The position numbers and the translations under genes are program-made. Positions 1 to 64,000 of a stretch of 64,000 nt of DNA are shown here, piece after piece (position 1 is the first letter of the stretch; the number at the start of each line of letters is the position of its first letter). Under the pieces are notes generated by a model, which saw only the letters and a program-made list of their open reading frames with translations, made no database searches and had not been told where the DNA came from. Source of the stretch: an uncultured Dehalococcoidia bacterium (GTDB taxonomy: Bacteria > Chloroflexota > Dehalococcoidia > Lucifugimonadales > UBA3495); NCBI GenBank assembly GCA_951813535.1, contig OX638345.1, positions 3,898,608 through 3,962,607 of the forward strand, written 5' to 3'.

Positions 1-984
1 GATGTATTCTTCAAGGTCCAACACAAACTCGGACGATGCGGCGTGATACTGGGCGCGAAGGGTGCGTTTGGACATCGGCACCGGTATCCCCTCCGGGAAG
101 CGTTCGTCAACGAGCTGCCCAAACAGCGCCCGAAATTCAGGAAACGCGCGGGTCGCCGGCGTGCGCAGCGAATAGTCCGGATGGGCGGCATACCACCTTA
201 GAAGCCAGTCTGCGCCAATCGGCGAACCCTCCCTCGACATTCGACCGATCGTTACGCGCAAGCTTAGAGGCAGTTCATAGCCGGATCTTTCGAGGCGTGG
301 TTCGGGGTTGTCTTCATACCCCAGGGTGGCCTGGGCGGTATCCACAAACGTGCCCAGATATCCCCTGACCGATCTGTTGTTGCCATATACGCCAAGGAGG
401 CGTTCCACCTCGGCGATCAGGAGCTCCTTTTCATCCTCACCCGGTTTGTCCACGAAGAACCGGTGTTCGAGGCCGTAGAAGTAGAGAAAGACGTATCCGA
501 CACTGTATCGCTTATCCGACCGCCCGCTGGCCAGCCAATCAAGATACGTCGCGCGTGCCTGAGGACCGATCCCAGAGTAGCTCGGCCAATACGGCATGCC
601 TTCGCCGGCAAGATCAGCGCCTTCAGCCAAGACAGGAAGACGCGGATCTATGAAAGGCCTGCCTATCTGCTCCCATGCGGATCGGCGATGCTCCGGGGCC
701 AGGTAAACCATCCCGCCGATTTCGCGGCCAGCCACCGTAACGCTCATTCCTGGCGAAATCCACGCGACCTCCCCGCTCTCGACTGTGGCGGTACGGTTCG
801 CCCCCGACACTTCAGTTTCATGCGGAGGACTGCGTCGGCGTCGTGCGCGTGCGCGGTTTGTCTCCCGCCGAGAGGAGCGCGAAGAACCCCGCCGTGAGCG
901 TCGCACACCGGTGTGGTCCGCCCCCCGCGCCACAGGTTCGTGAGAAACCCCGTTCGCCAGGTCGTCCTTGACCGCTTCTTCCAA
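1..984 (-). CDS. TerB_N-domain protein, 3' end beyond the window
   Basis: The minus-strand frame is open from a TTG at 984 (alternative GTG at 906) to the left edge, giving at least 328 residues; the C-terminus lies outside the window. After a basic, Arg-rich low-complexity stretch the protein reads as the TerB N-terminal domain. Visible landmarks are WISPGMSVTVAG, GGMVYLAPEH, the block YLDWLASGR and GYVFLYFYGLEHRFF, which match the usual TerB_N layout. In known proteins this domain precedes ATPase or TerB_C modules and belongs to the tellurite/stress and DNA-processing networks that also use TerY-P kinase-phosphatase-vWA triads; such a triad is present at 5.9-9.9 kb. The start is uncertain because the N-terminal part is low complexity and no clear ribosome site was found. 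The domain call is solid; the function of this protein is inference. Confidence 0.75.
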   Translation of the reverse strand, partial: MEEAVKDDLANGVSHEPVARGADHTGVRRSRRGSSRSSRRETNRARARRRRSPPHETEVSGANRTATVESGEVAWISPGMSVTVAGREIGGMVYLAPEHRRSAWEQIGRPFIDPRLPVLAEGADLAGEGMPYWPSYSGIGPQARATYLDWLASGRSDKRYSVGYVFLYFYGLEHRFFVDKPGEDEKELLIAEVERLLGVYGNNRSVRGYLGTFVDTAQATLGYEDNPEPRLERSGYELPLSLRVTIGRMSREGSPIGADWLLRWYAAHPDYSLRTPATRAFPEFRALFGQLVDERFPEGIPVPMSKRTLRAQYHAASSEFVLDLEEYI

Positions 985-1199
985 AGCCTCGGTGGGTATC
1001 GGGGGGCGTCGTAGGCAAAACGTCTGAAACGTTCTTTGTCCTACCGGCGCCCTTCTGCTTCCACCTCTGGAATAATCGGAAAATGTTCAAGTTCATCCCC
1101 GCACTGAAAGGTTACTCGACGTGCTCCGCTGCCTCGCCGCATGGCTCGGCATTTGTCTCATGGCCGGCCGTCACGCCCTAGATCCCAATTGAGCCAGCC

Positions 1200-1643
1200 T
1201 CAGCGACGGGCTTCCGCAGGCTCGACAGCGCCTCTGAGTTCCATACTGAGCGCATCCGCCACTTCCCTGATGCGGGACCATTTGGCCGCGGCGTAATCCG
1301 TGGCCTCGTACCGCTGTATCTGCTGTTCCTTCAACCCCAGCCGGTCCGCCAGCTCCTTTTGAGTCAGTCCCTGGGCGATGCGGGCCTTGATGAGAAGTTC
1401 AGGCAGGTTGACAGCCTCCCGCAGCGCCTCCACTTCAAATCTGCCATCCCGGATCGCCTCGTATTCACGCAGCTCGGCCTCCAGATCGGCCAATTGGCTA
1501 CTGACCGCGTCCACCTGCGCCTGCGCGATCATGGGATGGACCCCATCGGCTCCCTCCGGTCTGCTCCTGAGCCCCTCTAGCGTCCGAGCGAACCGCTTGG
1601 CTTGTGTCCTGGTTATCCGGTACTGCCGTTCATTCTTGATCAT
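1200..1643 (-). CDS. XRE-family HTH protein, probable antitoxin
   Basis: A 147-residue protein with a helical N-terminal half (residues 1-80, Gln/Glu/Arg rich) and a C-terminal helix-turn-helix at about residues 88-140. The HTH contains the typical run GLTQKELADRLGLKEQQIQRYE. Its ATG lies 14 bases inside the upstream gene, so the pair is translationally coupled. The second position in a two-gene operon behind a nucleotidyltransferase-like protein is the usual place for an antitoxin that binds the toxin and represses the operon. The antitoxin role is inferred from context; the DNA-binding domain is seen directly. Confidence 0.8.
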   Translation of the reverse strand: MIKNERQYRITRTQAKRFARTLEGLRSRPEGADGVHPMIAQAQVDAVSSQLADLEAELREYEAIRDGRFEVEALREAVNLPELLIKARIAQGLTQKELADRLGLKEQQIQRYEATDYAAAKWSRIREVADALSMELRGAVEPAEARR

Positions 1644-2079
1644 CGGCGCCTCCCAGATCCACTGCGACTATGCCCTTGATGCCTCCGGTCTCCCGGTCCG
1701 TCTGGAAGAACTCGAGAAACGACATCCCTTCCACGGTGGCTCCAAATGAGGCGGGAAACAGTTCGCCCCAGTACCTGGCCTTCTGGGCCGCCCTGCCGGC
1801 ATCGAACTGCAACAGCACCGGGTCCAGAAGTTCCGGCGCCACCCCATCCTCCTCCCAGCAGGCATCGAAATCGTTGGGAACCTCCTTGCTCGTAACGAAA
1901 CTGCCGTCAATGTACACGGTACGACAGCCGGCCGGCCTCAAGTTGTCGATGGCCATCTTCAGTCCGTCCAGCAGCCGTCTTCGCCACGGGGTGTTGCCGA
2001 AGGTTGCCGTAACCTCATCCCAAGTGGCCCAATGGATCCCCGGCGGCAACAATCCATCCGCATCGAACTGCGGTATCAT
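1630..2079 (-). CDS. DUF6932-like protein with a nucleotidyltransferase signature, probable toxin
   Basis: A 149-residue protein. I chose the ATG at 2079 because it gives the N-terminus MIPQFDADGLLPPGIH, which looks like the family start; the frame is open upstream to 2154. Residues 49-62 read GSFVTSKEVPNDFD, that is GS, nine residues, then DxD, the metal-binding signature of pol-beta-type nucleotidyltransferases. The rest resembles proteins grouped as DUF6932. The gene overlaps the XRE gene downstream by 14 bases. A minimal nucleotidyltransferase coupled to an XRE protein suggests a toxin-antitoxin pair analogous to other NTase toxins that modify tRNA or a partner protein. The catalytic motif is visible; the target and the toxin role are inference. 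Confidence 0.65.
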   Translation of the reverse strand: MIPQFDADGLLPPGIHWATWDEVTATFGNTPWRRRLLDGLKMAIDNLRPAGCRTVYIDGSFVTSKEVPNDFDACWEEDGVAPELLDPVLLQFDAGRAAQKARYWGELFPASFGATVEGMSFLEFFQTDRETGGIKGIVAVDLGGADDQE

Positions 2080-2143
2080 GACCCAACGGTAACATTGGGT
2101 TGTATGCAGGTCAAGAACTCCACCCATCCTTGGGGAGAGCAAC

Positions 2144-2317
2144 ATGACCACCATTCACTGCGCACTCAGATATCCGGACCCAATAACCAGTCCCGGCACC
2201 GGTCGGGGTGGGTCGGAATGCGCACGCCTTGCAAGACAGACCATCAACATCGCAAAGCGCATCTGCTCCGAGATAGACGAGAGCACCTTCGATGAACCCA
2301 TCATCACCGCGGATTGA
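2144..2317 (+). CDS. Small hypothetical protein
   Basis: A 57-codon frame begins with ATG at 2144, preceded by GGGGAGAG with a spacing of about 4 bases. It ends ...EIDESTFDEPIITAD. The composition is protein-like, with acidic C-terminal residues, but I recognise no family. It runs divergently from the toxin-like gene starting at 2079. It could be a chance frame in this GC-rich sequence; the ribosome site is the main support. The next 290 bases (2318-2608) show no gene. Confidence 0.35.
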   Translation: MTTIHCALRYPDPITSPGTGRGGSECARLARQTINIAKRICSEIDESTFDEPIITAD

Positions 2318-2608
2318 TGATGGGTCACTGCAGAGGATCCGAACCCATCTCCTACGGCTGGACCAATGGGGTGAATCCACCGCAGCCGAGGAGGTGAGCC
2401 GGCAAAACTAATCGATGACAATTCGGCAGGAATAGTTGACGCAGGACAGCACTGCTTCGCCAAACGGCCGTTACGTTACGCCGGCCAGTTCCCCATTTTC
2501 ACCCGCCACGTGGTTTGCGTGAAGCGATTCATAGAACCTCGCTGATGTCTACCAGCGTATCCGGAGCCAGGACTCGGCCATTAGCGGAAGCCGTTCCGAA
2601 AGTTTGAC

Positions 2609-2639
2609 GATGGCAGACTTCTATCCAAAGTCTGCCATC
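2609..2639 (-). terminator. Strong hairpin at the end of the 2638-2964 gene
   Basis: A perfect 12-bp inverted repeat (GATGGCAGACTT and its complement) with a 7-base loop overlaps the stop codon of the minus-strand gene at 2638. It has no long T tract on the minus strand, so it is either a weak intrinsic terminator or an mRNA-stabilising hairpin. Confidence 0.55.
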
Positions 2640-2964
2640 ATGCTAGCAACGGGGCAAAAAGCTCGGGATCCCATTGGTAGGCATAGACCCGTGCCCGCCC
2701 ATCCTCAAATGTTTGCGGCGTTTTCATCAAACCTGCACCAGGTTTGCCATTCACCTTACTCACGACCAACGCGGTGAGCGGCGGCAATCCCACCATCAAC
2801 AAATGGACGGCGATTGGGTCCAGATACCTACCAACAAGCCGTGCGTTTGAGACCTGGATCGCGGCGGCCATCTCTTCGTAGGTGATGGTATCCCCACGTT
2901 GAGCGAGTTTGAGCAAAACCTGATAAACGGTTACGAGCTTTTCAGCTTTTGTAAGTTCCGCCAT
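2638..2964 (-). CDS. Hypothetical protein with a possible MGMT-like winged helix
   Basis: A 108-residue protein. The ATG at 2964 is well supported by AAGGAGGT six or seven bases upstream, so the longer frame to 3054 is not the start. Residues 20-65 (TITYEEMAAAI, NARLVGRYLDPI) resemble the winged-helix part of MGMT/ATL-type proteins. A loop LPPLTALVVSKVNGKPG follows, a motif seen in small conserved hypothetical proteins. No catalytic PCHR motif is present. I do not know the function. It sits alone between the TA-like pair and the CAP-domain gene. Confidence 0.7.
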   Translation of the reverse strand: MAELTKAEKLVTVYQVLLKLAQRGDTITYEEMAAAIQVSNARLVGRYLDPIAVHLLMVGLPPLTALVVSKVNGKPGAGLMKTPQTFEDGRARVYAYQWDPELFAPLLA

Positions 2965-3115
2965 GCGACCTCCTTGAGCTCTCCACAACCAGCCCGGCGT
3001 CATGAACGTGGTCCTGCTGCACAATGCATATCCCTGAGGCCGCCTGTTGGTCAAGCTGCGATGCCACGGCCGCGGCTATTTCGTCCAGGATCAATTTCCT
3101 CACTTCCTGCGAAGA

Positions 3116-3892
3116 TCAACAGAATACCTGGGTCAGGTACACCGCCCGGTACCCGCGCCAAGTGCCGAATGAAGCGCCGACCCCCGTTTGATCGTACTGT
3201 GCGCCCAGCAGATTGGTTCGGTGCCCTGGGCTGTTCATCCAGCCCTGAACCGCTTCGGCGGCGGTCCGGTCCAAGTTCCCAAGCGTTGTCTCAATGGCGA
3301 TGTTCTCCGCGATACCGTACCGGTATCCTTTACGGCAATCGAGACCTGCCCGGTGCAATCGGTCCGTTGGGTCCAAACCCTCGGGCGTATCGTGACTGAA
3401 GTATCGACGCCCGGTCATATCGTCGCTGTGGGCCCTGGCGACGGACGCAAGGCCATCATCCCATTTAAGTGGCAATCCACCTTGCTTGGTTCTCTCAGCG
3501 TTGATGCCGGCATGCACCTTCAACTCCAACTCTGCCACCCTGGCACCAGCCTCCATCCGGGCGCGAGCTTCGCGCTCTTCTCTAGGCTCATCACTCAGCT
3601 GTGGGATCAATTGGCGCAGTTGATCGCCACCGCCGGACCCCGAATCCGGCGTCGCTGTATCTCTCGAGACCGTGTCCGGAGTACTCGTCGCCGTTATCGC
3701 TGCGAAGGACTCTGGCGCCTGTTCTCCGGGAGATTGCTGGGCAACCTGGTCGATAAGGCCTCGCGGGACGTTCATTTCGAGATCCGGATTTTGATACCAG
3801 TAGATCCCGCCAGCTACTGCCAAGCCAATGATTACCGCCACGGCCACTGGCAGGGCCCTTCCGTTCCTTCTACGACGCCTTCTGGGTGGCAT
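3116..3892 (-). CDS. Secreted or membrane-anchored CAP (SCP/PR-1) domain protein
   Basis: A 258-residue protein starting at the ATG at 3892. It has an arginine-rich cytoplasmic start (PPRRRRRR), one membrane segment at about residues 14-31, a Ser/Thr/Pro-poor-to-acidic linker, and a CAP domain from about residue 130 to the end. CAP landmarks include the HSDDM helix, YFSHDTPEG, YGIAENIA, WMNSPGHRTNLL and the final YLTQVFC. Bacterial CAP proteins are extracytoplasmic, and their substrates are mostly unknown. Here the domain would face outward on a membrane tether. It closes the run of minus-strand genes that begins with the kinase operon, but the gaps are large enough that separate transcription is possible. 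Confidence 0.9.
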   Translation of the reverse strand: MPPRRRRRRNGRALPVAVAVIIGLAVAGGIYWYQNPDLEMNVPRGLIDQVAQQSPGEQAPESFAAITATSTPDTVSRDTATPDSGSGGGDQLRQLIPQLSDEPREEREARARMEAGARVAELELKVHAGINAERTKQGGLPLKWDDGLASVARAHSDDMTGRRYFSHDTPEGLDPTDRLHRAGLDCRKGYRYGIAENIAIETTLGNLDRTAAEAVQGWMNSPGHRTNLLGAQYDQTGVGASFGTWRGYRAVYLTQVFC

Positions 3893-3998
3893 GATCAACT
3901 GCGGCGAGATCGCCCTCTGCGTCCGGTTTCAAACGAATGGGCCCAGGCTTAATTTGCTGCCCAGCATCAAACTGCTGTCGCCCCATCCCACACGACCA

Positions 3999-4565
3999 CT
4001 ACCGCTCCGACCAACGGTAGTGGCCCATCCCGGTGACTACTGCCAGCGCCCGGCAGACCGCGGGCATCTTCGTTCTCCGTCGCAAGACAACCTGAATTCG
4101 TATCGCGACCTGATGCAGGGTGAGCAGCGCCGAAACCACCATCGCGGCCACCAGCCCGGGCTCGATGGCGGTGACCAGATCAGCGGCTCCGTACGCGATT
4201 GCACCTGCCACGATCAGCATCAGCGGCGGCCCCCAGTAAACCGATTTGCGTCGCCGGTAGTTGTAGCTGATGATTATCGCCAACAATGCCACCAAGATCG
4301 GGCCTATCATCAGGACCGACGCCTGCAATGGAGACACTGCATAGAGATATTCACTCGTGGGCGGCACCAACAGCGCAATCGCGCCGACGCCCGTCACCGC
4401 CTCCCCGGTCCCGTCCAGCACCACCCACGGTAGCGCCATCGCCGCCAGGGGAATCAAGGTGGCCACGAAGGCAGCGATCCTCATGATCAGGGTGATCAGT
4501 TCACTATTCCTGGTCTGGTCACGATTCCCCGACTGCCTGGTGCGGCTCCGCTCTCTCATGGTCAT
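3999..4565 (-). CDS. Multi-pass membrane protein, unknown function
   Basis: A 188-residue protein with a basic, Arg-rich N-terminus and about four hydrophobic segments (near residues 28-50, 78-100, 113-135 and 137-155), followed by a basic tail. It has no motif I recognise. Its ATG overlaps the stop of the upstream coiled-coil gene (ATGA), so the two are coupled and probably act together at the membrane. Confidence 0.7.
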   Translation of the reverse strand: MTMRERSRTRQSGNRDQTRNSELITLIMRIAAFVATLIPLAAMALPWVVLDGTGEAVTGVGAIALLVPPTSEYLYAVSPLQASVLMIGPILVALLAIIISYNYRRRKSVYWGPPLMLIVAGAIAYGAADLVTAIEPGLVAAMVVSALLTLHQVAIRIQVVLRRRTKMPAVCRALAVVTGMGHYRWSER

Positions 4566-5263
4566 CTGGCCTCAAATGGAGATCCGGTGGCCGCCCTGAT
4601 GGTCTCACTGGCGGCTCTGAACTCGCCCAACTGGGCGTCCAGTTCCAGGATGGCCGTCGGGACGTCCTGGAACGACGAGGTGTCAAAAACAAAATCGGTC
4701 CGCAGCTCGAGCTTGCGCAGACTCGCATCCATATCGTCCAGTTGCTTTCCGATAGCCAGCGCCTTGGCCAGCGCCGAGTTAGCCTGGGCTTCCCACTGAC
4801 GGTACAGCGCGAGGTCCCGCTCGTCGTCCTGGCGGGCTTTGGCTTTGGTTGCCGGGTCATTGATTCTCTCGGTGAGCGCCTGTTGTGTCGCGAAGTAACC
4901 GGCGGCGCTGGCCTTGGCATTGTCGATCGCCGCCTCGAACTTGACGTAGGCCAGCTTGGCGTTGTCGTAACGCGGTTCCCACCGGTCAATGAGCGCGTCG
5001 ATGCTGGTGATCTTGGCGATCTCGGCAGTGGTGGGCTGGGAACCGGCCTCCGAGACGCTGCCACCGGAGGTACCACCGGCAAAGACGCTCACGTCCCCCA
5101 ACGCGCGGTTCATGTTCTCGGCCTGGTTTTCGGCCAGTTGTACCGAGTCAGACATCCTGGCCGCCTCGGTCTGGGTCACCTCCCCGTACACCGTGAGGCC
5201 CGTGTAGGCAATGACCGCAACCACCACTGCGATCAGAGCGTATTTCAGCGTTCGTCTGATCAT
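4562..5263 (-). CDS. Membrane-anchored helical protein, unknown function
   Basis: A 233-residue protein with one N-terminal membrane segment (about residues 7-26). A long, Ala/Glu/Lys/Arg-rich helical region follows that should form coiled coil, interrupted by a Gly/Ser-rich stretch at about residues 62-75. This layout resembles LemA-like or stator-like anchored helical proteins, but I see no specific LemA signature. An ATGA overlap couples it to the downstream multi-pass membrane protein. It starts 121 bases after the frameshifted NUDIX gene of the kinase operon and could be its distal part. Function unknown. Confidence 0.7.
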   Translation of the reverse strand: MIRRTLKYALIAVVVAVIAYTGLTVYGEVTQTEAARMSDSVQLAENQAENMNRALGDVSVFAGGTSGGSVSEAGSQPTTAEIAKITSIDALIDRWEPRYDNAKLAYVKFEAAIDNAKASAAGYFATQQALTERINDPATKAKARQDDERDLALYRQWEAQANSALAKALAIGKQLDDMDASLRKLELRTDFVFDTSSFQDVPTAILELDAQLGEFRAASETIRAATGSPFEAR

Positions 5264-5384
5264 TGACTTCTCCTCTCAAAGAGCGTTTCAGTCGTGGGTC
5301 CAGCAACCGTGCCCAACTGTCGTCGATTGATCGTCTATGGCAACCAACGTGGCGCGGAAGTCAGTTCGTGCCGCTCCAAGCCAT

Positions 5385-5892
5385 TCAGAAGGTTCCCCTG
5401 CAGGAGCGACATCGGTACGCCTTATGGTGCGGGTCCTGGCGCAGGCGAACCGACGAGCTCCCGTATCGGGGACAACGGTTGGGCAGCGGTTGTTTCTTGA
5501 GCTCTCGGTGCCGCTCCTTCAACTTCGCCCGCGCTTCCAAGGCACGCCGGTCGCTGTCGAAGGCAAGATCGCCGCTCTTCATCCTCGCCGGATCACGGAA
5601 CTTCACATCCAGGCATTCCCGGCGCTGGAAATGCAGCTTTCCACCCACCACCCTACCGGCAAGCACCTTGGCCGCGCTGTCGCGGTTCACCCTGACGGTG
5701 GAGACGATCTTCACCGCCAGACCGGTCTCCTCCCTGGTTTCCCGTCGGGCGGCGTGCTTGCTCCTCTCACCGGAATCCACAAAGCCGCCGGGCAGCGACC
5801 ACTTGCCCTTCTCTTTCCCAATAGCCCCGTTGAATGAACAGGATCTCTCCGCGGCCGTTCTCAACCAGGCAGAATGCTCTTCTTCTGGGCAT
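5385..5892 (-). pseudogene. NUDIX hydrolase with C-terminal zinc ribbon, frameshifted
   Basis: The C-terminal frame carries a complete Nudix box (GGFVDSGE, then RETREETGL) and ends in a zinc-ribbon-like tail with a CRSC pair. The natural N-terminus, starting at the ATG at 5892 (PRRRAFCLVENGRGEILF), is in another frame. The two join if one extra T in TATTGGG at about 5817-5823 is removed. The paralogue at 9936-10799 has the same order without the break (AFCLVEN, then GSKKGKWSLPGG). GAGGGG precedes 5892 at a good distance. The tail resembles the zinc ribbons in the upstream kinase fusion, although its first pair is degenerate (CPRY for CPxC). It could be a pseudogene or an assembly error. If intact, it would hydrolyse a nucleoside-diphosphate-linked compound. 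Confidence 0.75.
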
Positions 5893-5919
5893 CGGACCCC
5901 TCGCTGCATTCGTCTGGTT

Positions 5920-8325
5920 TCACAGCCGCGCCAGGCGGACCGCCAGATCGGCCAGTCGTTCCCGCTGCGCTACGTGGGTGGTCCAGCGCAGGGGTATTGC
6001 CGAGGCTCCGTAACGCGCACCCAGCACCGCTCCGGCCAGCGCGCCGTTGGTGTCTGTGTCCCCTCCCGCGTTTACCAGCGCCACCAACGCTTGCTCGAAG
6101 TCCAACGGCGCGGTCGCCGCCCACAACCCTGCCTGCATCGTCAGGACGGTGTGCCCGTTGGAGCCTCGATTACCTCGCATCCATTTCGTATCCCCAAGTG
6201 AGGATCGTCCCCGTGCGGCATTTTCCAGAAAGCCGGTGGGAACGCTGGCCCCCCGGGCCTCGGCGACCAGGTCAGGACACCCGTCGGCCCTGGCCGCCGC
6301 CAGCAGCTTCTGAAGATCGGGAACGCCGCCACTGAGCAGAACCGCGACGGCAGCGTTGACGATGACGCAGGACCACTGGCTGGCCGGCGCGTAGTGGGAC
6401 ACCGCGCAGGTGTCTGCCGTGTCGCTCACCAGCAGCTCCGGCTGGCGCCTCCGGGCAATGGCCACCGGCGCGCACCTCATGATGCCGCCGTTGGGAGCGT
6501 GCTCACCCTTGGCGCGATAGACGGCGTAGGCGGCCACCGGCGGCGGGACCTTGTCCTTCAACTGATTGATGGACTGCCTGGTGGTTCGGCCCATCCCCCG
6601 ACCGTTCAGGACACTCCAGGACACCAGCTTCGCCGCGAAGCGCTCAACCAGATCACCGCCCTCCAGCAGCGCCTCGGCCAACTCCACCGATTGGGCCGGA
6701 TCGTCGTCCAAGGGTTTCGCCATCTCCGAGGGTTGTATTTCCCTCACACCATACGGGTATCGCTCCTGGATCCAACTCTCGGACTTCCCTTCTATCGCCA
6801 GGCCCAACAGGTTGCCGACCACCACTCCCAGCATCACGCCGCGGGCCCGGTCCTCAATCCGACCGCCCTCGGGCGCTGTGGCTGCGGCGTCAGCGAGATA
6901 CCGCACCAGGTTGGGAGCACGTCCCACCACCGGCTCCGTGGGGAGCATCTGGTCAGTCCCGCCGAACACCTTGTTGCACTTGGCACACCGGAAGGGCCTT
7001 CCGCGCGAGTGCCAGTCCCGGCGCAGCGTGGCCTCCTGGCTGGCGCAGTTCGGGCATCTCTTGATCAGCGTCCTGCCGAACACCTCGTTGCAGCTACGGC
7101 ACCGCAGCGCGTTATAGCGCTTGAACCAATCCTGCCGCAGCCGGGCGTTGCGGCTCTTGCACTTGGGGCAAGCCCTCTCCATGGCTGGAAATACAGGGCG
7201 CGGGGCCCGGGGTCTCCGGGCAGCCGGTGGCGCGGCCGGAGCCGGCGCTGCGCCTGGCCCAGGTGCCGGAACGGTCTGGGGCGCCGCCGCTGACTGCGGT
7301 CCAACCTGCCAGACGGGCGGAGTGATCGATCCCTGCGGCGCAGGGCTGGCCGATCGCTGTTGATCCGCCGGCGCTGGCTGAGGGTTCTGCTCCAAGATGC
7401 TGGCCCAGGCGTCGGCGGTGGGACGGCCGATGTGCGAAGCGCCCGGTGAGAAAGCCTGCCGGAAGGCGTTTCGCACCGGTTCAGGCATGGACCGCCAGCT
7501 CCGCATCTGCCCGGGCGTGGGACGCCACCGTCTCTCCCTGGGCTGGTGGGCGAAACGGTGGCCCTTGATGCGTTCTCGGATGTTGGACACCGCGTCATCA
7601 GCCGATGCGTCCACCCCCTGGTAGGGATGACTTCCGTTGCCCAAAAGCTGGTACAGCAGCACCGCAAGCGCGAAGTTGTCGCTGTCCTGGGACCGGAACT
7701 GCCGCTGGAAATCGTCGATCTCCGGAGCGGTGTACTCGGGACTGCCCACCACGCAGGGATACGGCTGGTGTCCGGGCGGACCCGGTATCTGGAAGCTGTC
7801 GCAGTCGATCAGCATGACGGACCCGTCATCACTCACCAGGATGTTGGATGGGTTCACGTCCCCGATGCGCACGTGGATGGCGTGCAGCCAGCGGAATGCC
7901 TCGGCGATCTTCACGCCCAGCCGCGCCCGGTATTCGTACTCCTGCTGGCGCGCCGGCAGTTGCCGTCTCTCGTTAGCGCTGATGAAACGGTATGCCGTGC
8001 CGGCTCCGCGGGAGGCCTTCGGCATACGGTACCGGAGGCCGTCAGCGTCGGTCTCCAAAACATTGGGCCAGCTCAGCGCCTGCGCGTTCTGCGGAGGGTT
8101 GTCGCACATGGCCCGCAGCTTGGCCGCTCGCTCCGGCGTTGCGTGCTGCTGGTGCAGCACCTTGATGACCATGCTGGAATCGTTGCGGTCCTCGTAAACC
8201 GCCCCCTCTCCACCGGCTCCAATCAGCTTCCCGATGCTCAGAGGACCAGATCTCGACGGCGCCGGTCCGTTGGCCGGTTCCTCTCTCTTACCGGCCCCCC
8301 TGAAACGGTCGATGAAACTGGTCAT
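5920..8325 (-). CDS. YegI-like protein kinase fused to zinc ribbons and an ADP-ribosylglycohydrolase
   Basis: An 801-residue protein, started at the ATG at 8325 just after the phosphatase gene. Residues 31-310 are a Ser/Thr-kinase-like domain: glycine loop GAGGEGAVYE, Lys55 in VIKVL, catalytic loop GDVNPSN (Asp156) without a classical HRD, and DCD at 174-176 in place of DFG. This variant is typical of YegI/TerY-associated kinases. A Pro/Ala-rich linker (320-380) is followed by two zinc ribbons with CxxC pairs at 386/389 with 409/412 and 424/427 with 447/450. From about residue 490 to the end is an ADP-ribosylglycohydrolase domain with LDDDPAQS and a final GGDTDTNGA metal site. The known triad partners, PP2C and vWA, lie directly upstream. 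The fusion suggests phosphorylation control coupled to removal of ADP-ribose; that link is inference. Confidence 0.9.
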   Translation of the reverse strand: MTSFIDRFRGAGKREEPANGPAPSRSGPLSIGKLIGAGGEGAVYEDRNDSSMVIKVLHQQHATPERAAKLRAMCDNPPQNAQALSWPNVLETDADGLRYRMPKASRGAGTAYRFISANERRQLPARQQEYEYRARLGVKIAEAFRWLHAIHVRIGDVNPSNILVSDDGSVMLIDCDSFQIPGPPGHQPYPCVVGSPEYTAPEIDDFQRQFRSQDSDNFALAVLLYQLLGNGSHPYQGVDASADDAVSNIRERIKGHRFAHQPRERRWRPTPGQMRSWRSMPEPVRNAFRQAFSPGASHIGRPTADAWASILEQNPQPAPADQQRSASPAPQGSITPPVWQVGPQSAAAPQTVPAPGPGAAPAPAAPPAARRPRAPRPVFPAMERACPKCKSRNARLRQDWFKRYNALRCRSCNEVFGRTLIKRCPNCASQEATLRRDWHSRGRPFRCAKCNKVFGGTDQMLPTEPVVGRAPNLVRYLADAAATAPEGGRIEDRARGVMLGVVVGNLLGLAIEGKSESWIQERYPYGVREIQPSEMAKPLDDDPAQSVELAEALLEGGDLVERFAAKLVSWSVLNGRGMGRTTRQSINQLKDKVPPPVAAYAVYRAKGEHAPNGGIMRCAPVAIARRRQPELLVSDTADTCAVSHYAPASQWSCVIVNAAVAVLLSGGVPDLQKLLAAARADGCPDLVAEARGASVPTGFLENAARGRSSLGDTKWMRGNRGSNGHTVLTMQAGLWAATAPLDFEQALVALVNAGGDTDTNGALAGAVLGARYGASAIPLRWTTHVAQRERLADLAVRLARL

Positions 8326-8339
8326 GACGATCGGTCCCT

Positions 8340-9146
8340 TCAGCCTTTCCTGATGCACACCGCGATGGTGCAATCGTCGGTCGCCTTACCTGCGTCGCCC
8401 ACTTTCCGGAGCAGCGTCTCCAACACGGAATCGGGAGTTGACGCGGAGGATCGGTTCAGCGCCCGGTACAACGGGGTCCAGAACCGTTCGTAGGGCGCAG
8501 TTCCAAGAGATAGCGCAACATCCTGCAGCCCATCGGTGATGGCCGCGACGCATCTGACGCCGGAACCGGAAGTGACCGCGATTCGCGGCAAATTTCGCGG
8601 ATTGGTCAGAAACTTGGTCTCGTTGGCGAACTCGCCGTTATCCGGCTCGCTCAACAGGCGCCATTCGTCGCCATCGCCAACCACCACGCAGCCGTCGCCC
8701 ACATGGGCCACACCAACCAGTCGCTCACTGGCCAGCGCCAGCATCACGGTGCAGGCGTAGTCGTTCACGTTGACCGCACCGGCCGACTGGTGAGCCGTGT
8801 CCATCACGCTTCGTCTCGCGCTGCGCACGGCGCGCTGTAGGGCGCTCCGCAACAGATGCCCCTTGACGGCGATGGCTCGGTTCCGATCAAGCTGACGAGC
8901 CAGGCTGGCAACCCCGGCAGCGCAGGCCGCCTGTGCACCAAACTGGGAGTATCTGGCCGAACCGGCTCCATCACTCACCGCCATGATCGCCGCCGGCCCC
9001 AGACGCCCCAAGCACGACGTCGCCACCATCACGCTGTCCTGGTTGGGCGTGCCGTCCTTAAGATGGCTGGCGCCCTGCCGGCTCGCGTGGCCGGCCTGAA
9101 CGTTCAAGCCGCGACCTCTGCCTTTCCTGCGGGCTCGCTCAGACAT
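8340..9146 (-). CDS. PP2C-family (PPM) Ser/Thr phosphatase, YegK-like
   Basis: A 268-residue protein. Landmarks of the PPM fold are visible: QDSVMVA near residue 36, VSDGAGSARYSQ near 58 (metal-binding Asp and Gly), VAHVGDGCVVV near 145, AAITDGLQDV near 205 and the late TDDCTIAVC with its metal-binding Asp. Its ATG overlaps the vWA stop codon, and its stop lies about 14 bases before the kinase start. In TerY-P/YegIKL systems the phosphatase reverses the kinase; the same pairing is expected here. Confidence 0.92.
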   Translation of the reverse strand: MSERARRKGRGRGLNVQAGHASRQGASHLKDGTPNQDSVMVATSCLGRLGPAAIMAVSDGAGSARYSQFGAQAACAAGVASLARQLDRNRAIAVKGHLLRSALQRAVRSARRSVMDTAHQSAGAVNVNDYACTVMLALASERLVGVAHVGDGCVVVGDGDEWRLLSEPDNGEFANETKFLTNPRNLPRIAVTSGSGVRCVAAITDGLQDVALSLGTAPYERFWTPLYRALNRSSASTPDSVLETLLRKVGDAGKATDDCTIAVCIRKG

Positions 9147-9882
9147 TGATGGTGGTCCAGTCGGTGGGCGGCAGGTTCACCGCCTCCCCGGGCGTGCTGC
9201 GCGAGATCGCCGAGACCGACCGGCTCAGCCAAACGAAGAAGTCACTGAACCGCTGGCTGTCCAGCTGCTGGGGCTGGAACCGTGAGTTGGGATTGGGCAA
9301 CACTCGCAGCATCGCCTGCACCGCCTCAGCGTTCACCCCCACCTTGAAAATGGTCAACTGGCTCCCGCTCTCCATATCCACCAGACGCTGGTTGGCGCGC
9401 TCCATATCCTCCTGGGGGCTGGTGGGCAACCCGTCACTGAAGAGGACCATGATGGGGCGGAAGTAGGGCACGCCGCCCCGCCGGTACTGCTCCTTCCGGT
9501 CTTCCAGGAGGTCGCAGCCCCGCTGAATGGCCAGGTGCATGTTGGTGGCCCCGCCGGCCCTCATGCTGGTCTTGCCGCGTTCGCTGACGGTGCTGAAATC
9601 CCGCTCCACCCTGGCCTCGGTGCTGAAGGACAGCAACGCCACCTCCACCCGGTTGCGCGCGATCTCGTCGTCGATGACGGCCTGGTACAGGTCGTCAACG
9701 CCGCGGTTCATCGCGTCGATGGGACGTCCTCCCATGGAACCGCTGCAGTCGGCGATGATCAGGACGGGACAGCGCGGCTCCGGGTTGTCGGCAAACTCGA
9801 GATCCTCTATCTCGTCTTCAAACAGCAGATCCTCTTCGTCCGGCGCATCCTCGGGGAACCGTTCTTCCGTAACGTCGCTCAT
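9139..9882 (-). CDS. von Willebrand factor A domain protein, TerY/YegL-like
   Basis: A 247-residue protein beginning at the ATG at 9882, preceded by AAGGAG about 11 bases upstream. An acidic N-terminal tail (about residues 1-40) leads into a vWA domain with a MIDAS-type DCSGSMGG, a Thr in the GGATNMH loop near residue 110 and an FSDGLPTSPQ strand-loop. It fits the YegL/TerY member of the kinase-phosphatase-vWA triad, where the vWA protein probably acts as a metal-dependent binding platform. It is coupled by overlap to the PP2C gene. Confidence 0.92.
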   Translation of the reverse strand: MSDVTEERFPEDAPDEEDLLFEDEIEDLEFADNPEPRCPVLIIADCSGSMGGRPIDAMNRGVDDLYQAVIDDEIARNRVEVALLSFSTEARVERDFSTVSERGKTSMRAGGATNMHLAIQRGCDLLEDRKEQYRRGGVPYFRPIMVLFSDGLPTSPQEDMERANQRLVDMESGSQLTIFKVGVNAEAVQAMLRVLPNPNSRFQPQQLDSQRFSDFFVWLSRSVSAISRSTPGEAVNLPPTDWTTINV

Positions 9883-9935
9883 CAGATTTCTGCTCCTTCG
9901 CTCATGGGAGGCGATCACCGCCTCTATAACCCAAT

Positions 9936-10799
9936 TTATCGCCGACCGCCAGAATCGCGCCGGCGGCTATGGGCGCTCCGATCATCAGGGCTCGCCTCCG
10001 CCTCGTAGCGTCCGACGATGCTGGTCACGTGTGGATAGAGCGGCAATCGCTCCCTGCCATCCCACCAACGGAAGGATTCCAGCTCACGATCGTTGATCCT
10101 GGGTTCGCCTCCCGCGAGGACCAGCACCACCTTGTGGTCGTTGAAACTCCCCTCGTTGGTGTAGTCAAAAAGACGCTCGGCACGATAGGCCTTCATGCCC
10201 AACTCTTCGCCCAACTCACGGCAGGCGGCCGTCAGCGCCGCCTCGCCCTGCTCCATCCCTCCGCCCGGGAGAGAATACTTATCATGGCCCTTGTCCCGAA
10301 CCAGCAAATACCTGTCGTCCTTGACCACCAGCGCCGTGGCCCGCTGCCGCTTGCCTGGGCGCGCGCCACCGGAACGGCCGCGTTCCCCTTCAACCGTGTA
10401 ATCTCTCTCAGGCCTGGCGTTGCCCCTCTTGATATCCGCCCAGAGGCGCAGCGCCTTTCGGTCGCCCCCAAAGGCCAGATCCTCCGGCCGTATTCTTTCA
10501 GGGTTGCGCCAGCGGACATCCAGGCATTCTTTCTTCTGGAAACGAAGCCGGCCACCCACCCGTTGACCCACAAACACCTGGATGGGGCGCGTGTTGCCGG
10601 TGTACAAGCGGTGGGTGATCTTGACAACGATGCCGGTTTCTTCCCTGGTTTCCCGATAGGCAGCATGCCGACTGCTCTCGCCGCGGTCCACTAAGCCACC
10701 CGGAAGCGACCACTTGCCCTTCTTACTCCCATACCCCCGCTGTACGAAGAGCACCTCGCCCTTGTCGTTCTCAACCAAACAGAATGCAACGTCTCTCAT
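9936..10799 (-). CDS. Tandem NUDIX-domain hydrolase
   Basis: A 287-residue protein, started at the ATG at 10799 because the paralogue at 5385-5892 shares the following AFCLVEN segment; the frame is open upstream to 10949. It has two Nudix boxes: GLVDRGE with RETREETGI in the first half, and GGMEQGE with RELGEELGM in the second. A basic linker separates the halves. The gene opens the triad operon, 53 bases ahead of the vWA gene. NUDIX enzymes cleave nucleoside diphosphates linked to another moiety. With an ADP-ribosylglycohydrolase in the same operon, ADP-ribose-like or nucleoside-like metabolites are plausible substrates, but this is inference. Confidence 0.88.
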   Translation of the reverse strand: MRDVAFCLVENDKGEVLFVQRGYGSKKGKWSLPGGLVDRGESSRHAAYRETREETGIVVKITHRLYTGNTRPIQVFVGQRVGGRLRFQKKECLDVRWRNPERIRPEDLAFGGDRKALRLWADIKRGNARPERDYTVEGERGRSGGARPGKRQRATALVVKDDRYLLVRDKGHDKYSLPGGGMEQGEAALTAACRELGEELGMKAYRAERLFDYTNEGSFNDHKVVLVLAGGEPRINDRELESFRWWDGRERLPLYPHVTSIVGRYEAEASPDDRSAHSRRRDSGGRR

Positions 10800-11200
10800 A
10801 TCGTCAGATGCTCTCTTCAGCCGTCCCGCAAAATGTGTACGATTGACCCAGCGTAGCCGCATTATAGACCGCCTCACCACACCAGTGAATCTGGATCGGG
10901 GCGGCGGCACTGACACCCTGAAGTATTGAGCACCCGGATACGTCGACACTCAGCGACCTGCTCACCACACTCGTCAGCGGGGCGCCCAGATCAGTCCCAG
11001 AGAGCAAGGTGGCAATTCCTGCTGTCACGGCTTGCGAAGCAGGGATCAGTCACACACGGCACTGTCCCATGTATCGGAAACGGGAACGAAACTTTCCTCG
11101 TCTCTCATCAGCCGATCCAACATCAGGTGGTTATGCGGCTCATTGTCGATAATCAAGGACACCCGACTATCCGTACCCGTCCCGGTTCGCGCAACCGCCG
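10800..11200. other. Intergenic, probable leader of the NUDIX-vWA-kinase operon
   Basis: I see no convincing gene here. Short frames exist on both strands but look like GC shadows. The stretch upstream of 10799 must hold the promoter of the minus-strand operon unless it is read through from the truncated ADP-ribosylglycohydrolase gene; I could not identify convincing -35/-10 elements. Confidence 0.4.
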
Positions 11201-11752
11201 TTACGTAATGTGCTCTCTCCTCTTAGCATGGAGGCCAGAGGCGAAGTTCGAGATCAGTTCTTTCTCAGCGAGCTTTTCGCGCCAGCCCGAAGGTATCCCG
11301 TCGATGCCATAAAACGCTCCCGCGATCTGATCATATATGGCGGCCGTGGTATCGGCGTCGTCTCCCAGGTTCACCGCCATCCAGCACCCGTCCGCGAAAG
11401 TCTCCGACCCATTGAAGGCCCACAGGGCAGCTTCCAGAGATTTAACCACGTACCCACTGCCGACAATTTCCGGCGGCTCAAGGCGTTTGAAAGAACCGGC
11501 GGCGGTCTCGTCTATCTCGACGCACAGCGGAGCCCGTTCCCACAGTCCGGGAACCGGGCAGTACCTCTCCGATAGCAGTTCATCTTTCGGCGCCCCACGA
11601 AGGGCCCCGACAATCAGCCCGCCGAAATACCGGCAGGCGTCGATGCACGTTCTTGCACCGTGGGTCGTGCGGGAACTCTCGCCACACAGCCTTATGGCCA
11701 GTTCCGGATCCGTCGCGAAAAAGATAGTTTTCGGCGTGGATTGTGGGGGCAA
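11201..11752 (-). pseudogene. ADP-ribosylglycohydrolase, N-terminal third missing
   Basis: The 183-residue frame matches only the C-terminal two thirds of the family: a helix with [24 protein letters not shown], an SLEAALWAF-type segment, and the late metal-binding loop [22 protein letters not shown] (split here for reading: GDDADTT, then GAFYG). The first 100 or so residues, which hold the N-terminal DD metal site, are absent, and upstream sequence reaches the divergent GmrSD-like gene at 11910 without them. It is probably a deletion remnant and unlikely to be active, since both metal sites are needed. It differs in sequence from the kinase-fused domain at 5.9 kb, so it is not a recent copy. 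Confidence 0.75.
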
Positions 11753-11909
11753 TCATGAAGGCGGATTTGAAAGTGGCTCCATCGCGCTGGCATTTGCGTA
11801 ACGTTAGATTAATCCGCAGTCGGCGGCCAAGGGGCCAGTTAGATTTCGTCAAATATCTGGTATGGTTGCGCCATGATATTTTTCATAGGCAGTTTGTGCC
11901 GGAGGAATC

Positions 11910-14017
11910 ATGCAGGCCGTTAAACACGGTTTCGCACAGATAATCAATGGTCCCAAGCAGTTTGTGATCCCTGTGTTCCAGCGGGACTATGCCTGGGGAC
12001 CGGAACAGTGCGACCGGATGTGGGAAGACGTCCTCAAGGCTTCGGCCGATGCGGACGCTCAACATTTCCTGGGGTCGTTCGTGTACGTCCAGGACCAGGT
12101 GGGTGCTGGATTTGCGAGCTGGCTCGTGATCGACGGTCAACAGCGGTTGACTACGTTTACGCTGCTGATGGTCGCTCTCCGGGACCATCTGGCCGAAGTC
12201 GGCTGGGACGGCGGCGTTCCGAGTGTCGGGCAGATTGACGATTACTTTTTGAAGAACAATTTTGAGACCGGCGGTCGTCGTTATCGGTTAGCGTTGCGGC
12301 GGCGTGACGATGCCACGCTGCGGGCTTTGGTCGACGGCGACGACCCAGGCGAAGTCCGCGACACCTCTGAAGCCATCGTGTCGGTGTACCAGCGTTTTCG
12401 GGAGCATCTGGGCGCCGAGCGTATGGACCCCGCGGCCATATACGAAGGAGTGTACCGTCTGGTCGTTGTTGACGTGACACTAGAGCGCCCAGTCGACAAT
12501 CCCCAGGAAATATTCGAGAGCCTGAACTCCACCGGGGTTGATCTGGCTCAGAGCGATTTGATCCGGAATTACCTGCTCATGGGCTTGAGCGCCGATGAAC
12601 AGACGCAGCTTTACGAACAATACTGGAGTAGGCTGGAGGACGTGTTCCGCGCCGCCGGCGGCGGGTTTGAGGAGTTCCTGCGGGATTACATCGCGCTGAC
12701 CGAGCGTTCGACGACGCAGACACGGGCGGACCGGGTGTACGGTGAGTTCAAGCGTTTCTGGCCGGCGGCGGGCTTTGACGAGGCGTCATTGCTCCTGTCA
12801 GATATGTTGAAGATGGGGCGTTATTACGCTTGGTTCCTTCGTCCGTCGCTCTCGCCGGACCGAGGCTTGGCGCCGGCTCTCGAGTTCGCTCGTTACGGCG
12901 GGCTTGGGACTGTTCATGCTGCGCTGGTATCGCGGCTTTATGAGCTCCGGGATCGCGGTCGGTTGGGAGACGGTGACTTTGCCGAGGCGATGAAGTTGTT
13001 GAAGAGTTATCTGTTGCGCCGTGCGGTCCTCGGGTGGAACACGGGAAACTATTGGAACGTGTTCCAGCGGGTGGCTCACGCCCTGGAAGATGAGGCGGTC
13101 TTTGAGACGTTTAAGGTCGCCCTGTTCAGGGAGAGGGCCGGCAACAGGTTCCCGTCGGATGATGAGTTCGTGAAAGGCATCCAGGAACGCGACCTTTACC
13201 TGATGCGGGTCTGTCGTCATGTACTGGATACATTGGAAAACCATGGCCAAGATGAGGTCAGTCCCTTGGGAAGCTATTCCATCGAACACGTCATGCCGCA
13301 GGGCCTTGAGAATCCGGGAAGTGGAAGGCCATGCTGGGCGATAACTGGGAAGAGGTCCATCAGACCTGGCTTCACCGTCTGGGCAACGTGACCCTGGTCG
13401 GTTATGGCCACAATACTCCCTTGTCCAATCGGCCGTTCCTCGAAAAGCGGGAGCATCCGTTGGGGTTCAAGCACAGTGCCGTTCGGTTGAACTACTACAT
13501 CCGGGAACAGGATGAGTGGACTGCGGAGCAAATGCGCGAGCGCGGCGCTGATCTCGCCCATAGGGCTGTTGGGATGTGGCCCTATCCCGAGGCCGACGTG
13601 CTGATGGTACAGGACAAGAACGTAGCCGAGCTCCAGGCGCGTTCGGCGGCCCGGGACATCAGTAGTGTCAGCATGGGCACTGGAACCCGTGCCTTGCTGG
13701 AGGATTTCAGGGAGAGGGTTCACACGCTTGGCGAGGCGATCGCGGTTGTGGAAAATCGGTCGCTCTGTTTCTATGATGGCTCGGGCGATTTCTTCGCTGA
13801 GTTTATCCCGATGTCAGGGTATGTGAGACTTCTTGTGCCCGGCTCCTTTGAGGAATTGGAAGATACAGACGGAATTGCGGCGGACGCCAAAAGGTGGATG
13901 TGGATACCCAATGCGGTCCATACCGATTGCGGAGCGGTAATCGACGTGTGGACCGGGGACGGGGTGGAAAGGACGTTTCAATTGCTACGTGGGGTCTATG
14001 CGCGATTTCAGCCTTGA
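11910..14017 (+). pseudogene. GmrSD-like type IV restriction protein (DUF262-DUF1524-DUF5655), frameshifted
   Basis: The gene starts at an ATG with GGAGG four bases upstream. The N-terminal part is DUF262, with FQRDYAWGPEQ and the DGQQRLTTFTLL nucleotide-binding motif. The DUF1524 nuclease His motif IEHVMPQ lies at about residue 460. The frame then breaks near 13308-13316. The continuation in the next frame reads KWKAMLGDNWEEVHQTW, then HRLGNVTLVGY and SNRPFLEKRE, exactly the expected rest of DUF1524, so one base appears to be missing in CCGGGAAG. The last part (about 13690-14010) resembles DUF5655. Joined, the protein would be about 700 residues. GmrSD-type enzymes cut phage DNA with modified cytosines, using NTP. 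Pseudogene or sequencing error cannot be separated here. Confidence 0.85.
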
Positions 14018-14094
14018 TCCATAGTGGTGAGATTGCTGAGCCGGAGCAGTTGCCTGAACTACCTGCACCCGGTTGGAGTTTGTGCTGAAGCGGC

Positions 14095-14560
14095 CCAAGA
14101 AACGATTGGTCAAGGCAGACCCGGTACGGCGGGGAAGCCTTCGTGGCAGAGTACGCGGCTCTGACGGCGGCGGCCCGGCGCACTGAAGCCAAGATATTCT
14201 TTGCTGACGGAGCCCATTTTCAGGCGGATGCTGATCTGAGAGGGAAGTGGGTGCTGTAGGGAGGACCGGCGTTGGTGGATTCCACCAGCCCGCAACGTGG
14301 GGAGAAGGCCAGCTACTACTCGGCAGTGTGTCTGGAAACCGGCGAGGTGGAGGTGATGGAACTGGAGGGCAACAGTAACTCGGCTACCTCGGCCGCCTTC
14401 CTGAGTAAGTTGCGCGCGCGACACACCGAACCGCTGACCGCGATCTGGGACAATCGCCAGCCCATTGGGGGGACGTCTTGCGGGCCTATCTGACCACGCC
14501 CGGTTTGGACCTGCACCTGGTGAACCTGCCCAGCTACAGCCCAGATACAAGGGTGGCGTG
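14095..14560 (+). pseudogene. IS630-family transposase remnant
   Basis: The translated pieces give KRPKKRLVKADPVRRG, FVAEYAALTAAARR, FFADGAHFQADADLRGKW, then a TAG, then PALVDSTSP, ASYYSAVCLETGEVE and LTAIWDNRQPI. This is the DDE_3 core of an IS630 transposase, with at least one frameshift near 14150, a stop at about 14258 and further damage near 14470. The DEAH-type acidic residue is now Gly. The copy breaks off near the NLPSYSPD segment, so it is incomplete at both ends. Confidence 0.75.
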
Positions 14561-14599
14561 ATACCGCCCCAGTAAGCCGCCCGTCATCATTCACTGGGT

Positions 14600-14835
14600 G
14601 CTGATCTGAGTCCCCCAGGCCCCTTCGCTCCACAGGTTCTACTCAGCACCTACCCGTCGGCAGACTCGACCCAGATCCTAGAATGGTTTGTGTTGCGCTG
14701 GCAATTGGATGTCACCTTTCAGGAGGCGCGGACCCACTTGGACATGGGGACCCAGCGCCAATGGTCCGACCTGGCCATTGCCCGCACCATGCCCGTCCTG
14801 GACGACAATGACGACGGACATTCAGCCGTTCCGAG
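14600..14835 (+). pseudogene. IS701-like transposase remnant
   Basis: The fragment reads STQILEWFVLRWQLDVTFQE, then ARTHLDMGTQRQWSDLAIART. It closely matches the C-terminal catalytic region of the transposases at 18617-20534 and 19080-20444. Only this block is recognisable; the frame decays after about 14815. Confidence 0.7.
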
Positions 14836-14924
14836 TCGGAAAACGAGATCTATTGGAGCCCCAATCGGCGATTATGTCGGGGTGCGTTGCGCCTTCGTGG
14901 ATTAGGTTCTGTTGACATTTCGAT

Positions 14925-15113
14925 ATAATGGCCGCATGTCAAACACCAGACTATCACCAGAACAGTGGGCCAGGATTCTCGATTTCTTGCGTGGCTGCAC
15001 TGGCCTGTACGTCGGCCAGTAAGCGGTTTGCCGACGGTTTGTCGAGGCCGTCTTATGGATCAACCGCTCTGGGGCGCAATGGCGACTGCTGCCTGCCGAG
15101 TACGGTGATTAAC
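14925..15113 (+). pseudogene. IS5-family (IS427 group) left-end remnant
   Basis: The sequence GGTTCTGTTGACATTT and the following coding start MSNTRLSPEQWARILDFL are nearly identical to the complete element at 56060-56866. An internal TAA replaces a sense codon after TGLYVGQ, and similarity stops after the LLPAEYG codons near 15112. It is the left 190 bases of a related copy. Confidence 0.8.
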
Positions 15114-15301
15114 GACAATAAGGAATGCCTCGCATTGCCGCACCGAAAACGTTACCCAACGAAAGTGGCTGCCTCAAATAAAATGCCACCGAAAAGTCGG
15201 CAGCGGCGGATGGTTTCGCCGGCGCCGCCCTCGAACAGCTCGTTATGGGGCAGCAAATCGCGGTCGTAAAGTGTGCTAAGCGGAAGGGCCGAGGTCGTAC
15301 T

Positions 15302-16033
15302 TTACCCCATCGGTTCCATGTTCAGCTCGCCGTTGTTCGCGGCGGGTGGCCGTAGATCAATCCGGAGGTCAGCAATCTGATCCGGCTGGCTGGCGATGCC
15401 GCGGCGGTGGAGCGCGGCCAGCATATCCTCCTGCCTCGGCTGGCCGAACGCCAGGCGGTAGAGCGCCAGCGATTCCTGCAATTGATTCCACCGGTCCTGA
15501 TCGCGGCTCAGGGGAAGCGTCATTATTCGCCGTTGTATCCGGGCGTCGCCTGGATAAATCCAGAAGGGCGAGAGTCCGTCCGATTCTTGATAGTCTTCCG
15601 CCGCCGCTTCGAAAACGGCGGCCCAGGGGTCCGTGATGGGGGGTGCCAACGCCGCCGAGCGATGGGCGGCAGCCGCGTTCTTGCGGATGGCGTGCCCCTT
15701 GTAGCGGTCCACCCTGCCCTCGCGCTGCTCGAAATCAACGGGATTGCCGGGAAGGTTCCAATGCACGATGGAGTGGCACCACCAATGGAAATCGACCCCT
15801 GCCTGCCCGATGGAAGTCGTGGCAAGAACGAACGGCCAAAACGGCGAGTTGAACGCTGCCCTAACCTCGGGAAGCCTGGCTTCCTCGTGGCTGCGTTGCG
15901 TGCTGCCGAACCGCAGAGCGTACCGGCTGGGGAACGCGATTCCCTGGTCATCGAAGTGATCGATGTCGGTAGCTCGGTACACCGACTCCCTCAGGGTGAT
16001 GGCGCGCCGTGCGGTTAACGCAAGAGAGATCAT
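15302..16033 (-). pseudogene. Superfamily 2 helicase, C-terminal fragment cut by IS21
   Basis: The 243-codon frame begins at the IS21 edge and carries helicase motifs V and VI: TTSIGQAGVDFHWW and FEQREGRVDRYKGHA. These are typical of SNF2-like/DEAD helicases found in defence loci. The N-terminal RecA domain is absent; the IS21 end at 16033 marks the break. After the TAA at 15302 the same frame stays open for about 43 more codons (LYDRDLLPHNELFEGG...), which look protein-like, so the stop may itself be a mutation. Which defence system it came from cannot be told from this piece. Confidence 0.8.
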
Positions 16034-16128
16034 GTCACTTTACGCGGTCATTGACCCGGCTTTGCCACGGTCATTGACCCACCCTGGAAGCGTGGTAATT
16101 CAGCTAATATCAGGTTGCAGTTTGCCGG

Positions 16129-16896
16129 TCAATCACCTCCTTCTGAGCTGAGCAGGGCGCGGTGCGGGGACAGACGTTCCCGGTAGCTGGCGCCCTCGAT
16201 GACGATCTGATAGCTGGCGTTGGCCAGACGGTCCAGGGCGCTGTTGCCCAGGATGGGATCGTCGAAGAGGCTGAGCCATTCTTCGACGGCCCGATTGCTG
16301 GTGATGATGAAGCTGGAGGACCGGTGGCGGTTGAGGATGAGTTCGTAGAGGTCGGCGGACTGTTGAGCGGTGAGCCGATGTAGGCCCAGGTCGTCGAGGA
16401 TGAGCAGGTCGGGGGTGATGAAGGACCGGAAGGCGCGGTCCAGCGAGTTGTCCACTCTGGCCTGAGCCATGGCTCTGAAGAAGTCGTCGGCGTGGCTGAA
16501 GCGGACGGTGTGTCCGGCGCGGACGGCGGAGTAGCCCAGGGCCTGAGCCAGGAAGCTCTTGCCGACGCCGGCTGGTCCTACCAGCAGCACGTGCTCGTGC
16601 TTGTCCAGAAACTCCAGGGAGAAGACGGCATCCAGCAATCGGCGATCCAGGGTGATGGACGCCGTCCAGTCGAAGTCCTCCAGCCGGCAGGTCTCCTCGA
16701 AACCGGCGCCATTGAGGTGCACTTCGATGCGGCGGTGGGCGCGGCGATTGACCTCGTCGCTGAGGACGATCTCCAGGAATGAGGCGTAGTCCAGCTGTTC
16801 CCTTCGAGCCAGGGCGATGCGCTCGGGCAGCGTGGCGGCCATGGCCCCCAGTTTGAGGTTCTTGAGTAGAGGGGTGAGTTCGGTTACGCGGGTCAT
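16129..16896 (-). CDS. istB: IS21 helper ATPase IstB
   Basis: A 255-residue AAA+ protein started at the ATG at 16896 (TRVTELTPLLKNLKL). The Walker A motif VGPAGVGKSFLAQAL and Walker B LLILDDLGLH are visible, along with sensor-like ITSNRAVEEW. IstB assists the IstA transposase by assembling on target DNA. It is 13 bases downstream of istA. Confidence 0.95.
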   Translation of the reverse strand: MTRVTELTPLLKNLKLGAMAATLPERIALARREQLDYASFLEIVLSDEVNRRAHRRIEVHLNGAGFEETCRLEDFDWTASITLDRRLLDAVFSLEFLDKHEHVLLVGPAGVGKSFLAQALGYSAVRAGHTVRFSHADDFFRAMAQARVDNSLDRAFRSFITPDLLILDDLGLHRLTAQQSADLYELILNRHRSSSFIITSNRAVEEWLSLFDDPILGNSALDRLANASYQIVIEGASYRERLSPHRALLSSEGGD

Positions 16897-16909
16897 GGGT
16901 ATAATCTCC

Positions 16910-18481
16910 TCAGGCCGACTTCCGGTGGTACGGGTCGCTTTGGGCGAAGACGCATCCGGGCCTAGCGAAGCGGCCGGGCGGCAGGGGCAGAGGCAGTTGG
17001 GGCATGGTCTCCTCTTCCAGAGCCTGCACCAGGATGCTCTCCACGCGGTGCACGTTGATGAGGTCGACGTCCAGGGCCCGCTGACAGGCGGCGTCCAGGC
17101 GCTGGGCGGTGTAACGGTCGCCCAGGCGCAGCAGCTTGTGTCCCTGCCGGATCTTGGACCAGGGATGGTCGCCCTCGAAGAGGCGTTCGGCGAATTCACC
17201 CACCGCCGGTCCCAGTTTGGCGGCCTGACGTTTGAGCCCGTCGGGAGCCCTGGTGGTGTAGGGGGCGATCTTGGGTGGATAGTCGCCGACGTCGGTGGAG
17301 CGGCCGCCCACCGGCTGACGCGGATGGGTCTTGATGAGCTGACCGCGGTGGTAGATGCGCACCAGCTTGCTGTCCACCCTGACCTCGACCTTCCGGCCGG
17401 TCCGGCAGAGGTGGTAGGGCACGGAGTAGAGCGCGTCCAGGCACTTGATGTGGAAGTCCCGGTGGACGGTGTTGGTGCGCCAGTTGGCGATCTCGTAGGG
17501 TACGCCGTCCCAGGGGATCAGGGTGTGGCGCTCCTCGTCCTGGAATACCACCAGGGGCTGCTTGCGCGTGGTGCCGTGGATGCGCATGCCGGCCACCTCC
17601 AGGCACCACCTGGGCGCGGCGGCGCGGACGTGGGTGAAGTCGTCGAAATCGGCGCCCTTGTAGAAACGCTCTCTGGCGTAGGGGACCTTGCGTTCCACCT
17701 TGGGTTTGTCCTGGGGGTGGGCCTTGCGGGCCGGGTCGGTGATGAAGCCCCGATGCTGGGCGTACTCCAGAAAGCCCCTGGTGAGAAGGGGATTGAGGGG
17801 ATCCGTGCCCACTACGGCGGCGGGGAAGTTGTCGATGACCAGGTACTTGGGCATGCCGCCGAAGAAAGCCCACGCCGCCTCCAGGCCGGAGATCACGTCC
17901 GGAAGCTTCTGCTGCTGCATGGGCCAGACGAAGCAGTGGCGAGAGTGGCACAGCACGATGACCATGGCCCACACCGCCTTGCGCTTGCCGGTGCCTGGGT
18001 CGGTGATCATGCCCAACCGGCCGAAATCAGCCTCAGCCACCTCACCGGGCGGCGTGTCCGCCATCCGCACCGTGGTCTTGCTGCGCTTGCGCCAGTTGCG
18101 GTTGATGACGAAACGGCGCAGCGACTGATACGACAACTGGCGCCCCCGCATGGCCAGCAACTCGTGGATGCGGGTCATCTGCAGGCGGTCTTTGGTGATC
18201 CACTGGTAGATCTGGTCCGCCCACGGCTCCAACTGGTCCTGCTGAGGCGTCGCCACCTGGCGCGGGCCCACCTGGCTGATCGTCGCCAGCCGGCTCAACT
18301 GGTCCTCAGTCGTCGCCGGACCACCTTGCGTGATGCCCTGCAACCGCGCCGCCGCCAGGTACTTACGTACCGTATTGCGCGACAACCCCATGCCCGCCGC
18401 AATCTGCCGCGGACCTTCCCCAGCCTGCCACCGGCGGATGATCTCTTTTATCTCCATCCTGGAAACCTCCCGGTACGCCAT
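16910..18481 (-). CDS. istA: IS21 transposase IstA
   Basis: A 523-residue protein with an N-terminal helix-turn-helix (IIRRWQAGEGPRQIAAGMG, residues about 13-31) and an rve-type DDE integrase core. Acidic core residues fall in EVAEADFGRLG, LVIDNFPAAVV and the later KPKVERKV. Full length for the family, with no breaks seen. It binds the repeated terminal sites and catalyses strand transfer. Confidence 0.95.
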   Translation of the reverse strand: MAYREVSRMEIKEIIRRWQAGEGPRQIAAGMGLSRNTVRKYLAAARLQGITQGGPATTEDQLSRLATISQVGPRQVATPQQDQLEPWADQIYQWITKDRLQMTRIHELLAMRGRQLSYQSLRRFVINRNWRKRSKTTVRMADTPPGEVAEADFGRLGMITDPGTGKRKAVWAMVIVLCHSRHCFVWPMQQQKLPDVISGLEAAWAFFGGMPKYLVIDNFPAAVVGTDPLNPLLTRGFLEYAQHRGFITDPARKAHPQDKPKVERKVPYARERFYKGADFDDFTHVRAAAPRWCLEVAGMRIHGTTRKQPLVVFQDEERHTLIPWDGVPYEIANWRTNTVHRDFHIKCLDALYSVPYHLCRTGRKVEVRVDSKLVRIYHRGQLIKTHPRQPVGGRSTDVGDYPPKIAPYTTRAPDGLKRQAAKLGPAVGEFAERLFEGDHPWSKIRQGHKLLRLGDRYTAQRLDAACQRALDVDLINVHRVESILVQALEEETMPQLPLPLPPGRFARPGCVFAQSDPYHRKSA

Positions 18482-19010
18482 CGCTGCACCTCAATTTCAA
18501 AGTGCAGCAATGGTCGCCGATCTGGCTCCCAAGGTGGGTCAATGACCTCGGAAATCCGGGTCAAAGACCTCGGTTATTTTCGTGGTTTACTGGGTCAAAG
18601 ACCTCGGCAAATGACAGACAGCCGGTCCTCCTCCGCTGGGTGCTGGTCCGCGACCCCCAGGCCTTGCTGTGCACCGACCCGGCTGCGGACCCGACCCAGA
18701 TCCTGGAATGGTTTGTGCTGCGCTGGCAACTGGAAGTCACCTTTCAGGAGGTGCGCACCCACCTGGGCGTGGAGACCCAACGTCAGTCGTCCAACCTGGC
18801 CATCGCCCACACCACGCCCGTCCTGCTGGGCCTCTTCTCCTGGACCACCCTGGCCGCCCACGCCTTCCAGAAACATCATCCCATCACCCCCATTGCACCG
18901 CCGCCTGGTACGCCAAACCGTCGCCGACCTTCGTGGATGCCATCGCCCTGATGCGGCGACACCTGTGGCTGGCGTCAGAGGGTTTTTCACTGTCCGCAGC
19001 CAGCACTCGA

Positions 19011-20452
19011 CTTTGTACAAAAACTAGAAAAGTTATAAGGACAGGGTAAGCTTGACCAAATCACCACAAGAGGTCAAGCATGTCCTCCCTGCCCACCGTC
19101 ATTGTAACCGTGCTGTTCCCCTTTGAGCACCTGTTCGACCGCAGGACCTGGCGCAAGGCCCAACTCCTGGTGGTGGGTGCGATCCTTTCTCCTGGCAAGC
19201 GCACGGTATCGTCCGCGCTGAGCATCCTGGGGATTGGCCAGAGCGGAGACTTCGCCGTCTTTCACCAGGTGCTCAACCGGGCCCGGTGGCAGCCGCTGCA
19301 ACTGAGCCGGGTGCTGTTGCTGCTGCTGATTGGCCGCTTGGGTTCATCCACCGAGCCCCTGGTGTTCGGCATCGACGAGACGGTGGAGCGACGCTGGGGC
19401 CCAAAGATTGCGGCCAAGGGGAGGTATCGGGACCCGGTGCGCTCCACCGACGACCAGGTGGTGATGACTCCCGGACTGCAATGGGTCAGCCTGATGCTGC
19501 TGACCCGTATCGGGTGGGCCGGTCGCCACTGGGCGTTGCCCTTCCTGACCGCGCTGGTACCGTCGAACCGCTATGACTGGCTCAAGGGTCGTCGCCATAA
19601 GCGGTTCACCGACTACGCTCAGCAGATGCTGGACTGTCTGCGTCGGTGGCTGCCGGATCGGGACCTGGTGGTAGTCTGCGACGGCGGCTACGCCAAGCGT
19701 GATTTCCTGCTCCACTGCCAGAGCATGTCCAAGCCTATTGTCGTCATAACCAAACTGCGCAAAGACGCGTCCCTGTACCAGCCAGCGCCGCCGCGACGGC
19801 CCGGTCAGATCGGCCGGCCCCGGGTGGTGGGAGCGCGACTGCCCAGTCCCACCGCGGTGCTGGACGATCCCGCCACCCCATGGACCCCCTGCCGTGCCAC
19901 CACATCCGACGGCGCCGATCTCATGATCGAGCTGACTTCTGGCGTGGCGCTGTGGTACCGCGGCGGCTATCCGTCGGTCCATCTGCGCTGGGTCGTGGTC
20001 CGGCACCTTGAAGAACCCCTGGGCCCCCACGCTTTGCTGTGCACCGACATCGACGCCGATCCCCTGCAGATCGTGCAGTGGTATCTGCTGCGTTGGCAGG
20101 TCGAGGTGACCTTCGAGGAACTGCGGGCTCACTTGGGCATGGAAACCCAGCGCCAGTGGTCCGAGCGTGCCATCGCCAGAACCACCCCCGCACTCTTTGG
20201 TTTGTTCAGCCTGGTGACCCTGGCGGCGGATGTCTTGATTGAACAGCAGGGCGGCATAGTGCCGCGGACCACGGCATGGTATGCCAAAACCAACCCCACT
20301 TTCGCCGACGCCATCGCCCTGGTCAGGCGACACATCTGGGCACAGCAGGAGACTTTTGCCACGTCCGAGCCCAACTCTGAACTGATAAAACTCCCACGCG
20401 GGACATACCGCAGGATGATCGAGACCCTCGCTTATGCTGCCTGATTGTACAA
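19011..20452 (+). mobile_element. IS701-like element nested in a relative
   Basis: The element is bounded by CTTTGTACAA on the left and TTGTACAA on the right and is flanked by ACTCGA on both sides (19005-19010 and 20453-20458), a 6-bp target duplication. It carries one intact transposase. The host sequence is an older copy of the same family, so the insertion is recent relative to it. Confidence 0.8.
19080..20444 (+). CDS. IS701-like (IS4 superfamily) DDE transposase
   Basis: A 454-residue intact protein. The acidic catalytic residues are likely in FGIDETVERRWG (about residue 99), VVCDGGYAKRDF (about 200) and EVTFEELRAHLG (about 350). The ATG at 19080 follows AAGAGGT with good spacing. Family placement as IS701-like is by overall appearance; IS4 superfamily is safer. 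Confidence 0.85.
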   Translation: MSSLPTVIVTVLFPFEHLFDRRTWRKAQLLVVGAILSPGKRTVSSALSILGIGQSGDFAVFHQVLNRARWQPLQLSRVLLLLLIGRLGSSTEPLVFGIDETVERRWGPKIAAKGRYRDPVRSTDDQVVMTPGLQWVSLMLLTRIGWAGRHWALPFLTALVPSNRYDWLKGRRHKRFTDYAQQMLDCLRRWLPDRDLVVVCDGGYAKRDFLLHCQSMSKPIVVITKLRKDASLYQPAPPRRPGQIGRPRVVGARLPSPTAVLDDPATPWTPCRATTSDGADLMIELTSGVALWYRGGYPSVHLRWVVVRHLEEPLGPHALLCTDIDADPLQIVQWYLLRWQVEVTFEELRAHLGMETQRQWSERAIARTTPALFGLFSLVTLAADVLIEQQGGIVPRTTAWYAKTNPTFADAIALVRRHIWAQQETFATSEPNSELIKLPRGTYRRMIETLAYAA

Positions 20453-20534
20453 ACTCGAGCAGCCAGCACCGATACGCAGGAACTCCCGGCCACTCTGTAC
20501 CACCGAATGGTGGATTCCCTCGCCTATGCCGCTT

Positions 20535-21655
20535 GAATTGCGCAAAGTCCAGCATATCCTTTTCCGATCGGGCTCTCGAACACCCCGCCTGCCAGTAGAT
20601 CATCAACCTGGGAGATGCCACCGTGCCACTTACTCGACCGCATGCTCTCTCGCAGAACGCGCACTGGCACCCCGCGCTCCACACTATCACGGGAATGACC
20701 CGGTGATCACCGCCGAATCGGGCAACGTGCCCGCCATCCGCCAAGTATGGCTCCGGTGCGGCGCCGAAAACGGGTATACCTAACTGGACGTACCAACTAC
20801 ACGCAATCTGTCCCTAACTCCGCGACGATGGATTCTCATCGCAGGCCCGCCCAGCGACCGATACAACTGCATCGCCTTCGCCGCCGGCGACACCAGCAAC
20901 TGGTGGGAGATCCAGCCAGTGAACTGCTGGCCGGCATACACAGGACGCTCGCAAAGCATGGAAACTCCACACGCCCAGGTACTCAGTCAACCAAAAGCAA
21001 CGCCGGCAAGGCGTCCCGCAAGCTCGGGAAGTCAGGCCCCCGGAAGAACTGGTTCGCATTGGCCGTCTTTTGCCGCGACGGCAACCCGGTTGGAAAATCA
21101 GGTGGAAACGTGGTGCAGATGACAACGGTTTGTCGAAAAGGTGGGTGATTTGGCGCCCAACGTGACCCGCAGGCATTCTACTCCACCAAGATTTTGCGTG
21201 GGTTCATGGCAGCTGACCAACACGAGCCGGGAATGACCGAACAACGGGCGGCCGCTCATCCGAACGATGCCCAGAGGCCCGGTTTCCGCATCATCCGGGC
21301 ACTGGCTTTTGTCCGATCCGATCCGTCGCCGAGATCGCCTAGCAGGCACCAAAACAGTCTGGGGCGGTTTTCAACGCTCTTTGGTCGTTAGACCCAGTCA
21401 AAATAACCGAGATTTCATTTGCGGGCCGGCCGGCAAGCGAAACGAATCCATGCGGCAGACGCAGGAAGTTCCGCGTCGGCGCCCTCCCATGATCGGCGAC
21501 GGCGTTCAACCCAATGGAGCCGGCAGTCGCCGTAAATGTCCAATCAGCCGAGGCGAAAGACTGCGCATCCCCCGCCGCGCCGGCGGGTTACGCGCGAAGC
21601 CAATTGTCGGCAACGCTCTGGCGGTGAACTGTTTCGCTGGCAAAGAACCGGGGAT
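20535..21655. other. Decayed intergenic stretch with a remnant of a DUF7689-like gene
   Basis: No intact gene is visible in these 1.1 kb. On the plus strand at about 20817-20960 a run reads GPPSDRYNCIAFAAGDTSNW and then WEIQPVNCWPAYTGRS. This matches the conserved Cys-His-like start (NCIAwAAGDTSrWW) of small hypothetical proteins that I associate with DUF7689. The rest of that gene is not recognisable. The remaining sequence holds only short overlapping frames on both strands. Confidence 0.4.
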
Positions 21656-22936
21656 TCAGTCCAGGCCGAATTGCTCCCGGGCGTTCTCGCCCATCATTCG
21701 GGCTATGACGGTCCGGTCTACTCGCGCCTGGGTCAGCGCCTGGATGGCGTCCCAAGCGCTGGTTGTGTCGTGATGCGGATACCGGGAACCCCAGACGACT
21801 TTGTTTTCGTAGGCATGCGGGAGTTCCTGGATCATGCGCTCTTCCGCGTCGAACCCCAGCATGACATGGCCTTCTTCCCACATCTCTTCAGGGTCGGTCC
21901 GGACGGGATAATGATGCTGAAGAGGTATGACCCGTGTCGATGCTTCCATTTTCTCCAGGACTTCGTCCATCCAGGAGGCCTTGCCGTGGGCCATGACCAC
22001 CCTCATCTCAGGAAAGCGCTGCATGACGGTGTAGCCTATCAACGTGGATGCGACGAACATATGGTTGTCCAGCCAGGGAGCCAGTATGGGCGCCACCGGA
22101 TGCCCCAGCGGGATCATCCCCGTCGCCGGGGATGCCCGGTTGCGGTCGCTGGTGCTGCCACCGGCGAAGGGCCCGCCGCCCCCGCCACCGAGGCCGGCGG
22201 TCTGTGATAATCGGCCGCTGATCTTTTCTACGAAGGGACCATGGGAAGTCCACTCCGGATTCCACAGGCCGGCCGTGGGATGCACGGCGGCGGCCAACCC
22301 CAGGCTCTCCAATTCCGCCCAAAGGGGATCGTAGTAGGGGTGGGTCAGGTAACGTCCTTCCATGAACATGGGCCGGATGAATGCCCCACGGAAACTTCGC
22401 GACCCGGCGACGCGGCGCAGCTCGGCTGATGCAAAGTCCATGTTGCCCAGGGGGACCATTGCGGCGGCGAACAGACGGTCCGGCGCGGCCTGACAGAACT
22501 CTGCAATCCAGTCGTTGTACGCCCGGGCCAGCGCCCAGGCCACGTCCGGATCCTCAACCAGGTGAAAACCCTCGGCAAACCACGTCGGGTAAATGAAGGT
22601 CTGGTCGATTCCCATTGCATCCATATCCCGGAGCCGGGCCTGTGGGTCAGATGCGCCTTCACACATCGGATGGCGGGTATCCGGGTCCAACTCGCCAACG
22701 GAGTCCCAGGTCATTCCGGGCCTCCAGATGGCATGACGGGGGATGTTGGGATTTGCGTTGTCTCGAAACACCTGGCCGTTGATCTTGAGATACGAGTCGA
22801 AACGCCCTTCCTCACGCCAGAGGGCGTTTTTGCCCAGGGCCCTGTACTCGGGCTCCAGATATTTCTCCCACACGTCGCGGGGTTCCACCACGTGGGAATC
22901 ACTGTCAAAAACAACGAAGTCATTGCTGGTAGTCAT
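21656..22936 (-). CDS. Amidohydrolase-family (ACMSD-like) protein
   Basis: A 426-residue TIM-barrel metal-dependent hydrolase. The metal-binding start DSDSHVVEPRDVW (D-x-H) is at residue 11. A His is in AAVHPTAGLW, a second in VVMAHGKASWMDEVLEKME, and the C-terminal catalytic Asp in WGSRYPHHD. A Gly-rich insertion (GGGGGGPFAGG) at about residue 255 is unusual and probably a surface loop. Proteins of this type decarboxylate or hydrolyse aromatic or cyclic acids; the substrate here is unknown. A second member lies 24 bases upstream on the same strand, so the two are likely co-transcribed. Confidence 0.9.
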   Translation of the reverse strand: MTTSNDFVVFDSDSHVVEPRDVWEKYLEPEYRALGKNALWREEGRFDSYLKINGQVFRDNANPNIPRHAIWRPGMTWDSVGELDPDTRHPMCEGASDPQARLRDMDAMGIDQTFIYPTWFAEGFHLVEDPDVAWALARAYNDWIAEFCQAAPDRLFAAAMVPLGNMDFASAELRRVAGSRSFRGAFIRPMFMEGRYLTHPYYDPLWAELESLGLAAAVHPTAGLWNPEWTSHGPFVEKISGRLSQTAGLGGGGGGPFAGGSTSDRNRASPATGMIPLGHPVAPILAPWLDNHMFVASTLIGYTVMQRFPEMRVVMAHGKASWMDEVLEKMEASTRVIPLQHHYPVRTDPEEMWEEGHVMLGFDAEERMIQELPHAYENKVVWGSRYPHHDTTSAWDAIQALTQARVDRTVIARMMGENAREQFGLD

Positions 22937-22960
22937 CGCACGTCATCCGATGGCTGCCGG

Positions 22961-24325
22961 CTATCGTCGCGTAACCGACGACTCCGGCTTGAGGGCCTCG
23001 TTTATCTCGTATTCGTCTGGCCACCAATCCGGGCGGTGGATCTCAGTGACGCGCTCACGAATGATATTGCTGGGCGGCTGGACGTTGTAAAGACGGCGAG
23101 CGTTTGCGCCCAGGAACCTGGCCTGGTCGTCGATGGGCAACTCGCACTCTTCCATCGTCTCGATGGCCCTCCAGGCGTCGTCTCCGTCGTGGTGATAGAC
23201 GTCGGAGGCCCAGGCGAGGATGTCCCGGTAGTAGTCGGGCAGGCGCGACGGCGGGGCTTCGTCGCCTTCAAAGCCGGTGACGCAATGCTGGAAGAAAGTC
23301 TCGCTGGGCAATTGCTTCAGTGGAGGCAAATTGCGGTCATTTCGGTAGAGCCGATAGGTCTTGTCGCACTCATCCAGCAGGAAGCTGAGCCAGGTGGACG
23401 ACGCCTCGAACACGGCGGCTCGGATCTTGGGATGCCTCTCGAAAAACCCCGACATCAGCACCATGGTCACCCATAGGGATGCCTCGGCCTGGAAGTTTTG
23501 CACGTTGCCCAGGAAGGTATGCGGCAATCCGGAGGTGGAAATGGTCCTTCTGATGAGCTCTGCGCCCGAATACTGGTCGGAGTAACCCGGTGGTTTCGCA
23601 ACCCCGGAAGCCGGGAAGGGGTGCATACCGTAGACCAGGCCGGTATCTTCCAGGGCATTCCACACGCCCTCGTACTTCGGTTGAATCGGGTAGTTGCCCA
23701 TGGCATCCATGGGTCTGATCAGGGCCACCCGGCAGCCCTTGGCAGCCACGCGATAGACCTCTTCAGCAGCGAACTGGGGATTCTGCATGGGGATGAGGGC
23801 GGCGAAGTAGAGGCGTTCCGGGTCCTCGCGCGTGTATTCGTATGCCCAATCGTTGTACGCCTTGCACATGGCACGCGCCCCCAGGGCGTTCTGCAGCCAG
23901 GGGTAGGTATCGATGCTGGTCGGTATGATCATCACCTGGTCGATGCCCTGGACGTCCATGTCCCGCAGCCGGGGGCCGGGTTCGTCGGCCCCGGCGTGGG
24001 CGAGGTAATCCGACTGCTCCCTGGTGAGCGCGGTTTCGGGATTGAGGTTGCGGACGTTGAAGGCGCGCTGGATGTCGTGTTTGAGCCCGGGACCGGCCAG
24101 CCTCACGATGTCGATGGCGCCCGGCCCAGTCTTCGGAACGGGGGAGAAGCTGTTCACGTCAGCCTTCCCGTTGACCAGCAACTGGTTCGTTTCGGCGTCG
24201 TACCACATGGTGGATTTCAGAGCTGCCAGCTCATCGCTGGTGAGGCTATCTGCGGCCCGTTCCCAGATGACCGCGGGTTCCACGATGTGCGCATCGCAGT
24301 CGAAGGTGGGGAAATCTTTGGTCAT
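22961..24325 (-). CDS. Amidohydrolase-family (ACMSD-like) protein
   Basis: A 454-residue relative of the neighbouring gene, started at the ATG at 24325. Its metal-binding start is DCDAHIVEPAVIW. Further on are YGMHPFPASG, FEASSTWLSFLLDECD and the late WASDVYHHDGDD in place of the usual SDYPH-D motif. The two paralogues are distant and not a recent duplication. Two such hydrolases in one operon suggest consecutive or alternative steps in the breakdown of a ring-containing organic acid; this is inference from the family. Confidence 0.9.
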   Translation of the reverse strand: MTKDFPTFDCDAHIVEPAVIWERAADSLTSDELAALKSTMWYDAETNQLLVNGKADVNSFSPVPKTGPGAIDIVRLAGPGLKHDIQRAFNVRNLNPETALTREQSDYLAHAGADEPGPRLRDMDVQGIDQVMIIPTSIDTYPWLQNALGARAMCKAYNDWAYEYTREDPERLYFAALIPMQNPQFAAEEVYRVAAKGCRVALIRPMDAMGNYPIQPKYEGVWNALEDTGLVYGMHPFPASGVAKPPGYSDQYSGAELIRRTISTSGLPHTFLGNVQNFQAEASLWVTMVLMSGFFERHPKIRAAVFEASSTWLSFLLDECDKTYRLYRNDRNLPPLKQLPSETFFQHCVTGFEGDEAPPSRLPDYYRDILAWASDVYHHDGDDAWRAIETMEECELPIDDQARFLGANARRLYNVQPPSNIIRERVTEIHRPDWWPDEYEINEALKPESSVTRR

Positions 24326-24877
24326 TGGCCTGAATCGCTGCACTGGCACGACGGACCCTCCTCTCCACCGCATGGTGGATTGTATACAGGCAATTTTGAG
24401 CCCAACCTAACAACGGGCTTTACTAAAGTCAACAATCAAATGGCCTGAATGAAGATGAATCGTAGCCGTAGGGCCAAGTTACTGCATTATTCTTTCCGTT
24501 GGAGTTAAAAATACATAGACTATCGACGACCGTGGCCGATAGCCTGGGCGGACTGCCGGCGTGCGATTAGAAACGCCGCGAATCACCGGAGGGCTGGACA
24601 ATGCACGAATTCCGGCACGCCGAAACTATGTTCCGGCTGCATGGGTAGAACGTCGTGTGCGAGCCCGCGCCCGCCTGCCACGGCGTCGAGAAAGGGACCG
24701 GATCCCAACGGCGAGCCACAGCCCACATGTCCGCCGTTTCCTCCGCTGGAGGAGGGGCCGGAGGTGATGCTGCTGCGGAAATACGAACCGGGCGAAACCT
24801 CTCCGGAGCCGGAGGCGCCCATGGTATCGTTCCTGGAGCAGGCCCCCGCAAGCAGACGCAACGCCGGAGGTGGAATG
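24326..24877. other. Divergent intergenic region
   Basis: The gap separates the minus-strand amidohydrolase operon from the plus-strand questin-oxidase-like gene and should contain both promoters. The first 200 bases are AT-rich compared with the surroundings (AAGTCAACAATC, TTGGAGTTAAAAATACATAGAC). The part from 24560 on is an open GC-rich frame continuous with the downstream gene, but I judge it untranslated because a good ribosome site lies at 24866. Confidence 0.45.
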
Positions 24878-25915
24878 ATGGCGATTACCATTGACGAAAT
24901 GCTGGACCTGCTGAGCTTTGCCGGGGCAGAACTGGGCAGCGGCAACGCCAACCATGGCCCGATGGCAGCAGAGGCGCTGTTTGCGCTGGGCAGGGACAAC
25001 GCGGTGCTGCCCTGGGTGGAGGACTACCGCAGCCGGTTGACGGACCGACCGTCGTCTTCCCTGGCCATTCCTCGCGCGCATTGGCAGGAGTATCTGGGAG
25101 CCCGCGAGCGTTTGGGCGACTGGATTGAGTTTTTCGAGAACGAACTGAAGGAAGCCGCCTGGCAGGACGTGGTGAGGATATGGGTTCCGCGCCTGGCGCC
25201 GGCGGTGATGGCTGCCGCCACGCACGGCCTGATCCGCACCGGCCATGCCGTCCGGAACCTCTCCTCGGGGGACACCCCACAGCGTCGGCACGAGTTGGCG
25301 CAGGGTTTGGGCTACTGGGCCGCGCGTTACTACACGCTGCCGGGCGAACCCTCGGCAGACAACGCGGGATACCATCCCCGCGCCGCGCTGGACCGGGTCG
25401 AACGGCTCCACGAATTCGATTTTGACGTTGCGGGGCCGATCACCGAGCAGATCAAGGGGCTGGAGAACCACGCGGAGTTCGAGCCGGTTATCGACCTGGC
25501 CGATGCCGGTGATGATGTGTCGCGTTTCATATCCAACCTCACGGAGACGTTCGCCGGCATCTACCTTGCGAACCCCAAAGGTCTGATCGCGTTCGTTCAC
25601 ACGGTGACGGCGCCGAGCGCGTTGCGGATGTTGACACCGTACCTGGACGCAGCGGACGCTCGTCGGGCCGCGCGTTACGCCTGGCAGGCGTGCGCTGGGA
25701 TATACAGTTGGTACTCAACAACGCCGCCGCAGGACTCGGCGAGCTGGGAGGCGCCGGCCGAGGACCGGGACGAGTTGATCGACCGGGCAGTGACCGCTGG
25801 TGGCGCGCACTCCATAAAGTTCACCGAGGCCTGCCTGCGCGAGTACGCGCTGAACCCCAAGTCGGTGTACCTGGCGGCGGCACGGGACGTGGCCGAACGG
25901 GTTGGGCCCATTTAA
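24878..25915 (+). CDS. Questin-oxidase-like protein (DUF4243 family)
   Basis: A 345-residue protein. GGAGGT at 24866 sits six bases before the second of two adjacent ATGs, so I start at 24878 (AITIDEMLDLL). Landmarks of the family are NHGPMAAEALFALGR, LPWVEDYRSRL, GDWIEFFENELKEAAWQ and VMAAATHGLIRTGHAVR, with conserved His residues that resemble the fungal Baeyer-Villiger-type questin oxidases. The family is also common in bacteria, where its substrate is generally unknown. It may belong with the adjacent amidohydrolases in degrading aromatic compounds. Confidence 0.88.
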   Translation: MAITIDEMLDLLSFAGAELGSGNANHGPMAAEALFALGRDNAVLPWVEDYRSRLTDRPSSSLAIPRAHWQEYLGARERLGDWIEFFENELKEAAWQDVVRIWVPRLAPAVMAAATHGLIRTGHAVRNLSSGDTPQRRHELAQGLGYWAARYYTLPGEPSADNAGYHPRAALDRVERLHEFDFDVAGPITEQIKGLENHAEFEPVIDLADAGDDVSRFISNLTETFAGIYLANPKGLIAFVHTVTAPSALRMLTPYLDAADARRAARYAWQACAGIYSWYSTTPPQDSASWEAPAEDRDELIDRAVTAGGAHSIKFTEACLREYALNPKSVYLAAARDVAERVGPI

Positions 25916-25978
25916 CCCGGGTCCGCTGAACGGCCCGGCAGTCCTTCGGCGCCGCCCGCACAGGGTACGGGCCAAACC

Positions 25979-26003
25979 CTGCGGTGTTCAACAAACACCG
26001 CAG
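25979..26003 (+). terminator. Hairpin downstream of the questin-oxidase-like gene
   Basis: A perfect 10-bp stem (CTGCGGTGTT and complement) with a 5-base loop lies 64 bases after the stop at 25915. It lacks a following T tract, so intrinsic termination is possible but not assured. The bases 26004-26250 hold no gene. Confidence 0.45.
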
Positions 26004-26250
26004 AGGCCCTGTGCTCGCCGCAGAGCGACCCCAAACGGCTTTTCCGACAAGTCCAGTCGTCCTCCGCGCCACCAGGCCGGCCCGTTTCAGTCTCTTTACG
26101 AGGGAGATACCAGCGAAACCAGCCGCCACCGACCAGCAGCGCGGCCGGTGTTTGTCAACACGTTGGACACAACCGCGAGCCAGGCATCCGACCTCGCTCC
26201 GCATAACGCCGGCTACCCTCGACTCCGCCAGCGACTGACCACCACTGTGG

Positions 26251-26670
26251 TCACGCGGCGACGCTCCGCCGCGTCATACTCCAAACGCGCAAGCCGGCCA
26301 CCACCATCAGGATGGGCAGCGCCGCGCCCAGGACGGACCAGAACTGGCCGTCCGCCACATTGCCGGGCGAAAGAGAAAGGAACCAGTTCCAGAAGTATAT
26401 GATCGACGCGGCCACCGACCCGTAGAAGACCGTGTTGACCTCGAGGTAGCGTTTCAGGTCCGCCGAACCTTCGCCGTCGAACCGGCGTTTGATGACGTAG
26501 CTCGCCGCCACCGTGACCAGCATCGCCGGCGCGATGAACCAGTTCATGTAGTGCCACACCATGAACGGCGCGTCGCCGGCATGATGGAACGGAGTGAAGA
26601 TGAAATGGACGGCAATGGCCGTACCAGTCAGCGCGACGTAAGCCGCCGCAACGCGGAGTATGTAAGACAT
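26251..26670 (-). CDS. Small four-helix membrane protein
   Basis: A 139-residue protein with four membrane segments (about residues 5-25, 42-62, 82-100 and 108-128). AGGAG lies six bases before the ATG at 26670. His and Trp residues cluster near the second segment (FHHAG, VWHYMNWF). I recognise no family; the size and pattern recall small integral proteins of unknown function found across Chloroflexota and Actinobacteria. Confidence 0.75.
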   Translation of the reverse strand: MSYILRVAAAYVALTGTAIAVHFIFTPFHHAGDAPFMVWHYMNWFIAPAMLVTVAASYVIKRRFDGEGSADLKRYLEVNTVFYGSVAASIIYFWNWFLSLSPGNVADGQFWSVLGAALPILMVVAGLRVWSMTRRSVAA

Positions 26671-27235
26671 AGCAGCTCCTCTTATTCCCGTTAACCTGCG
26701 TAGTTATCGTTTTGCGCGGCATCACCACAGACCGGCACCTCCTGACCCGGCGACGCCACACGAACCCCAGCAACAAGCCCTCCCCTCATCCACGTTATGC
26801 CGTGGATAGTTGGATCCCACCGCCCGGCCCGACACGCTCATGCCCACGTCTCATGCGACGCACTACATTCAGGATAGCCCACCAATGTGAAAAGGCCGTG
26901 CATTAGCGGGCTGTTTGTGTGTAAATTTCGTGCGGATTCATACTTGCTCCAACGGACCACCCGCCGATTTGATGACACCAGACCGTTGCGCGGTCAGCAC
27001 CGCCGCCAATAGGCTCGGGGCATCATCCGCCCTGCGAGCGTCGACTTGGCCGTCCGCCGCGAACACCCCCGCATCTGGGCCACCTGGCTGCGTGTCCGAG
27101 AAACACGGTTGTTGAGGTGTTGGCGTAAGATGGTCCGAGCATGAAGTTGGCGGTGATCCACCCCCAAATCAACCTTCCCCAAATCAACCTTCTCCAATCC
27201 TTCATGGCTAATCCTCAGACAGGCTGCTGGCGTCG
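26671..27235. other. Intergenic, no gene seen
   Basis: Short frames on both strands do not look like protein. At 27165-27196 a 15-base unit (CCCCAAATCAACCTT) is repeated twice in tandem. Nothing else stands out. Confidence 0.4.
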
Positions 27236-27800
27236 TCGGTGCTCCGCGTACCGCCGCCGGACCCGTTCCACGAGTTTGTGGTTTACCTTCCACTCAGCAG
27301 GTCTCAGCAGGGCGGTGACCCGGCAGTAACCCTACCGGCCGGACCGGGTGGCCAGTCCCACAATATCGTTGGTCAGAGCTCGGGTCAGCGCCCGCTCGTC
27401 GTCCCTGACCAACGGATCACGTCGCTGGGTCGGGCGAGGCTGCGCCGAAACCTTGCAGGTCCGACGCTCCGACACCGCCGGGACTGACCGAACGTGTTGG
27501 ACGCACCGGCGGCGACGGGCTCGGCTTAGAAGTTTCCCTCCGAGCCTCCTTGAGGATCTGGTTGTCCACGTTGAGTCGGCCATCGCCCGCTTGAGCCGGC
27601 TTTTCTCGGTTCCCAACTGCTTCGGGCGCCGGGCCCGAACCACCCGAAGACTGCCATACTCGGCCTGCCAGCGATAGAAGATCTGCTCCGAGACCCCGAC
27701 GCGACGGGCGGCCCAGGCAACGGTATTGCCCGTCGTGATGATCTCCTCGGCGGTGTGCTTCCTGTTCGGCGCGTCTGATCCCCACTTTGTCCAGGACCCT
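27236..27800 (-). pseudogene. IS3-family transposase remnant
   Basis: Read on the minus strand, the pieces are RKHTAEEII, VAWAARRVGVSEQIFYRW and QAEYGSLRV (orfA helix-turn-helix), DNQILKEA in a second frame (leucine-zipper end of orfA), then the orfB start (ALTRALTNDIVGLATRSGR and RVTALLRPAEWKVNHKLVER). At least two frameshifts are needed, and the catalytic DDE part is missing. It lies directly downstream of the addA gene. Confidence 0.75.
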
Positions 27801-27842
27801 GACACCGACCCGGGATCGTTTCTCGGGAGTGAGGTCATGGGC

Positions 27843-30800
27843 TCACCGCATGACGTTGGCGACAACTTGGGGGATCTCTTCGATCAACTCTCGCAAGTTG
27901 TCGATCTCCCTCAACCCATCGGGACAGCGCACGAACAGGAACTGTACCGCTTTCACGCTGATGCCGGTGGCGCGTTCGACTGCCGCGGCGTAGGCGGCAC
28001 CCTGCATGCGGTAATGGCGGAGTTTCACTTCCACGGCCGCATCGTTGTCGACCCGGTCTGATTTGTAGTCCAGTATCACCAATTGGTCGTCGTGGTCGCG
28101 GTAGAGCAGGTCGATGATGCCTTCGACCACGATAGGCCCCCGGAGAGTGTCCACGGTGGCGGCCACGGGTACCTCGGACCAGAGCTTCGGAGCATGCAGT
28201 GCCGCAGAGATCGCCGGGCTCCGTAACGCCCGGTTCGCCAGCCTGGCGATGTCCTCCCCGCTGTCCGCCACCCCGTACTCCTCGGCGCAACTCCGGGCGA
28301 TCTGTGCGACCCCGGGATCCAGTTCGGCAAGTATGTCGTCCGCCGTGTCGTCATCTTTCAGGGGTAGCTTTTGGGATATCCGGTCGGCCACCACTTGCAG
28401 CGCTTTATGCAGCGCGCTGCCGAAGGCTGTCCCGCCTCTCCCCGCGCGGTCGATGGCTTCGCTGTCCCGGTCGGCGTCCTTGTCTTCGATGTCTGCGTCA
28501 GGCGCCGCCACGCCCTTGGCAACCCTCGTCGCGGTGACGGCCTGGGGAAACCCTCGATGCCGGATTGATTCCTCCCGTGCCTGTTGCCAGTCATCCGGAG
28601 AGTATTCCGCAAGCGATTTCGCCTGATCAACGGGCGACTGATATCTGGTCCCGCCGTCAACTCCAGCCTGCAACGCGGAGTGAGGCAACGCAGTAATCCC
28701 GTCCAGTTCGGCAATCTGCGCCACGATGCCCGAGCCGTGTTGATTGCCGCGCGCCGTGGATTGATACATGCTCACCAACAGATGGTCTCGGGCGCGGGTC
28801 GCTCCGACATAGGCCAGCCGCACCTGCTCCGCTGCTGCGTGGTACTTTTCCCACTCCAGCAGGTCGGCATATCCCGGGGTCTGCATACGACCGAGCTTGA
28901 CCTCCGCGAGCCCGGTCCTGAGATCGAAGAGCACGGAGCGACTGGTGGCTGAGGGGTTCTGCTCCAGCCCAAGCAGGATAACAACGGGAAACTCCAGGCC
29001 CTTGGCCGCATGCATCGTCATGATCCGCACCGCATCGTCATCGGTCTCCGGGACAGCAATTTCGGTGATGCGGGCTCCTTCTTCCTGTTGCAGGTCAGCC
29101 CATTGCAAAAACGCGTGCAGCGTCAACGGCGGCGCGCTTGGGCTCGCCTCGCCGGCCTGCTCGAGTTGCCGGGCCTGCTCTTCCAGGAACCTGCGGCGAC
29201 GCCAGATTTCCCGGGGACGCTCCTCTACCAGATCCAACTCTTCAAGCCGTCTTTCTCGGATGAACTTCGCTATCAATCGTGCCACGCCCGCGGTCTGCCG
29301 CATCTCGTGGTAGGCGCGAAGTTTCAACAGGCCGGACCGGACGGGGAAGTCTGGACCCAACTCAGCAAGTTGTTGACGTCGTTCGGCGCCGTAATCGCCA
29401 AACCTCTCACTGTCGTCAAGCAGCCTTGATTGATAGTTCCAGTTTCCGCCGGCTCCCCGCCAGCGCGCCAGCATCACGTCGGAACAGGCGAAGGCCGGAG
29501 ACCGCAGGGCTGCCACGATGGACACCTCGTCTGAAGGGTCGTCAATGGCCCTGAGGCAGTTGAGGAGGTCTTGAACCTCCTGGGTTCCAAACACCAGGGA
29601 ACGGCCCTCGAGCCGGTACGGTATTCCGGCTTGTTCCAATGCCCGCGTCAGAATGCCCAACCCGGTTCGGGAGCGAATCAGGACGCAGACGTCCCGCAGC
29701 TCGGCTGGCCGGACACCTCCCGTCTCCCGATTGCATACCAGGAGACGACTGGAAGCGCCCTCACCGGCGGAATCAGCGATGATGCCGGCGACGTGACGAG
29801 CCTGCTCGCGGCGGAGGCTATCGGCGTTCCGCTCCCTGGGCTCGCCGAACACCCTGACCGCAGCTGTGAGATCAGGCCGCTGGAGACCCGGGTTGGGCTG
29901 CAGGGCAATATACTCGGCCTGCAGGTCGGCCTCTTCCACCATCAATTCGCTGAATACCGCGTTCACCCAATCCAGTATCGGCTTTTGCGATCGGCGGTTT
30001 TCGGTCAGCGTCAGCGAATGCAGTTGTCCGCTCTCCCTGACCAGCCGGGTGACCCCGATGTCGGCCCGGCGAAACCGGTATATGGACTGCTTGGAGTCAC
30101 CCACGATGAACAGCTTGCCGGGGACGAGGGGAATGGAGTGCCAGTTTGATGCTGCCACGTCAGTTTCGGGAGTCGTTGCCAGGTAGAACGCGATTTCGGC
30201 CTGCAGCGGGTCGGTATCCTGGAACTCGTCGATCAGGATGTGGGTGTACCGATCCTGGAACCGGCGCCGGGTGGGCGCGTCGTCCCGAAGCAGGTCTCGC
30301 GCCCACACCAGGAGATCGTTGAAGGTGGCGACTCCTTCCGCCTTGCGTTCCGTCGCATAGTCCAGAGCGAAAATCTTCCGCAGGTCGCGGAGGAGAACAA
30401 CGGCCGGAGCAAACCGCACGGCGTTCTGGAAAGGCCGGCCGATTTCCTCGCGAAACTGCTTGCGAACCTCCGTGATGGGGATCGTCCAGTTTCGGGCGGA
30501 GGAGCCCCGGGTTCCGGCGTAATCAACGATCGCTCCCTGTTCCAGCGCCCGGGCGGCGTCCGGCGGACGGTCCGCCGCTTCAAGAACGGCCTCCACGGTC
30601 TGGGCAGCGAACGAAATCTGCTGAAACAGGCCATCCGATGGGTCGGTACACTGTTCGCGCAGGGTTTTCAATTTGCCCAGCGTCTCTTCCGCCAAGGCTC
30701 GCAGGTCGATTTCCGGCGTGCTGCGCTCGCTGGCCAGGCGGTCATAATTCTCGTCAAAAGCTCGGGCGATTTCGTTCCAGGACGAAACTCCGGCGTTGAC

Positions 30801-31343
30801 CCCTATCAGATGCCGGAGCGCGCCCGTTAACACGGGATCGGCGTCGGCGTCGTTGCCCAGCGCGCGGTCCATCCATTGCTCCCACTGCTCTTCAAATCGC
30901 TGGACAGCCTCGACCGCGTCCATTGGTGTCCAGCCTGGCGGGAGATCAACCGCCAGAGGACGTTCCCGCAGCAGCTGCGCGGCGAAACTGTGAATGGTCT
31001 GGACCGCAGATTGATCCAATTCTCCGATCGCGAAGCGTATACGGACCCGGTCCCGGTCGGTCATCTGTTGTGCCAACAGGTCGTGAGCGTTGGCGGGATT
31101 GCCGTCATCCAACAATTGTTCCATTCGCGACCGGATGCGTTCGGAGAGCTCAGCCGCCGCCGCCTCCGTGAAGGTGATGGCGACGATGTTCTGCATTTTC
31201 ACGCCTGCCTTCACCAGGGCAACCACCCGGCTGACCAGAGCGTAGGTCTTTCCGGTCCCGGCCCCTGCCTCGATCATGAGGTTGGCGTCGAGATCATGGA
31301 CGATTCTGTCCAGGGTCATGTTGTCGTCAGTCTTCGTCGTCAT
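27843..31343 (-). CDS. addA: AddA-like helicase-nuclease (UvrD/RecB type)
   Basis: An 1166-residue protein, started at the ATG at 31343, which overlaps the end of the addB-like gene. SF1 helicase motifs are in order: Walker A EAGAGTGKTYAL (about residue 25), LIDEFQDTDPLQAE, VGDSKQSIYRFRRAD, TMHAAKGLEFPVVILLG and YVGATRARDHLLVS. The C-terminal part is a RecB-type nuclease: FGSALHKAL, GIIDLLYRD and ILDYKSD, the PD-(D/E)XK core. With AddB it would process double-strand breaks for RecA loading and degrade foreign linear DNA. The pairing with AddB and coupled starts makes this call firm. Confidence 0.93.
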   Translation of the reverse strand: MTTKTDDNMTLDRIVHDLDANLMIEAGAGTGKTYALVSRVVALVKAGVKMQNIVAITFTEAAAAELSERIRSRMEQLLDDGNPANAHDLLAQQMTDRDRVRIRFAIGELDQSAVQTIHSFAAQLLRERPLAVDLPPGWTPMDAVEAVQRFEEQWEQWMDRALGNDADADPVLTGALRHLIGVNAGVSSWNEIARAFDENYDRLASERSTPEIDLRALAEETLGKLKTLREQCTDPSDGLFQQISFAAQTVEAVLEAADRPPDAARALEQGAIVDYAGTRGSSARNWTIPITEVRKQFREEIGRPFQNAVRFAPAVVLLRDLRKIFALDYATERKAEGVATFNDLLVWARDLLRDDAPTRRRFQDRYTHILIDEFQDTDPLQAEIAFYLATTPETDVAASNWHSIPLVPGKLFIVGDSKQSIYRFRRADIGVTRLVRESGQLHSLTLTENRRSQKPILDWVNAVFSELMVEEADLQAEYIALQPNPGLQRPDLTAAVRVFGEPRERNADSLRREQARHVAGIIADSAGEGASSRLLVCNRETGGVRPAELRDVCVLIRSRTGLGILTRALEQAGIPYRLEGRSLVFGTQEVQDLLNCLRAIDDPSDEVSIVAALRSPAFACSDVMLARWRGAGGNWNYQSRLLDDSERFGDYGAERRQQLAELGPDFPVRSGLLKLRAYHEMRQTAGVARLIAKFIRERRLEELDLVEERPREIWRRRRFLEEQARQLEQAGEASPSAPPLTLHAFLQWADLQQEEGARITEIAVPETDDDAVRIMTMHAAKGLEFPVVILLGLEQNPSATSRSVLFDLRTGLAEVKLGRMQTPGYADLLEWEKYHAAAEQVRLAYVGATRARDHLLVSMYQSTARGNQHGSGIVAQIAELDGITALPHSALQAGVDGGTRYQSPVDQAKSLAEYSPDDWQQAREESIRHRGFPQAVTATRVAKGVAAPDADIEDKDADRDSEAIDRAGRGGTAFGSALHKALQVVADRISQKLPLKDDDTADDILAELDPGVAQIARSCAEEYGVADSGEDIARLANRALRSPAISAALHAPKLWSEVPVAATVDTLRGPIVVEGIIDLLYRDHDDQLVILDYKSDRVDNDAAVEVKLRHYRMQGAAYAAAVERATGISVKAVQFLFVRCPDGLREIDNLRELIEEIPQVVANVMR

Positions 31344-34300
31344 CAGCACCAATCGCGGCCTTGCTGCCCAGTGAGTTAAATGGTTGGACGGTTTCAGCGT
31401 CGGTCAGACCCTTGCGTTCCCAGGCCTGCCGTCGGCGTACGGGGCACAGCCGATTGAACTCGCAGTACGTACAGTTGCCCCGTTCCTGGCTGCTGTCGCC
31501 CGCGGTTTCCGGCGTAGCCGGGAAAATGCCGCGCCGGGCGGCGTCGACTATCGCGACGAGCGTGGCGCTGAACGCTTCGCGGTCGGCTTCGGTGTAAGGC
31601 GCCACGCCGTGGATGTTGTTTTCGGCCAGGGGAAAACAATAGGAAGCGGTGATGCTGAATTGGTTGTCGGGATATTTTTGGCGCGCGGCCGCCGCATAAA
31701 CCGGCAACTGCAGCGCCCGTCCGTTGGCCAACGTACGCGTCGCTTTGCGGCCCCTGGAACCGTCAAAGTAGGGTTCGGGTCGCCCGGTCTTGAAATCGCG
31801 GACCCTCACCTCGTTGCCTATCACGTCGACGCGGTCGATTTTGCCCCGAAACCAGACCTCGCCCAGGCCTTCCACGTTGAAGCCCACCTCGCCGATTTCG
31901 GTTCCCGGGCCGAAGCCTTCCTCGGCCACCGATTCGCTTGGGACACCGGTCAGCCACTCCATCTCGTGGTCCGCGAATCTTTGGAGACTTTCCCGGACGT
32001 CCTCCTTGGTCATATCCCAAAGCAGAGGGTAGCCCGTGACGCCACGTTGCGCGGCGACCAGGAACTCCTCTTCCGCCAATGACAGCAGGTCGGCGTCGGC
32101 CTGCGCGCCTTCCTCCACGAAACGCTCCAGGATCCGATGCACCAGAGCGCCCCGTTCCAATGGACTCATGGCATCTTCTTCCTCCTCGCCCGGCAGCGCA
32201 GCCAGACGCAGCACCCGGCTGAGAAAGAATTTGTGCGGACAGGTCGCCCACGTTTCCAGGGCGCTGGGTGATACGGGTCGTTCCCTGGTGCCGATGGAGG
32301 CGATGGCTGGAATGTCCACCTCCACCCGACCTTCCCACTGCGACAGCGCTCCACCGTTTCGGGCGTCTCTCGCGTTCAGAGCCTGACTCATCCGCAGGTG
32401 GGATGCGATAGCCGGATGGTGGCGGCGGGAATCCCGTGGCTGAGCGACCAGATGCATCAGGTTGTAATCGGCGGAGTCGGCGGGTTCGATGTCAGGGCTC
32501 GCGAGGGCTCGCAGACCGCCTTCCCGGGAGCGGATGTACGTGAGCCAGGGTTTGGCTTCCAGATTGTCAACCAGGTTTTCATAGGTGAGCCGGTCAGCTG
32601 CGCCCGCTTGCTGATGCCGGCGGTTGGCGGCTTCGATGAGCCACCGCGACGGATAGGCCGCGCTGCGTTCGGCAGTGGCCGACGGCCAGGACAACACGGC
32701 TTTTTGCCCGGCGGCCACGGCAGCCATAAAATCGTATCGTTCCAGGGACGCCAGCCGGTCCAGGTCGGATTGGCTCTGCGCCAGCCACGGGCTGCGGTGC
32801 GGTCGCGGTGGAAACTGACGCTCCACCATGCCCAGGACGTACACCACATCGTAATCCGCGCCGGCGATACCGGCCGGCGGGCCCATGTAGACCCCATTTC
32901 CAACTTGGCGACCCCGTTCGGACACCGGGCTTTGCAGACCCTCCCGCACGGCTTCGCGGAGCGCTTCCGGACTGTATTCGACTCCCCAATCACCCAGGCT
33001 GCTGAAACCTCCCGCCACTTCGTCGATCCGCCGGAGGTCCTCCTCCGCCTCTCCAGGCACAACCCAGCGGTAGGCCGTGACCAATTCCTGTAGCCGTTGC
33101 GAGGCGAAATCCCATCCCACGTTATCCGCCCGGCCCAGGCTGGACAGGTGAGCAGCCAGTTGCTCGACGAAGTGCAACAATTCCCTGACCTGCTGCCTCA
33201 GGCGCTCCATGAACGGGTTGTCATCCCCGCCGCTTGCCGCGTCGGCCTGCGGTTCCATTTGCGCCACGTAGACGGAGAGGCGCTCTCGCCAATTTTGGAC
33301 CGTCCCGCCGGACCTGGCGTTCCGAGCCAGGTTGGCCCAGGCAGCAGCCGGCGCCGTTCGGGGACGTGGTGGGTCTTCGGCCTCTGCCGTTTCCCGTTGC
33401 CACCGCACCGGCGCGGAGGTGAACCATTCGATCAGTCGTTCGCGGTCAATCGTCCGTCCGGGTCCGTTCAGCTCCGCCGCAAGGTCCGTCAATCCCAGCA
33501 GGACTCGGCCGCCCGGCGTATCGGCCAGTCGACGGTAATCCACTCCGGTGTAGGGTACACCAGCGAAGTCGAACTCCTGGCGGAGCAGGCTGCCGTAGGG
33601 ATTGTCCTGCCGGTAAACCACGGCGATGCGGTGAAAGGGCCTGTCGTCGGCCGCGATGCTTCGTATGACGGAACGGACTTCCTCCTCGGGGTCTGGAGCC
33701 ACCACGATGGACAGCGAATCGGCGTCGGTCTTCAGGTGTAGCGGGTCGGCATCGGGGACGTTGGATGCCTCTACGGCCGCTGGACCGTCGAGCAGTTCCA
33801 GCAGCTTCAGCACCGGCGCGTCGGCATCGTCGTCGCCCACCAACCCCGCGATCACCCGGCACTTGCCCCGATCCAGCAGCGCGCGGGCCAATTCCGTGTC
33901 TGCGACGGACAGGCGACGGGGCAGGTAATAGATCACGGCCGGTTCCCGGCCCGGTTCCCAACGATCGTTCAGGGCTTCAACCGCCATGGACGCCAACTCC
34001 GTCGGCAGGTAATAACCTCTCGCGTCCACCAAAGTCCGGTAATCGCCGTAGAGGCGCTCGGCCAGGAGGCGCATGTCGTCAGGCTCATCGATGGGAGCAA
34101 CGTCAGCGAGGTCGGGCCGCTCAGCCATTTCACGAAATGCCGCCGTAAGCGAGCGATAGAAGCGGCGGCAACCGGCCGAGCCGAAACCCAGGCGGTTGGC
34201 GTCGGGCTCTGCAACTAAACGCACCGCCTGTGTTTCCAGCGTACGGGGCAACTGCTTGCCCACGGGGTCCGCCAGTTCTTTGGCAAGATGCCGCCCGGTC

Positions 34301-34494
34301 TGAACGGCGACGTTCACCGTGCCGGACACGCCCAAGCGGTGCCGCACGGACTGCGCCACGTCGCGATGGTCCGTGATGATTACCACTCTTGCGAATGGAT
34401 CGGACGCCTGAACGTCCGCAACCGTCTGAACGAGGCTCGACAGTGCTGCCGTTCCCACCGGGACGACGTTGAATAACAAATCGGTTTGGCTCAA
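31327..34494 (-). CDS. addB: AddB-like nuclease subunit
   Basis: A 1055-residue protein beginning with TTG at 34494. The N-terminal half is a degenerate helicase region. The C-terminal nuclease has RGKIDRVD, VRVRDFKTGRP and QLPVYAAA. The cysteines that hold the AddB iron-sulfur cluster are visible: one in ATCPHKFFLSR at about residue 750 and three in NCTYCEFNRLCP near the end. The gene precedes and overlaps the addA-like gene by 17 bases, the usual addB-addA order. Confidence 0.92.
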   Translation of the reverse strand: MSQTDLLFNVVPVGTAALSSLVQTVADVQASDPFARVVIITDHRDVAQSVRHRLGVSGTVNVAVQTGRHLAKELADPVGKQLPRTLETQAVRLVAEPDANRLGFGSAGCRRFYRSLTAAFREMAERPDLADVAPIDEPDDMRLLAERLYGDYRTLVDARGYYLPTELASMAVEALNDRWEPGREPAVIYYLPRRLSVADTELARALLDRGKCRVIAGLVGDDDADAPVLKLLELLDGPAAVEASNVPDADPLHLKTDADSLSIVVAPDPEEEVRSVIRSIAADDRPFHRIAVVYRQDNPYGSLLRQEFDFAGVPYTGVDYRRLADTPGGRVLLGLTDLAAELNGPGRTIDRERLIEWFTSAPVRWQRETAEAEDPPRPRTAPAAAWANLARNARSGGTVQNWRERLSVYVAQMEPQADAASGGDDNPFMERLRQQVRELLHFVEQLAAHLSSLGRADNVGWDFASQRLQELVTAYRWVVPGEAEEDLRRIDEVAGGFSSLGDWGVEYSPEALREAVREGLQSPVSERGRQVGNGVYMGPPAGIAGADYDVVYVLGMVERQFPPRPHRSPWLAQSQSDLDRLASLERYDFMAAVAAGQKAVLSWPSATAERSAAYPSRWLIEAANRRHQQAGAADRLTYENLVDNLEAKPWLTYIRSREGGLRALASPDIEPADSADYNLMHLVAQPRDSRRHHPAIASHLRMSQALNARDARNGGALSQWEGRVEVDIPAIASIGTRERPVSPSALETWATCPHKFFLSRVLRLAALPGEEEEDAMSPLERGALVHRILERFVEEGAQADADLLSLAEEEFLVAAQRGVTGYPLLWDMTKEDVRESLQRFADHEMEWLTGVPSESVAEEGFGPGTEIGEVGFNVEGLGEVWFRGKIDRVDVIGNEVRVRDFKTGRPEPYFDGSRGRKATRTLANGRALQLPVYAAAARQKYPDNQFSITASYCFPLAENNIHGVAPYTEADREAFSATLVAIVDAARRGIFPATPETAGDSSQERGNCTYCEFNRLCPVRRRQAWERKGLTDAETVQPFNSLGSKAAIGADDDED

Positions 34495-34772
34495 TTTCTC
34501 AGCGCCTCAGTGTTTGTTTCTTTCCTTGAGGTATCTTGCGCGATCGCTAACAACCCTTGGGCACCCATGCCAGGGGTCTTGGAAAACGACGCGACACGGG
34601 CCATGTCTCTCGCTGTCAGTAGTCCCCGAGTTTTCCTGAGGGCGGGGACCTTATCCAGGATAGTGTAACAATAGTCTACCGGACGGCTCTGGTGCGTTCT
34701 CTTGAAAAGCGTCAGGTTCGGCCGGTACTCCCCGCTGGGGGTGGCTGAATCGCGATCAGCAGTGAGCAGCAA
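34491..34772 (-). CDS. Small frame overlapping the addB start, doubtful
   Basis: A 93-codon frame ends with TGA sharing bases with the TTG start of addB, an arrangement typical of coupled genes. The protein (PNLTLFKRTHQSRPVDYCYT, then GLLTARDMARVASF) has no recognisable family. It could be a real leader gene, or simply the untranslated region upstream of addB. Confidence 0.25.
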   Translation of the reverse strand: MLLTADRDSATPSGEYRPNLTLFKRTHQSRPVDYCYTILDKVPALRKTRGLLTARDMARVASFSKTPGMGAQGLLAIAQDTSRKETNTEALRN

Positions 34773-35129
34773 CGCGGGTTGTCCTGGTCGATACCCACCC
34801 TCTCGCCACCACGGTACGATCTCCCCAAGTCCGACGCCGCTAAATCTTCCGGCCCTCGTTTGGGTTCGCCGTATCGGTCAGGAGGTTTTTCCCACCGGGG
34901 CGCGGGCAACCACCCTGCGCACATGCGATGCCCACCAGCCGACGACAAATTGCAATCCGTGGCATGGTACAACTCTCCCGATGGACGGCTCGCAGGCTGC
35001 CTGGGACTCTTATAGACGACCTGGAGGACCGTCGAGGACCGACGCCCTCCCTCAGCGGACGCGAACTGAACCGCGAGACTCCGCCAGCATCGCAAGGTCG
35101 ATTACGCCAGCAGCGCGCACGCTGGAGGC

Positions 35130-36130
35130 ATCGCGACTCGTCCGGGTTCGGGGTACTGACCAGAACTTCAGCCAACGGTTGACGCACTTCGAGTTGGGCT
35201 TTGCTTCGGGCAGCACGCCCCATGCTGGAAACCGGTATGGCCAAGCCAAACGATTGGATGATGTGCTGGTCCATCAACGATGGATCAGCACATCAGGCAA
35301 TGGACGAGATGCACGCGGTCCGGGGCGCCGGGTCTGGGGCGCAGCTCCAGCGTGCGGTACATCCGCTCCGACACGAAGGGAGCCCGAGGCGCCGTGAGCC
35401 TGGTGACCACCATCAGGCATTGCTACAACGTGGCGTAGGCCTCAACCTTATCGACGCCTTTTGCCGATTTCCAGAGACGGTGGCGCGACCAGCGCACACA
35501 CCCGTTGGACAGGACGTTGATAAATTCGGCGGTGCTTCGTCCAGCCTCGCCTACGTCATTGCCGTTTAGTATGTCATCCACCTCGACGATCAACGGGTTG
35601 AGTTCCGCGAGGACCCATCGGACCAAATCGGCCTTCGGTCGCCATCCCTCGAGCACATAGGCCGGCTTAAAGCCGTCAATGTTGGCGAAGGTGGTAAAGA
35701 ACCGATAGACATTCCACAGCGCCAGGAGAACCCGCCGCATGGTTTGCTGGACCATGCGGCGGGCAAAATGGAGCGGCTCTCCTGGTTGAGGTCAAGTCAG
35801 CAGATGCCAACGCAGGGCGTCGGCTCCGTAAGTGTCCAGAATGGCGCCGAGGGCGGTTTCGTTTCGGCGGCTACGCGCGGTGTTCGATGGGCAGGAAAGG
35901 GGGTCGAGATCGCTGAACGCCCTACCTTCCTCTGTTTCGGGCCTGGACAGCAGGCCGAGGCGGTTCTCGATTTCGCGCGAAATCGGCAGTCCCCTGGGTG
36001 TCTCCTCCGCCCGCGGGGACACCCTGTAGCCCTTCATGGTGCGGCACCGGCAGATGGCGTCCGGCTAAACCTGACCCAGGACGTGGCGAATGGCAGGGCT
36101 TCCGACGTCAGCGGTGCGCCTTCCATGCGC
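35130..36130 (-). pseudogene. ileS: Decayed isoleucyl-tRNA synthetase gene with a large internal deletion
   Basis: Read on the minus strand from right to left, the first recognisable part is the N-terminal region (AIRHVLGQV, stop, then AICRCRTMKGYRV and RGLPISREIENRLGLL). The sequence then jumps to the part behind the KMSKS loop (AILDTYGADALRWHLLT) and continues through the anticodon-binding domain (QQTMRRVLLALWNVYRFFTT, FANIDGF, VEAYATL), then APFVSERMYRTLEL and GRAARSKAQLEVRQPLAEVL. More than half of a normal 1000-residue IleRS is missing, including the editing domain. Several stops and frameshifts separate the pieces. A functional ileS must exist elsewhere in the genome. The segment identities are clear from the conserved blocks. 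Confidence 0.8.
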
Positions 36131-37050
36131 CACGAACAACGGCGCGTCCGGGTTAGGTCCCGTCAACAGGTGCAAATGGCGTCATCTGTGGTGACGTCGT
36201 TCAGGCTGCCGCCTGCAGGATGCTGGCCGCTGGCAAAGCCTCGGTGTCGATGTCGTTGGCGTGCGTAAACAGGCAGGAAATGCTGACGGTAGTCTCGCAG
36301 CTAAAGTCAACCATTTTTGAACGGTACGTTTACGCCCGAGCAGGGTTTGTGCAGCGCCGCCTGAACCTCCGTTGAGTTTCCCGGGCGGGCGCAGAAACTC
36401 TCCGTGGCCGCCGCGGGTGAAGCCGATCCGCATCCTCCTCCCCGCACGAGCTGTACAGGAACTGATGAGCGGCGACCGTACGTTGCCGATGCGGCTAAAT
36501 CGCGTGTGCGTCCGCACCTTCGTGCAGGAGAGAACGACTGAACCGTCTACGCTTTCTTTCAGAAGTCCAACGCGCCGCCATAGAATGGCGAATGCGGGCA
36601 GGGCAGGCGGCGAACGGGGAGCGTATACTTGCCAACGAAAGCAGAGGCATCGAGTTTGGCATGTGTCCCGACGTCGATGTGCGGCCGGGGAGCGCGGTGT
36701 TGAGCGAACCGCGGCGCCAGTTGGGAGACGGCGCCGACAACCCTACCAAACTTTGGCGGGCCGCCGGATGGCGCAGGGCGCCGACGCCGTGGAGCGGCCG
36801 AAGGGTTCAAGTCCGCGATACCGCGGGACGGATAAAGATGGCGGTTTGGACCTACAACCGGCTCGACGTGATTTTCTCCGATGAGTCGCGCTCGGTATCG
36901 GATCGCTTGGGCTACGTCAAAAGCTCTTACAAAATCAGGGGTGCCCTGGATCCCATCCGATTTGGCGAGGAAACGATCACAGAATTAATGCACAGGATTG
37001 GGCATTAGTGCGCCGCTCGCCTGATTTCAATAGTGGTAATAAAAGTGGTA
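36131..37050 (+). other. Mostly non-coding; one doubtful frame at 36592-37008
   Basis: No gene is clear. A plus-strand frame of 138 codons (36592-37008) has a protein-like second half (WTYNRLDVIFSDESRS, then ALDPIRFGEETITELMH) but a low-complexity first half, so it may be the end of a decayed gene. The rest looks random. Confidence 0.3.
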
Positions 37051-37076
37051 ACCGCCGTCGTAGGACGGCGGTTTTA
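37051..37076. terminator. Rho-independent terminator
   Basis: A perfect 9-bp stem (ACCGCCGTC and GACGGCGGT) with a GTAG loop is followed by TTTTAT on the plus strand. It could end a plus-strand transcript from the 36592 frame. It also lies 160 bases downstream of the integrase stop and may mark the edge of the integrated module. Confidence 0.65.
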
Positions 37077-37233
37077 TACTCAAAACTGCAAAGTTTTGGA
37101 GCCGATGAAGGGATTCGAGGATATCGTTAAAATAGGGTGCCGTACAGTCCTGTGAATTGAGGTTTCCTACTCAAATCTACGAGTGCGGTGCGGCAAGGTG
37201 TTGAGAGTTACTGGCAATTTGTCCAGCATTGCA

Positions 37234-38361
37234 CTACGCGGCATCTCGCATCAGATCTGCGAACGCCGCCGCCGCGCCCCGCTGCCAGCCAGGCAATGCA
37301 TGAGCGTAGATGGACAGTGTAATCGCTGCGCTCGAGTGGCCCAAACGCTCGGCGACCACCGCGGGGTTTTGGCCTGACTGCAACAGCATCGTCGCGTGAA
37401 AGTGGCGCAAGCTGTGGAGCGTGACCTCAGGACAATTGGCACGGATCGCTAATCTCGATACCATTCGTCCCAAGACAGTTGGGCGGCACCAATCGGTCGA
37501 TCCTCGTTTGGGAAACACCATATACGGCAGGTCAACGCCCAAAGCAGTCGCCAGGTCTAGTTGCCGAGCACGATGATCTCGGAGCACGCCGACTGTTTCG
37601 GCGTCGAGTTCGATTTCGCGTTCACCGCTTTCGGTTTTTGGCGGTTCCATTTTGACCCCGTGTGCGGTCACTACCAAGGATTGGACCACCGACAAGCAAG
37701 CATCGTCCAGATCTACATGCCTCCATTCCAATCCCGAAATCTCGCCGCGTCGGAGCCCGGTGTACGCGGCTAGATGTACAGCTGGCCACAAGGGATGTCC
37801 GGATCGTTCTGCCGTGGCCAGGAGAGCGTGCACTTGTGAAACCTCCGGGACGAACGCTCTCTTTTTCGGGGATTTCGGAGGTGTAACCAACCTCGCGGGG
37901 TTTCGCCCGATTAGTTCCATTTTCATGGCAAGGTCCATGGCTGCGGTCAAAACATTGTGAACCGCCTCTACCCCTTTAGGATCCATACCGCCCTTTATCA
38001 GTTCCAACTCCAGGTCTTTGATATGTATTGGTGACAATTTCGCCAGCTCCACGCGTCCCAATCCGGGATTGACGTGTAAGCGAATGATCCCCTCATAACG
38101 ATCGACGGTCTTCTCACGTATTCCTCCAATTTGTTTCTCATCCAACCATTTGTCCAACCACTCTCCGACCCTGTACCGGGTTTGGGCGGGGGTAATGCCG
38201 CGGTCCAGCTCGGCCCATATTTCCCGGAGACGGCGTTGGGCGTCCGATTTTTTGCCGCGGACCGTTTCCGTCTTGCGCATGCGTTTGCCGTTGGCGTCGC
38301 GGCCCAGGAACACCTGGATTTCCCAGGACCCCGGGTTGCGTTGTCTGACAGTGCCATTCAT
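37234..38361 (-). CDS. Tyrosine-type site-specific integrase
   Basis: A 375-residue protein with an N-terminal SAM-like core-binding domain (about residues 60-150) and a catalytic domain. The tetrad is visible: Arg204 in TGLRRGE, His316 and Arg319 in HSLRHFH, His342 in RLGHSS, and Tyr352. Intact by length and motifs. It resembles phage or integrative-element integrases. An excisionase-like gene lies upstream. No phage structural or conjugation genes accompany it in the window, so it probably belongs to a small satellite-like or decayed island. I did not find the attachment sites. Confidence 0.92.
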   Translation of the reverse strand: MNGTVRQRNPGSWEIQVFLGRDANGKRMRKTETVRGKKSDAQRRLREIWAELDRGITPAQTRYRVGEWLDKWLDEKQIGGIREKTVDRYEGIIRLHVNPGLGRVELAKLSPIHIKDLELELIKGGMDPKGVEAVHNVLTAAMDLAMKMELIGRNPARLVTPPKSPKKRAFVPEVSQVHALLATAERSGHPLWPAVHLAAYTGLRRGEISGLEWRHVDLDDACLSVVQSLVVTAHGVKMEPPKTESGEREIELDAETVGVLRDHRARQLDLATALGVDLPYMVFPKRGSTDWCRPTVLGRMVSRLAIRANCPEVTLHSLRHFHATMLLQSGQNPAVVAERLGHSSAAITLSIYAHALPGWQRGAAAAFADLMRDAA

Positions 38362-38622
38362 GTCAATGTACCTCCTGTTTTGGGATTGTTGAGTCGGCCG
38401 ATTTCACTGAGACGGTCAACCGAGGTCCACGCGATATCGGACCAGTCGACAGGCAGCGTCGTGTGCCTTGTTCATTAGCGAACGTCTAAACGACGGGGCT
38501 CGCGACAACCCGTGCGTGTCGTCGCCGGCGATAAGGCCAAGGGTTGCCCACGGGTCAAGTGTAGCTCTAGAGCGGAATCTGGAAGGGTTTTTCAGATGCT
38601 TCCCGATCTTCTGGACACGCGA

Positions 38623-38820
38623 TTACGGCGTTGCGGTGGGCGCCTCACCCTCGGGAGACTTCCCCAATCTCTCTTCCAGGGCCCAACGGGGAATGAGTAG
38701 GCGGGCGCCCATCTTGATCGAGTAGATGCGCTTCTGATTGATCTCCTCCCTGACCATCCACTCGCTGACCCCAAGGGCGGTGGCAGCTTCCCTGACCGTG
38801 TACGCCATTCGTTCTGTCAT
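38623..38820 (-). CDS. Excisionase-like HTH protein
   Basis: A 65-residue protein with a MerR-type helix-turn-helix (YTVREAATALGVSEWMVREE, continuing to RLLIPRWALEERL), the layout of excisionases and small DNA-binding helix_turn_helix-17 proteins. It lies 262 bases upstream of the integrase on the same strand and probably directs excision or regulates the integrase. Confidence 0.85.
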   Translation of the reverse strand: MTERMAYTVREAATALGVSEWMVREEINQKRIYSIKMGARLLIPRWALEERLGKSPEGEAPTATP

Positions 38821-39286
38821 GCTAAATCTCCGATGTCGCGGCTAGTCAACGGATCTCAACTGAGCCGTAGCGCCGCATTAGAAATGGGCTCGACCAATCG
38901 AGGAAACGCAGCAACGAGTTGCTTTTCGATGGTCTGTCCACAACATGGAGGGACTGTAAATCAGGCTGGCAGAACGCCGTTTTGCGAATTTTACCCAACG
39001 CGAGAATCAGCCATCAGATGGCCGTTCAGGTGGACACGCGTTGTGGTTCTGCACGAGTTAGCCGGGTAACAAGGGCTCTCAAAGTTGCTGAAATAACTCA
39101 GACGGTAGGATGCCCTTTGCTCAATTATCCAAGTCTGGCCGGACCGCGTCGGTCCACGGCATTCGAGTGGAGCGGCCCCTTTGCCACGGGCCACGTAGAT
39201 CCCCTGATTTCCGGGGGAGCCGAGCTGATTGAGGGAACGCCCGTGCTCGAACCGGGTCGATCCCCGCGCGTGCGTGGTGGTCCGCG
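38821..39286. other. Intergenic, no gene seen
   Basis: Frames here are short or low quality. The region upstream of 38820 should carry the promoter of the excisionase gene. Confidence 0.4.
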
Positions 39287-39997
39287 CTACATTCTCTGGA
39301 CGGGGGTGTATGGGACGAAGGTAACGTCTCGATCTTGTTTGCTGGACGGAGCTTCTTGTTGTCCCACTGTGTACGCCAGCGTGCGTAGACCGGTTGCTAG
39401 ATTGAGGATGTGGGCCCGTTCCGACGCTCTCGCACGGTCGTGGTTCTGGACGGTCATTGAAATTTCCGCTACGGCGTAGACCAAGGACCCGTCAGGGTCT
39501 TCGCATCGAATAATCACGTCGGCGTCTTCGAGCTGGTCGGCCTGTTGGCGGGAGATCCGTCCCTGGCGTATGGCGGGAAGTAGCATTTCGCTCTCGAAGT
39601 CGTCCGACGGTCTGCGGCTGGCGTGTACGACTGTGGCTTTCTCCATGCCCAGCAGTCGTCTGATCCGTCGGCGCGACTGTTCGATGGCGGTGGTCTCGTA
39701 GTCGTTGCCCATGAGATGGCTGGTCTGGCCAGATATGCGGGCTTGCCCATCTCTGATCTCGGTCACGTCGTTGTCGAGTTTGTCAAAACGTTCGCGAACC
39801 GCCTGCTCAAATTGGGTCAGACGGATGGGCAACTGGAGGAGTTCCTCGGTGAGGATTTCCTTGCGCAACTCCTGGCGCAGGTCATCGTCTTTGCGTATGA
39901 ACTGGAGCATCCACTGCCGCATCTCGCTTTGGAGGGCGGGATCTTGGTTGATTGCGTCCAGCATCGTGCGCAGGGTTTCAACGTTCTGTTGAGTCAT
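39287..39997 (-). CDS. Hypothetical protein with coiled coil and a nuclease-like C-terminal domain
   Basis: A 236-residue protein starting at the ATG at 39997, with GAGG upstream. Residues 1-90 are helical and charged (QFEQAVRERFDKLDNDVTEI), probably a coiled coil. Residues 120-236 contain QLEDADVIIRCEDPDGS and VYAVAEISMTVQNHDRARAS, which resembles a PD-(D/E)XK-like core with Asp, Glu and a variant third residue. I have seen similar proteins as conserved hypotheticals; no function is established. Intact. Confidence 0.6.
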   Translation of the reverse strand: MTQQNVETLRTMLDAINQDPALQSEMRQWMLQFIRKDDDLRQELRKEILTEELLQLPIRLTQFEQAVRERFDKLDNDVTEIRDGQARISGQTSHLMGNDYETTAIEQSRRRIRRLLGMEKATVVHASRRPSDDFESEMLLPAIRQGRISRQQADQLEDADVIIRCEDPDGSLVYAVAEISMTVQNHDRARASERAHILNLATGLRTLAYTVGQQEAPSSKQDRDVTFVPYTPVQRM

Positions 39998-40098
39998 GGT
40001 TGCCTCTTGGTCACCATTATATGAGGGGGTGGGATGGTTTGCCCACTGGCTCTACTTCGCGCCCGCGTGGTTCGCTAGCGGTCGTCGTGGACGTCGGT

Positions 40099-40838
40099 CT
40101 AGACGGACTTGGCGGCGCCGTGCCACAGCAGGGCTTCACGCAGGTCCTGTGCTGGCCCGGTTGGAAATCGGTTGTGCTCGTATCGGCTGAGGTCCGTATC
40201 CTGGGCTGGGTAGCCGGGTAGCGCTGGGGACTGTTCGCTGTGGTAGACCATGAACGCGACCTGCTGGAGGTTCCGGAGCAGTGGATTGAAACCCATCCAG
40301 CCGGGCTGTCGGGACAGTTTGGTCATGACGAATTCGGACTGCTGGTCGGTGTCGGTCAGCCAGCGTTGTGATGCGACGCCGATGGTGTTCTCGTTCTCGG
40401 CGTGCTGGGCCATGGCGTGCAGGATCAGGGCGATGGAACCGGAGTACTACTGCCGTTCCGTGAGGTGGCTGTTGTCGGGCTGGTCGGGCCGCTGGTGGAA
40501 GTCGATGCGGCGGAAAAGGTCTGCTGCGTCATGGTACAGGCGCTGGGCCTGTAGGCAGTCGTTGAGGCCGTGTAGGTCGGATCCGTAGGCTGTGTGTGGC
40601 GTCACGTTGATGGGCTCGTCTGGGCTACGTCGAATGGGTACTGGAGGCCGTTGTGTGCCGTCATGTTCACGATCTCGGCTTTGGTGGGGGCGGCGCCAAT
40701 CATGCTGTCGCGCATGTCGTTCCAGATCGTGACCGTCTGGAGTAGTTGTTCGCTGGAGGGCGTGTGGGGCCATCCCGACATAGTTTCGGAACACCCAAGC
40801 GCGTGTGCAGCTTCCGGACGGGGCTGGTGCGGTGTCAT
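40099..40838 (-). pseudogene. Decayed hypothetical gene
   Basis: A gene-like start lies at 40838 (ATG with GAGGAG upstream, reading TPHQPRPEAAHALGC). A frameshift near 40610 moves to HTAYGSDLHGLNDCLQAQRL, and a TAG in TERQ-stop-YSGSIALILHAMAQ interrupts the last part, which ends ...REALLWHGAAKSV at 40099. Repaired, the product would be about 245 residues and helical. I recognise no family. Confidence 0.5.
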
Positions 40839-40944
40839 CTTTGGTTTCTCCTCACTCTCGCAGGTGTCGGCGCTGCTGATCGGCGATTTGCTTCTGGCGC
40901 AGAAAAACTGTACGCCTCTTGCATAGTTGTCCGTCTTCGTATGC

Positions 40945-42119
40945 TTGTACAGCCAGCCAGGCAGCGTTGGCGGGGAAGCGTCCCGAGGGCAGGTGATTGA
41001 GCCCGACGCCGTACTTGAGATCGCGGATGGTGTTCTCGATCTCGGCGTGGTGACGATGGCCGGCCTCCATGTACAGGGTGTCGCCGTCCCGGTCGGTGAT
41101 GAAGGCGTGGTAACTGTAGATGGCAAACAGCGCCAGTTGAGATCCGGAAGTGGGCTTTACCCGCCGGACGATGAGCCGCACGGCTGTGGCGTCGGGCTCG
41201 TGCTGGAAGGGCGTGTATTCCGTCTCTGCCGCGTCGGCGGCGCCCTCCATCCAATATGGGATGGGCGTCCAGTCGGCCTCGGGTATGGCCTCGATGATGT
41301 TCCGCAAACTGGCGTGCTGGCGGACGGTGATGGAGTATCGGACCTTCGCCTTGCGGCAGGCGGCGACGATGGCGTGGTTGTAGAAGCCACTTTCGGCCCG
41401 CACGGTGAGTTGACCCGTGGCTCCGGCGTAGCGCACGCGGCTCACCGTCTCCCGCAGGAAGTGGGCGGCGCCCCGGGCCGGGTTGGCTCCGCCCTTGCGC
41501 AGTCGTACCATCAGCACGTCGCCGGTGCCCGCGGTGACGGCGACGTGCGGGTGATAGTCCCGCTGGCCGGCATAGTTGCGGCGCTGAGCGCCCTCCTTTG
41601 ACAGCCCATAGGTTTCGCAGAGGGTGGAGTCCAGATAGATGGTCAACGTGTCATCGCCCGGTCCTGCCCCAGCAGACCATGCTCGGGCGAACAACTCTCG
41701 GCACACCCGATCCAGTTGGCGCACGTGGCCCCAACGGAAACTCCGGAGGAAGGTCCCCCAGCGCGTCAGCGTTGTCGGTGCAGTCGCCAACGGCCGGCGC
41801 CGAGGCCACCAACGTAAGCATCTTGTCGTCGGCGTTGGCCCGATCCGGGGCATCTCCCAGACTAACGTAATGGTCCGCCAGCGGCCCCAGAGCCAAGCGG
41901 TGGGCCAGGGTGACCGGCAGCAACAATGGGCATTTGCCACGAGGCGGTGGTCATTAAAAGTGACGTGGATACGATAGGGGCTCAGGTGGTAGCATCCGAT
42001 AGGTCCTCTAGTTTCAGGATGGTTTTCGTTGTCAAAAGCCATTATCCCCGTAGCCGGGAGCACCCTCTCATCCCATCACCACCACGCCAAGCTCACCCTT
42101 TCAGTGGATTGGGGCTTAG
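40945..42119 (-). pseudogene. IS1380-family element, truncated and frameshifted
   Basis: The sequence closely follows the intact copy at 52987-54360 and shares its right end (GTGGATTGGGGCTTAG, here ending at 42119). The N-terminal part is split: the proper frame gives LLLPVTLAHRLALG in one frame and GTFLRSFRWGHVRQLDR in another, with about 20 residues lost between. Similarity ends after FPANAAWLAVQ near 40945, so the last 70 or so residues are missing. The 403-codon frame at 40852-42063 is therefore a composite, not a functional transposase. Confidence 0.85.
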
Positions 42120-42238
42120 TTTAGTAAACTCAATTATGCTCTTCAGAAGCGCGAGACGGTTCGGCCAATTGTTGTCACTGACAGCCTTGGAAATAAGAGT
42201 TGTTTCGTAGGAACAACACTCGGAGTGGGATCGATAAT

Positions 42239-42718
42239 ATGACACAACTCTCTCAAGATGACTTTGGATCGTCACAGCGGCATGATCAGTTCGAATATGC
42301 ATGGCGTTGGTTCGATATGCACGCAAGGCAACGCGTGCTCATGTTTAACTTTTTCCTGTTGGCGGCAGGTGCCATTGCCAACGCGTACGGACTGTTGTTT
42401 CGAGAGCAACTCTATGGACCGGCTACCGCGGTAGCCTTAATCGGGTTAATCGTTAGTTTAATGGCATACGTCTTGGACGTACGGAACCACCAGTTGGTGG
42501 ACATGGGTGAGGAGGCCCTGAAGCAGGTTGAAAAAGACTATCTTTCCCCCATTGTACCGGAAACTGAAACCCAACCTAGGTACGCAATTCTGACCAGAGA
42601 AACCCAGCCGCACTTTTGGCAGAAGCACAAGTACCTGATCAGGGGTTTGGAAGCAGTCGCAGCGCTTGGTTATCTTGCGGCCGGCATACACTCGGCAATA
42701 ATGTTATTCCAGTGTTGA
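42239..42718 (+). CDS. Small membrane protein, possible defence effector
   Basis: A 159-residue protein, started at the ATG at 42239 (TQLSQDDFGSS). It has two closely spaced membrane segments (about residues 32-52 and 60-80) and a third near 138-156. After the second segment a conserved-looking patch reads LDVRNHQLVDMGEEALKQVE. The arrangement recalls SLATT- or RipA-like small membrane modules, some of which are effectors in nucleotide-signalling defence. It lies on the same strand as the CD-NTase operon at 47.9 kb, separated from it only by IS sequence. The membrane topology is visible; the effector role is speculation from context. Confidence 0.6.
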   Translation: MTQLSQDDFGSSQRHDQFEYAWRWFDMHARQRVLMFNFFLLAAGAIANAYGLLFREQLYGPATAVALIGLIVSLMAYVLDVRNHQLVDMGEEALKQVEKDYLSPIVPETETQPRYAILTRETQPHFWQKHKYLIRGLEAVAALGYLAAGIHSAIMLFQC

Positions 42719-42859
42719 GGTTCTCGTTTCCCGAGACCATAATCATGAGGTTGTGATTATACTCCGCGTCTACGGTCTGGCTGTCTACCGTGAGATGGTG
42801 ATTCCTGATTGGGAGTCTGAAGCGGATCTGCGGCGAGCGATTGAAGTAAGCGCTGTCCA

Positions 42860-43607
42860 ATTAGGTAGGACCCATGGAGAGACGCGGCGAGCACTAGCCT
42901 GCGCGGGACACGCTGGCCAAGTACGTGGCGGCGGCCAAGGCGAAGGCCATTGCCCCGGACGGGCCGGATGCCACTGGACAGCAGTTGAGTCGGTTGCTGA
43001 CGATAGGTCACTACGGCGCATGGAAATGCCCGGGCGGGGCCTGCTTTTACCGTGGGCGCACCAGATTTGCCAGTGGCTCACCGGCGACCGGTTGCAGGTG
43101 CCTCGCAGCATTCACGAGTGGCTGACGATTTGAGGTTGTACGGTATCGTATGCGTCGCTGCCGCGTTCCATCGCCCAGCCTTTGCGCAATTCCGCTATCC
43201 GCGCCGGGCGCACCGCGCGTTTCATACACGCCTGTGACTTCTCCAAGGCCATGGCTCAAGTCAAGGCGAACAACTCCATGGACCGTACCTTCCAGTCCTT
43301 CCTGACGCCTGATCTGTTCATCCTCGACGAGCTGGGCTTCGTGCCCCTGTCTCACACCGGCGCGGAACTGCTCTTCGAGGTCTTCAGCCAACGCTACGAA
43401 CGGGGCTCCATCCTGGTGACCACCAACCTGCCCTTCGACGAGTGGACCTCGGTCTTCGGGTCGGAACGGCTCACCGGCGCGCTGCTGGACCGCGTCACCC
43501 ACCACGTGCACATCCTGGAGATGAACGGCGACAGCTACCGTCTCAGGGGCAGCCGCCGGGATGCTGCGGCGGGGGTGGCGTCGCCGGATCGGTCAGCCGC
43601 CGGTTAG
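42860..43607 (+). pseudogene. IS21 remnant: istA start fused to istB end
   Basis: The left part matches the istA N-terminal region (DTLAKYVAAAKAKAIAPDGP, then QQLSRLLTIG and HQICQWLTGDRLQVPR). At about 43150 it passes into the end of istB (MAQVKANNSMDRTFQSFLT, LFILDELGFV, LVTTNLPFDEWTSVFG). The whole catalytic part of istA and the Walker A of istB are deleted. It is not close to the IS21 at 16 kb. Confidence 0.8.
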
Positions 43608-43729
43608 CGCCCCGCAGGTGTGAAAACTGGACCGCCGTCAATGCGGGAGGCCCCACCCCGCCCCGGGCCGTCAGGCACCGCCTCGGTGGTCCGGCATTAC
43701 GCCGCCTAAGTGGTACAGTTTTCCGGGAA

Positions 43730-45341
43730 TGTTGAGAAAGTCGCCGGACCGACAGCGGGTTTACCGCATCGTGGGCCTGAGAGGGATCAACAACCAGTGC
43801 ATCAGGAAAAAGCGCAGCGATGACGCTTCGGAACTCATCGTCGCATCGGCAATGGCGTACTCTGCACCCGCGAGAGTTCCTGCATCGGGCGACGCCGGAC
43901 CAGGTGGTCCTATCCCTCGGCCCAGCTTGCGCACCATCTTCTTCACATTGTGGGCCAGCGCCGCCAGGTATCCTTCGCAGTCCACCTTCCACAGCCCCCG
44001 CAACCGGGATTTATCCCATCCCAACCGGTCCAGGGAAGCCAAGGTTCCTTCCGCGATGGTCCGCCTTCGAAATCGTTCCCGTTGGTATGCAGCGGTCCAG
44101 TTCCGCTCCCGGGCTCTTGAATAGACCGAGTGATATATCGTCACACTGAAGAAACGCCGCTTTTGACCAGGAGGCAGGCAGGTTTCCTTGATGGGGCAAG
44201 CTTGGCTATCCTTCTGGCGCGCCACATACAGGTAGGCCCGTTGACGTTTGTGGTACGCACCCCGTCGCAGGATCTTGTCTTGTGGGCAAATCAGGTGGTC
44301 GCCATGATGGACAAACTCGCCGCTGGCCACCATGCTGGTTTCCTGTCTGGGATGAATGGGGATGTACGCCGTGATGTCCTGGTCTTCCAAGAGTTCCCGC
44401 AGCTGGCCGACGCTGTAGCCGGTGTCCCCAGCCAGCGAGCTTGGCGGCAAGGGCAGCCGCTCCAGCAGATCGGGAACTGCTTTCCACTCGCCCTCGGAGG
44501 CGTGAGTTACTCCTCGGGACACGATGAAACTACCCAGGTCAACGATGACGTTCTCCTGGTAATGCAGGCCGGACGGTTTACCGGGCCGGCTGGTACGCCA
44601 GCGAGCGTCGGTATCCACCGGACTCAGCGGCAGCCGGCCATCGGGCCTCTGGAAGTACCGTGCTTCTTCGTGCTCAACTCCGTTGTCGTCAACCGTTGTC
44701 TCCGCAATCACGAACAGGCCATTGACCTGGACGGCCTGCTCCTTGAACTCTTCGACGCTCATCCCGCAGGGCGACAGGTCATGGCTGTTGACATTGGCCT
44801 TCACCAGGCTGGAATCCACGTACATCTCCGGCGACAACAACCCTATGCGCAGCAACTCGTCGTTCAGGCCGTCAAAGACTGCCCCGAAACCGTCGCGACC
44901 AATCCGGTCGATGAAGTGGCTGATGCTGGAGTGGTCGAACACCGGGTCATCGATGGTCAGGAAACAGAACCATCGGTAGGCGATGTTTTCCGAGACGGCT
45001 GAGCACAACCTCCGGAAGGACGCGATGTTGTACAGCGAGCAGATCAGCAGCGCCCTGACCATCACCTCGGGATGGATCGCCGGTCGGCCAAAATCCGGAC
45101 AGTAATACTCTTCCAGGGGCGCTGCCACCTTGGCAAAGTCCAGCTGCTCGTCAATCCGGATCAGCAGGTGGTTGGGGTCGATGAAATCCCGCAACTGTTT
45201 GCTGGTGAACTGGAACAGGGTGGAGTCCCTGCGGGACCGGTCCAGCGGTTCGATCATCGGCGCCCCCGGCAACAACGGACCGTCCCGGCATTGTAGCCCA
45301 ACACCCCACTGCTATCGGCTTCAACCACGACTTTTTCAACA
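43730..45341 (-). mobile_element. IS1182-family element, apparently complete
   Basis: The ends are imperfect inverted repeats: TGTTGAGAAAGTCG at 43730 and CGACTTTTTCAACA ending at 45341. The same TTGAGAAAGTCGCCG end, inverted, closes the broken relative at 47596-47611, which confirms the boundary. No clear target duplication was seen. Confidence 0.75.
43761..45257 (-). CDS. IS1182-family transposase
   Basis: A 498-residue protein started at the ATG at 45257. The N-terminal DUF772-like domain (IHPEVMVRALLICSLY, FRRLCSAVSENIAYRW) is followed by the DDE core: YVDSSLVKAN near residue 155, LAGDTGYSVGQL near 285 and a C-terminal acidic residue in RRRTIAEGTLASLDRLG. It also has the Cys-rich CPIKETCLP insertion typical of the family. 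Intact. Confidence 0.9.
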   Translation of the reverse strand: MIEPLDRSRRDSTLFQFTSKQLRDFIDPNHLLIRIDEQLDFAKVAAPLEEYYCPDFGRPAIHPEVMVRALLICSLYNIASFRRLCSAVSENIAYRWFCFLTIDDPVFDHSSISHFIDRIGRDGFGAVFDGLNDELLRIGLLSPEMYVDSSLVKANVNSHDLSPCGMSVEEFKEQAVQVNGLFVIAETTVDDNGVEHEEARYFQRPDGRLPLSPVDTDARWRTSRPGKPSGLHYQENVIVDLGSFIVSRGVTHASEGEWKAVPDLLERLPLPPSSLAGDTGYSVGQLRELLEDQDITAYIPIHPRQETSMVASGEFVHHGDHLICPQDKILRRGAYHKRQRAYLYVARQKDSQACPIKETCLPPGQKRRFFSVTIYHSVYSRARERNWTAAYQRERFRRRTIAEGTLASLDRLGWDKSRLRGLWKVDCEGYLAALAHNVKKMVRKLGRGIGPPGPASPDAGTLAGAEYAIADATMSSEASSLRFFLMHWLLIPLRPTMR

Positions 45342-45446
45342 CTCCCTTTCCGCCGCCCTTGTATCTTGGCTGAGCGGTGGATAGTTTTCTGTCTGCTCAA
45401 CCGCGTAGGGTGCGGCAGACCGGTCCGCCCTGGGTCAAAGAAGACC

Positions 45447-46541
<1,095 letters not shown>

Positions 46542-46547
46542 ACACCT

Positions 46548-47611
46548 GGTCAAGGCCAACGCGAGTGGCTACGGTTTGGAGTCCAATGGGATGTCCGTGG
46601 CGGAGTTCAAGGAACAGGCTATCGAGGGAAACGGTCTTTTCGTGCTGACTGAGATTGCCGTTGACGATGCTGGTGTTGAGCATGAGAAGGTGCGGCACTT
46701 CCAGAGTCCAGAAGGACGTATGCCACTGAACCCAGTGGACACTGACGCCCATTGGAAAACCACCAGAGCAGGCAAGGCGTCGGGATTGCAGTACGAGGAG
46801 AACGTCATCGTTGACCTGGGCGGGTTCATCCTGTCCAGAGGGGTAACCCACGCCTCTGAACGGGAGTCTAAAGCGGTTGCTAGGCTACTTGAAGGTCTCC
46901 CTCTGCCACTGGTGTCGCTGGCTGCGGACACCGGCTACAGCGATGGTCGGCTCCGGCATCTGCTGGAGGAACAGGAAATCGTGCCCTACATCCCCATCCA
47001 TCCCAAGCAGGAAACCAGCATGGTGGCCAGCGGCGATTTCGTCTATCACGGCGACCACCTGATTTGCCCACAGGGCAAGACGCTGCGTCGGGGTTCGTAC
47101 CACAAATGGCAACGATCCTACCAGTACGTGGCGCGTCAGAAGGATTGTCAGACCTGCCCCATCAAGGACACCTGTCTCCCGCCGGGACAAAACCGGCGGT
47201 ACTTCGGCTCACCATATATCACCCGGAGTATTCGAGGGCTCGGGAGCGTAACCGGACTGCGGCGTACCGACGCGAGAGCATCCGGCGTAAGACAATCGTG
47301 GAGGGAACGTTCGTCTCGCTTGACCACTTTAAATGGAAGAAGTTCCGACTGCGCGGTTTGTGGAAGATAGACTACGAGGGGTGCATGGCGGCACTGGCCC
47401 ACAACGTGCTGAAGATGGTGCGGAAATTAGGGCGTGGCGTCGGGCCACCAGGTCCGGTGGCGCCCGCTGCCTCCCTTGCCACGAGTGGAGGGCATGCCGC
47501 AGACGATGCGGTGGCCGAATCGGTCGCGCTGCTATGGTGCTTTGCCTGGACCCTCTGCCTCAAGCCCGCGCTACGTTAGGTCTACCGTTAATTCGGCGAC
47601 TTTCTCAACGG
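46548..47611 (+). pseudogene. IS1182-family copy, N-terminal third lost and frameshifted
   Basis: Coding begins mid-gene as LVKANASGYGLESNGMSVAE, matching residue 160 onward of the intact IS1182 transposase. It runs in one frame to about 47205 and continues in another (RLTIYHPEYSRARERNRTAA) to the stop at 47579. The right inverted repeat is at 47596-47611. The left part is not found on the other side of the IS110 element, so this is not a simple insertion. Confidence 0.85.
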
Positions 47612-47810
47612 ACCCGTCCATGACAATCGCCAGATTAGTCTCCTTAAAAATCGCACGCATGGACCGGTTGACTACCGATCAACGGACTATCACAATGAGT
47701 GACCGGAACTGATATGCGCCGAGGGCGGCGGCAAAACACCCCACTGGGGTGATGCTTGACGGCCATAGCTTGGCCGGTGGGTGGGCTAGCGAACACAGTT
47801 CACGCCCCTT

Positions 47811-47830
47811 CAGGAATTACGTAATTCCTG
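47811..47830. promoter_or_regulatory. Perfect 20-bp palindrome upstream of the CBASS-like operon
   Basis: CAGGAATTACGTAATTCCTG is a perfect palindrome, 80 bases before the queC-like start. It is flanked by CCTT on the left and ATCCTGAAAGG on the right, adding a second weaker symmetry (CCTTCAGG with CCTGAAAGG). It is well placed for a dimeric repressor or activator of the operon; alternatively it could be a transcript hairpin. Confidence 0.5.
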
Positions 47831-47909
47831 ATCCTGAAAGGGACCACAAACTCAATTTACTCGCTTACTCCGAAACCCGCTAGTCCTCCCAACGACACGC
47901 AGGCACTAT

Positions 47910-48467
47910 ATGCAAACGGCGAAAACGGTTATTTTGATGAGTGGTGGCATCGACTCCACGACTGTTGCGGCAATTTATCGAAGCGCAGACGCTCAGGCTA
48001 CTGGGCTATTCGTCGATTACGGTCAACCGTCTTCACAAAGCGAATGGCAATCTGCTCGCCGGATCGCTGGGGAATACGGCATCCCCATTCACAAAATCGA
48101 GATGGGATTTAGGTTGGCGTCTGCCAAGGGCGAATTCTTCGGCAGGAACGCTTTGTTGATTCTGACCGCTGCCGGAACTTCAGAGACCAGGCCCTTGGAA
48201 ATCGTGTTGGGAATTCATGCGTTTGCCGAGTACTATGACACCACGCCGTTATTCGTCAGGCATATGAAGCGTCTCTTGACCGGCTACTTTGAGGACACAG
48301 TGACCCTTGCGACACCTCTTCTCCAATATACTAAAGCAGAAGTGATTCAGTACTCACGAGAGCTTGGCGTTCCATTGGAATTGACCTATAGCTGTGAATA
48401 TCAGAACGATCCGCCGTGTTTGCGGTGCCCATCATGTGAGGACAGAGATGCAATCCTTGCCAGATGA
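47910..48467 (+). CDS. QueC-like protein of a type IV CBASS operon (Cap9-like)
   Basis: A 185-residue protein, shorter than housekeeping QueC (about 220-230). It has the PP-loop ATP site SGGIDST at residues 11-17 and a C-terminal zinc site with Cys162, 170, 173 and 176 (SCEYQNDPPCLRCPSC). QueC makes preQ0 from carboxy-deazaguanine. QueC-like Cap9 proteins of type IV CBASS have instead been reported to attach a deazaguanine to the N-terminus of the CD-NTase. No queD, queE or folE gene lies nearby, which argues against a tRNA queuosine pathway. The gene overlaps the next one by 20 bases. The enzyme family is certain; the CBASS role rests on the two following genes. Confidence 0.88.
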   Translation: MQTAKTVILMSGGIDSTTVAAIYRSADAQATGLFVDYGQPSSQSEWQSARRIAGEYGIPIHKIEMGFRLASAKGEFFGRNALLILTAAGTSETRPLEIVLGIHAFAEYYDTTPLFVRHMKRLLTGYFEDTVTLATPLLQYTKAEVIQYSRELGVPLELTYSCEYQNDPPCLRCPSCEDRDAILAR

Positions 48468-49437
48468 CCGGCCACATCGGCAAGGACGACTGATCGAGAA
48501 GTTGGAGGTGAGAACCCCGCTGATCGTTCCCTCATTTTCAAGCCGCGGGTTTCCTGATGTTGGAGAAATCTATCATGAGATGAAGCATAGGCTACACGGC
48601 GTGTGCTTGGTTAGTTCCTTAGACATGGGTTTGGGTTGCATTCCTACTGACGCGACTGAGGATGTCGATCTCGTAATCATTGACAGTGGTGGGTACGAAC
48701 GTCAGCACTTTGCAAGCGAAAGCGTGGGCTATGCCAACTCCGGCTCCAACGTTGTTTGGTCGAGGCACCTCTACCACGCTATTGCCAGCCTCGTCGACCC
48801 GGCTGCAAACACGATTCGAGTGAATTTCGATGAGATTGGAGCCATTGATGAGCAAATCGGTCAGGCTTTAGAAGATTTCGCATATGCGCCTCAGGCGGCC
48901 TGGGATTTTCTAGTCAAACCCGAACGGCTACACGAGGCGGTCAACGTGGCCAAACTCGCGACGCATACCGACGCATTAAGGCAATTTGACATCGTAGGTG
49001 TTGCTGCCCGCGACGCGTCAACTTCCTTGATCAAACGTTGCAGGACAATAGTTATGCTGAGAGACGCACTGTCGGACGCTGGCCTTAATCCCCCAATCCA
49101 CATTATGGGAGCAATAAGACCGATTGAAGTGCTAACTTATTATTTCTGCGGCGCTGATATTTTTGATGGCCTGAACTGGCTTAGGTACTCGTTCAAAGAA
49201 GAGGGATCTCGACATATTGAAGATGCAGCTTTTGAGACAACGGGCCGTAATCTATCGGACGCAGAGTTACTGCTCACCGAACGGGCTGCCAATCTAGCGC
49301 TGCTTTATCGCCTGCAAGAATCCCTCCGATATTATAGCTCGACTCAGGATATGAATGAACTGGTGAAGGATTTTCCGTCCGCGAAACGGGCCGCCGACAT
49401 CGCTGAGTTGGCGGGGGCAGTGATTTCAACATGCTAA
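48448..49437 (+). CDS. TGT-like protein of a type IV CBASS operon (Cap10-like)
   Basis: A 329-residue protein, started at the ATG at 48448 inside the end of the queC-like gene. It resembles tRNA-guanine transglycosylase: the catalytic-type Asp79 in IIDSGGYE, VRNFDEIGAID-like VNFDEIG, and a barrel end with HIMGAIRPIEVLTYYFCGAD and FDGLNWLRY. The C-terminal zinc site and tRNA-binding tail of housekeeping TGT are not evident. In type IV CBASS such proteins (Cap10) accompany the QueC-like Cap9 and act on the deazaguanine pathway, probably removing or exchanging the base. The operon position supports this, but the reaction is not shown here. Confidence 0.8.
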   Translation: MQSLPDDRPHRQGRLIEKLEVRTPLIVPSFSSRGFPDVGEIYHEMKHRLHGVCLVSSLDMGLGCIPTDATEDVDLVIIDSGGYERQHFASESVGYANSGSNVVWSRHLYHAIASLVDPAANTIRVNFDEIGAIDEQIGQALEDFAYAPQAAWDFLVKPERLHEAVNVAKLATHTDALRQFDIVGVAARDASTSLIKRCRTIVMLRDALSDAGLNPPIHIMGAIRPIEVLTYYFCGADIFDGLNWLRYSFKEEGSRHIEDAAFETTGRNLSDAELLLTERAANLALLYRLQESLRYYSSTQDMNELVKDFPSAKRAADIAELAGAVISTC

Positions 49438-49450
49438 GGAGCAAAAACCC

Positions 49451-50344
49451 ATGGGAGGCTCATCACAAGGCGGCTACTTCCTCCGACCGAGACAGTCAAC
49501 CCATCAGGAGTTGAGCGACGCGGAAATCAACCGTGGTTTGGAAGAGCTACTACGGGAATACAACGAACAAGAACGTGAGGATATCAACCGGCATCTAGAT
49601 GTGCTGCGCGGCAGTTTGGAACTCACGGATGATGACGTGGTACGCATCCTCTTCGGTGGTTCCCAAAGTAAGCATACCGCGGTCAACGGACTGAGCGATG
49701 TTGATGCCCTCGCCATCATCAACGATTCATCATTGTTGGGCGAGCAACCGGCTGCAATCATCCAACGGATGGCAGAGCTCATACAGCAGCGTTTGCCGCA
49801 AACCAACGTAAGCCCTGGCGACTTGGCGGTGACGGTCAAGTACTCGGACGACATTGAGATACAGATCCTGCCGGCGATACGCACGGAAACCGGAGTGCGT
49901 ATCGCCGATCCGGATACCAATCAATGGAGCAATATCGTTCACCCTGATAGATTTGCTCAGAAGTTAACCCAGGTCAATCAGGCAAACAACGGGGGAGTTG
50001 TCCCAACCGTTAAGCTCATGAAAGGTTTGGCGAAACAAGTTATCAGCAGCGATCGGGATAAGATTGCGGGGTACCACATGGAATCCCTAGCGATTGAAGC
50101 TTTCAGCGACTACGACGGCCCGAAAGACCGGAAAAGCATGTTACGACATTTCGCGGACTACTCATCCAAAGCCGTCCTGAAACCTATCGCGGATGTGACA
50201 GGACAGTCGAGATACGTCGATGGCTACCTCGGCCCCGCGAACAGCCCACAGCGTCAGCGAGCGGCGAAAGCGTTCCAGAGAATGCTAAACAAGTTTGATG
50301 CTTGCAAGACCGAAGCGGAATTCAAGAACCTGTTCTGGTCCTGA
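49451..50344 (+). CDS. CD-NTase (cGAS/DncV-like nucleotidyltransferase)
   Basis: A 297-residue protein with AAGGAG eight bases before the ATG and 13 bases after the TGT-like gene. The catalytic site is clear: GGS at 69-71, eleven residues, then Asp83-x-Asp85 in GLSDVDALAI, and a third acidic pair in DDIEIQILPA (Asp134, Glu136). A helical C-terminal half follows. CD-NTases make cyclic oligonucleotides that switch on a CBASS effector upon phage infection. The protein begins MGGSSQGGYF: after methionine removal it has an N-terminal Gly, the residue needed for deazaguanine conjugation in type IV systems. No effector follows; an IS5 element begins 147 bases downstream. Confidence 0.9.
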   Translation: MGGSSQGGYFLRPRQSTHQELSDAEINRGLEELLREYNEQEREDINRHLDVLRGSLELTDDDVVRILFGGSQSKHTAVNGLSDVDALAIINDSSLLGEQPAAIIQRMAELIQQRLPQTNVSPGDLAVTVKYSDDIEIQILPAIRTETGVRIADPDTNQWSNIVHPDRFAQKLTQVNQANNGGVVPTVKLMKGLAKQVISSDRDKIAGYHMESLAIEAFSDYDGPKDRKSMLRHFADYSSKAVLKPIADVTGQSRYVDGYLGPANSPQRQRAAKAFQRMLNKFDACKTEAEFKNLFWS

Positions 50345-50490
50345 TGTGCGGGGATGGCGCCCAATGCAAACCAAGTCCAACCGGTCTCGGATAGTGCCAG
50401 CCGTTCCTGCCCGAAGAGCGATTGTACCAGTTGATCGGATCCGTGGGGAATCTGAACACCAAGGTCTCAACAGCCGGCGGACGTGTCTAA

Positions 50491-51397
50491 GAGAGTGTGT
50501 GACAAATAGGATCAGGCGGGTTGGAGGCGTTTGAGCATCAGGTTGACCATGGCGATATGCACCCATGCCTCGCTGCTCTCGGTGCGCTCTTCGTAGTGCT
50601 TGCTTAACCGTCGGCATCTGCTCAACCAGGCCAGGGTGCGCTCCACCACCCACCGCCTGGGCAAGACTTCGAAGTGGTGGCTGTCCGGCTTGCGCCTGAC
50701 TATGGTCAACATCCAGCCGCCGGTGGCCCAGGCCCACGCCACCAGTTGGCCAGCGTAGCCAGCATCGGCCCAGATCAGCCGCAGTCGGGGGAATCGGCCC
50801 AACAGTTTGACCAATGCCAACTTGGCGCCGTCCCGATCCCCGTGTCGTGGCACGGGGCAGGCTCTGAATGTTGGCGGCATGAACCACCACGGCCAGCAGC
50901 AACCCCATGGTGTCCACGACGATGTGCCGCTGGCGTCCCGTTACCCTTTTGCCAGCGTCGTAACCTCTGGGCCCCCTTTTTCCGTGGTCTTCACCGACTG
51001 GCTGTCAATGATGGCCGCGTTGGGCGTAGCCGTGCGACCCGCACTTTCCCGAACCCGCGCCCGCAGGGTCGACTCCACCCGTTCCCAGGCGCCGTCATCC
51101 CGCCAGTTGCGGAAGTACCACCACACCGTGCCCCAGGGTGGCAGGTCATGGGGCATCAGGCGCCAGGGTATTCCACCCCGGAGCACGTACAGGATGCCGT
51201 TGACCACCTCGCGCAGGTCCGTGGTTCTGGGATGGCCCCTTTGGGTGTCGGGTGACAGCAGGGGCGCCAACTCCTCCCACTGGGCATCGGTCAAATCGCT
51301 GGGATAAGGTTTTCTACTCATGCCCCCAGCCTAACCAGTACCCTTCCCTCACCCCAAGAAGAACCCGCGCACCTTTGCGCCATTGTCACACACCCTC
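50491..51397 (-). mobile_element. IS5-family (IS1031-like) element
   Basis: Ends are GAGAGTGTGTGACAA at 50491 and TTGTCACACACCCTC ending at 51397. TAA flanks both sides (50488-50490 and 51398-51400), fitting the TNA target of this group. The element lies between the CD-NTase gene and the truncated second CD-NTase-like gene. The bases 50345-50490 contain a short frame (from 50364) that runs into the IS and may be the start of a disrupted gene. Confidence 0.85.
50512..51321 (-). pseudogene. IS5-family transposase with two frame breaks
   Basis: The first part (51321-50941) reads PSDLTDAQWEELAPLL, GGIPWRLMPHDLPPW and IIDSQSVKTTEKGG. The frame changes at a run of A and G (GAAAAAGGGGG) into RGYDAGKRVTGRQRHIVVDT, then changes again after HAANIQ. 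There a 25-base insertion containing a 7-bp hairpin (CCCCGTG at 50838 and CACGGGG at 50851) precedes DRDGAKLALVKLLG. The end (WADAGYAG, WVVERTLAWLSRCRRL) is normal. The first break could be programmed slippage; the second is a lesion. Confidence 0.8.
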
Positions 51398-51496
51398 TAA
51401 TCAAATCGAAACACTATCACCAAACCGGAGAATTCACGACTCAGGTGGCGTGGCTGCGAACGGCGGACAGTTCTGCAACGCACGCGAGCCGCTGGG

Positions 51497-52699
51497 TCAA
51501 CCTGCCTGCGCTGCCAGCAGTTTGTCGACCTCACCCTTGTGGCAATGCCGGTATTTGCGGCCGTTCCGGCACGGGCACGGCTTGTTGGGCCCGTGGTTCT
51601 GCTTTTTGTAATTCAGCAGGTCCGTTTCATACTGACGCTTGGCACCCTCGAACCCGTCACGGTGATGGTAGGTTCCCCACAGGTCTGATTCCGCCCGCTC
51701 GACGCCGTAACGAGCGGCGTACGCCAGGCGATAGAAGAACGGGGCCACCAGTTCGTCGATGAAAGGTATGATCCCCCGCCATTCGTCGGTGTTCTGCAGG
51801 CTGAGACAGCAGTGGTTCACATCGGCTCTTTCGTCGAAGAAGTGGAGGTCCGCTATGCCCACGCCCTGTTCTCCCATGATCCGCTGTGCTCGCCCGCCGG
51901 TTTCGTACACGGGCGGCCAGGGCGCCAACTCGGATTTGCCGTGGGTCAGCTGAATCTCGATCGCGAAATCATCCTCGACGTACATCCTGTCCCCCTCTCT
52001 GCGGGGGATATTGATTTTCAATCCTACGCCGGGCCGGTAAGAGGCTTGCACGCGTAGGTTGCCGGACAGGACGTTGGTCTCCGCATCATAAGCCAGTTGC
52101 GGATGACGCTCGGCTAGTTGCTCCAGGTCGGCCGTTGACACCTCTCGGGCGACAAATCGGCGGCCGGTGCCTTCGAGGACGCTGCCGTACTGCTTACGCG
52201 GTTGCACCAGGACTGATGCGGAGGCTGTCGATGCTTGGGTGGCCCGTCGCTGCGCTCCGGCATTCGCGCCTGGCCCTGAGGGAGATCCGGCGTTCCGGTC
52301 CTGCCCTGCGTTAGAATTGCTCCTCAGTTTGAAGTCCTCGCCGAACAGCTTCTGCCAGGCCGCAATGGACTTAGCCTTATCGGTCTCGTCTCTAGCCTGG
52401 CGAGCGGTGCTGGCGTAGACCCCCATGAGGCGACGGAAGTTCTGGTACTGGTTGTCCTCCCAATGCGTGTTGAACGTCAGGTCAGGGTTCGCCGGATTGG
52501 CTATCACCGGTATCTGATCGCACTTCTCCAGCCGCTCATCAATCCGGGTCAGCACGGTGGCCACCGTGTCCGCCATCGTGCTGACCTCTTCACCGTCAGC
52601 ATCTTTCTCCTGTATCGCTTCCCCGGCCAAGGCCGTCAGAATAACGGACGGGACACTGAAGTTGCCCTTGTGATCGCGGAGGAACTTGAGCAGCCTCAC
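51497..52699 (-). pseudogene. N-terminally truncated CD-NTase-like protein with possible E2-like domain and SEC-C tail
   Basis: The first 120 codons (RLLKFLRDHKGNFSVPSVIL, then FNTHWEDNQYQNFR and WQKLFGEDF) match the C-terminal helical part of SMODS/CD-NTase enzymes. Coding similarity extends upstream of 52699 (GNLKRTV), but the catalytic GS-DxD half is absent. After a Ser/Ala/Gly linker (about 125-165) comes a domain with FAIEIQLTHGKS, PPVYETGGR, ADLHFF and NHCCLSL. This recalls the E2-like proteins of type II CBASS, with a candidate Cys. The C-terminus is a SEC-C zinc motif (PCPCRNGRKYRHCH). CD-NTase and SEC-C parts are well supported; the E2-like reading is tentative. Truncation is toward the IS1380 element at 53 kb. 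Confidence 0.65.
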
Positions 52700-52986
52700 G
52701 GTGCGCTTGAGATTTCCTTTAGCCCGAATCCACCGAGGGGATACCGCGGCGGCGATCAGACGAGGGATGCGGGGTCAGGGCATGGGTTGGCGAGGACCGG
52801 ATGCCGGTGAAATGGACGATGGGTAGTGTGGCTGCTACGCCAGGGGATGTTTGCGGCCCGTGGTAGCGGCGTTGGGAGCGATTTTCAGCGCAGACCGCCG
52901 GCGGAGACCGTGAGGGGCCCAGCCTGAGGCGCTGATCGTCCAGGCGTGGGGCGTTATTGTGTATAGGTCAAAGGCGGAGGGCGGCG
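52700..52986. other. Junction between the truncated CD-NTase-like gene and IS1380
   Basis: No gene is visible. The first 80 bases continue the CD-NTase-like frame to a stop near 52777 without recognisable catalytic sequence. The left end of the IS1380 must lie here, but I could not place it. Confidence 0.4.
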
Positions 52987-54360
52987 TCAGGAAGGCAGTG
53001 GCAGGGCGCGCAGTCTCGCCAGGGCACCAGCGAACTGGTTCTGCCAGGGCCAGCCCCGGGGAAGATGCAAAGTGAGACGGCGTGCCTTGCGGGTGATGCG
53101 TCCGGGGAGGGAGAAGAAGCGTCGTCGGAGGGTCTTGGTGGTGATCAGTTGCTCTCCCATGCCGATGCGGGCGGTCCAGCGGGCGAGGTTATGCGCCATC
53201 ACCTGTACTGCCAGCCAGGCGGCGTTGGCGGGGAAGCGCCCCGAGGGCAGGTGATTGAGCCCCACGCCGTACTTGAGATCGCGGATGGCGTTCTCGATCT
53301 CGGCGTGGCGGCGATGGTTGGCCTCCAGTTCCAGGGTGTCGCCGTCTCTATCGGTGATGAAAGCGTGATAGCTGTGGGTGGCAAGCAGCGCGAGTTGGGA
53401 GCCGGGCGTGGGTTTCACTCTGCGGACGATGAGTCGGACCGATACGGCGTCGGGCTCATGCTGAAACGGAGTGTAGGTGGTCTCCGCCACGTCGGCGGCT
53501 CCCTCCATCCAGTAAGGGATGGGCGTCCACTCTGCTTCGGGTATGGCCTCGATGAGATTGCGCACGCTTTGGTACTGGCGTACGGTGATGGAGAAGCGGA
53601 CCTTGGTCTTCCGGCAGACGGCGACGATGTCGTGGTTGTAGAAGCCACTGTCGGCCCGCATGGTCAGTGGCCCGGTGGCCCCCGCGTAGCGCACTCGGCT
53701 GATGGTCTCACGCAGGAAGTGGGCGGCCCCTCGAGCGGTGTTGGCCCGGCCCTGGCGCAGCCGTGCCATCAGCACGTCGCCGGTTCCGGCGGCAACGGCG
53801 AGGAGCGGGTGATAGCCCCGCTGTCCCGCGTAGTTGTGGCGCTGCGCGCCTTCCTTATCCAACCCAAAGGTCTCGCAGACAGTGGAATCAAGATCAATGG
53901 TCAGCGGCTCATCGCCGGGTCCGGCACCAGCCGCCCAGGCCCTCGCCAGCGCCTCTCGGCTCACCCGGTCCAGCTGCCGCACGTGGCCCCATCGGAAACT
54001 CCGCAGGAAGGTCCCCAGCGTGGAAGGCGCCTTGACTGCGCAGCCCAGCACGTGCTCGGTCCCCCCAGCGCGTAGCGCGTCGGCATCATCAATGCAGTCG
54101 CCACCGGCCAATGCCGATGCCACCAACGTCAGTATCTTGTCGCCAGCGTTGGCCCGTCCCGGCGCATCTCCCAAGTCAACGTGGCGGTCAACCAACTCGC
54201 CCAGCCCCAGATGATGGGCCAGGGTAACCGGCAAAAGCAGCCCGGCGTTGGCCACCAAGCGGTGATCGTCGAAGGCGACATGGATGCGGTCAGGACGCTC
54301 AGGTGGTAGCATCCGTTGGGTGTTCCTTGTGAGGGATTGGTTTTCGTTGTCAAAAACCAT
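52987..54360 (-). CDS. IS1380-family transposase
   Basis: A 457-residue intact protein from the ATG at 54360. Catalytic residues are likely in TIDLDSTVCETFG (Asp), MRADSGFYNHDIV (Asp) and HAEIENAIRDLKYG (Glu), typical of IS1380. The right end of the element (GTGGATTGGGGCTTAG) is at about 54436, shared with the broken copy at 40.9-42.1 kb. The insertion cut the surface-protein gene to its right. Confidence 0.9.
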   Translation of the reverse strand: MVFDNENQSLTRNTQRMLPPERPDRIHVAFDDHRLVANAGLLLPVTLAHHLGLGELVDRHVDLGDAPGRANAGDKILTLVASALAGGDCIDDADALRAGGTEHVLGCAVKAPSTLGTFLRSFRWGHVRQLDRVSREALARAWAAGAGPGDEPLTIDLDSTVCETFGLDKEGAQRHNYAGQRGYHPLLAVAAGTGDVLMARLRQGRANTARGAAHFLRETISRVRYAGATGPLTMRADSGFYNHDIVAVCRKTKVRFSITVRQYQSVRNLIEAIPEAEWTPIPYWMEGAADVAETTYTPFQHEPDAVSVRLIVRRVKPTPGSQLALLATHSYHAFITDRDGDTLELEANHRRHAEIENAIRDLKYGVGLNHLPSGRFPANAAWLAVQVMAHNLARWTARIGMGEQLITTKTLRRRFFSLPGRITRKARRLTLHLPRGWPWQNQFAGALARLRALPLPS

Positions 54361-54439
54361 TATCCCCGAAGCCGGGAGCACTTTCTTATCCCATCACCAT
54401 GCCGCCACACCCATCCTTTCGGTGGATTGGGGCTTAGAC

Positions 54440-56059
54440 TGGTAACTAGCACGGTGCTGCCAACCGAATTCAAGCTGATGCATGGTGGTGACGCCCCTTT
54501 GTCTTCGACTGCCACGGCGGTGTCAGCGGTACGGACTGACGGCAAGCACCGCTACGAGTGGTCCTTGACGGTTTCCCCCTGGAGCGACGGGGAAAAGGTC
54601 GCCGTCGCGTTGAAGATCGACCAGTCCGAAGCGACCGGCAAACCCACGATCACGGGCACGACGACGGTCGGCCAGACGCTGACCGCCGACAAGGGCGATA
54701 TCGCCGACGCCAACGGTCTCTCCGATCCGCTCGACAACCTGGAATACCAGTGGATCCGCGTCGACGAGTCAACCACGCCCACGACCGAGACCGACATCAG
54801 CGGCGCGACGTCGTCGACCTATGTGCTGCAGGCCGCCGACTTCGGCAAGAAGATCAAGGTCAAGCTGACGTTCAAGGACCGCGCCGGCTTCGAGGAGTCG
54901 CGCACCAGCGACGCGACCGCCACGATCGACGTCCTGACGCTGCACAGCGACAACGGCGTGCCGCGCGGGGTCTGGGGCAACGACGACACCATCTGGGTGG
55001 CCGAGGACGACTCCGGCACCGACAACAAGATCTTCGCCTACAACCGGGCGACCGGCGCCCGGGACTCCTCCAAGGACTTCGACACCCTGGACGCGGCCGG
55101 CAACAAGGACATCCAGGGCATCTGGTCCGACGGCACCACCATGTTCGTGGTCGACTACGTCGACGACAAGCTCTACGCCTACACCGTGAGCACCAAGGCC
55201 CGCGACAGCGGGAAGGACATCACGCTGATCAGCTTCAACGACGAGCCGAGGGGCATCTGGGGCAACGCCGACACCATCTGGGTGGCCCAGGACGGCACCG
55301 GCACCGACAACAAGATCTTCGCGTACAGGCGCTCCAACGGCAACCGGGACTCCTCCAAGGACTTCGACACCCTGGACGGGGCCGGCAACACCGACGTCGA
55401 GGGCATGTGGTCCGACGGCATCACCATGTGGGTGGCCGACTCCAACAGCGACAAGGTCTACGCCTACAAGATGGCGGACGAGAGCAGGGACCCGGACAAG
55501 GACTTCGACCTGGTTGCGGCCAACGACGACCCCAAGGGCATGTGGAGCGACGGCGACACCGTGTACGTGGTGGACCCCACCGACGACAAGCTCTACCTCT
55601 ACCAGCTGGAAAAGCCCAACGCCACCGGCGCGCCGGCGGTCCGGGGCCCGGGGGACACCGCCGCCTGGTCTGCCACGCTCACCGCGGGGGTTGGCAATGT
55701 AGGGTCCGGGTATCTCACGGACCCGACCTCCGTAGGGTCCCTCAGCCCCGGCGCCACCTTCACCCTGGAGAGCGTGACCTACACCGTCGAGAACCTCTAT
55801 GATGAAGGCAATGATAATCTCACGCTGGATCTGGACCGGGAGATACCGGTTGCGTTCACCCTGAACATCGACGGCACCCCCTCTCATTCGGGCAACGCGA
55901 TTGTCTCGCGAGGAGTTCCTGGAGGCGGTCACCAGTACACCTGGCACGCCACCGGCGTGGTCTGGTCCAACGGCTCCACGGCCCAGGTGTCCCTGACGCC
56001 CTACACCGAACGGGTCTTCGCCGTCGGGGAGGCGCTGGTGGCCGACACCTTCGGGATTA
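54440..56059 (+). pseudogene. Internal fragment of a large surface protein (Ig-like and repeat-propeller domains)
   Basis: A continuous frame runs between two IS elements, with no start and no natural stop. Residues after the IS1380 end include an Ig-like unit (TITGTTTVGQTLTADKGDI, GLSDPLDNLEYQWIRVD, SSTYVLQAADFGKKIKVKL). About four tandem repeats of roughly 55 residues follow, with GxWGNDDTIWVAEDD, DNKIFAYNR and RDSSKDFDTLD, like beta-propeller blades. Further fibronectin/Ig-like sequence follows (ATFTLESVTYTVENLYDEG). Such repeats are typical of very large secreted or cell-surface proteins. The end at 56059 is the exact IS427 insertion point. The fragment cannot be expressed as a normal protein. 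Confidence 0.8.
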
Positions 56060-56866
56060 GGCTCTGTTGACATTTGATTACAATGGCCGCATGTCAAACA
56101 TCAGACTATCACCGGAACAGTGGGTCAGGATTCTCGATTTCTTGCGTGGCCGCACTGGCCTGTACGTCGGCCAGGAAGCGGATTGCCGACGGTTTGTCGA
56201 GGCCGTCTTATGGATCAACCGCTCTGGGGCGCAATGGCGACTGCTGCCTGCCGAGTACGGGAACTGGAACACCGTCTACAAACGGTTCGCCCGTTGGACT
56301 GACCAAGGCGTCTGGGAACAGATGCATCAATGTTTCTCCGACGACCCTGATCTGGAATACCTGATCATTGACAGCACGGTGGTACGGGCGCACCCTTGCG
56401 CGGCGGGAGCGCCCCCCAAAAAGGCGGTCAGGCCGCCCAGTCCCTGGGCCGGAGCCGAGGCGGGTTCAGCACGAAGGTTCACGTGAGCGTGGACGGCTTG
56501 GGCAACCCCTTGCGGTTCATCCTGACCGGAGGGCAACAGCACGACATCACCCAGGCGGAGGGGTTGATCGCGGGTTACGCTGGCGAGCACGTACTGGCCG
56601 ACAAAGGATATGACGCTCGGGAGTTTCGCCAGCACATCCTGGAACTGGGCATGACCCCGGTCATTCCGCCCCGCTCGAACCGCAAGGAACCCGCTGATTA
56701 TGACCGTCATCCGTACCGAGAACGTCATCTGGTGGAATGCTTCATCGGCAAGATGAAACACTATCGCCGGATATTCTCCCGGTTTGAGAAACTGGACACC
56801 AGATACCTGGGCTTCCTGCATTTCACCGCCGCTCTCGTCTGGTTACGGTGAAATGTCAACAGAACC
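56060..56866 (+). mobile_element. IS5-family (IS427 group) element, complete
   Basis: Inverted ends GGCTCTGTTGACATTT (56060) and AAATGTCAACAGAACC (ending 56866) are flanked by TA on both sides. The remnant at 14925-15113 is the left end of a close relative. Confidence 0.88.
56091..56851 (+). CDS. IS427-group transposase made by programmed frameshift
   Basis: The first frame (56091-56486) has the DUF4096-like start (LSPEQWVRILDFLRGRTG, SGAQWRLLPAEYGNW) and the first Asp in YLIIDSTVVRAH. At 56410-56420 the sequence CCCCCCAAAAAGG can slip. The second frame then continues with GGFSTKVHVSVDGLGNPL, VLADKGYDAREF and RHLVECFIGKMKHYRR, ending at 56851. This two-frame structure is normal for the group and so is not counted as damage. 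Confidence 0.85.
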
Positions 56867-57611
56867 TAGCCAGCTAAATGGGATCTATTACGCGGCCGAC
56901 TTTGGCATCCGGGTTAAGGCATACCAGGAACGCCTCTCCGAAGGCCAAGTACGAGAACAATTCGGATTCCTGCTCAACCGGAACGGCAAAATGTCAAGGC
57001 GCAAAGTGAGGCGGTCCGCTCGAGTCACCCAGATCGGGTTGTTGCTGCAACGGTGCGGCATCGCAACTGCCCACGGCAGACGTGCGGATATCGAATTATT
57101 GGACAGCTCTTACGAGGAGTTGGGTCCATATTTCCCCGACCTATACGTGGCGACCACCACGCGTGGGCAGCAGCGATGGAGCGCGCTGGAATTCGCGGAT
57201 TGCGATCCCAATCGCCACAGCGCGCTGGAGCGCCTCCAAATCCACATCTCGGCGTCCAAATGGTGGCGCAGGTGGCAAGACGGAGATCCGGTGCCTGTGT
57301 TTGTGGTGGCGGAGACGCCCGCGATTGAGGCGGCCATCTGGGCGGTGGCCGCAGAGGCGGAACTACCGATTGGGACAATGCTGCTTGCTGAGGTGGTGGC
57401 CCGGTGCGGGTCCGGCGCGGACCCGGAGTGGCGGCTCCAAGTACCGGATGGTCGACGCCCTCAACAGGAAAACCTGGGGGTGCGGCATCCGGATGCGCCC
57501 GCCCAGGGAGCCGCACAGCTATTGGACGCGGGCAGCCGGCCCGAGGCGCCGGCGCAACCTGAGCCGCGAACATCGCCCGTCCAAAGGGCTCTTCGGTCCA
57601 TCTTCGGGTAA
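56867..57611 (+). pseudogene. Replication-relaxation-like protein, 5' end removed by IS427
   Basis: The open frame enters from inside the IS and reads YYAADFGIRVKAYQERLSEG, ARVTQIGLLLQRCG, then ALEFADCDPNRHSALERLQI and VPVFVVAETPAIEAAIWAVA. The W/E...K-W pattern followed by a hydrophobic VFVV strand recalls Replic_Relax/MobC-like proteins of plasmids and integrative elements, but the match is loose. The C-terminal 70 residues are low complexity (Pro/Arg/Gln). The start codon was lost with the insertion. Confidence 0.5.
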
Positions 57612-59027
57612 CCCCAACGACACGGACGAACATGGGACGCCGCCGGCGTAATTGGCCAATGTCCACGGCGACGGCGCCAAAAGGGCGTGCACGATTTATC
57701 TACCCTTGGCAGGCGTTCGTGCGCGAGATGTGATGCGGGCCGTAATCTCAATCTCGGAGATTGCGTCAGGAGCGGTCGTTTGCGGTCCTCCTCCAACTGG
57801 GCAGAGCGCGTCCGCGCGTCACGGGAGATTTGCACTTGCCCGGTTTTCGCAATGGAGCGTATAGCCGCTGGTTTCGTGCATCGGAAACATTGCTGATGTC
57901 CCAGTGGTTCCGGGACCAATCGTGGCCGGCGACTTGGGTAACCGGCTCCCCAACCCAGGGGCATATGCCACGTTTTGGCCGTCGTGCCGTTGGTATAGTC
58001 AACGGCAATCCCCACGTCAATTGCGGCTGAATCTCCTGGTTCATCAGCGCTCAGGGTACGAAACGGTGCAGGGTATGCTCTGGCGAACTTATCCTGCACG
58101 TCGCGAGTCGAGGCGGTCCGGCATCCAGCGGTGAAGCGATGATGCTTGCAGCGGAGGTACCGCCGGCGAGTTGAGCTTGATGTCGCTTCGACGTGTCCCA
58201 GCCGCCAGTCAGCATCGACGATCCCGCACAATCGCGCCGGACAGCCCGATAGGCATAGTCGCTCTGTTGTTGCACTGTGATGCTCCGCGTTGATCGGCAT
58301 CGCAGCCGTCGCTGAACGGCCACGCTTGTTTGAGCCAGCCTCGTCGACACTGCATTTAGCAACTGTGCCCCGTAATTTGGTTGCGCGCATACCGCAGTTC
58401 ATCGACGCGCACTGTGGGACATAAATATCGTTTTGACTGGCGGGTTATCAAGCGTGCGCGGCATAAAATCAGGTTCACAACTATGCACCTGCGCTCAACG
58501 GCCAGCGCCGTATTTTCCGCTTTCTTGCGTAGCGATATGCAGGCGAGAACCACCAAAGCCCTTGCTCTCACGTCGGGAGGGTTATTAAGGAGGCGCTGAT
58601 GAGCGCCGCCGAATGGCAGCCCGCCCGAACCGGTCCGAAGTGGGAATGGCGAATGTGGAGTGGGACCATGCCCGCCAGTGGTCGGACGCAGTGATGGGCA
58701 GACCGCCTCTCCAGATCGGTCGGGCGCGAGTAGCCAGGCGGACATATGTGAGCCGCGTGTCCGCGCCGCCAGGACATGGCGGGTGCGGGCTGCTGGACAA
58801 TCTTTGATGGAAGCAACGTGAGAGATGATCTGGACGCGCTACCAATCGTCAACTACCGTCGCCAAGGGACGAAAGACGATGGCTCCGTTCACGTTGTAGA
58901 CGTTACGCTTGACGCCGTGGGGTCAAACCAACACCCGCAGCAATCCCGTTGCAAGGAGACTCTTCCCCATTTGCAAATTCAGAACAACGGACATCAAGCC
59001 GATGTGATCAGGGGAGGTAACGCCCCG
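57612..59027. other. Decayed region without a clear gene
   Basis: A minus-strand frame of 313 codons spans 57461-58402. Only its middle (PAPFRTLSADEPGDSAAID, TNGTTAKTWHMPLGWGAGYP) looks like protein, and it overlaps the end of the previous gene, so I read it as a decayed gene of unknown type. A 31-codon frame at 58599 has a strong AAGGAGG site but no family. Nothing else is recognisable. Confidence 0.3.
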
Positions 59028-59297
59028 GTGCTGATCACCGGAGCCGCCGGATTCGGTGGATCCCACTTGGTCAGGGAGCTGTTGAATTACGGCGAGCGCG
59101 TTACCGGCCTGGACATCGTGCCGCCGTCTCACGCCGGCCTATTGGGTCAGGAACTGGGCCACACTCACTTCCGCTACGTGTGGAAGAGCCTTCAGGACAT
59201 CCAGCCGAGCGACGTTGCCGGTCCAGGCACGTCCAAGCTGATGCGGCGGTTCTCTGTGGCGAAGATGACGGTGGCCGGGTTGCCCTGGGTGGCATAG
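59028..59297 (+). pseudogene. NAD-dependent epimerase/dehydratase, first 65 codons only
   Basis: GTG at 59028 follows GGAGGT by nine bases. The product starts with a Rossmann fold: LITGAAGFGGSHLVRELLNY (TGxxGFxGSHL), ERVTGLDIVPPSHAG, and continues to DIQPSDVAG at about 59220. The next sequence is the 3' end of the small gene on the opposite strand, so the epimerase was cut there. The rest of the frame to 59297 is foreign. Confidence 0.75.
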
Positions 59298-59398
59298 GCG
59301 AAGCCGTCGTCGCGGTAGCGTTCGAGGGTTTCCTCGATCTCATTGCGCGTGCGTATCGCGCTGACGGTGGTGTTGCGGGCGTAGGTCATGGCGTTCAC
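59192..59398 (-). CDS. Small conserved protein (TTVSA-type), possibly truncated
   Basis: A 68-residue protein from GTG at 59398 or ATG at 59389: NAMTYARNTTVSAIRTRNEI, then EETLERYRDDGFAYATQG and RRISLDVPG. The first 25 residues are repeated in the gene at the right edge (63847-63987). The last ten codons run into the epimerase fragment, so the C-terminus is probably not original. Function unknown. Confidence 0.6.
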   Translation of the reverse strand: MNAMTYARNTTVSAIRTRNEIEETLERYRDDGFAYATQGNPATVIFATENRRISLDVPGPATSLGWMS

Positions 59399-59532
59399 CT
59401 GGCGATGCCGCGGTGCCGCGCCGGACGGCTGCGCACGATGGCAATTATAATGGCCCTGGAAATGGCGGGTGCGCTTCCAGGCGTCCGGACGGAGCCGGAT
59501 GCGCCGATATTGACGCGGAGGTACGGTTGGTC

Positions 59533-60866
59533 ATGATCGCCGATGCCGGGGAAACGACGGCGCTGATGACGGAGCTGGGGGAACTGGACCTGGCTCTGGA
59601 CGAGCTGGGGCAGCTGTTCGCCGTCGAGAATGACCGGGCGAGCCTGGCTTTGGAGCGTCTCGAGGAAGACGGTGCCGACCTCCACCGGCTGGATGGGATG
59701 CTGGCCCGATGGCGGGACGAGGTTGACGTGTTCGACGCGCTCCGGCTGCACGGCGACGAGCAGTTCCACTCCAACCTCCTGGCCTGGCTGCTGGACCCCC
59801 GGGGAAGTCACGGGCTGGGAGACCATTTCCTGCAGCGGTTTCTGGCGGAGAGCGGCGCGCTGCGGGCCATACCCGCCGCGGACCGGCCGAGCACGCTGGT
59901 GCGGCGGGAGAAGAGTCTCGAGTTCGACGGGGAGTACGGTCGCCTGGACATCTGGATGCTCAACGAGAACAGCGATGGCGGTTTCGTCTGCGCCGTTGAG
60001 AACAAGGTCTGGGCATCTGAGGGGGAGGGTCAGCTGGCCTGGTACCGCAGGGTCCTGGCGCATGACCATCCTGACCAACGGGTCCACCGCGTGTTCCTGA
60101 CGCCCCGGGGCGTGCCGCCGGACGCTCCGCGGGAGCGGGAGCACTGGGTGCCCATGTCCTACACGGACATTCTGCGGCTGGTCGAGGAGACCATGGCAGC
60201 CGCGGGGGATGCTGTCAACGAAGACGTGCTGGCGTTCCTGGGCCAGTATGCGATCACGCTGAGGAGGAACATCGTGCCCGAAGTGAGCAATGACGTCCAC
60301 GAACTGGCCCGCCGGATCTACCGGAAGCACAAGCGGGCGATTGACCTGATCATCGAGCACCGGGAGCGCTACGAGCCGAACTACGTTACCGAGGGATTCC
60401 GGATGATCCGGGATGCCATCGGCCGGCAGCCGCTGTGGAGGGACACCACGTCCAATTATCCGTACGCGCGGTTCATGGCGGCGGGTTGGGGAAATTCGAC
60501 GAGCTGAAGCTGGACGACTGGCCCTACGCGCTCCTGCTTTTCCAGGTCCAGGTGACGGAGCGACGGGCGACGCTGACGCTCTTCATGGCGCCCTGCGGGG
60601 ATGAAGTGCTGAGGAGCAGTATTTTCCACCGCGTCAGGGGCTACCTGGATACTGTCCATGCTGACCAGCCCGCCTACACGGAAGACTACGTCAGCCTGAA
60701 CACCTTCGGGGACATACTGAAGGAGGGAGACTACGACAGCCGGTGGGACGAGGAGAGAACCTGGGAGATCATCGATGGTCGCCTGGCGGAGTTCGCCCGG
60801 GTTGAGTTTGCCGAGATCGACCGGATCGTCGTGGAATGCCTGGAGGGGAGCCCTAGGGGAGAATGA
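59533..60866 (+). pseudogene. PD-(D/E)XK nuclease-superfamily protein, one-base frameshift
   Basis: From the ATG at 59533 the protein has a helical N-terminus, then the nuclease core: HSNLLAWLLDPRGSHGLGD, EYGRLDIWMLNE (Asp) and CAVENKVWASEGEGQLAWY (ExK), the PDDEXK_4-like signature found in defence-associated hypotheticals. The frame ends at 60507 after AAGWG. The sequence continues one base out of register as KFDELKLDDWPYALLLFQVQ to 60866. One G missing from GGTTGGGGAAA at about 60487-60490 explains it. Repaired, the protein is about 444 residues. Because the break is at a homopolymer and both parts look intact, a sequencing error is likely. Confidence 0.82.
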
Positions 60867-60944
60867 TGGTGGGAGCCCGATGCTGGGAGGCTGGTTGCTA
60901 AGGGCCTACCCGCTGCCTGTTGGCACGGGAACGGAGCGCGGGCG

Positions 60945-61157
60945 ATGAATTCAGTTGGCTCCGGTGCTGACCGCAGCGAGGGGTACGTTTACCGGCGCTG
61001 CTACCTGGACGAGGACGTCTGGGAGGAGGTGGACGCGGCGACGGTATGTCGAGCGCTGGGCGAGGCATATCGGGACGTGTCGCTGGCGCTGGACTTCCTG
61101 CACGAGGCGGGAAGCATTCGCACGCCGGCGGCGGTGTTTGAGGTGCGAACTTCCTGA
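60945..61157 (+). CDS. Small hypothetical protein
   Basis: A 70-residue protein with GGAG upstream of the ATG. The sequence YVYRRCYLDEDVWEEVDAAT and AYRDVSLALDFLHEAG is clearly protein-like and helical. It follows the PD-(D/E)XK gene by 78 bases on the same strand. No family recognised. Confidence 0.55.
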   Translation: MNSVGSGADRSEGYVYRRCYLDEDVWEEVDAATVCRALGEAYRDVSLALDFLHEAGSIRTPAAVFEVRTS

Positions 61158-61187
61158 CCGGGATTGGAGATAAAAGGGCGTGTCGTG

Positions 61188-62357
61188 TCACACCCAGGGC
61201 CGGCGCTTGGAGAATGCCTTGGCGGACTCGGGGGTGGGCAGGCCCCGCTGCTCCAGGAGCATGAGGGTCAGGCGGCGGAACTCCTCCCGGTCGTGGCCGG
61301 TGATGACCGCCTGCTCGTGGGCCTCGGAGATGGCCACCGGATAGCCCAGGCCCAGCTGGCACTGTTTCACCAGCATGGCGTGGCTGAGGGCCAGCAACTC
61401 GGGATCCTGGGCCAGCCAGTCGGGGACCTCGATGCGGGCGATCTCGGAGCCGCCGCTCAGGTAGTAGAAGTGGCTCCACTCTTGGCCGGTGGCCAGGCCC
61501 AGGGCGAAGCGGGCCGCCAGGTGGCTGGACCGGTACAGGGGCGAGCGATGGCCCGGTTCCAGCAGCAACTCGAGCAGCTCCCGGTCGTCGAACCCCGCCG
61601 CAGCGTCGCAGATTTCCGACTGGGAATGGCGGGCGGTGCAGAAAGGTGATGGTGTCCGACTTCAGCCGCATCTCCCGACGCTTTGACGAACTCAATCGGT
61701 GGACGCCGCCCGCAGACGCGCCAGGGCGGGCTGCAGACGGTCACCGATGAGCAGGTCGGCGACGTAGCGGGGGTAGTTGCCGCGCTGCAGGTCCCAGAAG
61801 GCCAGAGTGCCGTCCAGCAGGGCGAGTACCGGCCGATCGTCGGGCAGGCTTTCGACGGCATCAGCCAGGCGTTCCACCTCCTGCACGGTGCGCAGGGCAC
61901 CCAGCAGCGGACCCGCGATCAGGGTTTCACCGCGCGTTCCGTCGGGAGACCGGATGTACAGGTCGTCGTCCTCCACGGCCAGGGTGGGCTCGCTGAACAG
62001 CCGGCAGCCGAAATCACGCCCGTAGGTGATGATGCAGCCGCCCAGGTTGATGAGGTGGCAGCGCAAGGGCAGGTGGCGGTCCACGTCGATGTGGGAACCG
62101 TCCACGGATAGCGCGACCCACTCCTGGGGAATCTCCGGCGGCGGCCGGCTGCCCAGCAGGCCCTCGGGACCGGTGCGGGCGGAGATGTAGGGGCGGCGGC
62201 CCACCGCGGCGGTGCGGAAGGCGGCCTCGTCGGCGGCTACTTCGAGAGCGCGGTCGACGGCATCGTCCAGGCTCTGGGCTCTGGTTGTGGCGTCATTTAC
62301 CACGCCGTCCAGGGAGGACAGCAGCTGTCGGGTGGTGAGGCCCAGATCCAGCGCCAC
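61188..62357 (-). pseudogene. nurA: NurA-type 5'-3' nuclease, frameshifted
   Basis: The N-terminal frame (62357-61692) contains the NurA metal site SVDGSHIDVDRHLP and LALLDGTLAFWDL (second Asp). It stops at 61692. The C-terminal frame continues with DDRELLELLLEPGHRSPLYR, ARFALGLATGQEW, ARIEVPDWLAQ and VISEAHEQAVITGHDR-like VAISEAHEQAVITG, ending at 61188. The 110 bases between them need at least one frame change to be read. NurA works with the HerA ATPase in end resection; no herA gene is in the window. The split may be a mutation or an error. Confidence 0.8.
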
Positions 62358-62379
62358 GGCTGTGGGATGAGTGAGTCGG

Positions 62380-62544
62380 TCAGGGCAGGACGCCGATGCG
62401 GAACTTTTTCGTGCCGCACTCCACGCAGACGGAACGAGTGGCGGGTCGGCCGTTCTTCATGGTGACGGCCTCAATGTCCTGGGACGCGGTCTTGGCCTTG
62501 CACTTGACGCAGTAAATCTCAACGCTCGCGGATGGGGTGGTCAT
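62380..62544 (-). CDS. Small zinc-ribbon protein (DUF5679-like)
   Basis: A 54-residue protein from the ATG at 62544, with AGGAG ten bases upstream. It has two Cys pairs, CVKCKAKT and CVECGTKKF, with a conserved basic stretch between, as in DUF5679. It is 22 bases upstream of nurA on the same strand, so the two are likely co-transcribed. Confidence 0.85.
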   Translation of the reverse strand: MTTPSASVEIYCVKCKAKTASQDIEAVTMKNGRPATRSVCVECGTKKFRIGVLP

Positions 62545-63038
62545 CGTTGACAGCTCCTGGTCCGGGAATGGCGGAGGCAAGTGTACTCCACGGCCGCGGT
62601 TTCCCGGCTGATCCGTGGTCAGTGGTTCGCATTTTGATGACACTCGGGCTTTACACCGGCGCGGGGAGGGCCGATACAATGGTTTCACCGCTGCGGGCAG
62701 TGCGGCCGACGAACCCCGACTTCTGCCCGCAGCAGACAACCGGATAAGGTTGCATCCCCCCTACAGCGCCTGCTCCCGTCGTTGATTCTCCGGCAGGTGC
62801 AGTGGCGCGCCACCGGGCGCATCGTGGTCTCTGCGGCGTCCATCTTCGGCATGAGGCAGCCGGTGAGTGCTCGTTGATGGTGAGTGCTCGTTGGGGGCGA
62901 GGGTTCGTTGAAAGGGTGGCGGTGGCCAACGTGACGTTTTCCACCCCTGGGCGAAGCGCCGGCACACCCTGCGGGTCACAAATGGGATGCCCCCAACCTG
63001 ATCCGGTACCCACACCCGTTCGCACGAGAGCCGAATTC
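62545..63038. other. Intergenic between divergent genes
   Basis: No gene seen. A 15-base unit, GGTGAGTGCTCGTTG, occurs twice in tandem at 62862 and 62879. The promoters of the DUF5679-like and NYN genes should lie here. Confidence 0.4.
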
Positions 63039-63884
63039 ATGAGCCAGCAACCCCAGGGCGTCCTGATCGCCATCGACTGGGAGAACATCCGGCGCGGCGC
63101 GCAGCTCTACCAGCGCGACGTCAGGCCGGCCGAACTGTGCCGGGCCATGCAGGGCGTGGGCCGCATCTTCGGAGAGGTGGCGGGCGGCAAGGCCTTCGGC
63201 GACTGGTCGCTCCAGGCCGGTGATGGGCGGGAGTTCGCCGAGCACGATATCGTCCTGTATCACGCTCCCCGCAGCCGCGCCGGTAAGGACCGGTCGGATC
63301 CGGCCATCCTGCCGGAGGTCTACGAGTGGATCAGGGACCGTGAGGACTGCGGCACGGTGATCCTGGGCTCGGGCGACGCCTGCTATCAGGTCCTGGTGGA
63401 CCGGGCCCGGATCCACGGGCGGCGCATCGTGCTGTGCGCCTTCAGCCGGTCGGTGTCCACTGACATGCTGTCCACGTTGCCGTTCTTTCCGCTTGAGGCC
63501 GAGCTGGGCATTCGGACGGCGGAGCACGGCGACGTCAACGTGACACTCTCCGTGGTCCCAGAGGTCGACGACCCAGACACTGACGATGCGCTGGAGCGTT
63601 TCGTCCGGGAGATGAACCAGTTGGAAGGTCGGCTGAACTTCGTGGGCTACAGCATGCTGTGCAACCAGTGGATGCTGGAATGGGGGATGGGGTGGAACGA
63701 GCAGGAGTGTCGGAGGCTGATTGACCAATACCAGGATGCGGGGATCGTGGAACGCCACGAGGTGGCCAACCACCACAATCCCGATTGGCCCACGTCAGCC
63801 ATACGGCTGGTGCGCGCCAACGAGACGGTGCGCCGTGCATTGGGGTTCAGCGACGGGCCCGTATCAAAACCGGTCCCGGCGTGA
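63039..63884 (+). CDS. NYN-domain (PIN-like) RNase protein
   Basis: A 281-residue protein, started at the ATG at 63039 because the conserved core follows at once: VLIAIDWENIRRG (first Asp), EHDIVLYHAP, TVILGSGDACYQVLVDRARI (GSGD acidic motif) and HGRRIVLCAFSRSVS. NYN/LabA-like domains are metal-dependent RNases. The C-terminal 100 residues (LEGRLNFVGYSMLCNQWML) form a winged-helix-like OST-HTH-type region. Intact. Confidence 0.88.
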   Translation: MSQQPQGVLIAIDWENIRRGAQLYQRDVRPAELCRAMQGVGRIFGEVAGGKAFGDWSLQAGDGREFAEHDIVLYHAPRSRAGKDRSDPAILPEVYEWIRDREDCGTVILGSGDACYQVLVDRARIHGRRIVLCAFSRSVSTDMLSTLPFFPLEAELGIRTAEHGDVNVTLSVVPEVDDPDTDDALERFVREMNQLEGRLNFVGYSMLCNQWMLEWGMGWNEQECRRLIDQYQDAGIVERHEVANHHNPDWPTSAIRLVRANETVRRALGFSDGPVSKPVPA

Positions 63885-63987
63885 TGACGGCGCCGGGACG
63901 GAGAGTCAGATCGAGGGTCTCCTCGACCTCGTTGCGGGTGCGCGTGGCGCTTACCGTGGTGTAGCGGATGTAGGCCACGGCGTTCAC
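63847..63987 (-). CDS. Small TTVSA-type protein, short paralogue
   Basis: A 46-codon frame from GTG at 63987: NAVAYIRYTTVSATRTRNEV, then EETLDLTLRPGAVITPG, ending RARR. Its start is nearly identical to the gene at 59192-59398, while the rest differs and the end overlaps the NYN gene by 38 bases on the opposite strand, so it is probably a truncated copy. Confidence 0.45.
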   Translation of the reverse strand: MNAVAYIRYTTVSATRTRNEVEETLDLTLRPGAVITPGPVLIRARR

Positions 63988-64000
63988 CGGTGCGGGCCTG

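Follow-up and report, generated by a model that had tools for sequence, protein, structure and literature searches.

Type 2 isoleucyl-tRNA synthetases (IleRS2) that carry a GXHH signature are tied to mupirocin hyper-resistance by Brkic et al. 2023 (PMC10485003). MupA and MupB are acquired IleRS2 enzymes, and bacterial pseudogenes beside insertion elements are ordinary. Here we describe an ileS pseudogene in a stretch of 64,000 nucleotides (the window, G000:C1:3898608-3962607) from an uncultured Dehalococcoidia bacterium. The original prediction was of a dead ileS with its editing domain deleted, the displaced or duplicated counterpart of a second ileS that was possibly acquired as a resistant type. 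What we observe is an ileS remnant with stops and a large deletion, an intact native copy elsewhere in the genome, unconstrained change at conserved sites, and flanking mobile DNA.

Results

The dead ileS gene lies on the minus strand at window positions 35113-36151 and is a pseudogene slightly wider than the 35130-36130 first proposed. The prediction that conserved blocks of ileS occur in order, with over half of the gene gone and stops present, agrees with TIGR00392, with tblastn, and with a nucleotide profile built from the ileS region of 12 genus genomes, the host's own included. TIGR00392 (ileS) matches the remnant with E = 1.7e-31 and 6.3e-4, with stops within the matches. The nucleotide profile matches two stretches, 36151-35927 (minus, E 4e-20) and 35847-35125 (minus, E 2.2e-132), which keep the order of the gene and are separated by 1579 missing positions of the profile. 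What survives is a run of about 75 codons around the class I signature and another of about 255 codons from the C-terminal half; in the frame of the intact gene, tblastn places the absent residues at ~1-41, 117-616, and 874-1028. With two queries (L023 and L039) the match extends weakly to 35059 and 35035, respectively. The nucleotide profile of the genus ileS region finds no ileS start, middle, or C-terminal end at this locus and no neighbouring mutM.

Three blocks can be followed by tblastn. Block A (35927-36151, minus; tblastn, nucleotide profile, and translation) holds codons ~42-116 with a decayed class I signature and a TAG at 36067-36065. It is followed by the deletion junction, which in the nucleotide profile view occupies 35848-35926 (minus) and where about 500 codons are gone, including the editing domain and up to the KMSKS region; the tblastn alignment of the C-terminal part begins at 35878, as against 35847 in the nucleotide profile. 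Block B (35303-35878, minus; tblastn, 58% to the genome's own ileS, and profile) covers codons ~617-813 and contains a TGA at 35794-35792 and a TAG at 35425-35423. Beyond a frameshift located between ~35303 and 35292, block C (35113-35292, minus; tblastn and translation) continues with codons ~814-873 in the shifted frame. The reading frame is identical on either side of the large deletion.

In its signature region the remnant shows SPAIRH instead of the SPGIHH of the intact gene, two single-base steps away from the genus GIHH codons. KMSKS is unreadable, and both signature motifs are lost. Short IleRS structures, which we take to be CP1 editing domains, align at residues 198-410 of the intact gene. 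This region is inside the deletion (residues 117-616), so the editing domain has been lost from the remnant, as the original prediction had it. The locus combines homology to a known gene, its parts in the right order, with disabling lesions (three in-frame stops, one frameshift, the ~500-codon deletion, and the lost ends). Judged by its sequence, a remnant that has lost its catalytic and editing parts would be unable to act as an enzyme.

The host genome is a single contig of 4,377,943 bases, 99.8% complete, with a reported contamination of 4.94%. A single locus exceeds the TIGR00392 cut-off, G000:C1:2445377-2447959 (923 bits); from their frames and profile positions, we read the remaining matches outside the remnant as related synthetases. 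The second ileS that a dead copy of this gene had been taken to imply is therefore present, and since it is intact there is no need to invoke misassembly, the explanation reserved for a genome with no other ileS.

The intact gene carries GPPTANGSPGIHH, which gives a GIHH signature in place of HXGH, and KMSKR. Among solved structures, its closest relatives are 1ile (893 bits) and 8c8w (889); a group scoring 593-675 bits, with several members named cytoplasmic, comes next, and 8c9f (344) and 1ffy (333) score lower still. We take the first pair to be type 2 and the last pair type 1, in part on the basis of PMC10485003. The MupA and MupB models rank second and third for the intact gene, after the ileS model. 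On these sequence grounds, the intact gene qualifies as an IleRS2 with the GXHH signature. Classification of the functional ileS and comparison of its phylogeny with that of the remnant, proposed with the original prediction, thus give type 2 for the former and the same IleRS2 clade for the latter.

The neighbours of the intact gene are thiD and mutM, in the order thiD-ileS-mutM. Across the 11 other genus loci counted (G005 and G008 were left out), thiD adjoins ileS in all 11 and mutM in 10; in three loci from outside the genus, thiD is close to ileS every time and mutM is seen once, the remaining two loci breaking off shortly past ileS. The gene order is common to the genus, and we therefore regard the intact ileS as the native gene. 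In protein trees it groups with the genus enzymes. The proposal that the intact copy was acquired as a resistant type is not supported by these observations. In its fullest form, the remnant would be the lineage's original ileS, displaced by an incoming resistant enzyme, and the GIHH of the intact enzyme, a signature tied to mupirocin hyper-resistance in PMC10485003, fits such a history. However, the intact gene occupies the genus place for ileS and groups with the genus, GXHH is general among the relatives, and the remnant belongs to the same clade with a decayed signature only two single-base steps from GIHH codons; we consider displacement very unlikely. By synteny the remnant is the out-of-place copy, so the description "displaced" is not supported, whereas "duplicated" may hold, as may transfer from an unsampled relative.

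Of 40 ileS sequences from the host genome and relatives of the same order, 38 have GXHH (30 sequences and a further 8, GVHH, of a lower-scoring class); the other two are incomplete at this point. The 40 sequences come from 39 genomes: G014 gave two, and G032, which has an ileS fragment only, was left out. A switch from type 1 to type 2 was considered and rejected; both copies are of the type 2 clade, and such a switch is neither seen nor needed. The named relatives of the intact ileS are Dehalococcoidia, Chloroflexi, and SAR202 metagenome-assembled genomes, several of which presumably come from sponges. Outside the 40-sequence set, the ileS of Dehalococcoidia W403 (L089) has the signature PGLHF, which is neither HXGH nor GXHH.

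Among 40 genomes, and among the matches listed, two ileS places over the cut-off occur only in G014. Its two long ileS genes (L015 and L038) score 936 and 767 bits, and the reported contamination of this genome is 8%; L038 has a run of unknown residues and groups with G018. The two genes are either real paralogs or contamination.

A decayed ileS is seen with certainty in the host genome only, among 50 genomes of the family; five of these (G042, G045, G046, G047, and G054) have no ileS-like match at the threshold, and the absence of a remnant from them means little. In each of the 13 other genomes of the genus, the C-terminal piece strongly matches nothing but a single intact ileS, and a DNA search, in which part of the first-look candidates were scored, agrees on the native ileS alone. 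A partial ileS match in G050 (C246:30748-31119) has one TAG inside and is either another decayed copy or a sequencing error. In G056, ileS may have been replaced: its best match (C53:37305-38015) shares 38% identity with the query, as against 65-75% in those other members of the family, outside the genus, in which an ileS-like match exists. A literature search by title and the start of the abstract found nothing on SAR202 pseudogenes, nor an ileS pseudogene or duplication matching this case.

The remnant is flanked by mobile DNA. The end of an IS256/Mutator-type element (~110 bp, 36152-36261) abuts ileS codon 42. It has matches of 73-79% at five other places in the genome and of up to 82% in other genus genomes, and one copy (L073) overlaps the end of a Transposase_mut ORF. 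Next to it, at 36262-37096 (minus), the sequence lying immediately downstream of tRNA-Thr(CGT) (G000:C1:3348673-3348748) is present for a second time, as two pieces with identities of 82% and 88%. Some 0.85 kb is thus present twice in the genome (here and at L069:4728-5730; 82-88% identical), one copy lying beside the intact tRNA and the other beside a tRNA 3' end and an integrase. That 3' end, 23 bp of a tRNA-Thr-like gene at 37097-37119 (minus), occurs once in the window and is a probable attachment site. The adjoining gene (37234-38361, minus) encodes a tyrosine integrase (PF00589, E 1.8e-19; PF14659, E 2.3e-10).

On the opposite flank of the remnant lies an AddB-like/PD-(D/E)XK gene (31327-34494, minus) that matches PF12705 and scores far under the AddB cut-offs. 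It is patchy in the genus, with a match in 10 of 14 genomes, the host's included, and 31-58% identity in the other nine. Scanning the window against Rfam and for tRNA genes yielded no matches, and a Pfam search with five small ORFs around the remnant found nothing. Past the tRNA-Thr fragment, in the direction of the integrase, the window also contains CBASS-like genes (48394-52699): one for a TGT-type protein (7.6e-87), one for an oligonucleotide cyclase (3.4e-103), and an ORF with matches to both cyclase and E2 models.

At the protein level the remnant is 54-58% identical to the genus enzymes, and its own genome's gene, at 55.9%, is no closer than the others. It falls inside the genus in a FastTree tree of 59 rows (branch 0.86) and an IQ-TREE tree of 26 rows (branch 1.35), and a nucleotide tree of 21 rows likewise puts it there; it is not sister to its own genome's ileS in the best trees. 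L084, L085, and L088 were dropped from the protein trees as duplicates of genome rows, and the rows omitted from the 26-row set include the incomplete L038 and L048. An AU test (L028 left out) also prefers the remnant inside the genus, with p 0.118 for sister to the own ileS and 0.113 for outside the genus at 5000 resamplings, where the program advises 10000. From these sequence comparisons, the remnant is best placed in the genus's own IleRS2 clade, on a very long branch inside the genus. The AU test excludes neither alternative placement, and duplication and transfer are therefore indistinguishable.

At the DNA level the remnant is only ~61-70% identical to genus ileS genes, too divergent to be the native gene in collapsed or chimeric form. 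This bears on whether the locus is an assembly artefact or contaminating DNA, a suspicion that the reported contamination might raise. The divergence speaks against it, the genome is in one contig, and the partner of the flanking repeat lies elsewhere on that same contig; an artefact seems extremely unlikely.

At sites invariant among 14 genus genes, the remnant has changed at 55/233, 59/273, and 10/40 for codon positions 1, 2, and 3 (56/233, 61/270, and 11/46 with 11 reference genes), with just 40 sites behind the third-position figure and a difference between the blocks (28/33/18% in block A and 22/18/28% in block B). Four functional controls show 0.4-3.7% change at positions 1 and 2 and 5-13% at position 3. 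The remnant has lost constraint at sites that the genus keeps invariant, and the about equal change at all three positions implies that at least its later history was free of constraint. The shared frame across the deletion could be held to favour a shortened, editing-free IleRS-like protein still made through readthrough, but frames agree by chance in one case out of three. With three stops, a frameshift, neither signature motif preserved, and even change of conserved sites over the codon positions, this idea retains almost no credibility.

On the remnant branch, a three-point estimate gives dN 0.27, dS 0.70, and a ratio of 0.38 (bootstrap 0.24-0.52; 58 of 60 usable), as compared with 0.04-0.16 for five functional controls. 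Neutral simulations have mean ratios of 0.65-1.10, although these were measured directly from the start sequence, unlike the three-point estimate for the remnant. The three stops in 314 remnant codons are within the 0-15 that neutral simulations give. As the ratio of 0.38 is below the simulated mean, the copy was perhaps not dead from birth. We grade this hint of an earlier working phase before decay as weak, since single reference pairs within the genus (L028 left out) spread over dS 0.37-1.0, with 0.33 the lowest of all pairs.

These data allow a narrower account of the extra copy, in which an unsampled sister species was its source and the transferred gene was, or stayed, functional for some time before it died. 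The excess of synonymous change on the remnant branch (~0.70 versus 0.25-0.36 in neutral simulations of similar depth) would follow from a working phase, although dS is noisy near saturation. That the host's own gene is no closer to the remnant than other ileS genes are, and is not its sister in the best trees, fits a transfer, but the AU values given above weaken this point and a long-kept paralog would give the same picture. An integrase and a tRNA fragment adjoin the remnant region; however, the remnant and the integrase are on opposite sides of that fragment, so the remnant need not have belonged to the integrase element. We regard transfer with a working phase as a fair contender whose chances are somewhat short of even.

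Discussion

We are confident that an extra IleRS2 gene, of the same clade as the native one, has left a non-functional fragment here, which lies at a mobile-element site and drifts without constraint. We suggest that the extra copy arose by duplication or came from a close unsampled relative, and landed among mobile elements, at some distance from the thiD-ileS-mutM locus of the native gene. An IS256/Mutator-type element would then have interrupted it near codon 42, probably as a disabling step. The copy would have lost ~1.6 kb of its middle as well as its start and end, and the remnant has since drifted unconstrained; the order of these events is our inference. No enzyme is expected from the remnant, and tRNA charging would fall to the intact GIHH IleRS2.

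In itself the remnant is of little weight; it is debris in a genome that depends on one native type 2 IleRS. It would matter more if a second GXHH IleRS2 had once worked beside the native one, exchanged via a mobile element that targets tRNA-Thr and then discarded, as this would mean a turnover of antibiotic-hyper-resistant synthetases in the lineage. We think that unlikely. Possibly more useful is the finding that GXHH, described as a mupirocin hyper-resistance signature in PMC10485003, is carried by 38 of the 40 ileS sequences read.

The intact gene resembles the IleRS2 enzymes with the non-canonical GXHH described in PMC10485003 in having GIHH, and the remnant is of the same clade but differs in lacking the catalytic and editing parts. 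With the acquired MupA and MupB the intact gene has its broad type in common (839.8 and 807.5 bits). It differs from them in that these scores are far under the 1900-bit cut-offs and in that it sits at its native chromosomal locus, so that on neither score nor location does it look like an acquired resistance gene. The closest likeness of the remnant is to ordinary bacterial pseudogenes beside insertion elements, with which it shares stops, a frameshift, a large deletion, unconstrained change, and an IS end at the break. Nothing notable sets it apart from them; its parent gene is essential, and the native copy of that gene is intact.
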